64,000 nt of DNA from a virus. The stretch is taken from positions 124,001-188,000 of IMG/VR virus record IMGVR_UViG_3300030294_000005, one strand, 5' to 3'. Positions 1 through 64,000 of the stretch are shown in pieces; the stretch's first letter is position 1; the number at the start of each line of letters is the position of its first letter. Made by a program: the position numbers and the translations under genes. The notes under the pieces were generated by a model. The model was not told the origin of the DNA. It saw nothing but the letters and a program-made list of their open reading frames with translations, and did not search any database.

Positions 1-3
1 AAT

Positions 4-816
4 ATGATTAGTCAATTATATAAAAGAATAAATTATTCTTCAGAATTTTCATATATTATATCAAGATATATAAGAGAATATGATATATCAAAAGCAAATA
101 TAAATATATTATATTCTTTAAATTTAATAACTAAATCTCAATATGAATATTTAGATAAAGCAGATAGAATGGAAAGACAGGTTATAATAGGATTGATGCA
201 ACAGAAAGATAATAACATTTCTATTGCATTGAAAAAAGGAATAATAGAAGCAAAGGAACAATTCTTTGTTTCAAATAATATACAAGATAATGAAGTATTA
301 TGTATAAAGAATGATGCTATATTTCTTATAGATAAGATAGCAGTAAATACTAAGTTTGGTATCGTTGAATTTAAAAATAAAAATACATATACTTCATATT
401 ATAAATTACCATATAATAATATTGAATTATATTATTATATTGATATAGTAAATAATTTAGAAGTCTTAACCGTTAAAGGAATAAAAGAAGATGCTGCAGT
501 ATTACATAATAATTACTTTATAGAATTTCTAAAGGTTCTATTCTGTTCAACAGAGACAGAATCAATAGAAGATACTATAGCATTATTAGTTACTTTTTAT
601 AATAATTATATACAGTTAAATTTAGAAACAGAATATTATAGAGAGTTCAATTCTGAATCTTTAATAAGATTAAAAAGAATGTCTAGATTGTATTCTTTTA
701 AAGCTGACTTCTTAGAAGAGAAGAATAAGGAGTATATAGATATATCTTTTAATCTTAATATATTAAGATTCCTGCATCAAATCTATTCTGGATTATTATT
801 TTCTAGAAAAAGATAA
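4..816 (+). CDS. Conserved phage protein of unknown function, possibly 5'-partial
   Basis: A 270-residue soluble protein if translation starts at the first ATG, three bases from the window edge. No ribosome site can be seen, so the true start may lie upstream. The sequence is rich in Tyr, Asn and Ile, has no membrane segment and no Cys cluster, and I recognise no catalytic motif. The gene is followed 21 bases later by the RyR-domain gene on the same strand, so the two may be cotranscribed. Real coding is supported by length and by the tight join to the next ribosome site. Confidence 0.75.
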   Translation: MISQLYKRINYSSEFSYIISRYIREYDISKANINILYSLNLITKSQYEYLDKADRMERQVIIGLMQQKDNNISIALKKGIIEAKEQFFVSNNIQDNEVLCIKNDAIFLIDKIAVNTKFGIVEFKNKNTYTSYYKLPYNNIELYYYIDIVNNLEVLTVKGIKEDAAVLHNNYFIEFLKVLFCSTETESIEDTIALLVTFYNNYIQLNLETEYYREFNSESLIRLKRMSRLYSFKADFLEEKNKEYIDISFNLNILRFLHQIYSGLLFSRKR

Positions 817-837
817 ATAAATATAGGGGGTATTATA

Positions 838-1422
838 ATGAAAATTATTAATTTAAGAAAAGGTGATAAATTAAAATATGTTAAAAGTGCTGTAATGGCT
901 GGTGCTTGCGAAGGTCAAATTAGTATTATACATTCTGCCAAAAATGAAGACATATCTATAAGTGGTGGAGTTTATGGTATACCTATAAATGGATTATGTG
1001 AGAATTATAAATTTATTAAAGAAGATGGTACTTTAGAAGATATAACTAAAGGATTAGGATATACCGATTTTATAGTAAGAGCAAAAAATTTAGCATTAGC
1101 ATGTTATAAAATAGGAATTGGACAACCATATAGTATAGATTTACCAAAAGAATATTTAAATGAATTAATGCAAGATACATTATTTCAGATATGTAGTTTA
1201 GACGATTCTGCTGCTATTACTCCAGAAAAAAGTCATAAAAATTGGATGGATAGAAAAATTAGATATGGATGGATATATGGTGAAACTGAAAATTTAGAAA
1301 AGAAAACTCATCCAAATCTAATCCCATTTAATAGTCTTTCTGAAATAGAAAAAAATAAATATGTAATAAATAATTTAATGTATAAAGAATTTGAAAAGTT
1401 ATGGAATGAGATATTTAAATAA
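838..1422 (+). CDS. RyR-domain protein
   Basis: A 194-residue protein. The C-terminal part (about residues 127-190) has the pattern of a ryanodine-receptor (RyR) domain: a helix, the stretch KSHKNWMDRKIRYGWIYG, then KKTHPNLIPFNSLSEIEK, ending in a Tyr-rich helix. RyR repeats occur in calcium channels but also in free-standing bacterial and phage proteins, where a ligand-binding (possibly nucleotide-derived) role has been proposed. The N-terminal 120 residues are not recognised. The start is an ATG preceded by ATAGGGGG. It is followed closely by a two-TM protein and a Cys-rich protein, probably one operon. Confidence 0.8.
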   Translation: MKIINLRKGDKLKYVKSAVMAGACEGQISIIHSAKNEDISISGGVYGIPINGLCENYKFIKEDGTLEDITKGLGYTDFIVRAKNLALACYKIGIGQPYSIDLPKEYLNELMQDTLFQICSLDDSAAITPEKSHKNWMDRKIRYGWIYGETENLEKKTHPNLIPFNSLSEIEKNKYVINNLMYKEFEKLWNEIFK

Positions 1423-1446
1423 TATAATTAGGGGATGGGATATCAT

Positions 1447-1722
1447 ATGTTTAAAAAATTAAGAAAATGGTATGTATTAAATTTATATAAAAAATTTGAT
1501 ACAACTGCTAACTTAGCTTATCATCTATATAAAAGATGGTTGATAATAAATATTATAGGATTTATCATATCATTTATTTTATATATGAGTTTTAGATTTA
1601 ATTTTATTAAATGCAATGATGGATCTATTTTAATAAGTACTTTTATGATAATGATTTGTTTTATAGGATGGAGTGTAACATCTATCGCTGGAATGAAAGA
1701 TAATTCGAGGAAAATAAAATGA
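1447..1722 (+). CDS. Small two-TM membrane protein
   Basis: About 91 residues. A basic N-terminus is followed by two hydrophobic segments (around residues 31-51 and 61-83) and a short basic tail, so it should sit in the inner membrane with both ends probably cytoplasmic. I chose the ATG at 1447 because the G-rich ribosome site (AGGGGATGGGA) overlaps the earlier in-frame ATG at 1435. The last codons overlap the next gene by 4 bases (ATGA), which suggests translational coupling. No family recognised. Confidence 0.7.
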   Translation: MFKKLRKWYVLNLYKKFDTTANLAYHLYKRWLIINIIGFIISFILYMSFRFNFIKCNDGSILISTFMIMICFIGWSVTSIAGMKDNSRKIK

Positions 1723-1949
1723 AAAAATGTTTTGGTAATTATTTTGTAGAAAATATGTGTGAAGATCATAGCTGTACAGAAAAAGGGTGTTTTGCTAGAA
1801 CAATGATCAGTAGAGGTGCATGTGCATGTCCTTATAAAGAAAATTGTACTTTATTAACACAAAGAAGACAAACAAATTATAGAAAAGAGAATAATCGTAA
1901 AATATCAGATTGTGGATATTATGAAGAGTATTCTAATAAAAGATGTTGA
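1719..1949 (+). CDS. Small Cys-rich protein
   Basis: A 76-residue protein with about nine cysteines (such as CEDHSCTEKGC, GACACPYKENC and a C-terminal Cys), suggesting one or two bound zinc ions or a disulfide-rich fold. It has no signal peptide, so metal binding in the cytoplasm is more likely. It overlaps the upstream membrane-protein gene by 4 bases and has a GAGG ribosome site inside that gene. Function unknown. Confidence 0.7.
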   Translation: MKKCFGNYFVENMCEDHSCTEKGCFARTMISRGACACPYKENCTLLTQRRQTNYRKENNRKISDCGYYEEYSNKRC

Positions 1950-2079
1950 TAATTACAATTCATTGATAAACTAGATATTATTGTTAAACTTATCTGAACA
2001 AGAATGTAAGGGAGGATACTATCAAAAGACGCATTGCTAAATAGACTATTTTATAAAATCATAAAAGAGGTGTAATATA

Positions 2080-2331
2080 ATGATTAATAGATTTTTTAGA
2101 GCATTGGGCGGAGATCCTAAAGATGGTGATGTTGTTAGATGCATAAAATCTTTTATAGTAGTTCCTCAAGTTATTGCATGTGCAACAGCTATTTATGTTG
2201 GATTTAAGCACTATAATCAACATCCTATTCTTTGCTTAGCATTAGCATATATAAGTGCTTTTTTTGCTTGGCAGGCTGGATGGGGTATGAGTATAGAGAG
2301 ATTTATAAATATAGAAAAAGATAATGAATAA
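2080..2331 (+). CDS. Small membrane protein, paralogue of the one at 57135-57398
   Basis: An 83-residue protein with two hydrophobic stretches (about residues 26-44 and 50-70) and the C-terminal signature WQAGWGMSIERFI. The protein at 57135-57398 has the same layout and the same GWGMSIERFI ending, so the two are paralogues. Both begin with a short basic segment containing a G-x-P-K-x-G pattern (GGDPKDGD here, GRPKNGN there). The start is an ATG with AGAGGTG upstream. Role unknown; small phage membrane proteins may be holins or inner-membrane effectors, but nothing here decides that. Confidence 0.75.
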   Translation: MINRFFRALGGDPKDGDVVRCIKSFIVVPQVIACATAIYVGFKHYNQHPILCLALAYISAFFAWQAGWGMSIERFINIEKDNE

Positions 2332-2350
2332 TTTATAAATAAAAAACAGG

Positions 2351-2372
2351 GTAAGATGCAATAGCATCTTAC
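2351..2372. terminator. Bidirectional hairpin terminator
   Basis: GTAAGATGC and GCATCTTAC form a perfect 9-bp stem with a 4-base loop. It is followed by a T-run on the plus strand and preceded by an A-run, so it can stop both the plus-strand unit and the convergent minus-strand gene. Confidence 0.85.
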
Positions 2373-2815
2373 TCTTCTTTTTTTACAGAATTCTTTTGTA
2401 TAGAAAATTGCATAGTAAATAAATAAACTCGTTCACTCAATAATTTATCAAAATTATCTATATTATATACTAATGATATTTTAGATATCAGAGTAGGAGA
2501 TATTCTATCTACAACTTTATGTGCAACATCTTGTGTTATTATTTTTTCTAAGTCAGCATCAACATAATCAATATCATTACGATATTCTATATTTAAAACA
2601 GTATATTCAGTAAAACATTCTTGTATAACCTTATCTAATAATGCAAATGTATCATCCTCTATATTAGATGATATGTTTAATTCATATTCCTTTAAGTCTA
2701 ATTCTCTTTTTTTAATACTTATTAATTTAATTAAAAAATAAGCCAATGCTAAAAATGCTACAGCTACAGAAAATATTAGTGTATAAAATAATATTATATA
2801 TATTAATTCTTTCAT
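2369..2815 (-). CDS. Membrane-anchored protein of unknown function
   Basis: A 148-residue protein with one N-terminal transmembrane helix (about residues 5-30) and a long acidic, helical cytoplasmic part. Size and layout resemble the minus-strand protein at 21101-21556, also a single N-terminal TM followed by a charged domain, but I could not establish homology. AGGAGG lies just upstream of the ATG and a late-type promoter motif lies 28 bases upstream, so it is probably made late. Confidence 0.7.
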   Translation of the reverse strand: MKELIYIILFYTLIFSVAVAFLALAYFLIKLISIKKRELDLKEYELNISSNIEDDTFALLDKVIQECFTEYTVLNIEYRNDIDYVDADLEKIITQDVAHKVVDRISPTLISKISLVYNIDNFDKLLSERVYLFTMQFSIQKNSVKKEE

Positions 2816-2842
2816 AATTTTAGTCCTCCTAAATTTTATTGA

Positions 2843-2855
2843 TTATATATTTGTT
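2843..2855 (-). promoter_or_regulatory. Putative late promoter (AACA-N6-TAA)
   Basis: On the minus strand the sequence reads AACAAATATATAA, followed by an AGGAGG ribosome site and the start of the gene at 2815. It matches the motif found upstream of the structural and lysis units in this window. Confidence 0.55.
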
Positions 2856-2884
2856 ACAAGAATAAAAATATATAGAGAATTACC

Positions 2885-3556
2885 CTATATATTTCTAACT
2901 TGATTATTTAATGAGGACCAGTTTATTATTTTTTCACGTAAATCTAATAAATTAGAATCAATAGATTTACCTTCGTTTTCAATAGCTCTTTTTATATAGA
3001 ATAATATTTTGAAAGCTATATCTTGAGATATACCAGTATTATATTTCTCTAAAAATTTATACCAATTACCAAAACACATTGAAGGACTTATATAAAATTC
3101 TTCAGTATTATGTTCTAATTGATGTGCTGTTAGTGATAACATCACTAATGCAATCATATTTTTTCCATGTTCCTGTTTAAGTAATTGTACTAAATCAAAT
3201 GTAGATATATACCCTTTGGTATTTAATACATGCTCTGTTATTATTATTGCTACATCATAAATTGTTAATATACAATGATGCATTTCTATAGATGCCATTT
3301 CAGCAGTTATATTACCATTGAATTGACAATGATCCAATCCTAAACCCATTAAATATCCTTTATAGTGTTTATATCTTTTAGATTTTCTAAATCTAGAAAC
3401 GGCACTATCTAAGAATTTTTTATAAGTCTCTATATCTAATAATGTTTCTTTAGTTTGATAAAATGATATTTCATAAGGACTATTAGGACTTGTTATAGTG
3501 GGGTTAAAAAATTGATTATATATTTCTATATCAGGAAATTTATTATAATCACTCAC
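2885..3556 (-). CDS. Conserved phage protein with MHH motif, unknown function
   Basis: A 223-residue soluble protein starting at GTG, with GGAGGTG 12 bases upstream. The central part contains GLGLDHCQFNG and IEMHHCILTIYDV, a run of Asp, His and Cys residues that could bind a metal as in HNH-type folds, but the full nuclease pattern cannot be confirmed by eye. The rest is helical (SLTAHQLEHN, SPSMCFGNWYKFL). A late-type promoter motif lies upstream. Function not assigned. Confidence 0.7.
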   Translation of the reverse strand: MSDYNKFPDIEIYNQFFNPTITSPNSPYEISFYQTKETLLDIETYKKFLDSAVSRFRKSKRYKHYKGYLMGLGLDHCQFNGNITAEMASIEMHHCILTIYDVAIIITEHVLNTKGYISTFDLVQLLKQEHGKNMIALVMLSLTAHQLEHNTEEFYISPSMCFGNWYKFLEKYNTGISQDIAFKILFYIKRAIENEGKSIDSNLLDLREKIINWSSLNNQVRNI

Positions 3557-3583
3557 TATTGTGTCACCTCCATTGGTATTATA

Positions 3584-3596
3584 TTATATTAATGTT
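3584..3596 (-). promoter_or_regulatory. Putative late promoter (AACA-N6-TAA)
   Basis: The minus strand reads AACATTAATATAA, 28 bases upstream of the GTG start at 3556 and just before its GGAGGTG site. Confidence 0.5.
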
Positions 3597-3641
3597 AAAA
3601 CATATTGAGACCCTTATATATGGTAAAATATAAATTGATTA

Positions 3642-3649
3642 TATATTAT
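3642..3649 (+). promoter_or_regulatory. Putative early promoter (TATATTAT core)
   Basis: TATATTAT within TTGATTATATATTATACAT, 41 bases upstream of the PEBP-like gene. It shares the core and the downstream GAATAAA with the early-type elements at 12071, 14690, 15409 and 50817. Confidence 0.5.
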
Positions 3650-3689
3650 ACATATATATAGAATAAAAATATAAAAGGAGATGATTTAA

Positions 3690-4286
3690 ATGAAAATTGC
3701 ATCAGATGCATTTATGATAGATAAGAAATATTCTATGATAAATGATAATCTAAGTATTCCTATAAGTATAGAAGATATATCTAGCGATGCCAAATCTATT
3801 GTTGTACTTTTTCATGATTTAGATCTAAATTCTAATCAATGGGTACATTGGATTATGGTAGATATACCTGTAACTACTACTTGTATTAAAGAAGGCGTTT
3901 CTAAAACTATTAATATCCCAGATGGTAGTATTGAATTGAAAAACAGTTTTGGTAATATTGGTTATGATGGACCATGTCCACCAGAGAGTGATGATGCACA
4001 TGAGTACGAATTATCTATTTTTGTAATGAAAACTGAAAAATTAGATATGTCAAAACTATTAAACCTAGATACAATACTAACTTATACTTTATTTACTATG
4101 ATATTTTTATCTGATATTTTAAGTGAATACTCAATTTCATCATTTTTTAAAACTGATAAAACAATAACCAATCCTAAATTAGATAAATCTATATCTGATG
4201 TTATAATAACTTCAGATTCTACAGATCCATATGCTAGATCTAAGGAAACTGTAGTAGGTGGAATTCAATATTATGGAGGAAAGTAA
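3690..4286 (+). CDS. PEBP-like (YbhB/YbcL family) protein
   Basis: A 198-residue protein whose first 150 residues follow the phosphatidylethanolamine-binding protein pattern: LFHDLDLNSNQWVHWIMVDIP, a SFGNIGYDGPCPPESDDAHEY loop, and a C-terminal LSIFVM strand. These correspond to the conserved D-x-W-x-HW and GY-x-GP-x-PP-x-H-x-Y ligand-site blocks. Bacterial relatives bind anionic small molecules or phospho-groups and lack a settled function. The last 35 residues are an extra tail. The ribosome site AAGGAG precedes the ATG. Two small paralogous genes follow immediately and are probably cotranscribed from the early-type promoter. A PEBP protein in a phage is unusual. Confidence 0.8.
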   Translation: MKIASDAFMIDKKYSMINDNLSIPISIEDISSDAKSIVVLFHDLDLNSNQWVHWIMVDIPVTTTCIKEGVSKTINIPDGSIELKNSFGNIGYDGPCPPESDDAHEYELSIFVMKTEKLDMSKLLNLDTILTYTLFTMIFLSDILSEYSISSFFKTDKTITNPKLDKSISDVIITSDSTDPYARSKETVVGGIQYYGGK

Positions 4287-4565
4287 ATGGGTGACGATGA
4301 AGAATTTTGTTCTGAATTAGAAAGGGGTAAAAAAATTGTTAAAAAAATAGAAGTGTTAAAAGATCTTATATTAGGAGTGAATAACGATTCTAATATAATA
4401 ATTAATAATACATATCTAATAGGACAAGCTTCTGTTATAAGTACTGTATTATTAATGGAGAATGATGAAAAATTAACTGCTAATGAAATTAAAAATCAAT
4501 TAAAAGAAATAATAAAAAATAATCCTGAATTAAAAAAATATGTAGATACTATTATGGGAGAGTGA
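4287..4565 (+). CDS. Small helical protein, paralogue of next gene
   Basis: A 92-residue, mostly helical, charged protein starting directly after the PEBP stop codon with GGAGG upstream. It shares the central motif Y-L-[IL]-GQA-x-[VI]-I-S and a KE-[IL]-[IK]-K-x-[ND] tail with the next gene, so the two arose by duplication. Function unknown. The tight linkage suggests they act together, or with the PEBP protein. Confidence 0.75.
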   Translation: MGDDEEFCSELERGKKIVKKIEVLKDLILGVNNDSNIIINNTYLIGQASVISTVLLMENDEKLTANEIKNQLKEIIKNNPELKKYVDTIMGE

Positions 4566-4571
4566 TTAATA

Positions 4572-4883
4572 ATGAATAACGAAAAAGTTTTAAACAATGA
4601 ATTAAAAGAAAATACTAAAATAAGTGTTGATGAAGTAGAAAAGAAACGTGTAAAAACTGCAATTGAGGATATTGTAAAAAAGATATTACAAGAAAAAAAT
4701 TCTGATTTAACTAATGCAGTAGAGAATGTTTATCTATTAGGACAAGCTTTTATTATATCAGGTGTTTTAATGGAAGATCCAGAAAAAACAACTTTTGCTA
4801 AATTTCAAACTCAATTAAGACATATCATAAAAGAAAATGATAAACTAAAAGAATATGTTCATGAAGTTATGAAAAATATTTAA
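4572..4883 (+). CDS. Small helical protein, paralogue of previous gene
   Basis: A 103-residue protein with a charged N-terminal extension. Its body matches the upstream gene (YLLGQAFIISGVLM against YLIGQASVISTVLLM, then an EN-x-KLKEYV tail). It starts 6 bases after the upstream stop. The operon ends at a strong terminator directly behind it. Function unknown. Confidence 0.75.
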   Translation: MNNEKVLNNELKENTKISVDEVEKKRVKTAIEDIVKKILQEKNSDLTNAVENVYLLGQAFIISGVLMEDPEKTTFAKFQTQLRHIIKENDKLKEYVHEVMKNI

Positions 4884-4916
4884 GATAAGAGCTTTATTGC
4901 TCTTATCTTTTTTATA
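4884..4916 (+). terminator. Hairpin terminator
   Basis: GATAAGAGC and GCTCTTATC form a 9-bp stem with a 6-base loop and are followed by a T-run. It closes the PEBP unit. Confidence 0.85.
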
Positions 4917-4941
4917 TTATATTTTTAGGGGGATGGTTTAG

Positions 4942-5496
4942 ATGATAATAAAGTTAGATAAGATAGTTAAAGAGAAGACTTGGAATAAGGATATAGTTAT
5001 AGTACAATTTTATAATACAGAAACTCATGAATTTTCTGTAATGGATTTTATTACAGGTAAGAAATTCAAACATGCTACAGCATTAAATTGTGATCATTTA
5101 TCATTTGTAGAAGAGAAAGATTCTAATGATGATGTTATAAAATATTTAATAGATTTAGGTATTAAAAAATTAAGTAATATACCTTCAGAGTATGGTGAAT
5201 TAATTAATCCTACAAAAGATAAAATGAAATTAATCAGCTCTAATTTAAAAGAAATAAAGAATACCGAATTAGAATTAAGAGATGGAAGATATTATAATGA
5301 AAGTAATAAATTAATAATAAGTACTATATCATTGCTGTGTGATTGTTTAATATCAATTGAAGGTGGATGTAATTGGCCTAATATTAAAATGTTACAAGAC
5401 GAAGGATATAAAGTATATGCTGGTGAAAAAGATAGTTTTGGATGGTTAACTGGGTGCGTTGAAATTGATAAAGAGCATATTATCATATATGGATAG
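4942..5496 (+). CDS. Hypothetical protein
   Basis: A 184-residue soluble protein with no recognised motif. The N-terminal half is beta-rich and charged; the C-terminal half contains two Cys close together (LLCDCL) and IEGGCNWPN. A TAGGGGGATGG ribosome site precedes the ATG. The stop codon overlaps the ribosome site of the HAD gene, so the two are likely coupled. Confidence 0.7.
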   Translation: MIIKLDKIVKEKTWNKDIVIVQFYNTETHEFSVMDFITGKKFKHATALNCDHLSFVEEKDSNDDVIKYLIDLGIKKLSNIPSEYGELINPTKDKMKLISSNLKEIKNTELELRDGRYYNESNKLIISTISLLCDCLISIEGGCNWPNIKMLQDEGYKVYAGEKDSFGWLTGCVEIDKEHIIIYG

Positions 5497-5506
5497 GAGT
5501 AATCTA

Positions 5507-6001
5507 TTGAAAGTAATATTTTTAGATATTGATGGTGTTTTAAATACAGAAAGATATGTAATTGAGCAATATAAAAAAACAGGAAAACCTCATAGTACAC
5601 ACCATTCAGAATTTGATCCAATATGTATGGAAAATCTAAAAGATTTTATTAAACAAACTGATGCATATATTGTTATTAGTTCATCTTGGAGATTAGGAAA
5701 TCACAAAACTGATAAAGGTTGGAAAACTTTAATTAATAGATTTAATACATACGGTTTACTAGATAGAATTATAGGGTGTACTCCTTGTTTAGATGATCAA
5801 TATAAAGATATGTGTTGTAGAGGACATGAGATTCAAAAATGGTTAGATGATAATAAAAATATAGATAACTTTGTAATAATTGATGATGATAGAGATATGT
5901 TTCATTTGATTAGTAAGTTAGCAAAATGTAATTTTAAAGATGGGTTTAGTGATAAAGTGAAACAAAAAGCATTAGAGATTATAAATAAGATAAGAGTTTA
6001 A
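5507..6001 (+). CDS. HAD-superfamily hydrolase (phosphatase-like)
   Basis: A 164-residue protein with the HAD motifs in order: FLDIDGVLN at the very start (nucleophile Asp and general acid Asp), ISSSWR in the middle, and IIDDDRDM near the end. This short, cap-less form with SSWR is the type found in small phage and RNA-repair-associated HAD proteins, which remove phosphates from nucleotides or nucleic-acid ends. The TTG at 5507 is chosen because it sits 7 bases after ATAGGAGT and right before the first motif. Substrate unknown. Confidence 0.85.
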   Translation: MKVIFLDIDGVLNTERYVIEQYKKTGKPHSTHHSEFDPICMENLKDFIKQTDAYIVISSSWRLGNHKTDKGWKTLINRFNTYGLLDRIIGCTPCLDDQYKDMCCRGHEIQKWLDDNKNIDNFVIIDDDRDMFHLISKLAKCNFKDGFSDKVKQKALEIINKIRV

Positions 6002-6012
6002 TACTTTTATCT
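5988..6012 (+). terminator. Hairpin terminator
   Basis: AGATAAGAG pairs with CTTTTATCT (one G-T) across a 7-base loop and is followed by T-rich sequence. It overlaps the end of the HAD gene. Confidence 0.75.
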
Positions 6013-6026
6013 TTTTTATTTTTTTG

Positions 6027-6039
6027 TACATATAAATAA
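6027..6039 (+). promoter_or_regulatory. Putative late promoter (close to AACA-N6-TAA)
   Basis: TACATATAAATAA, one base from the best form of the motif, 29 bases upstream of the large virion-protein gene and just after the terminator of the preceding unit. Confidence 0.6.
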
Positions 6040-6067
6040 TAACTTATATAAAAGAGGTGATATAGAT

Positions 6068-8494
6068 ATGGAAAAAGCTAAAATACTAACAGACAATATA
6101 CCTGTATTAGATGATATAATGTATAATACAAAATTATTAATTCTTAGAAGTGTATTAAAAGATCAAAGTAGTGCTGATATTAATGAAACAGTAGAGAGTA
6201 GAAGAAATGGAGATAAATTTACATTATGTACTGAAGGATATGGTAGATTTGAAATGTTTGAATATAAAGAATTGATATTACGAGAAGTATTAATTCCAGA
6301 ATATTTAATAATGGATTGTGTTGAAGACAATACCAAAATTCCTAGTATGTATAGAGATTTATTATTAAGTCTAACAACAGAAAGATTTCTAGCAAACTAT
6401 AATGAATTAAATAATTATTATAGAATGTTGGGTGGGTTGCCTGATATAGGAGATGAAGGTATTATATTAGATCCAACACAATATGATCTAACTGATATTG
6501 TTGGTATTGATTTTAGTCAAAAAGTTCATGAGATGTCAAAAGATGAAGCTGATATTCTTTATGCTTTAGGTATAATAGATACAGTATTAATTGATAACCC
6601 AACTAAAAAATATTTAAACTATTTAGGCTCTAGAAAGATATCTATTTATCAGGCTAGAAAGGCTGATAGATTTGAACTTTTATATATTCCAGAAGGGGTA
6701 GTTCCATTAGAAATATTAAATAGATTTAAGACTAAAATAATACTAAATAGATTATATACATTAAGAACTATATATTCAGATGCTTATAAATTTGGATCAG
6801 ACTATTATGATAATTTTATTGCAATATTAATATTGATTCAAACAACTGTAGACATGATTACTGAACTTCCAGACTATATAATAAAAAGAGAAGTATTTGA
6901 TTATAGAATGGTTCAACTTATATTTGAATCAAATGGAATTGATTATTATCCAGATATACCATTTAGATATCAAAAAGCATTAATAACCAATCTTAATAAA
7001 TTATTAAAATATAAAGCTACTACTATAGACGTAGTAGATATTTGTGCATTGTTTGGATTCGACAATATAAAGGTATTTAAATACTATATCTTACGAGATA
7101 GAAAATTAGATAAAGATAAAAATTATGTATTCTCATACACAGATGGTGTAGATGATACTGGTAATCCAACTCATACAGAAGATAAAGCTGGAGAGTATGA
7201 TCTTAGATTCATCAAAGTACCAATTGATGGGAACGTAGATAAAAGTTTATATGATAATACAATGATTAGCGATTATGATGATATAGTACTTGGAGATAAG
7301 TATTGGAATGGAATAGAAGAACATGAAGTAGTTAAAGCAAAAATGATAGAAATGGAATTTAATTATTTACAATCTAAATACTTTTCTATAGATACAATAT
7401 ATGATTTAACTTCTGTGACATTTGATGTATGCTATTTTTTCAATATGATATTTGATAATGATCGATTTGAAAAACAAATACTTATAAAAGTTCCATATAT
7501 AAATAGTACAGCATCATTTAAGTTAGTAGATCTTATATGTTATTTATTTGCATTAGGATATGAGTATCAAGGAATAGAAGATTCTATAATGGATACTCAA
7601 ACTAAAGTTCTTCATATAAAAGGATTTAATTTTGAAGCTGACTTAGCTTACCTTGCTAACTATGTTAAAGAGCAAGGATACACAATGAAAGACTTAGGAG
7701 TTGATGAATTTAAGATTCCATCATCTACGATGACATTTAATCAGTTACTAGATATATTTACTAATAATAAAAAGATATATGATCATTTAGCATATGAAAT
7801 ATTACATGCTAATAATAAAAGAACTTATGACATATATAAAAAATTATATGATGCATTAATGATAACTGAATTAAATATGAATATATTTAAAAATAAAGAT
7901 GGGGTTATGTATAAAACCTATACAGAGTTTTTAAAAGATAGAGATACTTTATTATTTTATTCATTATATCAGATAAGACAAATAACAAATGTAATGAGTA
8001 AGAAGCAACAGATAAGTGATTATATAGATAGCATAGTGTATGCACTGGAAGAATATATAACTGATAAAGAGTTCTATAATAATATTTTTTCATACATACC
8101 AACAGTATCTGCAGAATCAGTAAAATATTATATATTTAAAGTAATAGATTTCTTTAAATCATATAAGGTTCAATTAATGAATATAAATATAATCTATATA
8201 TTCGGAAGAATAGATACGTTTGTTAAAATGATAGACGATATATCTATACAGTATTCATTAACTAAAACAGATGTATTAAAATATATAGATAATAAATTAA
8301 CTAATGTAAGTATGACAAAAGAAGAACGAGATATATTACATGAGAAGTTATATATTGATCCAACTTATTGGTCAAATTTATTTTTTAGTGATTATGCAAT
8401 TCGTAAAGATACAGTAATTAATACATCAGAAATAATATTTTCAGAAAAACAAGTGTATAGAGATAGATTAGATATAAAACAAATTAATAATTAA
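6068..8494 (+). CDS. Large probable virion (baseplate-type) structural protein
   Basis: An 808-residue acidic, Tyr- and Ile-rich soluble protein without signal peptide, TM helix or enzyme motif. It contains YRMLGGLPDIGDEG near residue 120, a style I associate with large phage baseplate or tail-associated proteins, but I cannot name its family. It starts a unit with the next gene, and both are preceded by late-type promoter motifs, which supports a structural role. The start is an ATG with AAGAGGTG upstream. Confidence 0.65.
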   Translation: MEKAKILTDNIPVLDDIMYNTKLLILRSVLKDQSSADINETVESRRNGDKFTLCTEGYGRFEMFEYKELILREVLIPEYLIMDCVEDNTKIPSMYRDLLLSLTTERFLANYNELNNYYRMLGGLPDIGDEGIILDPTQYDLTDIVGIDFSQKVHEMSKDEADILYALGIIDTVLIDNPTKKYLNYLGSRKISIYQARKADRFELLYIPEGVVPLEILNRFKTKIILNRLYTLRTIYSDAYKFGSDYYDNFIAILILIQTTVDMITELPDYIIKREVFDYRMVQLIFESNGIDYYPDIPFRYQKALITNLNKLLKYKATTIDVVDICALFGFDNIKVFKYYILRDRKLDKDKNYVFSYTDGVDDTGNPTHTEDKAGEYDLRFIKVPIDGNVDKSLYDNTMISDYDDIVLGDKYWNGIEEHEVVKAKMIEMEFNYLQSKYFSIDTIYDLTSVTFDVCYFFNMIFDNDRFEKQILIKVPYINSTASFKLVDLICYLFALGYEYQGIEDSIMDTQTKVLHIKGFNFEADLAYLANYVKEQGYTMKDLGVDEFKIPSSTMTFNQLLDIFTNNKKIYDHLAYEILHANNKRTYDIYKKLYDALMITELNMNIFKNKDGVMYKTYTEFLKDRDTLLFYSLYQIRQITNVMSKKQQISDYIDSIVYALEEYITDKEFYNNIFSYIPTVSAESVKYYIFKVIDFFKSYKVQLMNINIIYIFGRIDTFVKMIDDISIQYSLTKTDVLKYIDNKLTNVSMTKEERDILHEKLYIDPTYWSNLFFSDYAIRKDTVINTSEIIFSEKQVYRDRLDIKQINN

Positions 8495-8516
8495 TGATTT
8501 ACTCTATAATATAAAA

Positions 8517-8529
8517 AACATATAAATAA
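8517..8529 (+). promoter_or_regulatory. Putative late promoter (AACA-N6-TAA)
   Basis: AACATATAAATAA, the best form of the motif, followed 8 bases later by AAGGAGG and the ATG at 8553. Confidence 0.7.
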
Positions 8530-8552
8530 TAATGATAAGGAGGAATAATTAT

Positions 8553-9359
8553 ATGAATAAAGAAATGCAATTATTTGAAAAGGGTAAATATAATGATAGT
8601 GTAGCATATAATAAGACCGTAATAGAAATAAGGGATGCATTCACACATGAATGTATGTTTAGAGGTTCAAATAAAGTAATACTAGCTGGATCTGCATTCA
8701 CTGCGGCAAAACATTTTAATATATCTCCATTAGCTAAAACTCCATCATATAATTCTGTATTAGGATTAGATAATACTGTATCAGAACCATTTACTGATCC
8801 TGGAATAAGAAGAGATGAGCAGGTATTTTTATTTGCTGTAGGAACTAATGGATGTGGACTTGAAAATAGTCAGGTATATGATGTAGACTATTCTAAATGG
8901 ATTAAACCAGAATTTTTAGTCCCATTTAGATATCAATTAAAAACAAATGATTTAGATCCTACTTTAAGAGATAAGTATTTTGGAAGAAAAGTATATGGAG
9001 ACAATATTCTATATTATTTTAAATCATTTGAGACTACACCAGAACTTAAGCAACAATATTCTGATGGAACTCCTATAGATGAAAATGTATATCTATCTAA
9101 TAGAGTTGATGAAATAGAATCATATGTTGAGATACAGTTAAAAGTAACTAAAGATGACTGTAGAGATTTCTTTATAGGAACTACTGGTATTAATGATGCT
9201 AAAGTAAATAGTATTTCATTATTAACAGGTTGGAAAAAGCAAATAGATGGGTATGATTATTTTCAAGATATAAGACCACTAACTGAATTACATTTTCCAA
9301 ATGAACCATTAATAGATCTTACAAAAGGTTTAGATATTATATATCAAATATATTATTGA
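8553..9359 (+). CDS. Probable virion structural protein
   Basis: A 268-residue soluble protein with no enzyme motif. It has loop- and strand-rich composition (LAGSAFTAAKHFNISPL, VFLFAVGTNGCGLENSQVYDVDYSKW) typical of phage coat, tail or baseplate proteins. I chose the ATG at 8553 because AAGGAGG lies 10 bases upstream and overlaps the earlier in-frame codons. It has its own late-type promoter motif, and a terminator follows immediately. Confidence 0.65.
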   Translation: MNKEMQLFEKGKYNDSVAYNKTVIEIRDAFTHECMFRGSNKVILAGSAFTAAKHFNISPLAKTPSYNSVLGLDNTVSEPFTDPGIRRDEQVFLFAVGTNGCGLENSQVYDVDYSKWIKPEFLVPFRYQLKTNDLDPTLRDKYFGRKVYGDNILYYFKSFETTPELKQQYSDGTPIDENVYLSNRVDEIESYVEIQLKVTKDDCRDFFIGTTGINDAKVNSISLLTGWKKQIDGYDYFQDIRPLTELHFPNEPLIDLTKGLDIIYQIYY

Positions 9360-9362
9360 TAC

Positions 9363-9383
9363 ATAGAGGGTGTAACCCTCTAT
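9363..9383 (+). terminator. Hairpin terminator
   Basis: ATAGAGGGT and ACCCTCTAT form a perfect 9-bp stem with a 3-base loop, followed by TATCTTTTTT. Confidence 0.85.
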
Positions 9384-9407
9384 TATCTTTTTTAAGGAGG
9401 AAATTAT

Positions 9408-10625
9408 ATGAAAAGAAATGCAAAAATAATATCTAAAAAAGAAGATTTAGATTTATTATTAAATATAAAAGAAGATGATATTACATTATCTTTTATAATG
9501 GATAATTTTGGAGAATTTGATGGAAAAAAAAGATTTGATTCTTATGATGAATTAGAAATTCCAAAAGGTATGTATGGTGCTGAAGGAATTAAAAATAAAA
9601 ATGTATTTACTACTACTGTAGGAATATGGATTTTTAATAAATATTTTATTGAAAAAGATTTATTTAATATATTTAAATATATTAATAAAACTGTTGGTAA
9701 GAAATTATTCAATGAAATAAATGAAAAACTTTCATATGCAGTAATGGAAGATGATATTGAGTTAGAAGTATTAAAAAGATATTTGATGAAGACTCAAAAG
9801 TTCATGCCATTTGTATCTATACTATCTCCAAGTTATACTTTAGCTATGCTGACTTGCACTAAAGATATAGAAAAGAAAAAGAAAGAGTTATTTAAGCTGT
9901 ATGATAAGGAAGTAAAATCTGGAGACCCATTAATTATAGATAAGATTCAAACAGAACTGTTAACCTATTCTAGAGAATTATTAAAAGATGATCCATCAAT
10001 GGATACATATGATTCAGGAGCTAGAGGATCGTTTGATAATAATTTTAAGAATTTATTTATAATGAAAGGCCTAGTAAAAGATCCAGATCCTAATAAAGGA
10101 TATAATGTAGCGACTTCTAGTTTTATGACTGGTATTAAAAAAGATGAATACCATATATATGCTAATTCATTAGCAGCTGGCCCATATGCTAGAGCTAAGA
10201 AAACAGAGGTAGGAGGATATCTAGAAAAATTATTTCTTTCAGCTTATCAACATATTGTATTAGATAAGGCAGGAAGTGATTGTGGTACAGCAAGATATTT
10301 AACTGTTGATTTTTCAGAAGAGAGAATACAAGATTATATGTATTCCTATATAGTAGAAGGAAAAGAATTAGTCGAGATCACTTCTAAAAATATGGATAAA
10401 TATAAAAATAAGATTGTAAAATTAAGATTTTTCTCTTTATGTGAAGGAAAGAATACATGTAATAAATGTGCTGGTAATTCATTTTATAGATTAGGTATTA
10501 AGAATGTAGGAATGACTGCACCACAGGTTCCATCACGTTTAAAAGTATTAAGTATGAAAGGGTTTCATGACTCTTCTGAAAAGTTCGTGGAGATGGACCC
10601 TTGCAAAGCGTTTAGTATTAAATAA
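9408..10625 (+). CDS. Multisubunit RNA polymerase beta-prime subunit, C-terminal half
   Basis: A 405-residue protein matching the second half of bacterial beta-prime. It contains the SGARGSFDNNFKNL block and an MKGLV stretch, then TSSFMTGIKKDEY, the LAAGPYARAKKTEVGGYLEK region of the trigger loop, and DCGT. It ends with a CEGKNTCNKCAG cluster and VPSRLKVLSMKGFHDSS, equivalent to the universal AAQSIGEP...TMRTFH segment. It must assemble with a separate beta-prime N-terminal half; a candidate is at 15748-17265. No promoter motif is visible between the terminator at 9363 and the AAGGAGG site, so it may depend on read-through from the late unit. Which of the two phage polymerases it belongs to cannot be decided here. 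Confidence 0.9.
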   Translation: MKRNAKIISKKEDLDLLLNIKEDDITLSFIMDNFGEFDGKKRFDSYDELEIPKGMYGAEGIKNKNVFTTTVGIWIFNKYFIEKDLFNIFKYINKTVGKKLFNEINEKLSYAVMEDDIELEVLKRYLMKTQKFMPFVSILSPSYTLAMLTCTKDIEKKKKELFKLYDKEVKSGDPLIIDKIQTELLTYSRELLKDDPSMDTYDSGARGSFDNNFKNLFIMKGLVKDPDPNKGYNVATSSFMTGIKKDEYHIYANSLAAGPYARAKKTEVGGYLEKLFLSAYQHIVLDKAGSDCGTARYLTVDFSEERIQDYMYSYIVEGKELVEITSKNMDKYKNKIVKLRFFSLCEGKNTCNKCAGNSFYRLGIKNVGMTAPQVPSRLKVLSMKGFHDSSEKFVEMDPCKAFSIK

Positions 10626-10641
10626 TATGGGAGGTAATAAA

Positions 10642-11157
10642 ATGATACCATTTTTTAAATCAAATAAAATTTCATATGAAGAGTTTGATAAAAAATATAG
10701 ACCAATATTAATAGAAATTGCTAGAGATTGTATAAGTAAAGCAAAACTTATGTATAAAAATCCATTATATAAAAAAATTGAAGATATTAAATATGTAGCT
10801 GCAAACTCTAATTTAGAAGAGGATCAAGTTCAAGCTGGACAACTACATACTTATATATTTGAAGATAACTATATTGATATTATTATTAACGTTATAGATG
10901 GACAAGATGGTGTATGTACATCTGCTGGTGCTAAATTTTTAGATGAGATTGAAGCTTATTTAAAAAATAAGTTCAAATCTAAACTTAGTGAAGACGGAAA
11001 AGAAATAATAACAATAGAGACTGGTGATGGCGATGAAGGATGTGTATATGTTGAATTTAATTATAAGTTATTAGCTTTTTATGTTAGAGATATAAAATAT
11101 AAACCTATAAAAGAAACTGTTTTAGAGAGGGTATTATCAAATGTAAAAATTTTATAA
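10642..11157 (+). CDS. Hypothetical protein
   Basis: A 171-residue acidic soluble protein. The body contains DGVCTSAGAKFLDEIEAYL and ETGDGDEGCVYVEFNY, with no family recognised. The ATG at 10642 is preceded by GGGAGG. It lies 16 bases after the RNAP beta-prime fragment and is probably cotranscribed with it, so a role linked to the polymerase is possible but unproven. Confidence 0.7.
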   Translation: MIPFFKSNKISYEEFDKKYRPILIEIARDCISKAKLMYKNPLYKKIEDIKYVAANSNLEEDQVQAGQLHTYIFEDNYIDIIINVIDGQDGVCTSAGAKFLDEIEAYLKNKFKSKLSEDGKEIITIETGDGDEGCVYVEFNYKLLAFYVRDIKYKPIKETVLERVLSNVKIL

Positions 11158-11180
11158 ATAAATATTTATTATATAATATA

Positions 11181-11202
11181 TAGATAAGAGAGATCTTATC
11201 TA
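11181..11202 (+). terminator. Hairpin terminator
   Basis: TAGATAAG and CTTATCTA form an 8-bp stem, followed by TATATTTTTT. It lies just before the next gene's AAGGAGG. Confidence 0.7.
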
Positions 11203-11226
11203 TATATTTTTTAAGGAGGAATTAAA

Positions 11227-11640
11227 ATGAAACTAAAATGCTCAAAATATCCTAAAGAAAAATGTGAACATCTTGAAAATAAAACATATGATACATGTCT
11301 TGGTGGTTGTAAATTTAATCTATATCAAAATGCTGGTATAATTTATACATACGATGGCTTTAAGAAGTTTAGTGAAAATATTAATAAAGAAACGCCAATT
11401 ACAGAAGAGGTAAATAAATTAATATTAAATGATTTAAGAAATACATTAATAACTCGATATATACAATTAGAATTTAAAGATGGAAAGATATTAAGTTTTG
11501 AAGATGTAGAGGGTAGATCTTATATGTATAAAACTTATGGAAAATTAAAAGTTAAGAAAATTAAAATATATAATCTACAATGTTTAACAGTTATAGTAGA
11601 TGATTGTGATGCTAATGAGTATTGTAAAAAAATTGGTTAA
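11227..11640 (+). CDS. Hypothetical protein with N-terminal Cys cluster
   Basis: A 137-residue protein. The first 30 residues carry five Cys and one His (CSKYPKEKCEH, CLGGCKF), consistent with a small zinc site. The rest is alpha/beta with two Cys near the end. The start is an ATG after AAGGAGG. The next gene follows after 18 bases. Function unknown. Confidence 0.7.
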   Translation: MKLKCSKYPKEKCEHLENKTYDTCLGGCKFNLYQNAGIIYTYDGFKKFSENINKETPITEEVNKLILNDLRNTLITRYIQLEFKDGKILSFEDVEGRSYMYKTYGKLKVKKIKIYNLQCLTVIVDDCDANEYCKKIG

Positions 11641-11658
11641 ATTTTAGGAGGTATTAGT

Positions 11659-12018
11659 ATGAAACCTATAATGCAAAAGAATATGCATAAACCAGAAGAT
11701 GGTATAATAGGAGATTGTTATAGAGCTTGTATATGTTCATTACTAGAAATAGATGACGTTGATATTCCTAATTTTGTAGAAGATAAGAACTATCCTCTTA
11801 ATGTAGTTGAGTTTCTTAGAACTAAAGGATTTAGAATGGGTAATAGTATAGAGGAACCAAAAGATATGGAATACTATATGGTTTTTGGAATGAGTCCAAG
11901 AGGATTTAGGCATTCAGTAATTTATAGTAAAGGTAAATTAGTTCACGATCCTAATCCTGAAGGTGGAGGAGTTATTCCAGATTTATATGTATGGTTATAT
12001 CCAAGAGAATGTGACTAA
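11659..12018 (+). CDS. Papain/C39-like cysteine peptidase-fold protein
   Basis: A 119-residue protein with the order GDCYRACICSLLEI (candidate catalytic Cys near residue 20), an RGFRHSVIYSKG block (His near residue 91) and VHDPNPEGGG (Asp near residue 101). This Cys-His-Asp layout is that of small peptidase-C39/papain-like domains common in phages and mobile elements; true protease activity has rarely been shown for them. No signal peptide, so it would act inside the cell. AGGAGG precedes the ATG and a strong terminator follows. Confidence 0.7.
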   Translation: MKPIMQKNMHKPEDGIIGDCYRACICSLLEIDDVDIPNFVEDKNYPLNVVEFLRTKGFRMGNSIEEPKDMEYYMVFGMSPRGFRHSVIYSKGKLVHDPNPEGGGVIPDLYVWLYPRECD

Positions 12019-12030
12019 ATAAAATTATAT

Positions 12031-12058
12031 AATACAATAGCATTTTAGCTATTGTATT
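12031..12058 (+). terminator. Hairpin terminator
   Basis: AATACAATAGC and GCTATTGTATT make an 11-bp stem followed by ATTTTTTGG. Confidence 0.85.
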
Positions 12059-12070
12059 ATTTTTTGGTTA

Positions 12071-12078
12071 TATATTAT
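12071..12078 (+). promoter_or_regulatory. Putative early promoter (TATATTAT core)
   Basis: TATATTAT inside GGTTATATATTATAAATATG, followed by AATAATAAAA. It sits directly after a terminator and 38 bases upstream of a run of small genes (12116 onward). The extended sequence is nearly identical to that at 14690. Confidence 0.65.
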
Positions 12079-12115
12079 AAATATGAATAATAAAACAAAG
12101 GAAGGATGATATAAA

Positions 12116-12379
12116 ATGAAAGAAAGAATTGATAATATTATTAGTAACTCAGAAAAGGTGATAACTATACTAGCAAATATTAATTTAAATGATATGCCAG
12201 AAATAGTATCAGATAAATTAAAATTAGTGAATGTTAAAGTAACTGAAAGATTAAAATATTTAAATGATAATTATAATACCATCATATCTGATAAGTATGG
12301 TTATGATGAGTATCAGAGAATATTAGCCGAAGAAAAGTATATTAATGAATTGATACTAGTACTATCTGAATATAAATAA
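12116..12379 (+). CDS. Small helical protein
   Basis: An 87-residue, strongly charged, all-helical protein with likely coiled-coil character and no Cys. GGAAGGATGAT lies upstream of the ATG. It is the first gene of an early-type unit that includes the HTH/zinc protein. Function unknown. Confidence 0.65.
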   Translation: MKERIDNIISNSEKVITILANINLNDMPEIVSDKLKLVNVKVTERLKYLNDNYNTIISDKYGYDEYQRILAEEKYINELILVLSEYK

Positions 12380-12404
12380 TAAACTAAGGAAGGATGATAG
12401 AAAA

Positions 12405-12983
12405 ATGTCAAAAATTTATTTATGTTTAAAATGTATGAAAATCTATGATAATGAATCTTTAGCACCATCAAAATCACCATATTATAAAGTATGTCCAGAC
12501 TTATATTGTGATAATAGAGAGATGTTTGAAATAGATGAAAATATGATTCCTATAATAATAAAATTAAATGATAAAGGATTTAAAACCAAGTTCTGTTGTT
12601 CTGGGCATGTTTTCGAACCATTAGATATTTATGTAAAATTTGATGATAATTTAATCAATAATATTAATATGTATATAAGGCTAAACCTTATGCCTAAGTT
12701 ACCAGAGTTTTTCATGATAGAAGGTGATTCAATAAGATTAAAGAAACGAGGATTAGTTAATAATGAATTTAAATATTTTACTGTAGGAAAGTATAATGAA
12801 TATATGATTAAATCATTTGATGAAATTATTGACATTAGTGATACACAGGTATATATTAATAAAATTAATTACATGAATGACTGTATACAATCACTTTATA
12901 ATTGGATAGATGAAATATGGGATATATCTAAATATAAAGATATAGTTAATGAAAAGGGGTTTATAATATATGAAAAACTTTAG
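12405..12983 (+). CDS. Zinc-binding hypothetical protein with CCSGH motif
   Basis: A 192-residue protein. An N-terminal zinc-ribbon-like part (CLKCMKIY, then CPDLYC) is followed by the segment IPIIIKLNDKGFKTKFCCSGH, a pattern I know from uncharacterised bacterial and phage proteins. Its 3' end overlaps the HTH gene by 14 bases, so translation may be coupled. Role unknown. Confidence 0.7.
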   Translation: MSKIYLCLKCMKIYDNESLAPSKSPYYKVCPDLYCDNREMFEIDENMIPIIIKLNDKGFKTKFCCSGHVFEPLDIYVKFDDNLINNINMYIRLNLMPKLPEFFMIEGDSIRLKKRGLVNNEFKYFTVGKYNEYMIKSFDEIIDISDTQVYINKINYMNDCIQSLYNWIDEIWDISKYKDIVNEKGFIIYEKL

Positions 12984-13464
12984 ATTAAAAGAATTAAGAA
13001 TTAAGAATAAACTTACACAAGAAAAATTAGGAGAATTAGTAGGACTAACTAAGCAAGCTATATCAAGATTAGAAATGAATAAAAATAAATACACTGATAA
13101 TAATTTAATAAAAAAATTAGCAGTTGTTTTAAATTCAACACCTGAATACATATTAGGTCTTAGAGATAGTAGTATACAAGAAAATATGATTAATAACCCA
13201 CCTATATATAGTAGTAATAAATCATTTGATAGTAGATATGGATGTAAATGTGGTAATTTAATGGGACGTATTCATAGTGGTATTATATGCGAAAATTGTA
13301 ATACTGCAGTAAAATTTATTGAAGAAGAATATGATGATGATTTTTTAAATATAGTAATTCAATGTAAAATGAAATTAAATAAAACTGATATTAATATTAT
13401 AAAAGATATTATGAAAACATTTATAAAAAATAGAAAGGGGAATAATAAAAATGAAATTGAATAA
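12970..13464 (+). CDS. Xre-type HTH protein fused to an RNAP beta-prime-like zinc module
   Basis: A 164-residue protein in two parts. Residues 4-65 are a clear Xre/Cro helix-turn-helix (LRIKNKLTQEKLGELVGL, TKQAISRLE, then STPEYILGL). Residues 86-125 copy the zinc-binding domain of this phage's own RNAP beta-prime N-terminal half (15748-17265): RYGCKCG, MGRIHSGIICE, CNTAV, with Cys at 92, 94, 107 and 110. From the Arg of RYGC to the Val of CNTAV, 18 of 26 positions are identical to beta-prime residues 78-103, and both are followed by an acidic stretch. The last 40 residues are a basic helix. This suggests a DNA-binding regulator that docks to, or competes with, the phage polymerase. The interaction is inference. 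It lies in an early-type unit. Confidence 0.85.
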   Translation: MKNFRLKELRIKNKLTQEKLGELVGLTKQAISRLEMNKNKYTDNNLIKKLAVVLNSTPEYILGLRDSSIQENMINNPPIYSSNKSFDSRYGCKCGNLMGRIHSGIICENCNTAVKFIEEEYDDDFLNIVIQCKMKLNKTDINIIKDIMKTFIKNRKGNNKNEIE

Positions 13465-14182
13465 GCAATTTTTTAAAAATATACTATTTAAATTTATTGA
13501 TAATTCAAAAATAGAAGATTCGTCTTCTTCAACAATACCAAATTCTAATAAAGAGTATTATGAAAATTTCAATGCATACTCTTCTTGTAATTGGCTCGAT
13601 TTTAAATCTATGATAAAAAAGTATGGATTTAAGAAAGGGCTATCTTATAAATTTATAAATATTTCTTACCATACAAAATATAAAGAAGAAGCTATTTTAT
13701 ATTATCATAAAGAAAAAGGTTTAATATTATGGGCAACATCATTCTTTGGAACTTCTTTAAATGGTGGAACTGTTTATGGCCAAGTGAAAATAAATGAAGA
13801 GAATGAATCAGATGTTGGCAAAGCTTTAGATTGCTCACATGATTCATTTGGATATTATGATAAAGAGACCCGAAGTTCTACATTAAAAGATGCAGTTTAT
13901 TTTGATATAGATGTTAGAGATGGAATGATATCTAAATTGAATATAATAGAATCCGTTGCTGATTTTCAAAGTATTTGGACAACGAAAAATAAAAGTATGA
14001 AGCCTTTTGTATATTTATCTGATTTTACTGAAAGGCAAAAAAATAAACATTTTAATTGTGCAGATTCAACAATAGATAAATTAAATAGATCATGTAAAGA
14101 GGTTAAAGATATAGTTGGAATTGAAGATTATATAGCTAGAGAAATTTATTTTAAGGAGAAGCATAATAATGAAGGATTTTAG
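13451..14182 (+). CDS. Hypothetical protein
   Basis: A 243-residue soluble protein. A Ser-rich N-terminus is followed by an alpha/beta region with ILWATSFFGTSLNGGTVYGQ and a C-terminal charged helix. It overlaps the HTH/zinc gene by 14 bases, with AAAGGGG as ribosome site, so it is translationally coupled to it. No family recognised; the coupling is the only clue to function. Confidence 0.7.
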   Translation: MKLNKQFFKNILFKFIDNSKIEDSSSSTIPNSNKEYYENFNAYSSCNWLDFKSMIKKYGFKKGLSYKFINISYHTKYKEEAILYYHKEKGLILWATSFFGTSLNGGTVYGQVKINEENESDVGKALDCSHDSFGYYDKETRSSTLKDAVYFDIDVRDGMISKLNIIESVADFQSIWTTKNKSMKPFVYLSDFTERQKNKHFNCADSTIDKLNRSCKEVKDIVGIEDYIAREIYFKEKHNNEGF

Positions 14183-14501
14183 AGAATTATTAGAAGCCGA
14201 TATAGAAGAACAAAAATATAGACTATATAAATCTGTACGAATTGGTAAATTCGATATATCTATTCAGGGTAGTGAGAAACATTTCTGTACACCAAGACTG
14301 ACAACTAATCTTTATGAATATTCTAAAATGGAAATAGCAATATGTGAAAATGGTAAATGGATTAGTATATTAAATGATAAACGATTTAATGATTTTAATA
14401 TAAAGATAAAATGGGACGAAAGTGATCGACCTATAGCTGAATATGTTGATATCTCAGCAATACAAGCATTGTGTGATTATATTGAAAAAAATCTAATATA
14501 A
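14169..14501 (+). CDS. Hypothetical protein
   Basis: A 110-residue soluble protein overlapping the previous gene by 14 bases, with TAAGGAG upstream. It contains FCTPRLTTNLYEYSKMEIAI and a terminal helix; no recognised motif. Part of the same run of overlapping small early genes. Confidence 0.65.
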   Translation: MKDFRELLEADIEEQKYRLYKSVRIGKFDISIQGSEKHFCTPRLTTNLYEYSKMEIAICENGKWISILNDKRFNDFNIKIKWDESDRPIAEYVDISAIQALCDYIEKNLI

Positions 14502-14516
14502 TAAAAAGGAGACAAT

Positions 14517-14681
14517 ATGCTAAAATGTAGATGGTGTGGAAAAGAAATAACGGAAGAGCAAAGTAAAGAATTTGAAGGAACATGTGGTCCTACCCATATG
14601 GAATCAATATGGCGTATTCAAGAAGTAGATAGGATGTTTGCTGTTATGAAAGAAGATAGAGAAAAAGTTAAAGTTATTTAA
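14517..14681 (+). CDS. Small zinc-finger protein
   Basis: A 54-residue protein starting MLKCRWCGKEITEEQ. The CRWCG pair with a later CGPTH gives a four-ligand (C-x2-C...C-x3-H) zinc knuckle, followed by a helical tail. AAAAGGAG lies just upstream of the ATG. The stop codon runs into the next early-type promoter. Confidence 0.7.
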   Translation: MLKCRWCGKEITEEQSKEFEGTCGPTHMESIWRIQEVDRMFAVMKEDREKVKVI

Positions 14682-14689
14682 TTCAATTA

Positions 14690-14697
14690 TATATTAT
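14690..14697 (+). promoter_or_regulatory. Putative early promoter (TATATTAT core)
   Basis: TATATTAT within TTCAATTATATATTATAAAT, followed by ATGAATAAAG. This is the fullest form of the early-type motif, 74 bases upstream of the gene at 14771. A 7-bp hairpin (AATAAAG / CTTTATT, 14705-14729) follows in what would be the RNA leader. Confidence 0.65.
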
Positions 14698-14770
14698 AAA
14701 TATGAATAAAGTTAGTAGTTATCTTTATTTATAAAAAAATATAAAACTATATACAAAGGAGATTATTAAA

Positions 14771-15079
14771 ATGATCAAAAATTTTAACAAATTCATAGGA
14801 CACGTTTCTGAGATAAACGATAATGAGGCAATGGGTATTATAGATGGTATATACCATGGCATTGTAAATTATTATAATAAAGATACAAATAAAGCTAGGA
14901 ACATAGAATTGATTACTGATACTGTTGATTTCAGAGATTTAGTTTATGTTAAATCTATTGACTTAAGTAATCCAGTATCTATATTTACAAATATAGGTGA
15001 AAGTGCAATTTATCTTTTAGAGAAATTTCCTAAATTAAAACGTCTTTGGAAAGTTGAATTGCATGACTATACTGCTTAA
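14771..15079 (+). CDS. Hypothetical protein
   Basis: A 102-residue soluble protein without recognised motif. It begins with a charged helix, has a beta-rich middle (AMGIIDGIYHGIVNYY) and ends in LWKVELHDYTA. AAAGGAG precedes the ATG. It follows an early-type promoter motif. Confidence 0.65.
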   Translation: MIKNFNKFIGHVSEINDNEAMGIIDGIYHGIVNYYNKDTNKARNIELITDTVDFRDLVYVKSIDLSNPVSIFTNIGESAIYLLEKFPKLKRLWKVELHDYTA

Positions 15080-15101
15080 TATTTAAAAGGAGATATATGA
15101 T

Positions 15102-15290
15102 ATGCAAGGTAGATTTAAGAAAAATCATATTATAATAGGAGATAATCAAGTATTAAAAATTCCTAGTAATGTAGATATAGAAATAATAGAAGTTCAAAAT
15201 CATCCTGAATTTGGAAGAAGATATAAAATTCTAGGATGCAAAGGATGGATTAAACATGAATGCTTTGAATATGTGATTGGTTATATTTAA
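15102..15290 (+). CDS. Small basic beta-rich protein
   Basis: A 62-residue protein with alternating hydrophobic strands and basic residues (MQGRFKKNHIIIGDN...FGRRYKILGCKGWIKHECFEYV), possibly an SH3- or OB-like nucleic-acid binder; that is only a guess from composition. AAAGGAGATAT lies upstream. A strong terminator follows. Confidence 0.65.
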   Translation: MQGRFKKNHIIIGDNQVLKIPSNVDIEIIEVQNHPEFGRRYKILGCKGWIKHECFEYVIGYI

Positions 15291-15293
15291 TTT

Positions 15294-15325
15294 AATAATA
15301 CTTGCAAATTTATGCAAGTATTATT
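15294..15325 (+). terminator. Hairpin terminator
   Basis: AATAATACTTGCA pairs with TGCAAGTATTATT (13 bp) followed by a T-run. A second hairpin (AGATACATA / TATGTATCT, 15369-15390) without T-run lies between it and the next promoter. Confidence 0.85.
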
Positions 15326-15408
15326 TTTTTTAATAAAATACATTAGATATAACAAATATATAACTAAGAGATACATATTGCTATGTATCTTAATATAGTT
15401 TTAAATTA

Positions 15409-15416
15409 TATATTAT
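15409..15416 (+). promoter_or_regulatory. Putative early promoter (TATATTAT core)
   Basis: TATATTAT within AAATTATATATTATAGATAT, followed by GATTAAAT. It lies 37 bases upstream of 15453 and heads the unit that carries the RNAP beta-prime N-terminal gene. Confidence 0.65.
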
Positions 15417-15452
15417 AGATATGATTAAATTATGAAAGGCGGATAAAATATT

Positions 15453-15719
15453 ATGGAAAAAAAGAAAAAAGTTATTAGTTTTATTGCAAAAAATAATGAG
15501 TACATTACTGTAGGTGAATTAAAACAGCACTTAGATGATTTCGACGATCTATTACCTATAACTGTATTTAATAAAGATGGAGAAATTGAATCATTAACTA
15601 ATGGTAATATATATAAATATAATCTAAATAAAGGATTAATAGATCCATCAGATCCTCAATATGATAATTATAAAGAATCAGATGGGTTTGATAAAACTTT
15701 ATTATTATATCCAATGTAA
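15453..15719 (+). CDS. Small acidic protein
   Basis: An 88-residue protein. After a Lys-rich start it contains TVGELKQHLDDFDDLLPITVFNKDGEIESL, a form common in short phage and prophage proteins of unknown role. AAAGGCGG precedes the ATG. It lies 28 bases upstream of the RNAP beta-prime gene and should be cotranscribed with it. Confidence 0.65.
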   Translation: MEKKKKVISFIAKNNEYITVGELKQHLDDFDDLLPITVFNKDGEIESLTNGNIYKYNLNKGLIDPSDPQYDNYKESDGFDKTLLLYPM

Positions 15720-15747
15720 TATATACTTAAAGAGGAGACGAATGTAA

Positions 15748-17265
15748 ATGGGAGAATTGAATGTATCATACAGTTATCCATATAATGCAAATTATACTTA
15801 TAACGTATTATTAGAGAGGGTTAATTTAGATGAAGAAAGAGAAATGTCTATTTTAAAAGGTAGAGGTTTTGTTATAAGAAATTATCAAAGTGATATTAAG
15901 AAAGATATTAAAAATCAAGACGGAATATTTTCATCTAAATTCGGAGCTACATTGCAAGATGTAAATCCATTTGCAGATAGATATAAATGTCAATGTGGTC
16001 GTTTAACTGGACGTATTCATCATGGTATAATGTGCGAGATTTGTAATACTAAAGTAAGTTATGTTGATGATGACTTTGAATATTTCGGATGGATAGTATT
16101 GAAAGATCCATATTATATCATACATCCAAATCTATATAAAGCAATAGCTAATTTATTTGGTACTATGAATAAACAATCCGTATTAGATAGTATATTGGCT
16201 CCAAAAGATGAACGAGATCAGGATGGGTATATAGTAGAACAAGAGATTAATAAGAAAGAACCATTTGTTGGAATAGGAATACTTGCATTCAAAGAAAGAT
16301 TCGAAGAAATAATGAAATTCTATTTAAAGAAAACTCCAGGTAAGAAAGAGTATTATGAAAATATAATGAAGAATAAAGATAAAGTATTTACTCAATCTAT
16401 ACCAGTATATACAATACATTTAAGACCTTATAAAGTTTCTGGAGAGAAATTTGAATTCGAAGGAACAAATTCAACTTATAATATGATGTGTAAGTTAATG
16501 GCTTCTATAAATAATGATGAACTTAAAGTGTTTAGACAGAGGAAGTCAAAGAGCCAATTATTATATGATCTAAATGTAAAATTTCAAGATTTATATAAAG
16601 AATTAGAATTAATAATATCTGGTAAGAAAGGTTCTATACGTTCACTGTTTGGTGGTAGATATAATTTTACTTCCAGATGTGTTATAGTTCCAAATCAAAC
16701 ATTAAGAATTGATGAAGTAATAGCACCTTATGCCGCAATGGTTGAATTACTCCAACAAAGCATAATAAATATATTACAGAAATCATATAATATGAGTTAT
16801 AGTGATGCTTATAATATGTGGTTTATGTCACAGACAGAGAAAGATACTAGAATAGAAAAAATAATATTAAGTATTATTCATAATCATGATCGAGGAGTTC
16901 CTATATTACTTAATCGTAATCCTACAATAAATTATGGTTCAATAATGCAAATGTTTATAGTAGGGATTACAGATACTTATACATTAGGTATGCCCCTACA
17001 AGTATTACCTTTATTTTCTGCTGACTTTGATGGTGATGTTTTAAATATGTTGTATATTATAAATAAAACATTCTTAGAAGAGGCATTCAATAAATTAAAT
17101 CCAAGAAATGCTATGTATATTTCAAGAAATGATGGTAAATTTAATAATGCTGTTAATCATACAAAAGATCTTCTTATCAATGCTAATACATTCATAAATT
17201 TATCAAGAAAATATTATTCAAAAGAACAATTAGAATTGATAGAAAGGATAAAAGAAATGTTATAA
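15748..17265 (+). CDS. Multisubunit RNA polymerase beta-prime subunit, N-terminal half (catalytic)
   Basis: A 505-residue protein. Residues 78-105 form the beta-prime zinc-binding domain (CQCG at 81-84, CEIC at 96-99). Further on are GKKGSIRSLFGGRYNFTSRCVIVP (residues 292-315, cellular form [24 protein letters not shown]), LLNRNPTINYGSIM, and SADFDGD at 424-430. The last is the variant of the universal NADFDGD whose three Asp residues hold the catalytic magnesium. The chain ends soon after the active site, so the rest of beta-prime is encoded elsewhere (compare 9408-10625). Such splitting is known from phiKZ- and AR9-like phages. An early-type promoter lies upstream, which favours the non-virion polymerase; that assignment is inference. 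GAGGAG precedes the ATG. Confidence 0.95.
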   Translation: MGELNVSYSYPYNANYTYNVLLERVNLDEEREMSILKGRGFVIRNYQSDIKKDIKNQDGIFSSKFGATLQDVNPFADRYKCQCGRLTGRIHHGIMCEICNTKVSYVDDDFEYFGWIVLKDPYYIIHPNLYKAIANLFGTMNKQSVLDSILAPKDERDQDGYIVEQEINKKEPFVGIGILAFKERFEEIMKFYLKKTPGKKEYYENIMKNKDKVFTQSIPVYTIHLRPYKVSGEKFEFEGTNSTYNMMCKLMASINNDELKVFRQRKSKSQLLYDLNVKFQDLYKELELIISGKKGSIRSLFGGRYNFTSRCVIVPNQTLRIDEVIAPYAAMVELLQQSIINILQKSYNMSYSDAYNMWFMSQTEKDTRIEKIILSIIHNHDRGVPILLNRNPTINYGSIMQMFIVGITDTYTLGMPLQVLPLFSADFDGDVLNMLYIINKTFLEEAFNKLNPRNAMYISRNDGKFNNAVNHTKDLLINANTFINLSRKYYSKEQLELIERIKEML

Positions 17266-17271
17266 ATAATT

Positions 17272-17301
17272 AAGAGTAGTGATTATAATATTGCTACTCT
17301 T
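17272..17301 (+). terminator. Weak hairpin terminator
   Basis: AAGAGTAG and CTACTCTT form an 8-bp stem with a 14-base loop. The following sequence has only a short T stretch, so read-through is likely. Confidence 0.45.
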
Positions 17302-17328
17302 TAAATTAAAATAATGGGGGTTATATTA

Positions 17329-17793
17329 ATGAATATGGTAGAAATATTAAATCTTACAAGATACATAAAATCTGATCTAAGAGTAATACCTGAAGTAATA
17401 AATAGTAGAGTGATTGTATCACTGTATCATGTAGATGATGATATATTATATGATACACATCATGAAGTTATTCTCAATGCTATAGTAGCAGCAGAAACAG
17501 AAATGTTGAATGCTATAGGAATAAAAGAAATTGTCGAACCATACTTTTATGCATTATTAAATAATGATAGATTATTAAAATTACAACGTGAAATAGAAAA
17601 GGCACTATCTAAATTTAAAGAAGAAAATGAAAATACTGATATATTATTAGACAATCTAAAGAAAGTATTACTTATAGAAAATATTATAGACTATGATGAT
17701 GAAAGTTCAGATTTAGTACATATGATAAATAAGAGGACTTCTAAAGAAACTCTTAATAAAATAAGTTCACATAATAGTAATAGAATTTATTAA
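17329..17793 (+). CDS. Hypothetical helical protein
   Basis: A 154-residue, acidic and mostly helical protein without recognised motif. The ATG at 17329 is preferred because the GGGGG ribosome site overlaps the earlier in-frame ATG at 17314. It lies downstream of the RNAP beta-prime N-terminal gene and may be cotranscribed through the weak hairpin. Confidence 0.65.
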   Translation: MNMVEILNLTRYIKSDLRVIPEVINSRVIVSLYHVDDDILYDTHHEVILNAIVAAETEMLNAIGIKEIVEPYFYALLNNDRLLKLQREIEKALSKFKEENENTDILLDNLKKVLLIENIIDYDDESSDLVHMINKRTSKETLNKISSHNSNRIY

Positions 17794-17808
17794 AAGGGGG
17801 AATATGAT

Positions 17809-17913
17809 ATGCATACTAACTCAATTTTGGCGATAATTGTAATAGTTATATTATGGATATCATTATTCATATGCATGAATCTATTATATAATAGATCAAG
17901 AAAAAATAAATAA
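17809..17913 (+). CDS. 34-residue single-TM peptide
   Basis: A very short gene: ATG 9 bases after AAAAGGGGG, then a 20-residue hydrophobic helix (ILAIIVIVILWISLFICM) and a basic tail (NRSRKNK). This is typical of small phage membrane peptides; orientation by the positive-inside rule puts the tail in the cytoplasm. Role unknown. Confidence 0.6.
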   Translation: MHTNSILAIIVIVILWISLFICMNLLYNRSRKNK

Positions 17914-17962
17914 TTAATATATAAATAACATAACTGAAAAAATATATTAAAGAGGTGAGATA

Positions 17963-18469
17963 ATGGAAGGTTGTGTAAAATTATTTTGTTCAAAAGAATC
18001 AAAATTAAATGAAGATATTAATGATTATATAAATCAATATAAATTAGACAATTATATTTATCTAACACCAACTAGTTCTACTATGATAATAATTAAAGGT
18101 ATTGGTATGATCCCTGAAAATACTATAAAATCTTTAGTTAGTTTTTCTCAAGTAAAAGCTTCAGAAGAAGAAATAAAACAAATTAATTGTGATAAAGAGA
18201 AAAAAGCTAGATTTTGGGATAATATATATTGTTGCCTTATTAGAAAAAATCTAGAAACTGGTGGAATAACATTTTGTGTATTTGGAGAATATATAGATAT
18301 ATATAAGGTGTTTGGTATAAATATATCAAAAGATAAAACCTATATAACTGTTTATGAAAGAGCTGATGTTCCACCAAGTATATCTATTAAGCTTCATAAT
18401 AAATATCCTAATTTTTTAGCATATATCCATGAATATGTAATACCAGAATTAGAAAAGATTTTATTATAA
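17963..18469 (+). CDS. Hypothetical protein
   Basis: A 168-residue soluble protein with three Cys (GCVKLFC, NIYCCLI) and an alpha/beta pattern. No family recognised. AAGAGGTGAG precedes the ATG. Confidence 0.65.
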   Translation: MEGCVKLFCSKESKLNEDINDYINQYKLDNYIYLTPTSSTMIIIKGIGMIPENTIKSLVSFSQVKASEEEIKQINCDKEKKARFWDNIYCCLIRKNLETGGITFCVFGEYIDIYKVFGINISKDKTYITVYERADVPPSISIKLHNKYPNFLAYIHEYVIPELEKILL

Positions 18470-18490
18470 TAAAGGAGATGAATAGTTGTA

Positions 18491-18655
18491 ATGATGCTTT
18501 CACGAAAACAGATAAATAGATATATTATATCTATTGAAAGCAAAAAGAAAAGGTTAAGCAATAAAGCAAAATCAAGACTTATAAAAGATTATAATAGATA
18601 TTCTAGTATTAGATTAAAAGAAATGATGGCAAAATTAGATAGTGCTTTACAATAA
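18491..18655 (+). CDS. Small basic helical protein
   Basis: A 54-residue, strongly basic, fully helical protein (KKKRLSNKAKSRLIKDYNRY) that could bind nucleic acid. AAAGGAG lies upstream, somewhat far (13 bases) from the ATG. It ends just before the next ribosome site, consistent with a compact operon. Confidence 0.55.
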   Translation: MMLSRKQINRYIISIESKKKRLSNKAKSRLIKDYNRYSSIRLKEMMAKLDSALQ

Positions 18656-18669
18656 AGGAGAGGTTGCGA

Positions 18670-19191
18670 ATGATTGAATTAAGTAATTTATCAAGAAAAG
18701 GATTAGTATCATTAATAGAGGGATATGATAATTATATTAAAAATGATATATGTGAGGACGAACAAAATTCTTTAAACAGATACCCAGTTAGTATAAATGA
18801 GTATATGAATAATGAGTTCCTACTTAATAAGTCAGAGGATCAATATAAATTAAAAGTAATAAATTTTGGAGAAGAATATACTGATATATTTAGCGAAACA
18901 TCTTTTAATATAATGGAAGTATTTGAAAAGGTTTTAGATGTTAATAATATTACAATTCCTGATATAAATAGAGAAGGAAATGAAGATGAAGCTAGAATAT
19001 TCGGAGACACATACTATTCTATGGAATCAGAAGTTGAAGATATTGTATTAGATTGTGTAAAACGAATATATGATGACTATACTAATAATAATAAAAACAT
19101 ACCTGAGGATTATACTGATATTTATAAAAAAAGTATAACCGAGTGTATCAATCTATTTCATGAAGGAATGAATAATAGTATTAGGGGTTGA
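18670..19191 (+). CDS. Hypothetical acidic protein
   Basis: A 173-residue, strongly acidic, helical protein without Cys clusters or membrane segments. AAAGGAGAGG is 4-8 bases before the chosen ATG at 18670. Function unknown. Confidence 0.65.
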   Translation: MIELSNLSRKGLVSLIEGYDNYIKNDICEDEQNSLNRYPVSINEYMNNEFLLNKSEDQYKLKVINFGEEYTDIFSETSFNIMEVFEKVLDVNNITIPDINREGNEDEARIFGDTYYSMESEVEDIVLDCVKRIYDDYTNNNKNIPEDYTDIYKKSITECINLFHEGMNNSIRG

Positions 19192-19472
19192 TTAACATAT
19201 ATAAAATTTTAAAAAATAAATTGAATGAACTACTTAAAAAAGTAGTTCATTTTTTTAATACCGAAACAAGCTATATAAGAAATTGTAATCAATGTAAATT
19301 TATTAGTATTACAGAAGAGAAACAGACAAATAAAAATATTAATCATGTTTGTTTAAAACATAGAATGAAAGTATTTCATAGAAGCTGTTATCCTAATATA
19401 GAGCATCTATACATATATCCATGTGAATCTTGTAATGGAAAAGATTTTCAAATTAGGATAGAAGGAGAATAA
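19188..19472 (+). CDS. Zinc-finger protein with a terminator-like hairpin at its 5' end
   Basis: Up to 94 residues. The C-terminal 70 hold Cys/His pairs (RNCNQCKF, HVCLKH, HRSC, YPCESCNG) that could bind two zinc ions. The start is unclear. A TTG overlaps the previous stop codon but lies almost on top of AGGGG, and no ATG is available. A perfect 11-bp hairpin plus T6 (19225-19256) falls inside the first 20 codons, so either the gene starts later by a non-standard codon or its transcription is attenuated. Confidence 0.5.
   Translation: MINIYKILKNKLNELLKKVVHFFNTETSYIRNCNQCKFISITEEKQTNKNINHVCLKHRMKVFHRSCYPNIEHLYIYPCESCNGKDFQIRIEGE
19225..19256 (+). terminator. Intrinsic-terminator-like hairpin inside the coding region
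   Basis: ATGAACTACTT and AAGTAGTTCAT form a perfect 11-bp stem with a 4-A loop, directly followed by TTTTTT. By sequence it is a textbook rho-independent terminator, yet it sits within the apparent start of the zinc-finger gene. Confidence 0.75.
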
Positions 19473-19476
19473 AAAT

Positions 19477-19773
19477 ATGGACTTATTTAATAAATTAAAA
19501 AATAAATATGATTATATTCATATTGAATTTTCAGACTATAGCCAAAAAGAATTAAATAAAAAAATAAAAGAATTCCAAGATACTATTAGAAAAGAGAATA
19601 TGACAATTCCTAATATTAATGACCAAATAATATTAACTAATCCATATTATTTTGATAAGATAATAGGATGCCTTCATAATTATGCTGCAGAGATAAACGG
19701 TCATATATTAAAAGATATTAAATATACAATTGCAATGTTTGTTACCTATGATGATAGTGTATTAAATAGATAA
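19477..19773 (+). CDS. Hypothetical protein
   Basis: A 98-residue alpha/beta protein without recognised motif. GAAGGAG precedes the ATG by 8 bases, and a strong terminator ends the unit. Function unknown. Confidence 0.65.
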   Translation: MDLFNKLKNKYDYIHIEFSDYSQKELNKKIKEFQDTIRKENMTIPNINDQIILTNPYYFDKIIGCLHNYAAEINGHILKDIKYTIAMFVTYDDSVLNR

Positions 19774-19779
19774 TCAATG

Positions 19780-19815
19780 AATGCTATTATGTAATAACAT
19801 ATACATAATAGCATT
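19780..19815 (+). terminator. Hairpin terminator
   Basis: AATGCTATTATGTA pairs with TACATAATAGCATT (14 bp, 8-base loop), followed by a T-rich stretch. Confidence 0.85.
19796..19808 (+). promoter_or_regulatory. Possible late promoter inside a terminator
   Basis: AACATATACATAA fits AACA-N6-TAA and lies 38 bases upstream of the probable structural gene at 19846. It overlaps the 3' arm of the terminator, so a chance match is possible. Confidence 0.35.
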
Positions 19816-19845
19816 TTATTTTTTATAAGTAAGGAGGATATAATT

Positions 19846-21087
19846 ATGGATGAAATAGATAAACTTTATAGCTCATTATGCATTCCCTCATCTGCAAACT
19901 CTTATGGAATTGCAATTGAATATATGAGAAATTGGTTTGTATCAAAATTTGATGTAGATTATTGGAAAGTTGTTTATGTAGATGGAAAGTTTATATTGGA
20001 TGACTTTAGAAAATTTAATCATCACGACTCTATTAAAACAATGAAACCTTCTTTATCAATTGTTCCACAAGTTACATTTGAACATGATAGAGAACGAGTA
20101 GATTTATATCAAGGAAGTTTACATCAATTAATAAATAGATCTAGAGAAGATTCAGCATTCTTTAAAGATCGTGATAAAAATATGTTTGTAAGTTTAATGA
20201 TGGAACAATTACAAATGAATTTTACATTTAGAATGAAAGTAAGTTCAAGAGCACAACAAGTAGAATTGTATAAATATATTCAAATGGCATTTAGAATAGG
20301 ATCTACACAAGGGGAATATATAGATATAGATTTTCATATCCCATATACTTTAATTTTACAATTAGCTGCTGATAGTGGATTCGAAATTATTGATGAAAAG
20401 ATAAAAAACGTATTATCTTTCGTTAAATATTTAAATGAACACTCCATACTTCCTATTTTATATAAGTATAGGAATGTAAATGGTAAGAATGAGTTCTTTA
20501 TAAGGATGCCCAATATGTATGCTCATATATCATGTCAAGATGCACCATCAGCAGATGATGGAGACCGTGAAGGTATGATATTTAATAACTTTATGATAGA
20601 TATGAATGTAATATTACAAATGCCAATGCCAAAGGCATATTCATTTTATTCATTAAAACCACCAGATATTATAAAGCATATTGATACTAATGATACTGGT
20701 AGTCCTGCTGTTATAAGTATTGAACTTATGAATTATCCAGAGAAGAATTCTAAAGGTTGGGATAAATTTATAACTACTGATTATTATGAAGAAAATATTA
20801 TTAAACCATTAGTAATAGATTTTGCTGAATTATTTGATGATAGTGAAATATTAAGAACTATAAAATATAATAATAATATTCAGATATCATCTAGTATATT
20901 TATAGATTTTATTATAAATAATAACGGGAAGATAATACCATATACAATAGATTGGAAAGAGTTAAAATTAAATACAGATACTGTAGTTATATCAGAAAAT
21001 ACTAATATAGCTATATATATAGATTTAGGATATATAAATGATACAATAATAAATTTAACAGAATTGAATGAAGATAGACTTAGATAG
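19846..21087 (+). CDS. Probable virion structural protein
   Basis: A 413-residue soluble protein. It contains MMEQLQMNFTFRMKV and GEYIDIDFHIPYTLILQLAAD in the middle and ends in a beta-rich domain with VVISENTNIAIYIDLGYIN, a mix seen in phage tail and baseplate proteins. No enzyme motif. A late-type promoter motif and AAGGAGG lie upstream; a bidirectional terminator overlaps the stop codon. Confidence 0.6.
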   Translation: MDEIDKLYSSLCIPSSANSYGIAIEYMRNWFVSKFDVDYWKVVYVDGKFILDDFRKFNHHDSIKTMKPSLSIVPQVTFEHDRERVDLYQGSLHQLINRSREDSAFFKDRDKNMFVSLMMEQLQMNFTFRMKVSSRAQQVELYKYIQMAFRIGSTQGEYIDIDFHIPYTLILQLAADSGFEIIDEKIKNVLSFVKYLNEHSILPILYKYRNVNGKNEFFIRMPNMYAHISCQDAPSADDGDREGMIFNNFMIDMNVILQMPMPKAYSFYSLKPPDIIKHIDTNDTGSPAVISIELMNYPEKNSKGWDKFITTDYYEENIIKPLVIDFAELFDDSEILRTIKYNNNIQISSSIFIDFIINNNGKIIPYTIDWKELKLNTDTVVISENTNIAIYIDLGYINDTIINLTELNEDRLR

Positions 21088-21094
21088 TCTATCT
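21072..21094. terminator. Bidirectional hairpin terminator
   Basis: AGATAGACT and AGTCTATCT form a 9-bp stem between convergent genes, with TCTTCTTTTTT on the plus side. Confidence 0.8.
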
Positions 21095-21100
21095 TCTTTT

Positions 21101-21556
21101 TTATTTATAAAATTTATTTATAGCATCCAACATAGATACTGAATTTGTTGCTTCATTGTTTCTAGTAATAACTTCATCTATTGTTGTATTAATATCTGGT
21201 TCTTCTTCATCTTCTGAATAGTTATCAAACTCTTCTAATAATTTATTTGTAAATATTAAATTATTTATATATCCTTTAACATTTACATCATCTATTTTAT
21301 TAGATATTGTTATATTTTCTTTTTCTAACTCAATATAAAATGTATCTCTAATTTCTTCACAAACATTATCCATATTAATAGTTTCTATATTTGTTTCTTT
21401 TAATATATTTCTGCATATAGATAATAGTAAATATTCATAATCATCTATATTGAATTTATTATGTGTATTAAATTTATAATCAGACCTTCTACTTAATAAA
21501 AAATATCCTATTATTAATAATTCTATAGCACATAATAACATCAAAATTTTATTCAT
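21101..21556 (-). CDS. Membrane-anchored acidic protein
   Basis: A 151-residue protein with one N-terminal TM helix (MLLCAIELLIIGYFLL) and an acidic helical domain. The ATG at 21556 is preferred over the upstream TTG (21562) because GGGAGAG is 7 bases before it. It lies downstream of the minus-strand membrane-protein genes, past a hairpin. Function unknown. Confidence 0.65.
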   Translation of the reverse strand: MNKILMLLCAIELLIIGYFLLSRRSDYKFNTHNKFNIDDYEYLLLSICRNILKETNIETINMDNVCEEIRDTFYIELEKENITISNKIDDVNVKGYINNLIFTNKLLEEFDNYSEDEEEPDINTTIDEVITRNNEATNSVSMLDAINKFYK

Positions 21557-21590
21557 AATCAATCTCTCCCATATAATTTTATTATTAAAA

Positions 21591-21618
21591 AAGAAGAAGA
21601 GAATATTCTCTTCTTCTT
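21591..21618 (-). terminator. Hairpin terminator of the minus-strand unit
   Basis: AAGAAGAAGAGAAT is followed by its own reverse complement; on the minus strand a T-run follows. It should end the unit 22572 to 21634, with some read-through to 21556. Confidence 0.75.
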
Positions 21619-21633
21619 ATATTGTTTAATATT

Positions 21634-22251
21634 TTATTTAGTGCTATCAGTTACAATAGGAGTAGCAACATGATCAAGCTCATCAGTAGTATCCACTTCT
21701 GCTTCAATAGGAACTTTAACTCCATCTGCTATTTTATCAGTTACTTCAGCAGGTGTATCATTACCTTCAATTTTATCAGTAGCAGTATCTTTACTTGTTG
21801 TTAAATCAATAACTGTTGCTGCATTAATAATAGAAGGTTCAAGTTTATCTATAGATGCACCATTGACTAAATATTTTGATGCATTAATTTTAGCTAAAGC
21901 TGCATCAACTAATTGATCCAATAATGTTATTCTTTGATCTGTAATTGTTAAATTAAATTGTTCACATAATTGAAGAACATATGACATTACTTGATCTCTT
22001 GTTGTAGTATTCATTGATTCATCAATGAATTTAGTAGTAAGAATAATTATATTTGAAATAGTTTTAAATTCTTTATTATTTGTTAAGTTTAACTCATTAA
22101 CAAATTCAACTGATAGCCCTAATACACCTACAACTTGATCTAAATCTGTATCGGTTATTAGGTTTTTGCTCTTTAAATATTTTGATAAAATAACAAATAA
22201 CAATGTTGCGGCAATAATTAATAATATTAATACTATAGAATAGTCTGGCAT
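21634..22251 (-). CDS. Membrane-anchored protein, possible LLH-type holin
   Basis: A 205-residue protein with one N-terminal TM helix (VLILLIIAATLLFVIL), then a helical domain with a LDQLVDAALAKI segment and a Thr/Asp/Pro-rich acidic tail of about 70 residues. One TM followed by a helical domain resembles LLH-family phage holins, but the long tail is atypical. Its partner upstream is a two-TM protein. It may instead be a structural membrane protein. The ATG has AAGGAAG upstream. Confidence 0.5.
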   Translation of the reverse strand: MPDYSIVLILLIIAATLLFVILSKYLKSKNLITDTDLDQVVGVLGLSVEFVNELNLTNNKEFKTISNIIILTTKFIDESMNTTTRDQVMSYVLQLCEQFNLTITDQRITLLDQLVDAALAKINASKYLVNGASIDKLEPSIINAATVIDLTTSKDTATDKIEGNDTPAEVTDKIADGVKVPIEAEVDTTDELDHVATPIVTDSTK

Positions 22252-22272
22252 TTTAAATGCACTTCCTTTTTT

Positions 22273-22572
22273 TTATTTTGTAGTTTCCTCGATTACAGCA
22301 GGATCAATAGAATCCGTGGTAGAAGTTCCAGAAGATGGATCATTTGTAATTGCAGTTGCCGCTGTGGTTATCTTGTAATAATTTTCAATTCCCGCTTTAC
22401 CAAAATATGATACTATTACAGTCATTGGTAATGGTAAGATAGATCCATATAATTGAAATAAATCTTTTCCATATTTTATATAAGCAAATTCAACTGAAAA
22501 AAATGCTATAATATAAAATATAACTATAACCCATGCTAATTGCTTTGATGTAGTTAAAGTTTTAATATTCAT
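22273..22572 (-). CDS. Small two-TM protein, holin-like
   Basis: A 99-residue protein: basic start, two hydrophobic segments (about residues 12-32 and 40-58), then SYFGKAGIENYYKI and a Thr/Ser-rich acidic tail like that of the next gene. The FGKAGIEN segment is of a kind I have seen in small holin-like or virion-associated phage membrane proteins, but the call is uncertain. It is the first gene of a minus-strand unit with a late-type promoter 20 bases upstream and an AAGGAGGG site. Confidence 0.55.
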   Translation of the reverse strand: MNIKTLTTSKQLAWVIVIFYIIAFFSVEFAYIKYGKDLFQLYGSILPLPMTVIVSYFGKAGIENYYKITTAATAITNDPSSGTSTTDSIDPAVIEETTK

Positions 22573-22591
22573 AGTTATTAAGCCCTCCTTT

Positions 22592-22604
22592 TTATAATAT
22601 TGTT
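22592..22604 (-). promoter_or_regulatory. Putative late promoter (AACA-N6-TAA)
   Basis: The minus strand reads AACAATATTATAA, followed directly by AAAGGAGGG and the ATG at 22572. Confidence 0.6.
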
Positions 22605-22618
22605 ATTTTATTACAATT

Positions 22619-25555
22619 TTATTTGATTAATATATTCCCATCCGAATCAGTTTCAACATAAGGAATAGTTTCTGCATAATCATAAGATATTAATTCAGGC
22701 AAATTATCTGAATTTATTTTAATTGTAATAGTTCTTAAGAAATAGTCTCTTATTATTTGTTTTGTTATTTCACTATTATCAATTTTTCCAGTCTTAATAT
22801 CACTCTCTGTATTATTTATAATGTTTCCATTTGAATATAACATGTTTAAATCAGTATCACTTAATGAATCAATAGTGCTATCATATATATTATTATTTGA
22901 GCTAAATAATTCATTAATTGTATCTTCATCATTAGCATGTCTTAATATTGATAAATTACTTATAGTTCCAATATTATTTAGAATCTTAGCTTTATGAGAA
23001 TCTATATTTAATATACTATCTGAACTTACTTTTTTGCCATTCATAAATACAAAATATAGATCTTTATCAAAGGCATATGGTAATTTTAATTTATCAATAA
23101 GTATATTACCATCAGTTGGAATTATAGGAGCTGCTGCTACTTCACTTATTTCTTCTGGAACATAGAAAAAATCTATTTTATCATTTGCTTTTAATGGGAT
23201 TCCTATATATAATGATATCTCATCAAAAGGATTAATTTTATTTACATTAGTTAATTGAAAATCAGCGATGTCTATTTTTCTTCCGTTTATGAATATCATA
23301 TAGTTATTCTTATTCTGACAGTATGCAAATTCTTTAGGTAATCTAAAGTTAGCAATTGACTGTTTTAATATAACGTAATAATATCTAAATTGTCTAGAAG
23401 AAGCGAAATATAGGGTTCTATCATAATAATATGAATCCTTTAATGTTATGCTTATTCTAGATTCATCTATTCTTTCTGCTGAAAAATCAACTTTATATCT
23501 AAGATAATCACTATTTGGTATATCAAATGTTTTATTATAAGCATCTCTTGAAAAAATTCTTAGATTCTTAATATCTATATTAGAGTCTAAATAGTAGATG
23601 TTATCGTTATCTGATATAATTTTACTTTCCAATATTCTATTATCAATATCTTTAAACATAATTATTTCTACAATATCAGTAGACTTGATTCCTATGATAG
23701 GAAAGGTAAAACTATTTCCAAAATAAGTGGTATAACTATAATACTTATATATTTCTCCATTTACAAATATTATAGGATAGTTTAATAGTCCTTGTTTATT
23801 AGTTCTTGACATCGTTATATATCCAGTATTACTTACTATACTTAATAAATAGGTTCCAGTATATTGATGTACATCTATTTTATTTAATTCTTTATATACA
23901 TCACTCAACAGTCCTGGATTATAATTTATGATATAATATAACGCACTAGTTATATTATCTGAATATGATCTATTTTTATCAAATTTAAAATCAAACGGTT
24001 CTGCTAATGCTTCAATATAAGTTGGAACAATAGTTGAAGAAGTTATTACATTTATAGCATTAGTTGTATTTGGTATATTTAATATATTATCTTTAGATTG
24101 ATTTCCATATATATAATAAAATAGTTTATATAGAATATTATTTACATAATATCCACCATCATCTACTAAGAAAGTATTCAATCCATAAAAGTCTATTTTT
24201 CTATCACTATATAACTTTCCATTCTTAAATATTAATGGATTAGTTTCTGAAATTTTATAGTTTGGATTAATACCAGTAGATTGAACTTTGCCTGGGGTTA
24301 GATAGTTACTTTCATAATAAATATATGGATCATCTAAATCTACAGTACATGATTGTCCATTTAACGAAGTAACACAAAATCCACTTTCATCAAACGCAAA
24401 TATATTATTTGGAGATAATACTGATTGATTTTCATTATATTTAATATTAAATGGTAGTATTACCATCTCAGGTTCTGGTAATATAATATTATCTTTCAAA
24501 TCTATAAAAGATAAATCTTTAAATGTTGATTTATTCTGAGAGTAACAACTATATCCATATTGTTTAGGTCCTACAAATAATTGTAGAACTGGATCAGAAG
24601 TAAGATCTATAGATAGTTTTGTCATCGGATCTAATGTATTACTATTGAATTGACTTGTTGTAGCATAAACAGTAGTTTCAGCTCTTTCTATTTTTATAGT
24701 ACATCCTCTTGGTAATGCAGCCCATCCTGTTCCAGTGGCATTGGTTATAAATCTACTGCCATCTATTATTAGTTTTTGATTACTCTGACCATAATTATAT
24801 ACAATCATCCATTTTGCTAATATTCCATTAACAAGCATTCCACCATTAGTAGTTCCTGGGCATCTTATTGCACTTAATGTATGCTCTTTACCCGTTTCAT
24901 CTTTATGAAATGCTATTACTGTTCCTATGATATCATCATCAGGATCAACAGATGTTATAGTAACTTGATGCACATAATCACTATATTTTTTATCACTAAT
25001 AAATCCTATATAGGTTGTAGAATTTATGGAGCATTCTACTGCTTCAGTTGCTGGATTATATATCCATTGAGATAATTCATTTACATTTGCTGGAAAAGTT
25101 CCATAAGTATTATGAGAAAATCTTTCCCATGTATTAAATATATCTTCCATAGAAGCTGTTTTACTCATTGGTACGTAACATGAAGACAGATCAAAGTTTT
25201 CTATCAATATATATCTATCTTTAAAATCATGTACTAATTTTATATTTGACCATTTAATAAATTTTCCATTTAAAAAAATTAGAAATGGGTGTAGTTCTTT
25301 ACCAGTTACCATATTAGCAATATAGTCTGTAAATATAGTTCTTTTTAGATTGTAGTATATTGGTAGATTCTTTATTAATAATATGAGTCTTCCATCATTA
25401 TATACAAATTCTTGACCATCTATAAAATATGTTTGTTGTACTTCTGCTGTCATTTTGTAAAGTGCAGGAACTTTACATTCCTGCACCTCTTTTAATACTA
25501 AATTTGTATTATGCCTAAGATCTTCAATTTTCTTAATAATTTTATCTAGTATCAT
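22619..25555 (-). CDS. Large tail or baseplate protein with repeated F-[IVM]-NG modules
   Basis: A 978-residue protein, largely beta and loop. A short module recurs at least four times: LIFLNGKFIKWSNIKL, IIFVNGEIYKYYS, YMIFINGRKIDIADFQL and FVFMNGKKVSSDSI. Such NG-K/R hairpin modules are common in long phage tail-fibre and baseplate proteins. No signal peptide or TM. Its start overlaps the previous minus-strand gene by 4 bases (stop and start interlocked), so it belongs to the unit that begins at 27335 under a late-type promoter. Confidence 0.7.
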   Translation of the reverse strand: MILDKIIKKIEDLRHNTNLVLKEVQECKVPALYKMTAEVQQTYFIDGQEFVYNDGRLILLIKNLPIYYNLKRTIFTDYIANMVTGKELHPFLIFLNGKFIKWSNIKLVHDFKDRYILIENFDLSSCYVPMSKTASMEDIFNTWERFSHNTYGTFPANVNELSQWIYNPATEAVECSINSTTYIGFISDKKYSDYVHQVTITSVDPDDDIIGTVIAFHKDETGKEHTLSAIRCPGTTNGGMLVNGILAKWMIVYNYGQSNQKLIIDGSRFITNATGTGWAALPRGCTIKIERAETTVYATTSQFNSNTLDPMTKLSIDLTSDPVLQLFVGPKQYGYSCYSQNKSTFKDLSFIDLKDNIILPEPEMVILPFNIKYNENQSVLSPNNIFAFDESGFCVTSLNGQSCTVDLDDPYIYYESNYLTPGKVQSTGINPNYKISETNPLIFKNGKLYSDRKIDFYGLNTFLVDDGGYYVNNILYKLFYYIYGNQSKDNILNIPNTTNAINVITSSTIVPTYIEALAEPFDFKFDKNRSYSDNITSALYYIINYNPGLLSDVYKELNKIDVHQYTGTYLLSIVSNTGYITMSRTNKQGLLNYPIIFVNGEIYKYYSYTTYFGNSFTFPIIGIKSTDIVEIIMFKDIDNRILESKIISDNDNIYYLDSNIDIKNLRIFSRDAYNKTFDIPNSDYLRYKVDFSAERIDESRISITLKDSYYYDRTLYFASSRQFRYYYVILKQSIANFRLPKEFAYCQNKNNYMIFINGRKIDIADFQLTNVNKINPFDEISLYIGIPLKANDKIDFFYVPEEISEVAAAPIIPTDGNILIDKLKLPYAFDKDLYFVFMNGKKVSSDSILNIDSHKAKILNNIGTISNLSILRHANDEDTINELFSSNNNIYDSTIDSLSDTDLNMLYSNGNIINNTESDIKTGKIDNSEITKQIIRDYFLRTITIKINSDNLPELISYDYAETIPYVETDSDGNILIK

Positions 25556-26487
25556 ACCGCCTCAGCTCCTACCTTTAAAATACAAGTCGTAAACGTTATA
25601 AGTTTATTTCCTATTATTTTCTCAATTGTTTTCTGATTGTTTAAATAACAACCTACATATACATTTGTCATCATTGTTGCAAAAGCAGGATATAATTCTA
25701 ATGCAAAATGACTGCCTGTTCCATATAAATATATCCATTTCTCTAAGAATACATCTAAAGTTAATTTAGGAATCTTTAATATCTTTCCTATCTCTTGAAT
25801 AAAGAAGTTTATATTTATAAATGCTTTCTCAATATCTAATTGTAAAAATAGTATTTCTTCTTCTCTTTCAGATAGTCCAGATATAGTTCTTGCTACAGCC
25901 TTACTATTATCATCTAAATCTTTTTGAAGTATATTTATTTGATAATATAATGCTGATAAATATAAACATTTATCTCTAGAAGTAGCTGCAGATGTTATCT
26001 TATATAAATAGTCTACTATATAAGTAAATAATGAACTGAAACAATATGCTCCATCTCTTATTATTTCAGTTTTCATTAATAGTCTCTTTGAATCCATATA
26101 ATATATCATTGTATTTAATGCAGATACTAGATACGCAATAAATATATCTATATTACCACATGTATATTTACCATCAACTAGATTTATTACATCAGCATCA
26201 ATAAATATCTTTAGTTTTTTATCCCCAGATTTTATATCACTAGCTGCAAATACTTTAAATGCTTTTGGTAATGGATTTTCAGATTTTAATAATATAATAT
26301 TTTTAGACATTAATACTTTAACTAAAGAATTAGATACTTGTCTTTTCTTTACTTCATATACAATATCAGAAAAGGCATCACCATCTGTATCTATTACATC
26401 TGAATTCATTATAAACTCAAATATTTTCTTCTCATACTGTCCTAGATTATATAAATAGGTATTAGAATAATTTTTAGTATTTTCCAT
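25552..26487 (-). CDS. Probable virion structural protein
   Basis: A 311-residue, mostly helical, soluble protein without recognised motif. GGAGGTAATTATT precedes the ATG. It is translationally coupled to the 978-residue tail protein downstream and follows the DHH gene after 5 bases. A role in tail assembly is inferred only from this context. Confidence 0.6.
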   Translation of the reverse strand: MENTKNYSNTYLYNLGQYEKKIFEFIMNSDVIDTDGDAFSDIVYEVKKRQVSNSLVKVLMSKNIILLKSENPLPKAFKVFAASDIKSGDKKLKIFIDADVINLVDGKYTCGNIDIFIAYLVSALNTMIYYMDSKRLLMKTEIIRDGAYCFSSLFTYIVDYLYKITSAATSRDKCLYLSALYYQINILQKDLDDNSKAVARTISGLSEREEEILFLQLDIEKAFININFFIQEIGKILKIPKLTLDVFLEKWIYLYGTGSHFALELYPAFATMMTNVYVGCYLNNQKTIEKIIGNKLITFTTCILKVGAEAV

Positions 26488-26492
26488 AATAA

Positions 26493-27335
26493 TTACCTCC
26501 TTAAAATTAACTTGTCTGATGAGAATCCTGATGCTTTCTTATGTCCACCACCACCATACTTTTCAGCAAGTTTTGAACAGTCTACATCATCGTTAACAGT
26601 AAATATAGAATAAGATACTATGTCACCTTTGAAAACAAATGTAGATACAATATCATAATCATTTATTCTATCACCAAATATCATACCATTATCTCTTTTA
26701 TTTACGGCTAAGCATTTCAGATCTTCAAATGTACATTCAAAACCATACTTAGTTATATATTCTAAATTAATTTTTAATACATATTGATATATAACTTTTC
26801 CATTTTCAATAATTTCATTAGTGGTTTTATCATCCATAAGCATCCATGTACTTGACAATGCTGAATAATCTAATGCTTCAAGACCAAATTTAAAATTAAT
26901 TGTTTCATCTTTAAATTTATATATCCAACAATCAAAATCACTTACCAATTGAATATATCTAGGACAATCCTCTAACTTATCAACATTATTTAAATACATA
27001 TAAGCTAATGCTGCTCCAGATATATTATTTTTTCTTAATCCTTTAATCTTATCATACTGTGGAAATTTTTTAATCAGTTTAAAACTTGATTCGTGATGAT
27101 CTATCCATTCAACATTCTTAGTAATTTTTAATAAAGCAATAAGACTATCTACAGTTTCAATACTAAAAGAATAATCTACAATATATACTTTTTCATTTTT
27201 ACTTAATATATCTAGAGGAATAGTTCTATCATAATTCATTTCAATATAGTCTTTAGGATTATAATTATTTTCATGTTCTGCAACTATAGCAGCAGCTGAT
27301 CTACCATCTATATCATCATGATGATAACATTTCAT
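26493..27335 (-). CDS. DHH/DHHA1-family phosphoesterase (NrnA/RecJ-like)
   Basis: A 280-residue protein with an N-terminal HHDDIDG motif (residues 4-10), a VDYSF strand, the signature WIDHHESS, and C-terminal DHHA1 with GGGGHKKASGF. Family members use two metal ions to hydrolyse short RNA or DNA, pAp or cyclic dinucleotides (NrnA, GdpP, RecJ). The length fits the NrnA-like single-domain form, so nucleotide recycling or second-messenger cleavage is likely, substrate unknown. I use the ATG at 27335 because AAGGAGAG lies between it and the earlier in-frame ATG. It heads a late-type unit with two tail proteins. Confidence 0.85.
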   Translation of the reverse strand: MKCYHHDDIDGRSAAAIVAEHENNYNPKDYIEMNYDRTIPLDILSKNEKVYIVDYSFSIETVDSLIALLKITKNVEWIDHHESSFKLIKKFPQYDKIKGLRKNNISGAALAYMYLNNVDKLEDCPRYIQLVSDFDCWIYKFKDETINFKFGLEALDYSALSSTWMLMDDKTTNEIIENGKVIYQYVLKINLEYITKYGFECTFEDLKCLAVNKRDNGMIFGDRINDYDIVSTFVFKGDIVSYSIFTVNDDVDCSKLAEKYGGGGHKKASGFSSDKLILRR

Positions 27336-27362
27336 CTTTTCATCTCTCCTTTTCATTTTTAT

Positions 27363-27375
27363 TTACTTATATGTT
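27363..27375 (-). promoter_or_regulatory. Putative late promoter (AACA-N6-TAA)
   Basis: The minus strand reads AACATATAAGTAA, 28 bases upstream of the DHH start and before its AAGGAGAG site. Confidence 0.65.
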
Positions 27376-27389
27376 AAAAAATATAATTT

Positions 27390-27397
27390 TATACTAT
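27390..27397 (+). promoter_or_regulatory. Putative early promoter (TATACTAT variant)
   Basis: TATACTAT, the same one-base variant as at 50817, 41 bases upstream of the PD-(D/E)XK gene. It lies back to back with the late-type motif of the divergent DHH gene. Confidence 0.4.
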
Positions 27398-27437
27398 GTA
27401 CTTAACTTACTAATAATTTAAGGGGGTAAGTAAATAT

Positions 27438-28169
27438 ATGATAGAGAGTGAGTTAAAATCATATAATATTGATTATGATTTAATAGATAGCAATAAATAT
27501 TTTTATAATAAAAATCCTGTTCCAAGAGTAACACAATTATTAAGTGAAATACATGAGGACTATCTAATGATGTGGGCAAATTCATTAGGGTTTAGACATA
27601 AAAAATATAAAGATGAATTAAATACTGCTGCTTTTATAGGAACTAGTGTTCATAATTTTATAGAAGAGTACTTAAGAAAAAAGATATATACAGAGTTAAA
27701 ACAACAAGATAGCGAATACTATAAAAAAATAAACAATGGGGTTAATTCATTTTTATTATGGTATTTAGATGTATTTAGAAATAATAAAATAGATATTGTT
27801 GGAATGGAACAACAATTAGTATGTCCATGGTTTGGTGGAACATATGATTTACTTATAAGAATAAATGGTAAGTTATATCTTGGTGATTTTAAAACAAGTA
27901 ATCATATAGGATATAAATATTTTATGCAATTAGCAGCATATAAATATATACTAGAAAATTATCAAAATATAAAAATAGACGGATGTCTAATTCTTCAATT
28001 AGATAAAAATGTCATAGGATATGAAGAATACTTTCTAGATTTTAATAATAAAGAACACTCAGAATTTATGCTTCAATGTACTAATACTTTTTTATCATTA
28101 GTATATACTTACTATAATAAACTACAAACAATGGATATGTATAAAAATATTTTTAATAAGAGGAGATGA
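27438..28169 (+). CDS. PD-(D/E)XK nuclease (RecB/Cas4-like)
   Basis: A 243-residue protein. After PRVTQLLSEIHEDYL comes GTSVHNFIEEYL (helix with the conserved His/Glu), then WFGGTYDLLIRINGKLYLGDFKTS (active-site Asp and D-x-K) and FMQLAAYKYIL (the Gln/Tyr motif of RecB-family exonucleases). It should cut DNA with magnesium, in phage recombination, replication or end processing. AAGGGGG precedes the ATG. The following gene is tightly linked. Confidence 0.85.
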   Translation: MIESELKSYNIDYDLIDSNKYFYNKNPVPRVTQLLSEIHEDYLMMWANSLGFRHKKYKDELNTAAFIGTSVHNFIEEYLRKKIYTELKQQDSEYYKKINNGVNSFLLWYLDVFRNNKIDIVGMEQQLVCPWFGGTYDLLIRINGKLYLGDFKTSNHIGYKYFMQLAAYKYILENYQNIKIDGCLILQLDKNVIGYEEYFLDFNNKEHSEFMLQCTNTFLSLVYTYYNKLQTMDMYKNIFNKRR

Positions 28170-28177
28170 GTTTAACA

Positions 28178-28612
28178 ATGGGAGATAATAGAATAATAAA
28201 TTTTATTTTAGAAGGGCATAGTTTTATTTCTAAAATATTATACTATTTTAAATTAAAAAAAGAAATAATTAATTATGATACATTAAATGATTATTTCAAT
28301 TTTCTGAATTATTTAGAAAAGATATTCTTTTATAATAATTCAATGAAGTCACCAATAAGCACACACTTTAATAATACTGGTAAATATATAATATTAGTAG
28401 ATAAAGCTAAAAATCAAATATATATTTCTTGTAAAAGTGATGGAGAATTATCTATTAGGATATATAGAAAAGTTGGACATGATATGGAAAGTAATATCAA
28501 ATTTAATTATAGTGAATTTGATAAAGTAACAGCATATGATAAATTTATTATAGAAAGTATATTTAGAACTGTAAAGTTACGTATATCATCACTATATCTA
28601 GAATATGTATAA
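28178..28612 (+). CDS. Hypothetical protein
   Basis: A 144-residue soluble protein without recognised motif. The ATG at 28178 is preferred because GAGGAG overlaps the earlier ATG at 28166. It is linked to the PD-(D/E)XK gene and ends at a bidirectional terminator. Confidence 0.65.
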   Translation: MGDNRIINFILEGHSFISKILYYFKLKKEIINYDTLNDYFNFLNYLEKIFFYNNSMKSPISTHFNNTGKYIILVDKAKNQIYISCKSDGELSIRIYRKVGHDMESNIKFNYSEFDKVTAYDKFIIESIFRTVKLRISSLYLEYV

Positions 28613-28621
28613 AAATAAATA

Positions 28622-28642
28622 AGACATAGCATTGCTGCTATG
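28622..28642. terminator. Bidirectional hairpin terminator
   Basis: AGACATAGCA and TGCTATGTCT form a stem between convergent genes, with a T-rich 3' side. Confidence 0.8.
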
Positions 28643-29087
28643 TCTTTCTTTTATTACATACTTTATTAGGTGGGGTACTATTTATTTTAGTACTTGTCTT
28701 ATTGATAGGCTTGGTATTTACTTTACCAACTGGCCTAGTTCTTCTTTTATTTTTACCATCCAATTCATCTAAATCAATATTAATATTACTTTTAGTAATA
28801 ATAGTTAATACTGTTTTTAGCACAACCTTCGCTAAATCATATCCGAATAATCCGCCGACACCAGCATAAATTGTAATTGATATAATATCTGAGGACTTTA
28901 AATATTTTACTGCAAACAGCCCTACAATCCATCCGCTAAATCCATGTAGAATCACTTCTGCAAAAAAAATAAAAAATGATTCAGTATTATCTTTAGATTT
29001 ATCGTTTATTTCTTTAGATATAGCCCCAAAAAAAGCTATTATAGCGGTATATAGTATAGTAGAGAAGTTATTATTTCCTAGTATCAT
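28638..29087 (-). CDS. Holin-like membrane protein
   Basis: A 149-residue protein with three hydrophobic segments in the first 95 residues (TILYTAIIAFFGAISK, FFAEVILHGFSGWIVGLFA, IISITIYAGVGGLFGYDLAKVV), then a basic, Pro/Thr-rich cytoplasmic tail. The FGAISK, GWIVGLFA and AGVGGLFGYD pattern is that of LydA-like phage holins. It is the last gene of a minus-strand lysis cluster with the sensor-like protein and the amidase. GGGAGAAG precedes the ATG. Confidence 0.7.
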   Translation of the reverse strand: MILGNNNFSTILYTAIIAFFGAISKEINDKSKDNTESFFIFFAEVILHGFSGWIVGLFAVKYLKSSDIISITIYAGVGGLFGYDLAKVVLKTVLTIITKSNINIDLDELDGKNKRRTRPVGKVNTKPINKTSTKINSTPPNKVCNKRKT

Positions 29088-29112
29088 AGTAAACTTCTCC
29101 CTTACAATTGAT

Positions 29113-29904
29113 TTATGATTTTTTAATACCCTTTTGATTTAAAAATACATATATAATCATATTAAATATACATATTATTATAGATAGTGCCACAAATATA
29201 TCAGTAATATTTATAATCGTATCTATCTCTTTGAATGTGTCACTAAATGTAGCTTCAACTTCATCTTTCTGGGTTCCAAGTGCTATTAGCACTTTATGAT
29301 AATTCCCATTCTTAACTCCACCTGTGGTTTTTGATTCATCCCCGAATCCTAAAAATCCTGATGGAATAACAATCCATTCTAAATATTCTGGAGAACCATC
29401 TACGTTCCACCAATTTTTATCATATGTGTTTATAGTACTGATCCCTTGCCTCATTTTAGATATTACTGTACTTGCTTGTATCTTATCTACATGCAATTCT
29501 GATTCATCTTTCATATATCTACCATTAGTAATAAATTGTGGTGTATCGCAAATAGGACTATTGTCCCATATAAATTTTTCATTTGATAAATTTATCATAA
29601 ATGCTTCACCAGTATTACCACCATTTAATACGCCAGATATATTTCTCTTAGCCCATAATTGCAATGATTGCTCATTTAAGGGATCTACAGTATTATGGTT
29701 AACATCATACATAAATTGGTCCTGTAAATTTGATAATTGCCTTTTAGCTTGTACTCTCCATTCAGTCTCGATATTGGTTTTAGTACTAGCTTTTAAACTT
29801 GATAGTTGAGAAATAATATAATTGCCACTTGTTATCAAAACTATACAGACCAAAAATACTACAATATTAATAATGTTTTGTTTAATATTATAAGTTTTTA
29901 TCAT
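29113..29904 (-). CDS. Two-TM protein with extracellular Cache-like domain, possible lysis sensor
   Basis: A 263-residue protein: TM helix at about 12-32, an extracytoplasmic domain of about 190 residues, and a second TM helix at about 229-252 with a short basic tail. The outer domain looks like a Cache/PAS-type sensor (a long N-terminal helix, then GGNTGEAFMINLSNEKFIWDN). There is no HAMP, kinase or methyl-accepting output. It lies between the amidase and the holin, so it may time lysis in response to an outside signal, as T4 RI does. The fold and role are inference. It has a late-type promoter about 80 bases upstream. Confidence 0.6.
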   Translation of the reverse strand: MIKTYNIKQNIINIVVFLVCIVLITSGNYIISQLSSLKASTKTNIETEWRVQAKRQLSNLQDQFMYDVNHNTVDPLNEQSLQLWAKRNISGVLNGGNTGEAFMINLSNEKFIWDNSPICDTPQFITNGRYMKDESELHVDKIQASTVISKMRQGISTINTYDKNWWNVDGSPEYLEWIVIPSGFLGFGDESKTTGGVKNGNYHKVLIALGTQKDEVEATFSDTFKEIDTIINITDIFVALSIIICIFNMIIYVFLNQKGIKKS

Positions 29905-29979
29905 AGTTCACACCTTCTAATAAAATTAATTAAATTTTTTATCATATAATATATTTTTTAATTTATATAATCACCTCCC

Positions 29980-29992
29980 TTATCTATATGTT
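29980..29992 (-). promoter_or_regulatory. Putative late promoter (AACA-N6-TAA)
   Basis: The minus strand reads AACATATAGATAA followed by GGGAGGTG. The gene start at 29904 lies about 75 bases further on, leaving a longer leader than usual. Confidence 0.55.
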
Positions 29993-30020
29993 ATAGCAAA
30001 TTGACTGATTAGACAACAAA

Positions 30021-30051
30021 AATAGTACATAGTATTAAACTATGTACTATT
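30021..30051. terminator. Bidirectional hairpin terminator
   Basis: AATAGTACATAGT and ACTATGTACTATT form a perfect 13-bp stem with T-rich flanks on both strands. It ends the amidase gene. Confidence 0.85.
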
Positions 30052-30061
30052 ATTTTTTATA

Positions 30062-30964
30062 CTAACCTATTAAACTATTCCATGTATTAGGTCCTACTAC
30101 ACCATCTGAATCAAGATGACGAGCTGGAACTAATTGCCATTCCCTAACTTTAGCATCAGTATTTTTACCAAATGAACCATCTACAACTGCTCCAAGTTTA
30201 TATTGAATAAATCTTGTAGCATATTCGTAGTGTGGTTTAACAACCCCATCTACTGGTCTTGATAAAATTTGTTTAAGTGCTGTTTGTGTTACTGAACCTG
30301 CTAGTCCATCAGCAGCTAATTTAAGAGCTTGTTGGAAATTATATACAGCATTCTTAGTAAGTTTACCATATATTCCATCAGCTGTACCACATTTAAATCC
30401 TAATTCATTTAATTCTTGTTGTACTGTAGATACCAATGAACCTGTATCTCCAACTTGTAACCAATCTCTTGATTCTGTATTGATTGGTGTAATTACAGTT
30501 ACTGGAGCAATAGATCCTGAAGTAGATAATATTAATCCCTTAATTTCATTAAGAGGATATTTAGAACCTGGACAACTTGTAGGATAGACTTCTCCATGCC
30601 CTTTAATATTAACAATATGATATTTAGTACATAGATGCTTACAAAGTTCAACTATGGCTGCTTTTTGTACTGCAGGCATATCCTCTGTCATATATTCCCC
30701 TTCTGCACATATTCCAATACTATGTGAATTATATCCAGGGCAATGAGCACCTTCTGCATTTTCAGGTCTTCCAGTATCTATTATACCAGTTTTTCTTACA
30801 AAATATTGATATCCTATGCATAGCCATCCTCTGGCTTTATGCCATCCATCAACATCTAATACTGTACAAGATTTTGATTCAGCATGATGTAGTATAATAC
30901 TATCTGGAACATTATCTAACGTAAATTGACCATTAACTATAAGATTAGTTTGTACTATTTCCAT
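30062..30964 (-). CDS. Endolysin: N-acetylmuramoyl-L-alanine amidase with two peptidoglycan-binding domains
   Basis: A 300-residue lysin. Residues 20-145 are a type-2 amidase: SIILHHAESK, GYQYFVRKTG, GYNSHSIGIC and GHGEVYPTSCPG supply the zinc ligands and catalytic residues that cut the bond between muramic acid and the peptide. Two PG_binding_1 repeats follow, starting near WLQVGDTGSLVSTVQQELNELG and at about residue 245. No signal peptide, so it depends on a holin for release. A late-type promoter and AAGGAGTG lie upstream, matching late expression. Confidence 0.95.
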   Translation of the reverse strand: MEIVQTNLIVNGQFTLDNVPDSIILHHAESKSCTVLDVDGWHKARGWLCIGYQYFVRKTGIIDTGRPENAEGAHCPGYNSHSIGICAEGEYMTEDMPAVQKAAIVELCKHLCTKYHIVNIKGHGEVYPTSCPGSKYPLNEIKGLILSTSGSIAPVTVITPINTESRDWLQVGDTGSLVSTVQQELNELGFKCGTADGIYGKLTKNAVYNFQQALKLAADGLAGSVTQTALKQILSRPVDGVVKPHYEYATRFIQYKLGAVVDGSFGKNTDAKVREWQLVPARHLDSDGVVGPNTWNSLIG

Positions 30965-30993
30965 TTAAACATTCACTCCTTAAATTTATATTT

Positions 30994-31006
30994 TTATTTA
31001 TATGTT
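30994..31006 (-). promoter_or_regulatory. Putative late promoter (AACA-N6-TAA)
   Basis: The minus strand reads AACATATAAATAA, the best form of the motif, 30 bases upstream of the endolysin start. Confidence 0.7.
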
Positions 31007-31290
31007 TATATTATACCTTTTAGATATGATGAAAAGTCTTTATTATGAAAATTTGTACTACTCATAGTGTCTATACTATATTTTTCTATATTAATAGCAT
31101 AATGAGTTTTATCATCATATATTTTTATCCATACATATTTAGTATTGTTTATAAACATAACCCAATTATCAATAATTCTTATTGGATATATTATTTCACC
31201 TTTATCAATAAATCCAATAGTTACTTTTCCTTTATAGTCATTCTTCATTGCAACTCTATCTTGGATGATGGTAAACATTTCATTATCCAT
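31006..31290 (-). CDS. Small SH3-like protein
   Basis: A 94-residue beta-rich protein. The stretch GKVTIGFIDKGEIIYPIRIIDNW, then VWIKIYD, resembles a bacterial SH3 domain, which often binds cell wall or serves in tail proteins. The ATG lies 1 base after the stop of the tail-fibre gene, so it is translationally coupled to it. The last bases overlap the late-type promoter of the endolysin. Confidence 0.55.
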   Translation of the reverse strand: MDNEMFTIIQDRVAMKNDYKGKVTIGFIDKGEIIYPIRIIDNWVMFINNTKYVWIKIYDDKTHYAINIEKYSIDTMSSTNFHNKDFSSYLKGII

Positions 31291-31291
31291 C

Positions 31292-32431
31292 TTATATATT
31301 CATTATCAGCATTTTGATCATTGATACTGACATATCCGTTTTATTTTCTAAACATTTACCTATAACTGTCCCAGGTGTATAATTTTCACATTTCATTGCA
31401 ACTCCTGGTATTTCAGAAGAGACTAATAAATCTCCATCTTCAACCATTCCTATAACTTTTACATGTACTCTTCCAGCAAGACCTACAGAGATATAATTCT
31501 CTTCATCTTTATCATCACCTTTTCCACCTAAACATTGTCCATATTCACCAGAATATACTCCAACAACTTTCTTATCATATTTTCTAGTTGATTTTGTATA
31601 ATTACCAGTTCTAGAATCTTTTACAATAACATCTCCTACTTCAATAATGTCATCAAGATTTCTTTCAAAGAATTCTGCATAATCATTATAGACCGCATTA
31701 TATACTCTTGTTGCATACATATATCCACTGTAGTTTATTCTAGAAGTTCCTGTAGGTGCAGTTGTAGAATTATCAAAAAATTTATCAGTATTAGGTGTTG
31801 CTGGTGCTCCATATTGTAAATATCTTGTAGAATCTAATCCATCGAATAAATCAGTATCATGTGCTTTAAAAGCATCACTAATAAGATATTTATATAATTT
31901 ATTTAATGCATTTGATGTTGGTGATGAATTTAAAGCGACAGAATCGTAGTTATCATACAATATTACTGTTCCTCTTTGAGTAGTCGATGCATCTTTAAAA
32001 TTAACCAAATCGTCTAATGATTCTCCATTACTATTAAATACACATCTTAGCATAGTTCTTGGACCATATGCTACACCATTTTTTGTTAATGTTATTGGTA
32101 CTAATTGATCACTTGGAATTAGATAACTTGGTATTTCATAACTATCCGTAACTACTTGCCATATATTATTATGATTATAAATATAAAATACATATTTTGG
32201 TGTAGGTATGCTTCCATCATTTACAATATATAAATTAAATGAATCTGGAATTAATGTATCTAATACTAAGTGCGATACAACATATATAACGTTAGTAAGT
32301 ACAACTCTATTATTATTTATATCATCATAATAATATTTATTATCTTGACCATGATGTAAATGCCCAGATATAATAGGTGTATTGTTTATATCAGTTCCTA
32401 AAAATTCTTCAATATACACTAAAGCTGCCAT
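31292..32431 (-). CDS. Tail-fibre protein with C-terminal chaperone/peptidase-like domain
   Basis: A 379-residue protein. The N-terminal part contains GHLHHGQDNKYYYD; the middle has the SSTTQRGTV-type fibre pattern (here ASTTQRGTVILYDN) and FDGLDSTRYLQYG. The C-terminal 130 residues begin YNDYAEFFERNLDD and contain VGDVIVKDSRTG and DLLVSSEIPGVA. A DYAEFFE start and late GDLLVSS segment are typical of the self-cleaving G2-type or intramolecular chaperone domains of phage fibres. It lies behind another tail protein under one late-type promoter. Confidence 0.75.
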   Translation of the reverse strand: MAALVYIEEFLGTDINNTPIISGHLHHGQDNKYYYDDINNNRVVLTNVIYVVSHLVLDTLIPDSFNLYIVNDGSIPTPKYVFYIYNHNNIWQVVTDSYEIPSYLIPSDQLVPITLTKNGVAYGPRTMLRCVFNSNGESLDDLVNFKDASTTQRGTVILYDNYDSVALNSSPTSNALNKLYKYLISDAFKAHDTDLFDGLDSTRYLQYGAPATPNTDKFFDNSTTAPTGTSRINYSGYMYATRVYNAVYNDYAEFFERNLDDIIEVGDVIVKDSRTGNYTKSTRKYDKKVVGVYSGEYGQCLGGKGDDKDEENYISVGLAGRVHVKVIGMVEDGDLLVSSEIPGVAMKCENYTPGTVIGKCLENKTDMSVSMIKMLIMNI

Positions 32432-32452
32432 ATTAATTACCTCCTTTTATTT

Positions 32453-33337
32453 TTATTGTGGAACAGGTATTTGATTATTATACTCTTCTACAGTTAAAAG
32501 CCATGATACTCCACTATCAAAAGTTTCAAATTGAAACTTATAATTAGAAACTGCTGTATCAGTACACTTAGGAATTGTGAATGTAGTTCCTGGATAATTA
32601 TTAGTTATTTTTATATCAGATATTATACTTCTAGCTATAAATACATTAGATTCAAATATTAATTGAAAATCTGTTACAAATTGAGTTATCTGCCATTTAA
32701 TTATAGAGTACTCGTCTACTGTAGCTGGTAAATAAACATTAGCAAAATTACCAGTTAGATTATAACTTTTTTCAGCATGTGCTACTAAATAAATTTTGTT
32801 ATTACTAGCAGTAAGAACTGGTACTATTTTAAGATCACCATCTACTGCATCATATCCACTACCAACTCCACTATTAGGCAAAGATCCTATTAATTCACTC
32901 ATAGGCATCCATCTTATTCCAGTAGCTGTTTTTTGAGCAATAGCTAAAACATCAGCACTAGCATAATTATCAACTTGGATATTTCCATTAAATATTCTTA
33001 AAGACCTCATATCTATTGCATTATCTTTTATAATATAAGAGAATCCATTTCCAGGATCTTTTATCTGAACAGTATTGTTTACATCAATATACATTTGATT
33101 TAAAAATTCTGTTAAATTTACAGCACCCAATCCTTGTATTTCAACAGTTAAATTCTCTGCACTAAGATCACTAATCTGCTCTAATATTTTTTGTGTAATA
33201 TTAAATATTACTGATTTATCTGTAGCTGAGACTATATATATATTTCCATTAGTATAGTCAACTAGTAATTCTTTAGGTACAGCTTTATCTTTTTCAGAAT
33301 AATCTAGAGCTATAACTGGATATCTTGTCATTGACAT
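32453..33337 (-). CDS. Tail-fibre-like structural protein
   Basis: A 294-residue, beta-rich protein starting MSMTRYPVIALDYSEK. Its middle repeats short strands (IQGLGAVNLTEFL, IFNGNIQVDNYASADVLAI) and its end contains ISDIKITNNYPGTTFTIP, as in phage fibre or adhesin proteins. No enzyme motif. First gene of a unit with the fibre gene at 31292 and the SH3-like protein. Confidence 0.65.
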   Translation of the reverse strand: MSMTRYPVIALDYSEKDKAVPKELLVDYTNGNIYIVSATDKSVIFNITQKILEQISDLSAENLTVEIQGLGAVNLTEFLNQMYIDVNNTVQIKDPGNGFSYIIKDNAIDMRSLRIFNGNIQVDNYASADVLAIAQKTATGIRWMPMSELIGSLPNSGVGSGYDAVDGDLKIVPVLTASNNKIYLVAHAEKSYNLTGNFANVYLPATVDEYSIIKWQITQFVTDFQLIFESNVFIARSIISDIKITNNYPGTTFTIPKCTDTAVSNYKFQFETFDSGVSWLLTVEEYNNQIPVPQ

Positions 33338-33371
33338 ATTTATTACCTCCTTTTATTTACAAATAATAGTT

Positions 33372-33384
33372 TTACTTAGATGTT
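33372..33384 (-). promoter_or_regulatory. Putative late promoter (AACA-N6-TAA)
   Basis: The minus strand reads AACATCTAAGTAA, 35 bases upstream of the tail gene at 33337. Confidence 0.6.
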
Positions 33385-33437
33385 TATATTTAAAATCTAC
33401 ATATTAAGTCTATAATATAATAATATACTTATATCAA

Positions 33438-33450
33438 AACATTTAAATAA
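33438..33450 (+). promoter_or_regulatory. Possible late promoter (AACA-N6-TAA)
   Basis: AACATTTAAATAA, followed at once by GGAG and the ATG of the SbcD-like gene at 33466. Confidence 0.5.
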
Positions 33451-33465
33451 GGAGTTGATAGATAT

Positions 33466-34653
33466 ATGAGAAAAGTAATAAGCTTTGTAAATGAAGAGAA
33501 TGAAATATATAATTTACATAAAGAAAAAAATATTAGTAGAGGTACATTAGTAGAAATTCACATTTCTGATATTCATTTTGGTAAACTAGATTCTAAATAT
33601 CAATATGATATACTAAATGAACAATTCTTAAATAAAATAAATGAAATACATTTTGATATATTATCAATAGATGGAGATATTTTTGAACATAAATTTATGT
33701 CTAACTCAGATGTTGTAATGTATGCATCATTATTCATAGATAGATGTGTAGATATATGCAGAACTAAATCTGCAACTTTTATAATAATTGCTGGAACTAA
33801 ATCTCATGATGATGATCAATTAAAATTATTTTATCACTATTTATCAAATTCTAATATTGATATTAGAATTGTAGAAGAGGTTAAGTTTGAATATATCAAA
33901 GGAGCAAAAATATTATGTATTCCAGAGTTATATGGAAAAGATGAAAATTATTATAATAAATTCTTATTCCAATCTGGATCATACGATTCTATATTCATGC
34001 ATGGTGAATTAAAAGGAGCTATATATGATAGAAAGAATAAAGGAGAATCTTATGTATTTGATATAAAAGATTTTGCTTTATGCAAAGGCCCTATATTAAG
34101 TGGACATGTTCATACAGGGGGTTGTTTTAATACTTATTTTTATTATGATGGATCTCCTTATCATATGCAGTTTGGAGATGATGATGAAAAAGGATTTTTA
34201 ATAGTATTGCATAATCTAGATACGAATATGCATTATACTCACTTAGAACCAATAACATCATTTAGATATGTTACTTTAAATTTAGACTCTATGCTTATAT
34301 CAGATCCAAAAGAAATAATAGAGTATGTAAATAAAGTAAAAGAAGATACTAATATTAAATATGTTAGATTAGAGTTTCTTAAAGAGTTATCAGATGCTGA
34401 AGTAGCTAATCTAGAACTTATTAAGAACTATTATAGAACTGATAATAATATAAAATTTAAAATAGAAAATTATAAGATTAAACAAATTCAAGAATCTAAT
34501 ATAGAAATATTAGATAAATATAAAGAGTATCAATATATATTAGATAAAAATATGTCTGAATACGAAATTCTTAGTAGATATATAAATCAACAAAAAGGCT
34601 TTACTTATATAACCACTGAAGAACTTATATCAATATTAAAGGAGGAAATATAA
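33466..34653 (+). CDS. SbcD/Mre11-like metallophosphoesterase (nuclease subunit)
   Basis: A 395-residue protein with the calcineurin-type motifs in order: ISDIHFG (D-x-H), SIDGDIFEH (GD), AGTKSHDD (in place of GNHD), FMHGEL (H) and LSGHVHTG (GHxH). This is the SbcD/Mre11 (T4 gp47-like) nuclease that works with an SbcC/gp46 ATPase on DNA ends. No SbcC gene is adjacent. The changed third motif (the Asn is not where expected) is unusual but keeps His-Asp. The C-terminal 150 residues are helical. A late-type motif and AAGGAG lie upstream. Confidence 0.85.
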   Translation: MRKVISFVNEENEIYNLHKEKNISRGTLVEIHISDIHFGKLDSKYQYDILNEQFLNKINEIHFDILSIDGDIFEHKFMSNSDVVMYASLFIDRCVDICRTKSATFIIIAGTKSHDDDQLKLFYHYLSNSNIDIRIVEEVKFEYIKGAKILCIPELYGKDENYYNKFLFQSGSYDSIFMHGELKGAIYDRKNKGESYVFDIKDFALCKGPILSGHVHTGGCFNTYFYYDGSPYHMQFGDDDEKGFLIVLHNLDTNMHYTHLEPITSFRYVTLNLDSMLISDPKEIIEYVNKVKEDTNIKYVRLEFLKELSDAEVANLELIKNYYRTDNNIKFKIENYKIKQIQESNIEILDKYKEYQYILDKNMSEYEILSRYINQQKGFTYITTEELISILKEEI

Positions 34654-34745
34654 TGAGTAAAAGAAGAAAAAAATATATAGTCTTAAGAATAGTTCATACA
34701 AAACTTGTTAAAGAAATTATAATAAGTATCAACAAACCTTTTTAA
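34653..34745 (+). CDS. 30-residue basic peptide, possibly the first part of an interrupted gene
   Basis: Starts in the stop codon of the SbcD-like gene (TAATG) after a perfect AAGGAGG. It encodes MSKRRKKYIVLRIVHTKL and a short tail, then an ochre stop. The same frame stays open for another 31 codons to a TAG at 34841 (including PPMVYTFSNNYVPSIFF). So either this is a real basic peptide or a 62-codon gene broken by one TAA. Confidence 0.5.
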   Translation: MSKRRKKYIVLRIVHTKLVKEIIISINKPF

Positions 34746-34845
34746 TATGATCCATTCATATCTAAACCGCCTATGGTATATACGTTTTCTAATAATTATG
34801 TACCGTCAATATTCTTTCGATTAAATAATATGAGTAAATAGTAAT

Positions 34846-34874
34846 ATTAGTAAGGGTCAGATACTCTTACTAAT
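34846..34874 (+). terminator. Hairpin terminator
   Basis: ATTAGTAAG and CTTACTAAT form a 9-bp stem followed by TATATTTTTTT. It ends the SbcD unit. The 34746-34845 stretch before it holds only the open frame described for the basic peptide. Confidence 0.8.
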
Positions 34875-34890
34875 TATATTTTTTTATTTT

Positions 34891-34903
34891 AACATTATTA
34901 TAA
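34891..34903 (+). promoter_or_regulatory. Putative late promoter (AACA-N6-TAA)
   Basis: AACATTATTATAA, 24 bases upstream of the ATG at 34928 and right after a terminator. Confidence 0.5.
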
Positions 34904-34927
34904 TATTGAAAATTGGAGGGATTAATT

Positions 34928-35602
34928 ATGTATGTAAAATTAATTATGAGTGGAAATATAGGTGGTAGTCTTGGTCTTGAAAGTATAGAAACGGTTAATT
35001 TTTTAGATTCTTCTAGTGTTATAATACCTTTATCCTATTCTAATATAATATCATGGAATTATGATTATGGATGTAATACAACATCTTTAAGTAATCTAGT
35101 TTTAGATATAAATGGAGCATATTCTGGTAGAGCTGTACCTGGACTTAGTAATAATAGTGGTGGAACATCAACTGGATTACTAATACTTTACTCAACTGCA
35201 AATGTAGCTAAAATACTATTACAATCAACATCTGCTACTTATGCAGCAAAATATGTAGATATATATACCTCCCCTAATAACATAACTTATACTTTTATTA
35301 GTAGAACTACATTTACAACATCATCTCAAACAATAATTTCTAATTTACCCATTTCTAAATATTTAATTAAACAATATTCAGCCTACTATTCTATTAAACC
35401 AGCATACTACGATATAAATGCAAAGCAATATATTCCATTAACATTAGCTGGTGGATTAGTTCCTAATAAAGCTGATATAGATTTATATGGATTTGATAAT
35501 CTTGCTAATATTACTTCTTCTGTTACTGTTGGAACTGAAACATTTAAACCTATTGATAAATTATTGAGTAGTTTTCAATTAAAAGAATATAAAGCTAAAT
35601 AA
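34928..35602 (+). CDS. Beta-sandwich adhesin/appendage protein, tandem paralogue 1
   Basis: A 224-residue protein, beta-rich and low in charge. It and the next gene share a full-length pattern: YVKLIMSGNIG at the start, a middle AAKYVDIYTSPNNITYTFI, then YSIKPAYYDIN, LVPNKADIDLYGFD and a terminal TFKPIDKLLSSFQ. The AKYVDIYTS segment and flanking strands resemble F5/8-type (discoidin) carbohydrate-binding domains, so a host-surface binding role on the virion is possible. I chose the ATG at 34928, after TTGGAGGG, over the TTG 15 bases upstream. Confidence 0.7.
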   Translation: MYVKLIMSGNIGGSLGLESIETVNFLDSSSVIIPLSYSNIISWNYDYGCNTTSLSNLVLDINGAYSGRAVPGLSNNSGGTSTGLLILYSTANVAKILLQSTSATYAAKYVDIYTSPNNITYTFISRTTFTTSSQTIISNLPISKYLIKQYSAYYSIKPAYYDINAKQYIPLTLAGGLVPNKADIDLYGFDNLANITSSVTVGTETFKPIDKLLSSFQLKEYKAK

Positions 35603-35614
35603 GGAGGACATAAT

Positions 35615-36298
35615 ATGTATATAAAATTAGTTATAAGTGGTGATTTAGGTAGTGGTGTTTTTGAATGTGCATTAACTGAAATAGATATTTACGATACCAC
35701 AAATACTAAATTAACATTATCATCAACAAATGTAATACAATCTACATATACTATTAATAATACTGCAACATATATAAATAATTTATTTAATGGTATATTT
35801 ACTAAAAAAACTACACCTTATTATGATAATTATTATAATAGTGGTAACTCTGTTACAATGATAATTAATTTAAATGGTATAGCAGCTATAAATAAAATTG
35901 TATTAGAGTCTTATTGTTATGCAGAAGGGGCAAAATATGTAGATATATACTATTCTTTAGATAATATAACGTATATATATTCTGGTAAAGTTACATTTAC
36001 TACAACGCTTCAAGTTATTAATTATATACAAACAATGCCTGTTAGTATCATTAAATATTTAATTAAACAATCCAATAGTTATTATTCTATTAAACCAGCA
36101 TATTATGATATAAATACTCATATATTTATACCTTTAACATTATCAAGCGGTTTAGTTCCTAATAAAGCAGATATAGAACTGTTTGGGTTTGATGACGCAT
36201 CTAGTTTAACTACATTGACAACTATAGGAACTGAGACATTTAGACCAGTTGATAAGTTATTAAGTAATTTTCAAATTAAAAAATATAAAAGTAAATAA
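35615..36298 (+). CDS. Beta-sandwich adhesin/appendage protein, tandem paralogue 2
   Basis: A 227-residue paralogue of the previous gene, 12 bases downstream with AAGGAGG. Shared blocks are AKYVDIYYSLDNITYIY, YYSIKPAYYDIN, LVPNKADIELFGFD and TFRPVDKLLSNFQ. The variable part is the first 90 residues, as expected for a receptor-binding protein under diversifying selection. Function inferred only. Confidence 0.7.
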   Translation: MYIKLVISGDLGSGVFECALTEIDIYDTTNTKLTLSSTNVIQSTYTINNTATYINNLFNGIFTKKTTPYYDNYYNSGNSVTMIINLNGIAAINKIVLESYCYAEGAKYVDIYYSLDNITYIYSGKVTFTTTLQVINYIQTMPVSIIKYLIKQSNSYYSIKPAYYDINTHIFIPLTLSSGLVPNKADIELFGFDDASSLTTLTTIGTETFRPVDKLLSNFQIKKYKSK

Positions 36299-36305
36299 TT
36301 ATAAG

Positions 36306-36332
36306 ATCTAAGACTATAATATAGTCTTAGAT
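36306..36332 (+). terminator. Hairpin terminator
   Basis: ATCTAAGACTAT pairs with ATAGTCTTAGAT (12 bp, 3-base loop), followed by TTATTCC. The stretch to the next gene (36333-36400) shows nothing else. Confidence 0.75.
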
Positions 36333-36400
36333 TTATTCCCTATACTTACCAGATGCTATACATATAGAATGCTTGTCTAATATTAAATTACATTAAATAT

Positions 36401-36413
36401 AACATTAAAATAA
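36401..36413 (+). promoter_or_regulatory. Possible late promoter (AACA-N6-TAA)
   Basis: AACATTAAAATAA, 26 bases upstream of the helicase start. The N6 differs from the best form, so chance cannot be excluded. Confidence 0.4.
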
Positions 36414-36439
36414 TAATAATTATGAGAGGTGATCATAAT

Positions 36440-38221
36440 ATGAATTTAGAAAGACGGCAGAAGTACGCTGGTAGTAGGACTGTGACTAATTCTGATACAC
36501 AAATAGATATAAATTTTAGTATAGATACCTTATCTGTATTTTGTTCATATGTATTATCAGAAAATAAGAATATAAGGAAGTCTCATTTAATTAATCTAAG
36601 AAATTTATTTGATATCATAAATGTAGACTTATATAAAAATGATATAGAAAAAATGAAAAGATTAAACTTTATTAAAAAAGGATTAGAAGGTAAACTTCTT
36701 AAGAATCTAAATAATCCTGCATTGATTGTAAAATATATTAATGGTGGTATAATAGATGACGATGTTATAGATGTATATGGATTTGCATACATATCTAATC
36801 AGGAATTAGACTGGATAAATCAAACAGTATCAGAAGCTTTAGCGTGTGCATTTATATATAATGATATAGATAGAATGATGGATATATGTACAAGATTTAA
36901 AGCAGCAGACTATACATCTAAGTCTGCAATTGTAAAAGAATATGAGAATTTAGTAATAGAATCTCAAACAAAATTTAGAAGAGTAAAAGTTGAAACTCAA
37001 TCAGAGATGACTTTCACATTAAGAAAAGGATTAATGGAAGAAGTAGTTTCAGATATTCATGAACAACTTCTTAATCCTAGTAGAAGATTAATAACTGGAA
37101 TGCAAGGTATTAATGAAATGCTAGGTGGTGGATTTGAAAGTGGTAGAGTGTATATGCTATTAGGAATGACTGGTGGTGGTAAATCATTATCATTACTTAA
37201 TATAGCATATCAACTTAAGAAATATAATAAAAACTATAAAGCTAAAGATCCAACTAAGATACCAGTAATAGTATTCTTAACAATGGAGAATACTGTTAAA
37301 GAAACAGTTCAAAGACTATTTAATCTAGTAGTAAATGATGATATGGAGAACTATTCTGTAGAAGATGCTATAAATCTATTAAGAACTGATGGTGAGTTAT
37401 ACTTAACAGATGAATCACCAATAGATATATTAATAAAATATGTTCCAAATAGATCAGTTGACACAGGATATCTATATACAATGACTGAGGACTTAGAAGA
37501 TGAAGGTTATGAAGTAATAGCACTTATTCAAGATCATATTAAACGAATAAGATCTTGTTATCCTCAAACAGATTTACGAATAGAATTGGGAGCAGTAGTT
37601 AATGAATTAAAAATATTCTCAGTTATTAAAGATATTCCAGTTATAAGTAATTCACATTTAAATAGAGATGGAGCAAAGACCATAGATGAAGGTGCCCGTC
37701 AAAATAAAGCAGATTTAACAAGAATGTTAGGACGAGCTAATATAGGTGAATCAATGCTAATGTTAGATAATTTGGATTGTGCATTTATTATAAATATGGA
37801 GTATGATGCTGAAGGAAATAAGTATATGGTATTTAAACGAATAAAGTTGAGATACAAGGCAACTAATAGAGACTATATTTGTCAACCATTCGTTAAGGGT
37901 AATGATATTAAATTTATAGAAGATTATTATTCAGCAGTTCCATTATTTAGAGATAGTTTGAAAGCATTACCTAATGAAGTATCTTTATATAATACAGGAT
38001 TGCCTAATTCCAGAATGAATACCTATAATAGTATAAAAGATATAGATAGTGTTCTGAAAAATAATAATAATATAGATGATAATATTTTCAGTGCAACTAG
38101 GTACAAGCAGTCACCTATTGTTGATAATAATGGAGTAATAGATATGGTAACAATGCCAATAGCTATTGCAGGAAGACCATCTTCTCCTATTAGGAGACAA
38201 GCTATAAGATTTGTAAGTTAA
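36440..38221 (+). CDS. DnaB-like replicative helicase
   Basis: A 593-residue protein. A helical N-terminal region of about 200 residues precedes a RecA-like ATPase: MLGGGFESGRVYMLLG, Walker A GMTGGGKS (residues 242-249), VIVFLTMENT, and a C-terminal GESMLMLDN with arginine-containing strands. It should form the hexameric ring that unwinds DNA at the phage fork. It ends in a disordered tail with PSSPIRRQAIRFVS, similar to PI[KR]F repeats in the RNAP beta fragment at 60671. The ATG at 36440 follows GAGAGGTG. Confidence 0.9.
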   Translation: MNLERRQKYAGSRTVTNSDTQIDINFSIDTLSVFCSYVLSENKNIRKSHLINLRNLFDIINVDLYKNDIEKMKRLNFIKKGLEGKLLKNLNNPALIVKYINGGIIDDDVIDVYGFAYISNQELDWINQTVSEALACAFIYNDIDRMMDICTRFKAADYTSKSAIVKEYENLVIESQTKFRRVKVETQSEMTFTLRKGLMEEVVSDIHEQLLNPSRRLITGMQGINEMLGGGFESGRVYMLLGMTGGGKSLSLLNIAYQLKKYNKNYKAKDPTKIPVIVFLTMENTVKETVQRLFNLVVNDDMENYSVEDAINLLRTDGELYLTDESPIDILIKYVPNRSVDTGYLYTMTEDLEDEGYEVIALIQDHIKRIRSCYPQTDLRIELGAVVNELKIFSVIKDIPVISNSHLNRDGAKTIDEGARQNKADLTRMLGRANIGESMLMLDNLDCAFIINMEYDAEGNKYMVFKRIKLRYKATNRDYICQPFVKGNDIKFIEDYYSAVPLFRDSLKALPNEVSLYNTGLPNSRMNTYNSIKDIDSVLKNNNNIDDNIFSATRYKQSPIVDNNGVIDMVTMPIAIAGRPSSPIRRQAIRFVS

Positions 38222-38231
38222 TAAAAAGAAT

Positions 38232-38256
38232 GAAGTATAGCATTAAGCTATACTTC
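38232..38256. terminator. Bidirectional hairpin terminator
   Basis: GAAGTATAGC and GCTATACTTC form a 10-bp stem between convergent genes. Confidence 0.8.
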
Positions 38257-38661
38257 TTTACTATTATAAGCATCTATATTATCTTTTTCAGCATTATATA
38301 TTGATGATAGAATAAATTCTAATGTGTCCTTTTTTAACATTCTTACTTTTTTAAAATTAAAATCTTTCACAGTGTAGATACTATTTATATATAGTATTAT
38401 AAAATATAATTCTGCATCGCCATATACATCATAAGCTAATAGTTTAGGCTTGTACAAGTATCTAATATATTCTTTATCATCAAATTCTATAAAGACAGTT
38501 AGGTCATCTATTTCTTTTATATAATCATTTAATACATTATATGAAATAATTTTTTGAGTAGCACTGATGTAGTCTAAGAAACATAACGAATCATATGAAA
38601 TATTATTGTCATTATCATTAGTTATAAATTGTTTTATAGTATAAGTTTCTTCTGGTTTCAT
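38248..38661 (-). CDS. Hypothetical protein
   Basis: A 137-residue soluble acidic protein without recognised motif. GAGGAGG lies upstream of the ATG. It follows the next minus-strand gene after 14 bases, probably one unit with a late-type promoter at 39082. Confidence 0.65.
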   Translation of the reverse strand: MKPEETYTIKQFITNDNDNNISYDSLCFLDYISATQKIISYNVLNDYIKEIDDLTVFIEFDDKEYIRYLYKPKLLAYDVYGDAELYFIILYINSIYTVKDFNFKKVRMLKKDTLEFILSSIYNAEKDNIDAYNSKEV

Positions 38662-38675
38662 TTATAATTCCTCCT

Positions 38676-39047
38676 CTATCTTGGTGGTTCTATTATAATA
38701 GGACTATTAATTATACGTTGTAATATAGAACATTTATTTATATTACCACCTACAAATATTACAATATATTTATCACCTTTTAAACCTTTATAATTTCCTC
38801 CTGCTGCATTAAAAGGAACAAACAATTCTATATAATTACATGTAGTATAATTATTAGCATTGATTAAATCTTTATTTACTAAATTTGTTTTTAAAGTTAC
38901 ATGTGTTTCTAATACTATACTATTATTATTTAAAAATGTAAATATTGTTGGTATAGTAAATTTTACTATTGTATTAAATTCATAATCTTCCAATGCTATA
39001 GCAATTTCGGAATATTTGAAATCTGACTCTTCTATATAATTATTCAT
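38676..39047 (-). CDS. Hypothetical beta-rich protein
   Basis: A 123-residue soluble protein, mainly beta, with YIELFVPFNAAGGNYKGLKGDKYIVIFVGGN. Possibly a small virion or decoration protein, but nothing decides it. The ATG has AGGTGG upstream. Confidence 0.6.
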   Translation of the reverse strand: MNNYIEESDFKYSEIAIALEDYEFNTIVKFTIPTIFTFLNNNSIVLETHVTLKTNLVNKDLINANNYTTCNYIELFVPFNAAGGNYKGLKGDKYIVIFVGGNINKCSILQRIINSPIIIEPPR

Positions 39048-39064
39048 AATTTTACACCACCTAT

Positions 39065-39077
39065 AACATAAAAATAA
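39065..39077 (+). promoter_or_regulatory. Possible late promoter (AACA-N6-TAA)
   Basis: AACATAAAAATAA, 51 bases upstream of the gene at 39129; it faces the minus-strand motif at 39082. Weak. Confidence 0.3.
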
Positions 39078-39081
39078 TAAA

Positions 39082-39094
39082 TTAATATATTGTT
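39082..39094 (-). promoter_or_regulatory. Putative late promoter (AACA-N6-TAA)
   Basis: The minus strand reads AACAATATATTAA, 35 bases upstream of the start at 39047. Confidence 0.45.
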
Positions 39095-39128
39095 ATGCAC
39101 ATTAAAGTTAAAAAGGAGATGAGTAACA

Positions 39129-39563
39129 ATGATTCATGAATTAACAGAAAAAATTATGGCTAATATAGGATTGGACATAGACAATGATTTTAAAATTGTG
39201 GATCAAGATTATGGCAATACTATAATGATGGATAAAAAATATTTAAAATGTAGTTATAATATACAAGAACCTATAATAGGAAAAGATGATATATTATTTA
39301 ATCCAATTATGAATATAAAAGTAATGGAATTTATCTTTGCTTATTTTTTAGAAAAGTATCAATTGCTAAATCAAACTTATATAATGTCATATTGTCAAAT
39401 GAATAATACAAGTAAGGAAACAGCACTATATGTAAGAGGTACACATAATACAGTATCATATTTTTATAAATCAGATACTTTAAAATATATAGATATAATC
39501 TTTAGATTATCTGGATATAAAAATATTGAATTTTTAAAAAAATATGATGGACGAGTGAGATAA
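39129..39563 (+). CDS. Hypothetical protein
   Basis: A 144-residue soluble protein without recognised motif; it contains ETALYVRGTHNTVSYFYKSD. AAAGGAG precedes the ATG. A terminator overlaps its end. Confidence 0.65.
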   Translation: MIHELTEKIMANIGLDIDNDFKIVDQDYGNTIMMDKKYLKCSYNIQEPIIGKDDILFNPIMNIKVMEFIFAYFLEKYQLLNQTYIMSYCQMNNTSKETALYVRGTHNTVSYFYKSDTLKYIDIIFRLSGYKNIEFLKKYDGRVR

Positions 39564-39574
39564 TTATCTCACTC
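39553..39574 (+). terminator. Hairpin terminator
   Basis: GAGTGAGATAA is followed by its reverse complement, then TTATTCTTTTTT. Confidence 0.8.
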
Positions 39575-39603
39575 TTATTCTTTTTTAATAGGGCGTGATA
39601 TAT

Positions 39604-40797
39604 TTGAAAACACCAAATGAAGGCCAACAAAAATTAATAAATGAAGCAGTAGATTGGTTTCATAATAGTTCAGAACAGGTATTTCAATTTGCTGGAAAAG
39701 CAGGTAGAGGAAAAACATTTGTTTTGCTTAAAATAGTAGAGGCTTTGGGAGTACCTTTAGATCAAATTGCATGTATGAGTTATACAGGGTGTGCTTCATT
39801 AGTTATGAGAACAAAAGGATTAACTGGTGCTAAGACTAATCATTCATGGTTATATAATCCAGTCGAAGGTTATAAATATGATAAAAGTGGAATTATTTTA
39901 AAAGATAATTATCTTAATAGGCCATTAACTGAACTACATTTTATTCCAAAACCATTAGAAGGAATAATTCTAATGATTATAGATGAGGCTAGAACTACCC
40001 CACTTCATATGAAAGCAGAAATAGAATCTAGAGGAATTAAAATAATAGCATGTGGTGATGTATCCCAATTACCTCCAGTAGCAGATGAACCAGCATATTT
40101 AGTTTCAGGAAAGATTCATATGTTAACAGAATGTATGCGTCAAGCAAAAGATTCTCCAATACTATATTTAGCTGAACGAGCGATAAATGGTTATGCTATC
40201 CAACCTGGGTATTATGGTAATTGTTTAGTAATATATGATGATGAATTAACAGATGAAATGATAAAGTGTTCTGATATTGTATTATGTGGAAAAAATAATA
40301 CAAGAGATTTAATAAATAAAAAAGTTAGACGAGATATTCTTAATATTAAAACAGATTTACCAGCATGTGGCGAAAAATTTATATGTAGAAAGAATAACTG
40401 GAAAGAAGAATTAGATGGTATAAATTTAACAAATGGACTTGTTGGAACTGTTATTAATTCTCCAGGAATTCAAAGATTTGATGGGAAAACTTTTGGTATT
40501 GATTTTAAACCAGATATATTAAATAGTTATTTTGAAGATCTAAAATGCGATTATAACTATCTAATTGCACCATTTGAGCAAAAGAAATATTTAAAGAATG
40601 ATAGATATTCTTTGGGTGATAAGTTTGAATTTGCATATGCTATAACTACCCATCTAAGTCAAGGTAGTGAATTTAATAATGGTATATATATTGAAGAATA
40701 CTTATCTAAAGAAATTCAACCAAATCTTAACTATACTGCAGTTACTAGATTTAGAGATGGAATGATATGGGTAAAGAGAAGAAGAAAATTTTATTAG
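39604..40797 (+). CDS. SF1 helicase (Dda/RecD-like)
   Basis: About 397 residues. Walker A (FAGKAGRGKT) near residue 35, motif Ia CMSYTGCAS, Walker B LMIIDEA, motif III GDVSQLPPV, and a C-terminal ITTHLSQGSEF with YTAVTRF, the UvrD/RecD-type motifs V and VI. This is a 5'-3' DNA helicase like T4 Dda, useful in replication start and recombination. The start is a TTG at 39604 (TAATAGGG 10 bases upstream); a GTG at 39595 is too close to that site. Confidence 0.9.
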   Translation: MKTPNEGQQKLINEAVDWFHNSSEQVFQFAGKAGRGKTFVLLKIVEALGVPLDQIACMSYTGCASLVMRTKGLTGAKTNHSWLYNPVEGYKYDKSGIILKDNYLNRPLTELHFIPKPLEGIILMIIDEARTTPLHMKAEIESRGIKIIACGDVSQLPPVADEPAYLVSGKIHMLTECMRQAKDSPILYLAERAINGYAIQPGYYGNCLVIYDDELTDEMIKCSDIVLCGKNNTRDLINKKVRRDILNIKTDLPACGEKFICRKNNWKEELDGINLTNGLVGTVINSPGIQRFDGKTFGIDFKPDILNSYFEDLKCDYNYLIAPFEQKKYLKNDRYSLGDKFEFAYAITTHLSQGSEFNNGIYIEEYLSKEIQPNLNYTAVTRFRDGMIWVKRRRKFY

Positions 40798-40807
40798 GAG
40801 GGATATT

Positions 40808-41149
40808 ATGAAAGCTACAAAAAAAGAAATTCAAAGATATAAAAATTTATTATTTAAAAAAGGATATAGTTGGCAGTGCTGTTCTGGATCTAGTGATGAA
40901 GATATTATTAAAATTATGCAACAAAATTATCCATTAATTTTAAAAAGATCTCGTATAAATAGAACTCCATTTATATCATTACAAGAAGGAGCAGAGGAGT
41001 GGATATGTAATAATTGTGGTAATCATTTTATCGTATCTACTATTGAAAGAACTTTACGTATAGTAAAAGATCAACGATGCCCTATATGTAAAAAAGTAGA
41101 TACTGGTATATTGGCATCAAGTGTAGATAAGAAAATAGTTGATATATAA
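40808..41149 (+). CDS. Zinc-ribbon hypothetical protein
   Basis: A 113-residue basic protein with a CNNCGNHF and CPICK zinc ribbon in the C-terminal half (residues 66-98). AGGAGG precedes the ATG. It is 10 bases downstream of the helicase gene and probably cotranscribed; a DNA- or RNA-binding role is likely but unproven. Confidence 0.7.
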   Translation: MKATKKEIQRYKNLLFKKGYSWQCCSGSSDEDIIKIMQQNYPLILKRSRINRTPFISLQEGAEEWICNNCGNHFIVSTIERTLRIVKDQRCPICKKVDTGILASSVDKKIVDI

Positions 41150-41192
41150 TAATACTTTATTTATAACACTATAGTAAAAACACAAATAATCA

Positions 41193-41200
41193 TATATTAT
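41193..41200 (+). promoter_or_regulatory. Putative early promoter (TATATTAT core)
   Basis: TATATTAT within AATAATCATATATTATATTT, 55 bases upstream of 41256. An 8-bp hairpin (TTATGATA / TATCATAA, 41203-41232) follows in the leader. Confidence 0.55.
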
Positions 41201-41255
41201 ATTTATGATAGAATTATAGTATTTTATCATAATAAGTATGAAAGGAATTGATATT

Positions 41256-41666
41256 ATGTCAAAAGAGGTAATAAAGATTTTAGGGCCAAATGAAAGAAGT
41301 GAAAAAATAGAAAAGCTACTTTCTGAAAAACTAATTGTAGGAGAACCAGAAAGTGATAGTAGAATTAAAGGTTCGGAAGATAGAAAATATTTATTATTAT
41401 ACTATTTTTCAGATGAGAAAGGAGAAGAAGATCAAAAATCTTTTGAATTTATAATTGGTAGAATGGCTACCTATAAATTTATAAAAAGTATAATAGAAGA
41501 CATAAATATTCATAAATCAAAAGTTCTAGTTGAAACTGTAACGCTAAACGAATTAATCAGTGTTTATGAATTCATGAAACATATATCTTCAATAATAGAA
41601 GATGATGATAAGGATTCATTTGATATAGAAGATTATAATACTGGAGATTATGACGACGAGGTTTAG
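41256..41666 (+). CDS. Hypothetical acidic protein
   Basis: A 136-residue soluble protein with a strongly acidic C-terminal tail (DDDKDSFDIEDYNTGDYDDEV). The ATG at 41256 is preferred because AAAGGA overlaps the earlier in-frame ATG. The acidic end is reminiscent of DNA-mimic proteins, but no fold can be named. Confidence 0.65.
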   Translation: MSKEVIKILGPNERSEKIEKLLSEKLIVGEPESDSRIKGSEDRKYLLLYYFSDEKGEEDQKSFEFIIGRMATYKFIKSIIEDINIHKSKVLVETVTLNELISVYEFMKHISSIIEDDDKDSFDIEDYNTGDYDDEV

Positions 41667-41680
41667 GGGGGAAGTTTGTA

Positions 41681-42097
41681 ATGAAAGAAAATAATTTCTT
41701 TACGCAGAATATAGAAAGGTACGGAGAAAACTTTCTAGATTTTATAAATGCTAGAGATATACAAAACCAGTCAATTAATATATTTAGAAGTATTGCTAAA
41801 GGTAGAATAAACATAGATAAATATGGGCATTATTTTACATTTAGCCAATTTTTAGAACCATGTATTGAATCAGCAAAAATGAAATATATGCTATATTCAA
41901 TATCATATCAAGCACTGTGCTATTATTCAAATAGCGTAACTAATGCTCAAGTAATTTCTATATTGGATTATCATCAGAAATGCTTTGAAGCATATAGTAT
42001 AATATTACAAGAATTGACTAACATAAAAGTAGACAAAGATATTAGTCATCTATATATAATGGCTAGTAATCTATCTAGATATAAGTATAACTTATAA
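41681..42097 (+). CDS. Hypothetical helical protein
   Basis: A 138-residue helical protein without recognised motif. GGGGGGAAG lies upstream. It sits between the acidic protein and the next small gene, likely one early-type unit. Confidence 0.65.
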   Translation: MKENNFFTQNIERYGENFLDFINARDIQNQSINIFRSIAKGRINIDKYGHYFTFSQFLEPCIESAKMKYMLYSISYQALCYYSNSVTNAQVISILDYHQKCFEAYSIILQELTNIKVDKDISHLYIMASNLSRYKYNL

Positions 42098-42116
42098 AGG
42101 AGAGTGAGAAAAATAA

Positions 42117-42473
42117 ATGACAAAAGATTGTTTAATTTTAGTAAGAGATTATTTTCAAAGTTCTGGATTACAGCTATTTGTAAATAATACATTATTATAT
42201 AGCGAAAAATCCAAGTTTACAACTTTAGTTTGGGATGATGCTAATGAGTTAGTATATTGTTTTAGGCCAAATCAAAGTGCTTATGATCAAGATGTAAAGA
42301 GAATGGTAGTAGATGCTAATGACTATGATAATGTTCAGACTCTAATTACAAAAGTTACAAGGGATGAAATGGTTACTTTATTAACTACTTTGAAATCGTC
42401 AGGTGTCGTAACCGATGATATCGAAAAAGAGATTTTATTATCATACGATAGTTTGAATAATAAATTATTATAA
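42117..42473 (+). CDS. Hypothetical protein
   Basis: A 118-residue alpha/beta protein without recognised motif. AAAGGAGAG precedes the ATG. The unit ends without a clear terminator before the early-type promoter of the next gene. Confidence 0.65.
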   Translation: MTKDCLILVRDYFQSSGLQLFVNNTLLYSEKSKFTTLVWDDANELVYCFRPNQSAYDQDVKRMVVDANDYDNVQTLITKVTRDEMVTLLTTLKSSGVVTDDIEKEILLSYDSLNNKLL

Positions 42474-42493
42474 AGCAAACAGAAATATAATTA

Positions 42494-42501
42494 TATATTA
42501 T
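42494..42501 (+). promoter_or_regulatory. Putative early promoter (TATATTAT core)
   Basis: TATATTAT within ATAATTATATATTATTAAGA, 50 bases upstream of the Q/G-rich zinc protein. Confidence 0.55.
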
Positions 42502-42551
42502 TAAGATGTATAAAAATAAATTATGATAAAATTTTAAGGAGGAATAGATTT

Positions 42552-43373
42552 ATGTTTAATCAACAACCATTCGGACAAGGTAATTTTGGTGGATATCCGC
42601 AGGGAGGTATGCAGTATGCACAAATGCCTGTAGCAAAAATGACACAGGTATTAACTCCTGAACAAATGAAACAATTAAGAACAACTAGTAGCCAGTTTAG
42701 TTTGCAGGTTGATCCAATTGAGATCACCAGATCACTATGCACACATAAAGATAATGGTAAGATTGCTTTAATAGATAATCAAGATGGCAGTGTTACATGT
42801 ACAATATGCGGTGCAAAGTTTAAACTAGTTGATTGGGAAGTTGTACAGGTACAAGAAGTAACAAATATGTTTATAGATGTACTTCAATCAATTAAGACTT
42901 ATTATCTTGATATTCCAGAAAGTTATGTAACAGAATACTTCAAGATGATTCCACTACTAGAGAAAGTTCCAAAGTTCTTTGAATTAGCTTACCATAACTT
43001 TAAGAAATATGAGCAGGGAAATCAGTTCCAACAAAATAACGGAATGTATGGTTTCAATATGCTTAGTGCAATAGCTGGGCCAGGAATGATGAACCCAGGA
43101 TTTAATCAAGGACAGCAAGGATTTGGTCAAGGCGGACAACAAGGATTTGTTCAAGGTGGACCAGTAGGTGCTCCAATGTATCAACCAGCAGGTGGATATG
43201 GTAGTCCATTTGTAAGTCAAGGATACCCAGGACAATATCCACAGGGCCAAGAATATCAACAACCATGCCAACCACAGCAACAACAACCAGTACAACAGCA
43301 ACAACCAGCACAGTCAGTACCAACAGGTCAACAAGGACCAACAGTACAGACTACAAAAATGTTTAATTTATAA
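42552..43373 (+). CDS. Zinc-ribbon protein with Q/G/P-rich prion-like ends
   Basis: A 273-residue protein in three parts. The first 30 residues and the last 110 are rich in Gln, Gly, Pro, Tyr and Asn (repeats such as GQGGQQGF, PQQQQPVQQQQ). The middle (about residues 60-150) is folded, with a zinc ribbon CTHK...CTICGAKF followed by helices. The Q/G-rich ends are of the low-complexity kind that drives phase separation or binds single-stranded DNA. Codons and GC in the tail differ from neighbours because of the Gln/Pro/Gly content. It has its own early-type promoter and terminator, so it is probably made in quantity. Function unknown. Confidence 0.75.
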   Translation: MFNQQPFGQGNFGGYPQGGMQYAQMPVAKMTQVLTPEQMKQLRTTSSQFSLQVDPIEITRSLCTHKDNGKIALIDNQDGSVTCTICGAKFKLVDWEVVQVQEVTNMFIDVLQSIKTYYLDIPESYVTEYFKMIPLLEKVPKFFELAYHNFKKYEQGNQFQQNNGMYGFNMLSAIAGPGMMNPGFNQGQQGFGQGGQQGFVQGGPVGAPMYQPAGGYGSPFVSQGYPGQYPQGQEYQQPCQPQQQQPVQQQQPAQSVPTGQQGPTVQTTKMFNL

Positions 43374-43378
43374 TTAAA

Positions 43379-43416
43379 TAAATAAGGGTGTGAGAGAAAA
43401 TCTTGCACCCTTATTC
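43379..43416 (+). terminator. Hairpin terminator
   Basis: AATAAGGGTG and CACCCTTATT form a 10-bp stem with a 15-base loop after the Q/G-rich gene, followed by a short T-rich stretch. Confidence 0.65.
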
Positions 43417-43472
43417 CTATTAAAAATATTATAAATAGAGTTCTAAATATTTTTTTATAATAAGGTGAGTAA

Positions 43473-44303
43473 ATGATTAGAATAAATGGTGATTGGGAAT
43501 TAGTCGAATCTGATACTGGTCAAAGAAAATATGGTAATATAATTTCTAAATATAAATGTAAAAAATGTAATGATACTAAGTTAATGCCTAAGTATTATAC
43601 TAATAAAAATGTGATATGTGAAACCTGTACTAAAATATTTCTTGATTCTATTATAAATAAACAATTTGGAAATTGGATTATAATAGAATATTCTCATAGA
43701 GATAGATATAGTAGACGTTTTTATAAATGTAGATGTGTATTATGTGATACTATTCATACAGTAGAACTGTCTAATATATTAAATGAAACTACAAAATCAT
43801 GCGGTTGTCTGACTAAATATTATCAATCATATAGTAATTTTAAACATGGATTATATAAACATCCATTATATTTTATATACCATTCTATGTTGCAAAGATG
43901 TCAGAATAAAAATAATGATAATTTTATACGATATGGTCAACGAGGTATATATGTATGTGATGAATGGTTGGGAGAAGATGGATTAATAAATTTTTATAAT
44001 TGGTCAATAAATAATAAATATATACATGGATTATCTATACATAGAATAGATAATGATGGCCCATATGCACCATGGAATTGTAAATGGGTAACTAGAGAAG
44101 TTCAACAAAATAATACAAGAGGAAATCATTATGTACAGTTGAATAATACTATGTATACAATAGCAGATATTTCTAGAATGAGTAATATCCCTTATAGCAA
44201 AATAAGTTATGCTATATTAAATGGAAAATCTGTACATGAGGTTTTACAAAAACTTAACAAAAAAATAAGTATTATTAGTTTTGCAAAGAAGGAGGAACAA
44301 TAA
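43473..44303 (+). CDS. HNH homing endonuclease
   Basis: A 276-residue protein. Two N-terminal CxxC pairs (CKKC, CETC) and CRCVLC form zinc motifs. The central segment YHSMLQRCQN, then IYVCDEWLG, GLSIHRIDNDGPYAPWNCKW and REVQQNN is the HNH nuclease core typical of free-standing phage homing enzymes. A C-terminal helical DNA-binding repeat follows (YTIADISRMSNIPYSKISYAI). It overlaps the topoisomerase B gene by one base (TAATG), as expected for a mobile gene inserted beside a conserved target. Confidence 0.85.
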   Translation: MIRINGDWELVESDTGQRKYGNIISKYKCKKCNDTKLMPKYYTNKNVICETCTKIFLDSIINKQFGNWIIIEYSHRDRYSRRFYKCRCVLCDTIHTVELSNILNETTKSCGCLTKYYQSYSNFKHGLYKHPLYFIYHSMLQRCQNKNNDNFIRYGQRGIYVCDEWLGEDGLINFYNWSINNKYIHGLSIHRIDNDGPYAPWNCKWVTREVQQNNTRGNHYVQLNNTMYTIADISRMSNIPYSKISYAILNGKSVHEVLQKLNKKISIISFAKKEEQ

Positions 44304-46627
44304 TGAAGACAGAACAGAATAAGGATATACTTGAAAGCATTAAAAACTATTCTAATGAAATATTAACTTTAGAAGATTTTATTACTGCAGTTAGACAATT
44401 GCCAGGAATGTATTTAACTGGAATAGGTAATAGAGGATTTTTAGGTATGTTTAGAGAAGTATTACAAAATGCTTTTGATGAACTTAATAGAAAGATGATC
44501 AATAAATCTCCATGTGATCATATTATTGTATATTTTGAAGAAGGAACAAATATTTCTGGTATAGAAGACAATGGTAGAGGAATACCTTTTGATAAAATAA
44601 TTGATATATTTTATAAACAGCATACTTCATCTAATTATAATAAAGAATTAGGTGCATATACAGCTGGAAAAAATGGAGTCGGTACTAAAATAACTAATGC
44701 TCTTAGTACATGGTTTACAATTGAATCATATATTTTAGGAGAGGCTAGAAAAGTTGATTTTATAGAGGGTTATGCTTCCGATAAAGGTATACAAGTAATT
44801 AAGAATAAAGATAATAAACAAGGCACTAAAATTTTATTTAAACCTAGTTATGAAGTTATGGGTGAAATAACAGTAACACCACAGGATATAATAAATTTAT
44901 TAGAATTACTTGTACCATTAACTCCAATAGGATCAATAGTAGATTTTGTTGGAATAGATATAAATAAACATAAAATAGAAAAAAGATTTATTAGTGAAGA
45001 TGGAATAATAACATATTTAATTAGAAAAACTGTGTCTCCATTAATAAAACCAATAGTATTTTTTAAAGATAATGGAACTATGAGAGCTGAAATAGCATTT
45101 ACCTATAACTCTTCTGAGATACAATCAGAAGATATAATAGGATTTGGTAACTTTTGTTATACATCAAAAGGAACACATTTACAAGGATTTGTAGACGGCT
45201 TATGTAAATATTTTAGAGATTATATGAATAAAATATATCTAGTAAAAAATAATAAAATATCCATTATAGATAGTGATATAAAAACAGGATTGAAAGCTGC
45301 AATATCAGTAGCTCATTTAAATCCTCAATTTATAGGACAAGATAAAGATGAATTAGATAATAAGGATATGTATGGATTTGTAAAATATCTAACAATTAAT
45401 TCTTTAGAAGAGTGGTCAAAAAATAATCCTAATGATTTACAAAAAATATGTAAGTTTATGAGAGACGTTGCAGAAGTCAGAATAAAATCCGATGAAGGCA
45501 AAATTAAATTATCGAACAAATATAAATCATCAGCCCTTTCTGGGCTACCATCGAAATATGAAAAACCAAGTGGTAAAGAACATTTAGAGTTTGTTATAAT
45601 GGAAGGTGATTCTGCTTTAGGTTCTGGAAAGAACAGTAGAGCTAGAGCAAGACAGGGATTGTTCCCTGTTAGGGGTAAGATTCCAAATGCATTTACAACT
45701 ACAAAAAAGGACTTCTTAAATAATGAAGAAGTATCTGGAATTATAGCTATAGTAAATGGTGGTTGGGGTAAATCATTTGATATAAGTAAAGTTATTTGGG
45801 AAAAAGTAATATTCATGCCTGATGCTGATAAAGATGGTTGTCATATAGCAAATCTTTTACTAAAATTCTTTCTATTATATATGAGACCAATGATAGAAGA
45901 TGGAAGAGTATATAGAGCAGTTCCACCATTATATGGAGCAAAACAAGGCAAAAAATATATATACTTTACTAATAAATTAGACTTTGTAAAATATACTCAA
46001 AAGATATTTTTACAATCTAACACAGTATTATTTCCTAATGGAAAGAAATTAACAGAACTTCAGATTATGGAAGTATTATTCAGGAACGTAGATTTTACTT
46101 ATGAACTTGAAAGAATAGCTAATAGATATGCAATAAATCCATACTTACTAGAACTGATATGCCTTAATGTAAACAATAGTTCATTTTCAGATTTAGTAAA
46201 GAAAACTTATAGATTTGTAGATGTAGAAAAGAAAAATAGAACTTTAATTATTAGCGGCCTGATAGATTCTAAATATCAAACTATATTTATAAATGATCAT
46301 TTCATAAATGATATAAAAGATCTTATAGATTTGATAGAGGCTAATCAGTTTAAATATTACTTAGTAAATAATAATATAGTATCTATATATTCATTAATGA
46401 AATTATTTGAGAAAAGTAAACCAGATGTTAATAGATATAAAGGATTAGGTGAGATGAATAGTTTACAACTTGCTGATTCAACATTGCATCCAGATGGTCA
46501 AAGAACTATTATGCAATATACATTAGCAGATGCACTTAAAGAAATAGAAGAAATTAGATATCTAGAATCTAATAAATATGAACTGATAAGAAATGCAACA
46601 GCGTCTAGATCTGATATATTAGGATAG
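44303..46627 (+). CDS. Type II topoisomerase, GyrB/ParE-like subunit
   Basis: A 774-residue protein. The GHKL ATPase has EVLQNAFDE (Mg-binding Asn), EDNGRGIP and AGKNGVGTK. A transducer domain follows, then Toprim with EGDSALG and MPDADKDG (metal-binding Asp residues), and a C-terminal NRYKGLGEM block that matches GyrB/ParE. It supplies ATP-driven strand passage with the subunit encoded next door, relaxing or untangling phage DNA. Gyrase versus topoisomerase IV cannot be told from this. The AAGGAGG site lies within the HNH gene. Confidence 0.95.
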   Translation: MKTEQNKDILESIKNYSNEILTLEDFITAVRQLPGMYLTGIGNRGFLGMFREVLQNAFDELNRKMINKSPCDHIIVYFEEGTNISGIEDNGRGIPFDKIIDIFYKQHTSSNYNKELGAYTAGKNGVGTKITNALSTWFTIESYILGEARKVDFIEGYASDKGIQVIKNKDNKQGTKILFKPSYEVMGEITVTPQDIINLLELLVPLTPIGSIVDFVGIDINKHKIEKRFISEDGIITYLIRKTVSPLIKPIVFFKDNGTMRAEIAFTYNSSEIQSEDIIGFGNFCYTSKGTHLQGFVDGLCKYFRDYMNKIYLVKNNKISIIDSDIKTGLKAAISVAHLNPQFIGQDKDELDNKDMYGFVKYLTINSLEEWSKNNPNDLQKICKFMRDVAEVRIKSDEGKIKLSNKYKSSALSGLPSKYEKPSGKEHLEFVIMEGDSALGSGKNSRARARQGLFPVRGKIPNAFTTTKKDFLNNEEVSGIIAIVNGGWGKSFDISKVIWEKVIFMPDADKDGCHIANLLLKFFLLYMRPMIEDGRVYRAVPPLYGAKQGKKYIYFTNKLDFVKYTQKIFLQSNTVLFPNGKKLTELQIMEVLFRNVDFTYELERIANRYAINPYLLELICLNVNNSSFSDLVKKTYRFVDVEKKNRTLIISGLIDSKYQTIFINDHFINDIKDLIDLIEANQFKYYLVNNNIVSIYSLMKLFEKSKPDVNRYKGLGEMNSLQLADSTLHPDGQRTIMQYTLADALKEIEEIRYLESNKYELIRNATASRSDILG

Positions 46628-46701
46628 AGATTTATTTCTTTATCCTTTATATAACTAAATAATAAATATAAATTTCTTAGATACGGACGGGAGGTATACA
46701 C

Positions 46702-49071
46702 ATGGCTAATGTAATAAAAGTTAATGTATTAGAGCAATATAAAATTGATGGAATAGAATATGCAATGTTTGTAAATAGAAGTAGAATGGTTCCTGACATG
46801 AAAGATGGATTAAAGAAAATCCATAGAAGAATCATGGATGCAATGTATAATTATGAAAGATGTATAGATAGAACTGTCAAATCATCTGCCATAGTAGGAA
46901 CTATAATGAAAGTAAATCATCCACATGGTGATATTGCTATATATGGTGCAATGAAACCTTTAGCTAATTGGTTTCAAATAAAGTATCCATTAATAGATAC
47001 TCAAGGAAACTTTGGTAATCCTCAAGGTGATGATGCTTCAGCACCAAGATATACTGAAGCAAAACTATCAAAATTTGCAATGGATTGTATGATTTCAGAA
47101 TTAAAAGAAACAAAAAATGCAGTAGATTGGTTAGAGACTTATGATGGACAACATATGGAACCAGAATTTTTACCAGCGTCTCTACCTATATTATTAATAA
47201 ATGGAGCATTTGGTATTGGATTTGGATTAAGGACAGAAATACCAAGTCATAATTTAGCTGAAGTTATAGATGCTACATTAAAGATAATGCATAATCCAGA
47301 TTCTCAAGTATTATTGATTCCAGATCATTGTCAAGCATGTGAGATTTTCGATACTAATTGGAAAGCAATATGTAATAAAGGACAAGGTTCTTATAAAATA
47401 AGAGGAATTATAGATATAGGAGAGTTTGATAAAAAACCAGTACTAATTATTAGATCTGTTCCAGATCAAACATTCTCAAATACAATTATAGAAAAGGTTA
47501 CAAAATTAATTGAGAGTAAAGAATTAGTTCAAGTTGTGGATTTAATAGATCATTCTTATACTGATAAGAAAACTGATAAAGATGTATTAGAATATCTTAT
47601 AGTATTAAAGAAAGGTTCAGATCCAAAGTATGTGAGAGATGTTATATATAAAAAGACTGAGATGCTACAATCATGTAGAGTTAACTTTGAAGTTCTTGAT
47701 GGTATAACTCCATTAAGAATGTCATATAAATCATATATACAATCTTTTATAGAATTTAGAAAAATAACAAAGTTTAGAGTATATACTAATAAACTTCAAG
47801 AAGTTCAAACTAAGTTTCATGAAATGCAGACATATATAACTGTACTTCAGTCTGGTGAAATAGATACTATTATAAATATGATAAGGCATCAGACAGAAAT
47901 AAATGATACTCAAACTATGGAATATCTTATATCTAAATTACACATAACAGATTTACAAGCTAAGTTTGTACTCGGTACTGATATAAGAAGATTGTCTATT
48001 GGATATCTGAATAAATATATTGAAGAGTCTACTAGGCTGCAGGGATTGATTGATATATATATGAATAAAATAGTTAATGATGGTGAAATAGAAAAGGATA
48101 TAGAAGAGGAACTTATCTATTACAAAAAGAAATATGGAGTTCCTAGAATGTGTAAAGTTGTTAATGAAGATGAATTATCAGCAATACCACAAGGCGACTT
48201 TAAAATCATAATAACAAATAATAATTATTTAAAGAAGATATCGCCCAATGATTCTATTGGTAATTTAAAAGGTGATTCAGTAAGATCAATAATAAAAGTT
48301 AAAAATACTGAAAATATTTTACTGTTTGATGAACAAGGAAAAGTATTTAAATTGCCTGTTTGCAAAATACCATTATCTGAGATGCACGGTAATGGGGTAG
48401 ATATAAGGATGATTATAAAGAATCTAACCTCTAATATTTCTACAGTAATGTATGAACCTATATTGAAAGATATTACAAATAAGACTAGAAAACATTTCAT
48501 TGTAATACTTACAAATGAAGGAAATATAAAGAGATTAGATATAGAAGATTTCCTATCTGTACCACCAAGCGGAATTCTATATGTTAAATTAGATAAAAGT
48601 GATTTTGTTAGAGATATATCTATAGTTCCAGACAAGCATGATATTATAGTATATTCTAAATCAAAGGCATTAAGATTTAATATAGAAGATGTTCCTCATC
48701 AGAAAAGAAATACAAAAGGTTCAAGAGCAATGGCTGCAGATGTTGTTGATGGATTATCATTAATAAAATCAAATACATCAGATGTAGTAGTTATAACTAA
48801 ATTAGGTAGAATAAATAAATTTAGTATAGCAGCTTTACCAATATTGGAAAGAGGAAAAGCTGGTTCTAAAGTTATTAAATTATCAAAAGAAGATGAGATA
48901 CACAATATATTTAATGTGAATAATAATGATATAGTTAGAATAGTTACCGAGACTGGTATTCATGATATAACTGTATCTGAATTACAAGATGGTAGTAGTA
49001 TAAGTGCTGGTAATAAAATGATACCTAGTAGAGAGACAATATTTAAATCTTATATAAAGAAGAAAGAATAG
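46702..49071 (+). CDS. Type II topoisomerase, GyrA/ParC-like subunit
   Basis: A 789-residue protein. DNA-cleavage domain with VKSSAIVGTIM, HPHGD, QGNFGNPQGDD and SAPRYTEAKL, whose Tyr117 (after Arg116) is the catalytic residue forming the covalent DNA link. A coiled-coil region follows (about residues 340-480) and a C-terminal beta-pinwheel of six-blade type, with repeats like GRINKFSIAALP and KALRFNIEDVP. No perfect GyrA box is visible, though GKAGSKVI could be a relative. Encoded 74 bases after the B subunit with GGGAGG, forming an A2B2 enzyme. Confidence 0.95.
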   Translation: MANVIKVNVLEQYKIDGIEYAMFVNRSRMVPDMKDGLKKIHRRIMDAMYNYERCIDRTVKSSAIVGTIMKVNHPHGDIAIYGAMKPLANWFQIKYPLIDTQGNFGNPQGDDASAPRYTEAKLSKFAMDCMISELKETKNAVDWLETYDGQHMEPEFLPASLPILLINGAFGIGFGLRTEIPSHNLAEVIDATLKIMHNPDSQVLLIPDHCQACEIFDTNWKAICNKGQGSYKIRGIIDIGEFDKKPVLIIRSVPDQTFSNTIIEKVTKLIESKELVQVVDLIDHSYTDKKTDKDVLEYLIVLKKGSDPKYVRDVIYKKTEMLQSCRVNFEVLDGITPLRMSYKSYIQSFIEFRKITKFRVYTNKLQEVQTKFHEMQTYITVLQSGEIDTIINMIRHQTEINDTQTMEYLISKLHITDLQAKFVLGTDIRRLSIGYLNKYIEESTRLQGLIDIYMNKIVNDGEIEKDIEEELIYYKKKYGVPRMCKVVNEDELSAIPQGDFKIIITNNNYLKKISPNDSIGNLKGDSVRSIIKVKNTENILLFDEQGKVFKLPVCKIPLSEMHGNGVDIRMIIKNLTSNISTVMYEPILKDITNKTRKHFIVILTNEGNIKRLDIEDFLSVPPSGILYVKLDKSDFVRDISIVPDKHDIIVYSKSKALRFNIEDVPHQKRNTKGSRAMAADVVDGLSLIKSNTSDVVVITKLGRINKFSIAALPILERGKAGSKVIKLSKEDEIHNIFNVNNNDIVRIVTETGIHDITVSELQDGSSISAGNKMIPSRETIFKSYIKKKE

Positions 49072-49088
49072 AGCAATTGCTCTATTCT
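49065..49088 (+). terminator. Hairpin terminator
   Basis: AGAATAGAGC and GCTCTATTCT form a 10-bp stem with a 4-base loop, followed by TTTTTATT. It overlaps the stop codon of the topoisomerase A gene. Confidence 0.8.
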
Positions 49089-49107
49089 TTTTATTTGATG
49101 GGGGTCA

Positions 49108-49386
49108 ATGATGAAAAGTAATATTATAGTTAATAAGATTATGGATGTTATTAAAAAATATATAGATAAACCAAATGTTGGGCAATTATATTATGGAGAG
49201 AGTACAAATGTAGTACGTATATCATTAGAAAATACATCAGTAGCATTTATAATAACAAGTCCTAAGCATATAATAACCCATGTGGATCTTTGCTACCAGA
49301 ATTGTTTGATTAAGAAATATATAAAAAGAGATTCAATTAATGATTTAATTAAAGAATTATCTGCTTTTGTAGGACAAGATATATAA
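49108..49386 (+). CDS. Hypothetical protein
   Basis: A 92-residue alpha/beta protein without recognised motif. GGGGTC precedes the ATG pair at 49108/49111. It ends at a bidirectional terminator. Confidence 0.6.
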   Translation: MMKSNIIVNKIMDVIKKYIDKPNVGQLYYGESTNVVRISLENTSVAFIITSPKHIITHVDLCYQNCLIKKYIKRDSINDLIKELSAFVGQDI

Positions 49387-49391
49387 AAAAG

Positions 49392-49417
49392 AAAGAATAG
49401 GATCTCTCCTATTCTTT
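49392..49417. terminator. Bidirectional hairpin terminator
   Basis: AAAGAATAGGA and TCCTATTCTTT form an 11-bp stem between convergent genes with T-rich flanks. Confidence 0.85.
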
Positions 49418-50740
49418 TTTATATTTTTTAGCAGCATCTTCATATTGTTGATGATTATCTATAGTATCTACTAGATCTCTTACATCTCCACCAACTAATC
49501 TATATACTGTTGCACAATATATTCTAGATACAAGGTATGGATCTTTTATACTATTTTTTATTTTATTTTGAGCTGGACTAAGCATATTATCTTCTAACCC
49601 TTTTTGTAAATCTTCAATATCTGATAATATACATTCTTTCACATGTGGATCTAAATCATTTTTTTCTACTTCTTTTTGTAGATATTTTATTTGTTGATCT
49701 ATTCTACTAGGGGTATTTGGATGACAATCAAATCCAGTAAGAATAACTTCCATTGGTAAAATCATTAATTTATAAAAATTAGATATTAATGGCATCTTTT
49801 CTATAACTCCATTAGTTATACTACCACCTGATGAGAATGTCATCTTAGTTAATGCTGAACCTAACTCAGATCCATATCCATATATTGTTGCAAAATTATC
49901 AGATACCTTTTCCCCATTATATCCTAAATATGTAGATAATATTTTTAATGGAGTCATCTCTTTTAGTTGGCCGACTAAAATTAATGGTAAAATGCTAATC
50001 ATTGATATGCTATTAAATACAAATAAAAAAAATACTTTAAGATTACCAGTTTCAGTAATCATAACATCTATACCATTAACAACACCTAATAAAAAATCAA
50101 ATATTTTTGGAGCATCCTTATTCTTTTTTTTAAAGTGGGTGCTAAATCCTATAAATATTTGATTCAATATTGGGATTGATAATATTCCTTCACCCAATGA
50201 TTTAATAAATATCATAGGTGCAAGAATAAATAAAATAACTTGTTCAATTAAATGAGCTATATAAACAATTTGTTGTAATACATAAAAAACTGTGCTACGT
50301 CTGTCTATATTATAAGAAAAACTATGACCAATTTCATGTAATAATATAGCTAATACTTCTTCATCAGAAAATTTTTTATTTAATAATAATCCAGTACTTA
50401 TACATACTAGGGTAGTATACCCATTTTCAGATTTAAATTTAAACCCACTATTAGTAGCATCCATACTTTTTCCAGGAGTAAGTCCTATTGGTAATGTATA
50501 TGCTTGATCATATATATCGTTTACTACATACAGGGTAAATGATTTAAATCCAAATTCCTTTTCTATCATCCTATTAAAATTTAATAATTCTGGATCTATA
50601 TTTATTTTAGTACTAAATGTAATATTATTATTTATAAATTGATTTCTAAATTTTGAAAATTGAGTCTGTATTTTTAATATATTTTTTGTCTTTCCAAAAT
50701 ACACCTCCTCTATAATTTTAGGAATTTTATATATACCCAT
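49409..50740 (-). CDS. M48-like membrane zinc metalloprotease
   Basis: A 443-residue protein. LAILLHEIGHSF at residues 131-142 is the HExxH zinc site (His135, Glu136, His139). Downstream GEKVSDNFATIYGYG gives the third ligand Glu and the Asp of M48-type peptidases, and GFDCHPNTPSRI matches the family's HP-x-x-x-R end. Several hydrophobic segments lie between residues 145 and 260. Relatives (HtpX, Ste24) cut membrane proteins; in a phage it may process virion or host-membrane proteins. A late-type promoter and AGGAGG lie upstream. Confidence 0.8.
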   Translation of the reverse strand: MGIYKIPKIIEEVYFGKTKNILKIQTQFSKFRNQFINNNITFSTKINIDPELLNFNRMIEKEFGFKSFTLYVVNDIYDQAYTLPIGLTPGKSMDATNSGFKFKSENGYTTLVCISTGLLLNKKFSDEEVLAILLHEIGHSFSYNIDRRSTVFYVLQQIVYIAHLIEQVILFILAPMIFIKSLGEGILSIPILNQIFIGFSTHFKKKNKDAPKIFDFLLGVVNGIDVMITETGNLKVFFLFVFNSISMISILPLILVGQLKEMTPLKILSTYLGYNGEKVSDNFATIYGYGSELGSALTKMTFSSGGSITNGVIEKMPLISNFYKLMILPMEVILTGFDCHPNTPSRIDQQIKYLQKEVEKNDLDPHVKECILSDIEDLQKGLEDNMLSPAQNKIKNSIKDPYLVSRIYCATVYRLVGGDVRDLVDTIDNHQQYEDAAKKYKKE

Positions 50741-50767
50741 TATAATGCCTCCTTTTAATTATAATTC

Positions 50768-50780
50768 TTATTTATATGTT
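50768..50780 (-). promoter_or_regulatory. Putative late promoter (AACA-N6-TAA)
   Basis: The minus strand reads AACATATAAATAA, the best form of the motif, 28 bases upstream of the metalloprotease start. Confidence 0.7.
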
Positions 50781-50816
50781 TAAGAATAAATTTGTTATAT
50801 TCAAATTATTCAATTA

Positions 50817-50824
50817 TATACTAT
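50817..50824 (+). promoter_or_regulatory. Putative early promoter (TATACTAT variant)
   Basis: TATACTAT within TTCAATTATATACTATAGAT, followed by ATGAATAAA. Apart from one base it equals the motif at 14690. It precedes the gene at 50873. Confidence 0.6.
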
Positions 50825-50872
50825 AGATATGAATAAAAAAATAATAAAAATTTTAAGGAGTTGTATTAAAAA

Positions 50873-51112
50873 ATGTTAAGCACTTTGACAGCAATAAGCA
50901 ATTTAAATATATATCATGAGATTAGTCATAAAGGATCTTATGTAGACGTAGTTGTAGGAGAATGTAAAAACATAAAGATAAAAGTATTCCAAAAATTCTA
51001 TAATGTATCTGTAAAAGGTAATGAAAAATGTGTAAGTAGAAATTATGCACATGATCATAATTTTGTAGAAGCAATAATAGAAATGGAAAAACTTGCATCT
51101 ATATGTTTATAA
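50873..51112 (+). CDS. Small hypothetical protein
   Basis: A 79-residue beta-rich protein with three Cys; it contains HKGSYVDVVVGECKNIKIKVF. AAGGAG precedes the ATG. It forms a single-gene unit between an early-type promoter and a terminator. Confidence 0.65.
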   Translation: MLSTLTAISNLNIYHEISHKGSYVDVVVGECKNIKIKVFQKFYNVSVKGNEKCVSRNYAHDHNFVEAIIEMEKLASICL

Positions 51113-51113
51113 T

Positions 51114-51140
51114 TAAATCAGTATGAAAAATACTGATTTA
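51114..51140 (+). terminator. Hairpin terminator
   Basis: TAAATCAGTA and TACTGATTTA form a 10-bp stem followed by TTTTTTTA. Confidence 0.85.
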
Positions 51141-51163
51141 TTTTTTTACATTTTTTATTTACA

Positions 51164-51176
51164 AACATATGAATAA
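51164..51176 (+). promoter_or_regulatory. Putative late promoter (AACA-N6-TAA)
   Basis: AACATATGAATAA, followed by AAAGGAGG and the ATG at 51193. It heads the unit that ends in the short RNAP beta C-terminal gene. Confidence 0.65.
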
Positions 51177-51192
51177 GTAAAAGGAGGTCATA

Positions 51193-52371
51193 ATGATGGA
51201 AGAAGATAAAGCAATATTAAAAGGTGTATATCCTATAATATCATCTAGTCTAGTAAAAAATACTACAAAATTTAAAAACTTAATAGCTGGGTTCATAGAA
51301 AATCGTTCTAAAGATTTATTTGATACTGCTCCATGTAATAGACTACAATTTTTAAAAGATGATGTAGATAATTTTTATAAGGTAATGAATATAACTGAAA
51401 CTGATATAGAAGATGAGGTAAAGAAAACTTATTATTGGAAGATTGCTGATTTTAATCCAAGAGCTGCTAAAGATCCATTAACAGTAGCATTACTAAGTTG
51501 TGTAAGATATTTCTTTATAAAGAAAGATCAAAAGAATCTTGAATTAGCAATGATATATTTAGCTTTCTCTGGAAAGTTCTATCCAAGTATACATTCTGGA
51601 TCATATCCAGTAGCTGCTCCTGAAGAAAACAGATATGTAATGGATTATGTTGTAAATGAAAAACTAACTAATAAATTTGATATAAAACGAGAGGGTAGTG
51701 TATTTGGAGCTATAAAAAGTATATGTTTAACATGGGTAGCTACTTATGATGATAGACTAAAATCATTTGATGATGAAGATATTGTATATTTAATACAACA
51801 ACTTCATGGACGAATAAAATCATTTATGATAAATATTGCAGAAATATACTATGAGGTGTATAAGAATAAAGATAGTTATTTTGTATATAATTCAGATAGT
51901 TTATCAGATGATAATTATCATATAGCAGATAATGATTCTTTAAAAATAGAAAGGCATGTTGAAAATACAATGTCTTATATATCAGGAACTGGTGTTGATT
52001 ATAAGATATGTAAAATGTCATCTAATAGTAATGTAAAGACAGATGAGGTAAAAGAGATAATAGAAGCTGTCACCTCTAATAATATAAATGTTGGAGAAGT
52101 AAAAGAATTAATTAGATTAATAATAACTCAATACTTCCTAATATCTAAAACTAAAGATGTAAGAGATGTTGATTTTATAACTACGTCTATTGCAGCTAAA
52201 CCAAATACTAAAGATAAGAATATACTAAGACAAAAACAAATAATAGAAAATTGGTTAGATAACAATTCTATAGCATATAGAAGAAGAAAATCTAGATTAG
52301 CGACTAAGAATAATTACTTTAAATCTATTCTCACTTACTTCACTATTCTTATTCACAATTCTAATAAATAG
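51193..52371 (+). CDS. Probable virion protein in a late operon with an RNAP beta fragment
   Basis: A 392-residue helical soluble protein without recognised motif; it contains WKIADFNPRAAKDPLTVALLSCVRYF and SGKFYPSIHSGSYPVAAP. It is the first gene of a three-gene late-type unit whose last gene encodes an RNAP beta C-terminal domain. A virion structural or virion-polymerase-associated role is inferred from that. AAGGAGGTC precedes the ATG. Confidence 0.6.
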   Translation: MMEEDKAILKGVYPIISSSLVKNTTKFKNLIAGFIENRSKDLFDTAPCNRLQFLKDDVDNFYKVMNITETDIEDEVKKTYYWKIADFNPRAAKDPLTVALLSCVRYFFIKKDQKNLELAMIYLAFSGKFYPSIHSGSYPVAAPEENRYVMDYVVNEKLTNKFDIKREGSVFGAIKSICLTWVATYDDRLKSFDDEDIVYLIQQLHGRIKSFMINIAEIYYEVYKNKDSYFVYNSDSLSDDNYHIADNDSLKIERHVENTMSYISGTGVDYKICKMSSNSNVKTDEVKEIIEAVTSNNINVGEVKELIRLIITQYFLISKTKDVRDVDFITTSIAAKPNTKDKNILRQKQIIENWLDNNSIAYRRRKSRLATKNNYFKSILTYFTILIHNSNK

Positions 52372-52383
52372 GGGTTGGTATAA

Positions 52384-52680
52384 ATGCATTCAAATAAAAT
52401 ATTTACTATAAAAGAATTATCATTTAATTTACCAGACGATTTTAATGGAACAGTAACAGATGCATTAGAATTAATAGTTAAATACAGAAAAAGTAAACTG
52501 GCTATTAATAATAGGATTGTTGGTCCTATATTAAAAACTGAGAAAGAACAACTAGAGGGTAAACCTACAATTGATCAATTATTAGAAAATAATACTAATA
52601 GATTATCATTTCAAATTGGTATTAGATTCTTTGAAAATGGCATATGGGTAGATAAAGTTGAAGATGAAAGGATGTTATAA
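52384..52680 (+). CDS. Hypothetical protein
   Basis: A 98-residue protein starting MHSNKIFTIKELSFNLPDDF. No motif recognised. It sits between the 392-residue protein and the RNAP beta fragment with 2-12 base gaps, so all three are one operon. GGGGTTGG lies upstream. Confidence 0.65.
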   Translation: MHSNKIFTIKELSFNLPDDFNGTVTDALELIVKYRKSKLAINNRIVGPILKTEKEQLEGKPTIDQLLENNTNRLSFQIGIRFFENGIWVDKVEDERML

Positions 52681-52682
52681 AA

Positions 52683-53414
52683 ATGGAATTAACTAATAAA
52701 AAAAGACAAGATGTTGAAAGTTTGATTTATAAAGTTTTTGATGCAGTCGATACTACTAAAACAAATAGTGAGCATTATAAAGGAATCTTTTCTAAAATGA
52801 GTAATGATGAATTTATGAAATTTTGCAAATTAAGATTCCCATTTAAGTTTCATGTAAAACCTTTTGATATACAACCAACTATGAATGAATGTAAAAATGC
52901 TTTAGATATATTAAAAGTACCTTTATTAGAAAAGGTGAGTCTTCCATACTTATATATAAATAAAGATGGTAAAGCAGTAAGTTCACAAGAGTGCTTAGTT
53001 GGATATATTCATCTTAAAAAAGTTAAACAATTTATAACAAAGAAGAATTCTATGTCAACAGATATAGCTCAAAGAGATATGAAAACTGGATTATTGACTG
53101 GAAAAGATAAAAATGGAAAAACATCAGATAGAGAAATGGAATCATTAGCTGTTATGGGATTAGAGAAATCTATTGATGAATTTTCAAGATCAAGAGCAGA
53201 TTCTATGAAATCTAAAAACGTAATGTATAATACTATAAATACAGTAGGGCAGGTTAGTTTAGAAGATGTTCCTGTCGATAAAGATGATTCACTTTCTAAA
53301 AATTTATTGAATGCATATTTGATAGGTAGTCATTTAAAAAGTAATTTAATTCTTCAAGACTACTATTTAATGTATACTTTAAAAAATAAAAAGGGATCAT
53401 TAGAGCGTAAATAA
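52683..53414 (+). CDS. RNA polymerase beta subunit, C-terminal domain polypeptide (second polymerase)
   Basis: A 243-residue protein whose residues 90-225 follow the end of bacterial beta: LYINKDGKAV (cellular LYDGRTGE), VGYIHLKKVKQFITKK (cellular VGYMYMLKLNHLV-DDK), REMESLAVMGLEKSIDEF (cellular FGEMEVWALEAYGAAYTL), MKSKNVMYNTI, then a helix equal to the terminal SFKVLLKEL segment. The larger beta fragment at 60671-62854 has its own copy of this region, so the window encodes two beta tails and hence two polymerases. The late-type promoter upstream of the operon suggests this one is the virion-packaged enzyme; that is inference. Unusually short for a beta fragment. Confidence 0.8.
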   Translation: MELTNKKRQDVESLIYKVFDAVDTTKTNSEHYKGIFSKMSNDEFMKFCKLRFPFKFHVKPFDIQPTMNECKNALDILKVPLLEKVSLPYLYINKDGKAVSSQECLVGYIHLKKVKQFITKKNSMSTDIAQRDMKTGLLTGKDKNGKTSDREMESLAVMGLEKSIDEFSRSRADSMKSKNVMYNTINTVGQVSLEDVPVDKDDSLSKNLLNAYLIGSHLKSNLILQDYYLMYTLKNKKGSLERK

Positions 53415-53429
53415 AGATATTTATAATTA

Positions 53430-53458
53430 TATATTATATAAATGATTATATATATTAT
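53430..53458 (+). promoter_or_regulatory. Putative early promoter, two TATATTAT copies
   Basis: TATATTAT occurs at 53430-53437 and again at 53451-53458 in an otherwise purely A/T-rich stretch upstream of the small acidic gene at 53530. Confidence 0.5.
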
Positions 53459-53529
53459 ATAAGCAATTATATAAATATACTATATATATAACAATGAAAT
53501 AAATAGTTTAATGAGGAGGTTGATACGAA

Positions 53530-53670
53530 ATGAACAAAACCGATGACAAACTTGGTTTTATTACTGAGGTTGGTGACCTAGGGCTTGGGTTCGATGAACT
53601 ATCAAGCGAGGATAAAGACAAACTAAAAAAGATTAATACCGACAAAGAAGATAGTAAAGAGGATAAATAA
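53530..53670 (+). CDS. Small acidic protein with distinct codon use
   Basis: A 46-residue protein starting MNKTDDKLGFITEVGDLG and ending in a Lys/Asp/Glu tail. AGGAGG stands at an ideal distance before the ATG. The gene uses GAC, ACC, CTA, GGG and AGC codons that are rare in its neighbours, so it is visibly richer in GC. It may be highly expressed or recently acquired. A terminator hairpin overlaps its stop codon. Confidence 0.7.
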   Translation: MNKTDDKLGFITEVGDLGLGFDELSSEDKDKLKKINTDKEDSKEDK

Positions 53671-53680
53671 TATCCTCTTT
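53656..53680 (+). terminator. Hairpin terminator
   Basis: AAAGAGGATA and TATCCTCTTT form a 10-bp stem with the stop codon in the loop, followed by TCTATAAT; the T-run is short. Confidence 0.65.
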
Positions 53681-53706
53681 TCTATAATAATTAGGGGGAA
53701 TTCATT

Positions 53707-54465
53707 ATGAGAAAATTTGTAAAAATATATTTATTAACATTGGTAGTGTTCATTACTGTTATAAGCATAGTAGTATTACATTACGAAACTAAGGTAACAG
53801 CAATAAACACGAGCAACAAAATTTATGTAGAAAAATTAAATTCTACTCATAAAGAAGAAATTTTAAAATACGAAACATATGAATATTTATATAATGATAA
53901 CATGACACAACTAGCTCAAGAGCAAGTAAAATATAAAGAGCTTAAAGCAGATTATGATTCTTTTAAAAGTAATGTAGCATTTACTAAACTTAGCCAGACA
54001 TATTCGAGAGGCGGAGCAGATGATGATTTAACTAAATTTAGTCCAATAACAACAGATGAACTCAATGCGTGGATAAAAGCTAAAGCTCCAGCAAATTCAC
54101 CATTTATAGGAAAAGGAGATTCATTTATATTGGCTTCAAAAGATACAGGATTAGATCCTAAATATATAGTAGCCCATGCAGCATTAGAATCAGGATGGGG
54201 GACTTCTAGTTTAGCAAAAAGTAAAAATAACTTCTATGGAATAGGAGCGTTTAATTCGTCTCCAAATTCAGCATATAACTTTGATACAGTACGAGATGGA
54301 ATAGTATCTGGTGCTAAATGGATTTATGATAACTACATCAGTGAAGGGCAAAATACATTAGAGAAAATGATTTATGGACATAAAGCCTATTGTGTGACAA
54401 ACGCAGGCGTTCCAGATTCGGAATGGATTACTAAAGTGGGAAGTATCATGGTACGAGATTATTAA
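53707..54465 (+). CDS. Membrane-anchored glucosaminidase (GH73-like)
   Basis: A 252-residue protein. An N-terminal TM helix or uncleaved signal (residues 5-25) is followed by a coiled-coil stretch (about 35-90) and a glucosaminidase domain (about 115-250): ILASKDTGLDPKYIVAHAALESGWG with catalytic Glu161, then SKNNFYGIGAFNSSP. It cuts glycan strands of peptidoglycan. Because it is anchored outside the membrane, it could act in infection, lysis or virion entry, separately from the amidase at 30062. GC is higher than in neighbours in parts. AGGGGG precedes the ATG. Confidence 0.85.
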   Translation: MRKFVKIYLLTLVVFITVISIVVLHYETKVTAINTSNKIYVEKLNSTHKEEILKYETYEYLYNDNMTQLAQEQVKYKELKADYDSFKSNVAFTKLSQTYSRGGADDDLTKFSPITTDELNAWIKAKAPANSPFIGKGDSFILASKDTGLDPKYIVAHAALESGWGTSSLAKSKNNFYGIGAFNSSPNSAYNFDTVRDGIVSGAKWIYDNYISEGQNTLEKMIYGHKAYCVTNAGVPDSEWITKVGSIMVRDY

Positions 54466-54553
54466 TTATATAATAATAAACTAAAATATGCATTAAAAAC
54501 AAATAATACACAACAATTATTAAAATATAATATATTAAAGGGAGAGGATTAAT

Positions 54554-55756
54554 TTGCGTACACGTATAATAGGATTAGGTGCTGCTGGAAATAAAGCTGC
54601 AATAGCAGTTATAGAAAAAAGCATACTCAGTAAAGAGGAAGTATTATTATTCAATAGTACCATCAAGGATGTACCCGACGCTTGGAGAAGTATAGCAATA
54701 CAATTTACAAATGTTAGTAGAGGCGGATGTGGTAAAGAACGACAAGCTGGAAAAGATTTATGTTTAGAATTTCTAGGTTCCGAAAGGGTCAAGCAATTGG
54801 ATTCGTTTATTCAAGATGGTGAAGATAATCTAATAATAATAGTATCCTCTTCTGAGGGCGGCACTGGTTCTGGTTCTTCTGCAATTATGGCTCAATATAT
54901 CAAAGATGTTCTAGGTGCAAATGTTATGCCATTTGTATTTGATGGATTTGAGGAAGATAGCAGAGGATTACAAAATACAATAGAATACTTTAAAGATATG
55001 CAGGATAAATATATTATTCAGGCAATATCCAATAAGAAATTCTTAGATGGTCCAAATAAATTTAAAGCTGAGAAAGCAGCTAATGATGAATTTGCAAGAC
55101 GTGTTTCAATAATAAATGGTAGTATGCTAATTGATTCAGATCAGAATATTGATGAAACTGATTTGTATAAAGTAGTAACAACTGCTGGATTTATGACTGT
55201 AGGATATACTGAGTTAAATAAAATAAAGAATATAGCTCAGTTTAATACAGTATTAACAGAATGTATTGATAATGATAAATCATTAGACATATCAACTAAA
55301 TCTGCAAAAAGAATTGCAGTAATAATCAATGCAAAAGAAGAAACAAAAGATTCAATAGATTTTTCATTTAGTGTATTAAAAGAAAAATTTGGTAGCCCAT
55401 ATGAAATATTTACTCATGCTCAGTTTGATGAAAGTCAACCAGAATATGTAGCATTCATAGTTTCTGGATTGGAACTACCGATTGATGATGTACAAGAAGT
55501 TTATGAAAAATATAAAAAAGAATCTGAAAAAGTTTCAAAAAGAAAAGATGGTTTCTTTGAAGCTGCATCTAAATTAAAAGGAAATGAAATTGATGCAATG
55601 TTTAATTTAGAAGTTCCATCAAAAGAAGTTACTACAGATAGATCTAAATTTCTAAATACATTCAAGAAAAATATAAAAACTGAAACTGTTCCTAACAAGG
55701 AAATTGATGCTAGTATAACTGATGTAAAAAATAATCAGTTTATTACTAAATACTAA
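54554..55756 (+). CDS. Tubulin/FtsZ-like GTPase (phage tubulin)
   Basis: A 400-residue protein. RIIGLGAAGNKAA opens a Rossmann-like strand, EGGTGSGS at 101-108 is the tubulin signature loop that binds GTP phosphates, and NIDETD at 198-203 matches the T7 loop (N-x-D-x-x-D) that completes the GTPase site of the next subunit. The C-terminal part is alpha/beta as in FtsZ, with a charged tail. In giant phages (PhuZ) such filaments centre the replicating phage and move capsids; plasmid TubZ segregates DNA. Start is TTG after GGGAGAGG. The downstream gene is tightly linked. Confidence 0.9.
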   Translation: MRTRIIGLGAAGNKAAIAVIEKSILSKEEVLLFNSTIKDVPDAWRSIAIQFTNVSRGGCGKERQAGKDLCLEFLGSERVKQLDSFIQDGEDNLIIIVSSSEGGTGSGSSAIMAQYIKDVLGANVMPFVFDGFEEDSRGLQNTIEYFKDMQDKYIIQAISNKKFLDGPNKFKAEKAANDEFARRVSIINGSMLIDSDQNIDETDLYKVVTTAGFMTVGYTELNKIKNIAQFNTVLTECIDNDKSLDISTKSAKRIAVIINAKEETKDSIDFSFSVLKEKFGSPYEIFTHAQFDESQPEYVAFIVSGLELPIDDVQEVYEKYKKESEKVSKRKDGFFEAASKLKGNEIDAMFNLEVPSKEVTTDRSKFLNTFKKNIKTETVPNKEIDASITDVKNNQFITKY

Positions 55757-55773
55757 AAATTGGAGGTGTTATC

Positions 55774-56667
55774 TTGTTAGATAGTTTTATGAATGATTTA
55801 GAAAATAAGAAAACAGAAACTACATTAGTAGATATAAATATAATGGATACACCGATATTTAATATACAAGTACTATATGATAAGTTATCTAATATAGATA
55901 AAGTGTCAGATAAAGAATTGTATTCTTTATTAAAGATAGGATATAAAGATTTACTAAAAGATATCTTTAATAAAGATACACCATTATATTTAACATTGTT
56001 AACAAATTCAAAATTTATTACAATATTTATACAGGTCTTGAGTTCAGAAATTCTTGACTATGATTGTAAAGTATATTGTAATAAGATAGCATATGATTAT
56101 CTTACATTGTCAGAAAATAAAGATAAGTACATTCAACAGTTGTACTACACTTTATCTAAAGTTGTTAATCGAGGAATAATTCCTGGGCTATTGGGCCTTG
56201 GGATACAAGAAGATTTAGCATCTTATATAGCATTGGCAAGGTACTCATCATTAAAAGAAATGATAAATGTAGAAAGAGTTAATTTCATAATCATCTCTTC
56301 TTCCAAAGAACATGTTATGGCAGAACAGATGATAGTATGGATATATGAAAAATTATTTGATAGAGTTACTCCTTTATTTGAAGGAGTTATGTTCGATATT
56401 CTTACGGAGGATGATGAAGATAATTATACTGATAACATGCTAGAGACGTATTCTACGATCTCTCTAGCTGTATTAGATATAATGAATAATCTTCCATCCC
56501 AGGATATCAGGAAAGTCCTGATATCCTATGTAGGAGACTACGAACTAGTTTATAGAAAGCCAAATCAAAAAACAACAAGATTTTCTATGGACTCTTTATC
56601 AACTGATTATTCAAGAATAAATCAAGCAATAGAAGATTTAAAACTAGAAACAATCTATGTTCCTTAG
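55774..56667 (+). CDS. Protein encoded beside the tubulin, unknown function
   Basis: A 297-residue helical soluble protein with no recognised motif. It starts at TTG after GGAGGTG, 17 bases downstream of the tubulin gene, so the two are likely cotranscribed. It may bind the filament, as TubR/TubY do for TubZ, but it shows no visible HTH. A strong 12-bp hairpin lies inside its coding region (56501-56527). Confidence 0.65.
   Translation: MLDSFMNDLENKKTETTLVDINIMDTPIFNIQVLYDKLSNIDKVSDKELYSLLKIGYKDLLKDIFNKDTPLYLTLLTNSKFITIFIQVLSSEILDYDCKVYCNKIAYDYLTLSENKDKYIQQLYYTLSKVVNRGIIPGLLGLGIQEDLASYIALARYSSLKEMINVERVNFIIISSSKEHVMAEQMIVWIYEKLFDRVTPLFEGVMFDILTEDDEDNYTDNMLETYSTISLAVLDIMNNLPSQDIRKVLISYVGDYELVYRKPNQKTTRFSMDSLSTDYSRINQAIEDLKLETIYVP
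56501..56527 (+). repeat. Perfect 12-bp inverted repeat inside a gene
   Basis: AGGATATCAGGA and TCCTGATATCCT with a 3-base loop and no T-run after it. As RNA it would be a stable hairpin within the gene downstream of the tubulin. Confidence 0.7.
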
Positions 56668-56682
56668 GGATGAATTTAGTAT

Positions 56683-56700
56683 AAGAGGCTGCAGCCTCTT
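56683..56700 (+). terminator. Hairpin terminator
   Basis: AAGAGGCTGCAGCCTCTT, a GC-rich 9+9 palindrome, followed by ATATTTTTTT. Confidence 0.8.
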
Positions 56701-56742
56701 ATATTTTTTTATATTAAAATTATAAATAGGAGATGTATTAAT

Positions 56743-57132
56743 ATGATTGAAAAGAAAATAATAAGAGTAGGAAAACCAACAAAACTATCAGAACCTAATT
56801 TAAATGGAATATTATATGAACCAATATCTTTAAAGAATGCAATAAATACTTTTTTAAAAAATGAAGATCATATACCTAATGTTGTAGTTTTAGATTCTAG
56901 CTATGATTCTTTTAAAGATAATGAATATTATACTATAGACTTAAATAAAACATTAGGATATTGTATTGATATTGCTGATGATTATATAGAAATACTAATA
57001 GATGATTACTATTCTTTTATTAGTAAATTTAAAAATCCAATAGCAATGCTTAGATTAGTAGGCGAGAGAGGTAATAATGTCGGCGAATTTAATGTTAAAA
57101 AAATAATAGCTATAGATATAAGGGAGAAATAA
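56743..57132 (+). CDS. Hypothetical protein
   Basis: A 129-residue soluble alpha/beta protein without recognised motif. TAGGAG precedes the ATG. It starts a run of small, closely packed genes that reaches 58930. Confidence 0.65.
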   Translation: MIEKKIIRVGKPTKLSEPNLNGILYEPISLKNAINTFLKNEDHIPNVVVLDSSYDSFKDNEYYTIDLNKTLGYCIDIADDYIEILIDDYYSFISKFKNPIAMLRLVGERGNNVGEFNVKKIIAIDIREK

Positions 57133-57134
57133 AT

Positions 57135-57398
57135 ATGAAAATGAAAAATATATTTAAAACATTAAGTGGCAGACCTAAAAATGGAAATATAACAGAAACT
57201 ATTAGACCTCTTATATTTTATCCACAATTACTATTCTGTATAATAACAATGTTCTTAGGATTCAGTAGCACATATCCAATAGAAAAACTTATGTTTTCTG
57301 TTGGTTCAATTGCTTTAGCTTGGCAATTAGGCTGGGGTATGAGTATAGAAAGATTTATAAAATCTGAAAAAAATAAAGATGACCTAACATCTAAATAG
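57135..57398 (+). CDS. Small membrane protein, paralogue of the one at 2080-2331
   Basis: An 87-residue protein with two hydrophobic segments and the C-terminal signature WQLGWGMSIERFI, shared with the gene at 2080. GGGAG precedes the ATG, 2 bases after the previous stop. Two copies of the family far apart in the window suggest a selected function in the membrane, not known. Confidence 0.75.
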   Translation: MKMKNIFKTLSGRPKNGNITETIRPLIFYPQLLFCIITMFLGFSSTYPIEKLMFSVGSIALAWQLGWGMSIERFIKSEKNKDDLTSK

Positions 57399-57409
57399 AG
57401 GTGATAAAT

Positions 57410-57655
57410 ATGATGTTATGGGAAGAAGAAATTATTAAAAAAATAAGAGATAATGTATATTCAAAAGCTATAATACAATCTAGAATTGGTACTGTAGTTA
57501 ATATAACATCAATGCTTATATATAATCGTTATGTGTTTGAAAAAAAAGCAACAATATCTAAAATATTTTATCATATATTATCAGATATAATGCATGATAA
57601 AAAATATAGGGGGAGTTTGAGTTTAAATGAAACTATTATACAACGGAATACATAG
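57410..57655 (+). CDS. Small helical protein
   Basis: An 81-residue basic helical protein. The ATG at 57410 is preferred over an upstream GTG because GAGGTG overlaps it. Its 3' end overlaps the next gene by 29 bases. Function unknown. Confidence 0.6.
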   Translation: MMLWEEEIIKKIRDNVYSKAIIQSRIGTVVNITSMLIYNRYVFEKKATISKIFYHILSDIMHDKKYRGSLSLNETIIQRNT

Positions 57656-57956
57656 AAGAGTTGGATTTATAGTCCAACATTCTGGTGGATATAATCGTGA
57701 ATATCATATAACTAAAATGTCTGAAAGATTAGATATAGATAGAGATACATTAGCTATGCTTTTTAAAGAAGCTTCAAAAAGTAACATATTACAATATATT
57801 GATTTATTAGAAACAGGAGTTCCTATAGAGAAAGTATTTAGTATGGTAGATAATGATAATAGAATAGCACATGAAAGAATGATAAGATTTATGGCTTATA
57901 CTTCAAAATATTTTACAGCATTTAATTATCTAGATAAAGGTAGGGGATATCTATGA
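57627..57956 (+). CDS. Hypothetical protein
   Basis: A 109-residue protein with NREYHITKMSERLDIDRDTLAML, which could form a helix-turn-helix, but the pattern is not clear enough to name. The ATG has GGGGGAG upstream, inside the previous gene. Confidence 0.6.
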   Translation: MKLLYNGIHRRVGFIVQHSGGYNREYHITKMSERLDIDRDTLAMLFKEASKSNILQYIDLLETGVPIEKVFSMVDNDNRIAHERMIRFMAYTSKYFTAFNYLDKGRGYL

Positions 57957-58063
57957 TTATAGGATTGATGATAACTGGAGTTTTCTTATTTTTAATATTA
58001 GATGCTTCAGAAAAGTCAGGTAAAGCATATTTAGAATATCTTAAAAATAATCCAGATGAGTAA
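57953..58063 (+). CDS. 36-residue single-TM peptide
   Basis: ATG overlaps the stop of the previous gene (ATGA), with TAGGGG upstream. It encodes a hydrophobic N-terminal helix (MIIGLMITGVFLFLIL) and a charged tail. A typical small phage membrane peptide of unknown role. Confidence 0.6.
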   Translation: MIIGLMITGVFLFLILDASEKSGKAYLEYLKNNPDE

Positions 58064-58075
58064 GGAGAATTAATT

Positions 58076-58342
58076 ATGAAAGAGGATATTAAAGAATTAT
58101 TAATAGAGAATGAAGAATTACGTAAATTATATAATATTGATGTTATTTTCAAAAAATGTATTGATGTTGCAGATAAAACTAATATGAATATTAAAGAAGC
58201 TTTAATCTTTACTTTAATTAAAGTATTTGAAGTTAAGAAAATATTATATGATAATATGATTAAGATTACTTTAGAATCTAATTTAAAATTTAAATTAGAT
58301 AAGGATGCTAAATTTGTAAAATTAGAAGAGGAGAGTAAATAG
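58076..58342 (+). CDS. Small charged helical protein
   Basis: An 88-residue, highly charged helical protein (coiled-coil-like). AAGGAG precedes the ATG. It adjoins the next gene without a gap. Function unknown. Confidence 0.65.
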   Translation: MKEDIKELLIENEELRKLYNIDVIFKKCIDVADKTNMNIKEALIFTLIKVFEVKKILYDNMIKITLESNLKFKLDKDAKFVKLEEESK

Positions 58343-58930
58343 ATGAAGATAGATTATGCTACTATAATGATTATATTAACCATTATTCTAGTTCCTATAA
58401 TAGTTCCTACATTAATTTTATGGTTAACCCATATAACTATGACCAAAGATTATTCTGAGAAATGGGCTTGGGGTAGTTTTAAGTCATTTAAAATTCAATT
58501 TGAAAAAAGTAATATGAAAAAAAATGAGTATCCTTTAGGAGGATACTCTAGCGGATTTGATTGTAAATGTGAATTTAATTTAGGTATTATAAAATTTAAT
58601 TATATAGGAATGTTACTCAATCCTATAGATTATATTAGAGCTGCATTGTATATCAAATCATTACCTAAAACTATACCTGATACTTTTGATTGGGAAGAAT
58701 TTAAAAAGGTATATTATATTATACTTATTAAAGATCATGAGCATCCTAAATATATACAGGTTTTAGATAATGGATATTTAATAACACCAGAGATTTGTGA
58801 TTCTACAAGATATACTTATAAGTATGATGCCGAAAAAGAATTAGATATAGTATCAGAAATATTTAAAAATAGAACATTTGAAATAATGGATATAGATGGA
58901 TATCTTAGTAGAGTGGATAGTTCGATATAA
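58343..58930 (+). CDS. Membrane-anchored hypothetical protein
   Basis: A 195-residue protein with an N-terminal TM helix (TIMIILTIILVPIIVPTLIL) and a cytoplasmic or extracytoplasmic alpha/beta domain without recognised motif. GAGGAG lies in the end of the previous gene. A terminator closes the unit. Confidence 0.65.
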   Translation: MKIDYATIMIILTIILVPIIVPTLILWLTHITMTKDYSEKWAWGSFKSFKIQFEKSNMKKNEYPLGGYSSGFDCKCEFNLGIIKFNYIGMLLNPIDYIRAALYIKSLPKTIPDTFDWEEFKKVYYIILIKDHEHPKYIQVLDNGYLITPEICDSTRYTYKYDAEKELDIVSEIFKNRTFEIMDIDGYLSRVDSSI

Positions 58931-58952
58931 AATGGGTTATTCAACCCATTTT
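58929..58952 (+). terminator. Hairpin terminator
   Basis: AAAATGGGTT and AACCCATTTT form a 10-bp stem with a 4-base loop, followed by TATTTTTT. Confidence 0.85.
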
Positions 58953-59009
58953 TATTTTTTATTATAATGATAACTATTAAATAACCAATATATTTAGGAG
59001 GGATATAAT

Positions 59010-59315
59010 ATGAGTAATAATTCAGATCTTGAAACAGTTACTATGGAATTAATAGAATCTGACAAACTTACAAAAAATAGTAATGTCTATCCAGCTTCAA
59101 TTTTAGATAATAATAAAGAACTTCATTCTATAATAACACCTGTTATTACAAAACATAATATAGAAAAGTTATTTATACTAAATAAAGATTCTGTTAAAGA
59201 TATTGAAGATATTAAAAATATCTTAGACTTTATTATTAAAACATTAAATATACGATCAGGTGATGGAACTACATTATATGGTTTAAGTGAAATAATACAA
59301 TATTTAAAACAATAA
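59010..59315 (+). CDS. Hypothetical acidic protein
   Basis: A 101-residue soluble acidic protein without recognised motif. GGAGGG precedes the ATG. It is 14 bases upstream of the recombinase gene and may be cotranscribed as an accessory factor. Confidence 0.65.
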   Translation: MSNNSDLETVTMELIESDKLTKNSNVYPASILDNNKELHSIITPVITKHNIEKLFILNKDSVKDIEDIKNILDFIIKTLNIRSGDGTTLYGLSEIIQYLKQ

Positions 59316-59329
59316 AGGAGGAAATATAT

Positions 59330-60580
59330 ATGCCATCATTATTAGCAGAGAATTTTAGAACGGCAGTTTCTAAACTCAAAGATTATCGTATGAAAGTTGA
59401 AACAGAACATTCTGTAGGATATTCTACAGGATTTTTAAGTTTTGATTTTACTAATGGTACAGTTGTTCATGTAAACTCAAAGGAAAAGAAATTCGATTAT
59501 TATTCTATAGGAATTACAGATGGGTCTATGGTAATGGTAATAGGAAGAGCTGGTTGCGGTAAAACTACATGGGTAGTACAAGCGGCTGCAAATATTATAA
59601 GAGCTTTCAAAACATCATGCATATTTCATGATGATATTGAAGGTGGTATAAATGATTCAAGAACTGAATTACTTACAAAATTTCATGGAGATGAATTAAA
59701 AGATAAATATATTCATAGGAATACTGGTATAACAGCAGAAAACTTCTATGAAAGAATAAAGATAGTTCATGATATGAAAATTAATAATAGATCTGATTAT
59801 GAATATGATACAGGTCTTTATGATAGTTCAGGAAATAGAATATTTAAACTAGATCCTACAGTATATATATTAGATTCTTTAGCATTATTAATGCCAGAGC
59901 AGTATACAACTGAGGACGAATTATCTGGACAGATGTCTGCTACATCAACAGCTAGAGCCAATGCTAGTATCTTTAAGAGAATAGTTCCAATGCTAAAATC
60001 TGCAAATATAATTTTATTTGTAATTAATCATATAAATCAAAAGATTGAGATAAGTGCATTCTCTAGAACTAAATCTCAAGTTAGTTATTTAAAACAGGGT
60101 GAAACACTTCCAGGAGGAAATGCTCCAATCTATTTAGCTAATAATATGATAAGAGTAGATGATCATAGTAAGTTAAAAGAATCAGAAGGTTTTGGTATTG
60201 CTGGAACATTAGTAGACTTTACTTTAGTTAAATCAAGAACTAATAGAGCTGGTAGTGTTGCTACCTTAGTATTTGATCAAGAAAATGGTTACGATGAAGA
60301 GTTATCATTATTCTTCCTATTAAAAGAAGCAGGTAAGATTAATGGTGCAGGAGTTGGTTTATACTTAGGAGATAGAAATGATGTTAAGTTCTCACAGAAG
60401 AGCTTTAAAGATAAGATAGCCAAACATGATGATATAAAACAATTATTTATGGAAGAAGTAATAGTAGTATTAAAAGGAATATTAGAAAGTCAAGGATCTA
60501 ATAATAGTGAAACAGAAACCCGTTCTGATTTAGAATTGACCGATACTATTCTAAATATGATAAATGAAGAAGCAGCTTAA
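59330..60580 (+). CDS. RecA/UvsX-like recombinase
   Basis: A 416-residue protein. Walker A GRAGCGKT at residues 72-79, Walker B VYILDSLALL near residue 180, an NHINQK segment (motif like the RecA L2 region) and SATSTARANASIFKRIVP in between. The first 70 residues hold the small N-terminal domain and the last 60 are a charged tail. It pairs homologous DNA for recombination-dependent replication and repair, as T4 UvsX does. AAAGGAGG precedes the ATG. Confidence 0.85.
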   Translation: MPSLLAENFRTAVSKLKDYRMKVETEHSVGYSTGFLSFDFTNGTVVHVNSKEKKFDYYSIGITDGSMVMVIGRAGCGKTTWVVQAAANIIRAFKTSCIFHDDIEGGINDSRTELLTKFHGDELKDKYIHRNTGITAENFYERIKIVHDMKINNRSDYEYDTGLYDSSGNRIFKLDPTVYILDSLALLMPEQYTTEDELSGQMSATSTARANASIFKRIVPMLKSANIILFVINHINQKIEISAFSRTKSQVSYLKQGETLPGGNAPIYLANNMIRVDDHSKLKESEGFGIAGTLVDFTLVKSRTNRAGSVATLVFDQENGYDEELSLFFLLKEAGKINGAGVGLYLGDRNDVKFSQKSFKDKIAKHDDIKQLFMEEVIVVLKGILESQGSNNSETETRSDLELTDTILNMINEEAA

Positions 60581-60595
60581 AAAAATAGATAATCA

Positions 60596-60603
60596 TATAT
60601 TAT
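60596..60603 (+). promoter_or_regulatory. Putative early promoter (TATATTAT core)
   Basis: TATATTAT within AGATAATCATATATTATATA, 67 bases upstream of the RNAP beta gene. A 12-bp hairpin (ATATCTGATAGA / TCTATCAGATAT, 60604-60636) without a T-run follows in the leader. Confidence 0.55.
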
Positions 60604-60670
60604 ATATCTGATAGAAGTTATGAATCTATCAGATATTTACATATTCTTAGTGTGAAGGGATGATTATGAT

Positions 60671-62854
60671 ATGGCAGATCCAAGTTTAATTAATAACGTT
60701 TTAGAAGCAGGAAAAAGATTAACATCAAAAGAACAAATGTTAGGTAAAGGATTGAATATGCCTTTTAACGCTCTAAATTCAGGAGCAAGAAAAATAATGT
60801 TTTCTACACAGATGGATCATCGTGTAGATTTGTTTAACCCAGAAGCCCCATTAATAAGCACGGGGTATGAAAATAGATTTGGTGAATATACATCTTCTTT
60901 TATCAAATCTGATAGTAGATATATGGTAATTGCTAAGATAGAAAAATTCTCTCATCTTCCAGGGCATCATTATTATTTAGTGTTAAAGAAGTTTGATAGT
61001 GATGAATATGAAATTATTGAGAGAGTAATGTATGAGCATGTTACTGAAGCTTACGGATATCTATATAATACAAAATATATGGATCATCTAAAGATTGGAA
61101 GTATAGTAGAAACTAATGATGTTATACGAAAAAGCACATCATATGATGAATATGATAATAGAATGGATGGGGTTAATTTAATAACAACATATCTATCTAA
61201 TGAAGATACAAAAGAAGATGGAATTGTAGTAGCAAGGTCTGTAACTGAAAAGTTAGCATGTCCATTAATTAAGACTATCCAAATAATAATCAATGATAAT
61301 GATATACCACTTAATATGTATGGCGATGATAATATATATAAAATAATGCCAGATATAGGAGAGAGCATAAAGAAGGGTATATTGTGTGCTATGAGAAGAG
61401 AGAAAAAAGAAGAATCATTATTTAATCAATCTCTTCAACATCTTCAATCATTAATGATGTCAGATGATAAGTTTATAGCAAAAGGACAAATTATAGATAT
61501 AGATGTATACTGTAATAATCCTGAGATATTAAAAGAATCATACTATGCTACACAAATAAAATATTATAGTGATAATAGTTTTAGATTTATGAATGATATT
61601 GTAAATGTTATTAAACCTATAATAGAAGATAATGTTAATAAGTGTAGTTATGAATTACAGAAAATATATTATGATTGTAAGAAGATAGTAGTAGATGGGA
61701 AGAAGTATATAAAAGATAAACCATTCTCTAATACTATAATAAATATAACTATATTAGAGAAGAGTGTATTAGCAGTAGGAGATAAGATATCTAATAGATA
61801 TGGTGGTAAAGGAGTAGTTTCTAAGATAAGAGAAGATGATCTAATGCCATTATTAAAAGATACAGGTGAGAGGGTTGAAGTAATATTTAATTCAGCAACA
61901 TGTATAAATAGAGAAAATATAGGTCAATTATTTGAGACATCGCTAAACGATATATCTAATAAATTACTTCATTATATGGAGAATGTATTAGATACAGATG
62001 AATGTAATGAGATGTATAGAGATTTGGTTTATTTAACTAATAGGGAACAAGGCGAGAAGGTAGATGAATTATTATCTAGATTATCTCCTGAAGAACAGCA
62101 TTATTTCTTTGACTCTGTAATATCAGATAGTGGCATAATGCTTAGTATGAAACCTATAAGTGATCCAATGAATATTGATATGCTGTCTGCAATATATGAT
62201 AAATTTCCTTATATAAAACAGCATAAGGTAACAGTGCCACAAAGGGATTCTAATGGTAATGTAAGATATCTAGAAACTAGAAGAAGATTGACTTGTGGAA
62301 AACAATATATCTATAGATTAAAACAATATGCTGAAGAAAAGTTTAGTGCGACTTCACTTTCTTCAACAAATATAAGAAATGAAAATAGTAGAAGCTCTGC
62401 TAAAAAATCTTATAAAACAATATTTACAAAAACTCCAATAAGATTTGGAGAAATGGAATCTGGAAACTTATTACATCTTGGTGCAGAAAATGTAGTTATT
62501 AACTTATTACTATATTCCGCATCTCCTAAAGGAAGAAGACTTGCTGAAGAATTATTAATTGGTAATCCGTTTGATATAAATGTTAAATTGGACGACCAAT
62601 CTACAAATAGAGGTGTTGAAATTCTTAATGCATATTTATTAACAATGGGATTAAGAATAGAATTTGTAAAAACACAAAAAACTAAAAAAGCACCTATTAA
62701 GTTTACACCTATTATAGTTCCAGCAAATAGAACTCCAATACGATTTGTTAATCCAGATGATAAGATGATTAAAGAGTATCTAGATAATTTTGGTAAGAAA
62801 TCAAAATCACCTATTAAATTTGTTCCAATATCATTTGTAGGAAGGACTGATTAA
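60671..62854 (+). CDS. Multisubunit RNA polymerase beta subunit, C-terminal half
   Basis: A 727-residue protein. Recognised beta blocks are TKEDGIVVARS (cellular EDAIVISE, about residue 181), GDKISNRYGGKGVVSKI (370-386, cellular GDKMAGRHGNKGVISKI) and TPIRFGEMESGNLLHLGAENV (cellular QRFGEMEVWALEAYGA). The N-terminal half of beta must be encoded outside the window or be undetected. Four [TAS]PI[KR]F repeats lie in the C-terminal 150 residues. An early-type promoter upstream favours the non-virion polymerase. The ligase gene follows after one base. GAAGGGATG precedes the ATG. Confidence 0.95.
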   Translation: MADPSLINNVLEAGKRLTSKEQMLGKGLNMPFNALNSGARKIMFSTQMDHRVDLFNPEAPLISTGYENRFGEYTSSFIKSDSRYMVIAKIEKFSHLPGHHYYLVLKKFDSDEYEIIERVMYEHVTEAYGYLYNTKYMDHLKIGSIVETNDVIRKSTSYDEYDNRMDGVNLITTYLSNEDTKEDGIVVARSVTEKLACPLIKTIQIIINDNDIPLNMYGDDNIYKIMPDIGESIKKGILCAMRREKKEESLFNQSLQHLQSLMMSDDKFIAKGQIIDIDVYCNNPEILKESYYATQIKYYSDNSFRFMNDIVNVIKPIIEDNVNKCSYELQKIYYDCKKIVVDGKKYIKDKPFSNTIINITILEKSVLAVGDKISNRYGGKGVVSKIREDDLMPLLKDTGERVEVIFNSATCINRENIGQLFETSLNDISNKLLHYMENVLDTDECNEMYRDLVYLTNREQGEKVDELLSRLSPEEQHYFFDSVISDSGIMLSMKPISDPMNIDMLSAIYDKFPYIKQHKVTVPQRDSNGNVRYLETRRRLTCGKQYIYRLKQYAEEKFSATSLSSTNIRNENSRSSAKKSYKTIFTKTPIRFGEMESGNLLHLGAENVVINLLLYSASPKGRRLAEELLIGNPFDINVKLDDQSTNRGVEILNAYLLTMGLRIEFVKTQKTKKAPIKFTPIIVPANRTPIRFVNPDDKMIKEYLDNFGKKSKSPIKFVPISFVGRTD

Positions 62855-62855
62855 A

Positions 62856-64000
62856 ATGAATGACATAATAAGGAAAGTTTTAGATGAAGTAAGACAAGGG
62901 AATAAAACTTTTCTTACTGATTTAGAAACTATGAGTAAGATAAACTCATATGTAGAAATGGTAATAAAATCAAATACACATTCCAATGATGATATAGAAA
63001 ATATGAAAGGTATGTTAGAGATTTCTAACATACTTTTTAATAACACAGATAGAGATTTTATATTATTAGAGGATGGGGTATATGATTTATTAATTGAAAA
63101 ATGTAAAAAATATGATCCAAATTATTTAGTAGGAGCAAAACCTGTTTATTTTGCTCCTACAAATAATGACTCATTGACTAAACTAAAATCAAAAGTTATA
63201 AGATTTGTTGATCAAGATAAGATAGATGATATGTTATATGGAAATGATATATTCAAATATGAAGAAATAAAAAGAACTGATATATTGAAGAGTCCAATAA
63301 CATTTAAGAATACTGATGTGATAGCTAAGAGAGTAGTAAATACAAAACATAACTATCCAAAATTAGTAGGGACTTTAGATAAGGGTAAATTTGTATTAAG
63401 TTCTCAAGCAAAAGAAAAAGGTGTATATGATGATAATAATGTAAAAATATTAGAAAGGGATTTCTTTAAGAAACATATAGATGATGGAATCTTAGATCCA
63501 AATAGAAAGTTCTATATAGTTGCAGAATTAAAATATGATGGAATTTCTGTTGAAGGAGATGTTACAAATCAGATAGAAGGAGGAAGAACTAGAGGAGATA
63601 CAAATGAAGATATTGCAGCTGACCTAACTCCTATATTAAGAGGTTATAGATTTAGATATGCTCCAATGATAGATGAAGCTTTTGGGATGAAATTTGAAGC
63701 TATAATGACTCATAATAATTTAGCAAAATATAATGTAATCAAACAGAAAGATTATAAGAATTGTAGAACTGCTATCTCTGGATTATTTGCATCGTCTGAT
63801 GCTCCACAGTTTAGAGACTTTATAACATTAGTACCTTTAGCAACTTCTATAGAAGACATTGATAGACTTTCTGAAATAGAATTTATGAATAAGTATTACA
63901 ATTCTGGAGAAAGATTAAGATATTCAGTATTGTATGGTAACTATGTAGATATACTATTTCAGATAAAGAAATTTGTAGAAGAGGCAGAATATCTTAGACC
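62856..64000 (+). CDS. NAD-dependent DNA ligase (3' end cut by window edge)
   Basis: 381 codons are present and the frame stays open to the edge. LKYDGIS at about residues 225-231 holds the AMP-accepting Lys226; NYPKLVGTLDKGKF before it and RTRGDTNEDI after it are the adenylation-domain motifs of bacterial LigA-type enzymes, and FEAIMT stands for the usual RGE block. It seals nicks during replication using NAD. The first 140 residues have no clear match. The RNAP beta stop codon is one base before the ATG, so they share a transcript. Confidence 0.9.
   Translation, partial: MNDIIRKVLDEVRQGNKTFLTDLETMSKINSYVEMVIKSNTHSNDDIENMKGMLEISNILFNNTDRDFILLEDGVYDLLIEKCKKYDPNYLVGAKPVYFAPTNNDSLTKLKSKVIRFVDQDKIDDMLYGNDIFKYEEIKRTDILKSPITFKNTDVIAKRVVNTKHNYPKLVGTLDKGKFVLSSQAKEKGVYDDNNVKILERDFFKKHIDDGILDPNRKFYIVAELKYDGISVEGDVTNQIEGGRTRGDTNEDIAADLTPILRGYRFRYAPMIDEAFGMKFEAIMTHNNLAKYNVIKQKDYKNCRTAISGLFASSDAPQFRDFITLVPLATSIEDIDRLSEIEFMNKYYNSGERLRYSVLYGNYVDILFQIKKFVEEAEYLR

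Follow-up and report, generated by a model that had tools for sequence, protein, structure and literature searches.

The open reading frame at 12970-13464, which we refer to as Xre-Zn, encodes a chimeric regulator. On the evidence of sequence comparison, the gene of a short Xre repressor, part of an early operon, acquired in its linker region 112 bp duplicated from the zinc-module segment of the beta' gene of the phage's own RNA polymerase (RNAP), 2.7 kb away. The gene fusion is real, well supported and unusual; it belongs to a known kind, that of Xre repressors bearing an additional zinc domain, and its origin is unusual. The window analyzed is a 64-kb stretch (G000:124001-188000) within a 236-kb viral record, and sequence similarities place the phage in a group with AR9, PBS1 and phiR1-37. 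Coordinates are those of the window unless stated otherwise, and the genes, domains, promoters and terminators of the Xre-Zn and beta' region lie on the plus strand; one dyad has no strand.

Domain organization of Xre-Zn

Xre-Zn is 164 residues long, starts with ATG behind the ribosome-binding site AAAGGGG, and overlaps by 14 nt both the preceding operon gene (12405-12983, 192 aa) and the following one (13451-14182, 243 aa), so that it is probably translated within the operon. The Xre helix-turn-helix (HTH) recognized in the initial annotation is confirmed: Pfam HTH_3 matches residues 6-61 (12985-13152) with an E value of 4.8e-10 and 39.8 bits against a curated cut-off of 23, and by this domain Xre-Zn is a member of the Xre/Cro-CI repressor family. 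Foldseek matches to P22 c2, SinR and 434 Cro identify it as an ordinary Cro/CI-like HTH. It is followed by a linker that contains the zinc module (13223-13334, residues 86-121, with Cys 92, 94, 107 and 110), after which there is an acidic stretch, and by a C-terminal tail (13336-13443, residues 123-158) predicted by AlphaFold to form two helices (123-135 and 138-158). The tail aligns with that of module-free phage Xre repressors and corresponds to the C-terminal dimerization tail of the Xre/Cro-CI family; dimerization of Xre-Zn is predicted.

In the AlphaFold model the HTH (pLDDT about 84-97), the zinc unit (91-95 for residues 91-110) and the two tail helices (about 80-89) are confidently predicted, and the linker is flexible (about 60). 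The global pTM is low (0.46), and together with the confident parts this suggests that HTH, zinc unit and tail are separate units.

An Xre gene that overlaps the next gene downstream would suit an antitoxin whose toxin is the product of 13451-14182, under an MqsA-like logic, and there are weak matches to the HipB, MqsA and PezA families in the HTH part only. However, no toxin-family match was found for either neighbor in Pfam, NCBIfam or PADLOC, and the product of 13451-14182 has no family match. The MqsA/YgiT antitoxins do combine a zinc-binding domain and an Xre HTH in one regulator, as Xre-Zn does, but their zinc domain is N-terminal with CxxC pairs, their HTH is C-terminal and they have an MqsR partner. 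Xre-Zn differs from the MqsA family in domain order and Cys spacing, and its score of 17.9 bits, from the HTH only, falls below the cut-off of 30. An antitoxin role is highly improbable.

Insertion of the module into a repressor linker

The fusion of HTH and zinc segment described in the initial annotation stands, although not as an appended segment: by alignment, the module sits in the HTH-tail linker of a short Cro/CI-like Xre repressor whose C-terminal helical tail is retained. Cro/CI-like Xre repressors of Firmicutes phages, such as the regulators of phiCDIF1296T and Ruminococcus phage RG-TP1, can be aligned with Xre-Zn throughout, from the HTH over the linker to the helical tail at the C terminus, and lack the zinc module, whereas the Xre-Zn linker carries about 36 beta' residues. 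These repressors align on both sides of the module, through HTH, linker and a tail with a recurring LDxxDxxxI. A profile built from them matches residues 5-157 of Xre-Zn with 68 bits, and the score of its tail part is reached by 3 of 2000 shuffled sequences. When the module is removed in silico, the repressor matches run across the junction, that of phiCDIF1296T extending from residues 5-79 (5e-3) to 5-120 (7e-5). Proteins of PhiR34_1, phiCDKH02 and Photobacterium whose matches cover the zinc part carry annotations as plain CI, HTH and S24 repressor proteins.

One possible role for such an insertion is a structural one, in which a self-folding zinc ribbon lengthens or stiffens the HTH-tail linker, or aids dimerization or stability, of an ordinary early repressor, its polymerase origin being irrelevant. 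The linker that holds the module varies in length among related repressors, the HTH is an ordinary one, and Xre proteins with unrelated zinc domains exist (the MqsA family). Both ends of the module are adjacent strands in the secondary structure predicted by AlphaFold, such that insertion should be tolerated. A structural insert leaves the identity of the tip loop to that of the phage's own beta' unexplained, though recency alone could explain it. We regard this as a serious possibility, at somewhat less than even odds.

Origin of the zinc module in the phage's own beta' gene

The comparison with beta' reported in the initial annotation was recounted with the same result: residues 89-114 of Xre-Zn and 78-103 of beta' are identical at 18 of 26 positions (19/29 from F86 on), and the four Cys (C92, C94, C107 and C110; C81, C83, C96 and C99 in beta') have the common spacing C-x-C-x12-C-x2-C. 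All eight invariant columns of the module, these Cys and a core of Y, G, G and V, are retained. When the 236-kb record was searched with Xre-Zn, the significant matches were the protein itself and the beta' zinc segment alone (E 1.7e-11); the PHROG family of phage RNAP beta' (phrog_2987) matches residues 80-122 at 2.5e-4. The Pfam and PHROG searches found no RNAP sequence in the ORF beyond the zinc module, and it is thus a beta'-derived module rather than a polymerase subunit.

The relationship extends to the DNA. An unsupervised repeat search of 12000-16200, blind to the question, returned 13223-13334 and 15968-16079 as the longest direct repeat, 112 nt with 76% identity at a spacing of 2,745. 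The same codon is used at 17 of the 19 identical residues (p = 0.00066 under phage codon usage). Among these shared codons are a CGT, which accounts for 26 of 536 Arg codons, and a TGC, which accounts for 33 of 223 Cys codons. In a tree built from zinc segments, the Xre-Zn copy, on a long branch, groups with the phage's own beta', its nearest row, which has a branch length of zero; most forks in this tree are without support. Both sequences share GRIHxGIxCExCNT, where relatives mostly have SRIN, SRLY or GSIN and CP.C or CD.C, and the GRIHxGI tip is identical to that of the phage's own beta' at residues where relatives differ. Chance resemblance is ruled out by the own-genome match, the codon identity and the 112-nt repeat, and a bacterial host rpoC as the source by bacterial beta' matches of E about 0.2 or worse and the position of the phage's own beta' in the tree.

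The structure prediction proposed as a check in the initial annotation gives the zinc segment as a separate, confident unit with beta'-like secondary structure, the secondary-structure strings of the zinc unit being nearly identical in Xre-Zn and beta'. The AlphaFold model of the whole beta' subunit is poor (pLDDT 44), and the comparison is therefore restricted to local secondary structure. The module resembles the beta' zinc-binding domain of multisubunit RNAPs (E. coli C70-C88; phiKZ gp55) in C-x-C-x12-C-x2-C, the GxxCxxC core and predicted secondary structure, but it is off any polymerase subunit and borne by a DNA-binding regulator. Together these comparisons identify it as a DNA-level duplicate of the phage's own beta' segment, complete and, by prediction, fold-competent.

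Four conserved Cys in a predicted folded site could also make a zinc or redox sensor, in which metal loss alters the dimer and its operator affinity. However, no sensing residues have been added to the module, and the donor site in beta' is a structural zinc site and to our knowledge not a sensor. We consider a sensor very unlikely.

Distribution among related phages

Neither a second zinc copy nor a fusion was found in any of 17 related records (10 of them of 185 kb or more), each of which has the beta' zinc module once, and no unfused ortholog of Xre-Zn was found in the same 17. Xre-Zn is therefore a recent, single-lineage chimera, and this distribution makes it most likely that the HTH gene, like the fusion, is recent in this lineage. 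The comparison with relatives envisaged in the initial annotation is not a clean test, since the fusion is absent from them and the HTH proteins that they encode come from another Xre family. Searches of viral contigs, GTDB genomes, phage records and plasmids likewise returned no further example of the fusion; the matches are beta' genes or plain Xre/CI proteins.

Several candidates were rejected. The HTH genes found in related phages are not orthologous to Xre-Zn; they fall in the different Xre family with the signature ISNIESG...SPTLRSLI. Of the possible second copies, those in Burkholderia phage FLC9 and Proteus phage 10 resemble RNAP pieces by eye, and the KP13-7 protein is an unrelated repeat protein. 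A small Xre family with ISNIESG-SSPTLRSLIKY-NA-G is common to the related jumbo phages (loci L021-L025), its likeness to Xre-Zn stopping at the HTH.

Pairwise estimates for the copy (29-33 codons) are dN about 0.27-0.32 and dS about 0.18-0.21, and the resulting dN/dS of about 1.3-1.8 is compatible with relaxed constraint. These values and the single lineage would suit an evolutionary remnant, a recent neutral fusion whose frame is still open and which will be lost. The frame and the ribosome-binding site are nevertheless intact, the gene is retained in a tight operon, and none of the roughly ten substitutions in the copy falls in one of the eight columns that are invariant in the family (p = 0.018 for ten random replacements). 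A remnant is accordingly unlikely.

Polymerase genes, promoters and the early operon

The module donor at 15748-17265 encodes the N-terminal beta' subunit of a non-virion type RNAP (phrog_2987, 5.9e-62; AR9 nvRNAP chains 7s00/7s01, about 1e-63), with the zinc module and repeat partner at 15968-16079. The C-terminal beta' subunit is encoded separately at 9408-10625 (phrog_2962, 2.1e-66), and another part of the genome encodes a homolog of the gp226-type promoter-specificity subunit, found via a relative (2e-89 and 3e-66). By these similarities, a split beta' related to AR9 nvRNAP and a gp226-type subunit, the donor polymerase is classed as an AR9-type non-virion RNAP. The interval between the two beta' genes is 5.1 kb of small early genes; in the relative L003 the two genes are close, with one 117-aa ORF between them. 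The initial annotation put Xre-Zn about 2.3 kb before the beta' gene, in agreement with the 2,284 bp that separate it from the beta' start.

The early promoter of AR9 is AAATATATATTAT-N6-G and is assigned to the virion RNAP (PMC5312081). Its counterpart here, TATATATTAT-N6-G, has 30 exact sites in the genome against one for a reversed-pattern control. The early-type promoter claimed for Xre-Zn agrees with this published consensus: it lies at 12069-12085 (TATATATTATAAATATG), directly behind an intrinsic terminator at 12029-12060. A second early promoter of the same pattern lies within the gene cluster at 14688-14704, another intrinsic terminator at 15294-15325 is 3' of the cluster, and a further TATATATTAT-N6-G match at 15407-15423 is 5' of the beta' gene. 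The promoters at 12069 and 15407 predict early co-expression of Xre-Zn and beta'.

A perfect dyad with 9-bp arms, AGATACATA-TTGC-TATGTATCT, is located at 15369-15390, 38 bp 5' of the beta' early promoter; it is unique in the genome, has no T-run and is not terminator-like. Xre-Zn would be expected to bind an operator and control transcription, and this dyad is a candidate operator only.

Possible role as a mimic of beta'

Our first choice, with a probability of roughly 0.4, is that Xre-Zn acts as a DNA-bound mimic of beta', the structural insert being almost as probable. Xre-Zn would be a regulator that binds operators as a dimer and is expressed early, alongside beta', through the virion RNAP, and the paired zinc modules of the dimer would act as the mimic. 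The usual contact of the polymerase zinc module, be it a different part of the polymerase or a phage factor located at the RNA exit or upstream face, would bind these modules, and DNA-bound Xre-Zn would recruit, block or titrate that partner. In favor of mimicry we count the self origin, the complete, fold-competent unit, the spared invariant columns, the retained GRIHxGI tip, an architecture common to module-free repressors, early timing matching that of beta', the loss of basic residues, and the contacts that phage regulators make with cellular beta' zinc modules. Against it are the occurrence in one genome only with no second fusion found in our searches, the dN/dS of about 1.3-1.8, and the lack of an identified operator.

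Of the basic residues in the module, five in the phage's own beta' and three in the Xre-Zn copy, some have been lost while fold and tip are kept, and a protein contact therefore fits better than nucleic-acid binding. We read the module as kept for its fold and perhaps for such a protein contact, and it is plausible that Xre-Zn docks onto the polymerase or competes with it. The computed results nevertheless fit the roles proposed in the initial annotation (docking on the polymerase, replacement of or competition with its zinc module, and the marking of promoters) no better than a purely structural one. That a repressor controls a multisubunit RNAP through a decoy copy of that polymerase's zinc module, acquired by intragenomic duplication, is rather doubtful.

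Transcription factors and polymerase subunits with a common zinc ribbon, as in Xre-Zn and beta', are known from TFIIS/TFS and RPB9/RPC11; that case is ancient and archaeal/eukaryotic, its ribbon is unrelated to that of Xre-Zn and there is no HTH. The initial annotation placed the beta' zinc domain at the upstream edge of the transcription bubble, but for cellular RNAP the RNA exit channel is the better location, where it is contacted by the 21Q protein (PMC6606751) and by HK022 putRNA (PMC9378689). The lambdoid Q proteins and putRNA are thus phage regulators that act at this module and channel by binding the module, whereas Xre-Zn bears a copy of it. The module is present in the phiKZ nvRNAP and absent from that of AR9, which lost it and kept polymerase function (PMC7618050), so that a zinc-module partner need not be essential, and this counts against mimicry.

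If mimicry is true, it would be a new route for phage control over its own multisubunit RNAP and a handle on the role of the beta' zinc module in jumbo-phage polymerases, lost in AR9 and kept in phiKZ. Even if merely structural, Xre-Zn is a clean case of a polymerase domain recently recycled into a transcription regulator.

Other features of the polymerase genes

Interruptions occur in the N-terminal beta' genes of several relatives (L010, L046, L048 and L107), close to residues 303, 387 and 428, of which 428 falls at the NADFDGD catalytic site. In L107 one of them is a group I intron (58 bits). The gp226 homolog (L064, G000:C1:20500-28000; 3182-4117 and 4740-5258 therein) has an interruption of about 590 bp between the codons for the relative's residues 318 and 319, with no Rfam group I intron above threshold. 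AACA-N6-TA motifs that resemble the AR9 late promoter lie right before the ribosome-binding sites of several genes (8517, 27376, 29993, 31006 and others in the window), which suggests that the gp226-type polymerase here reads the AR9 late motif.
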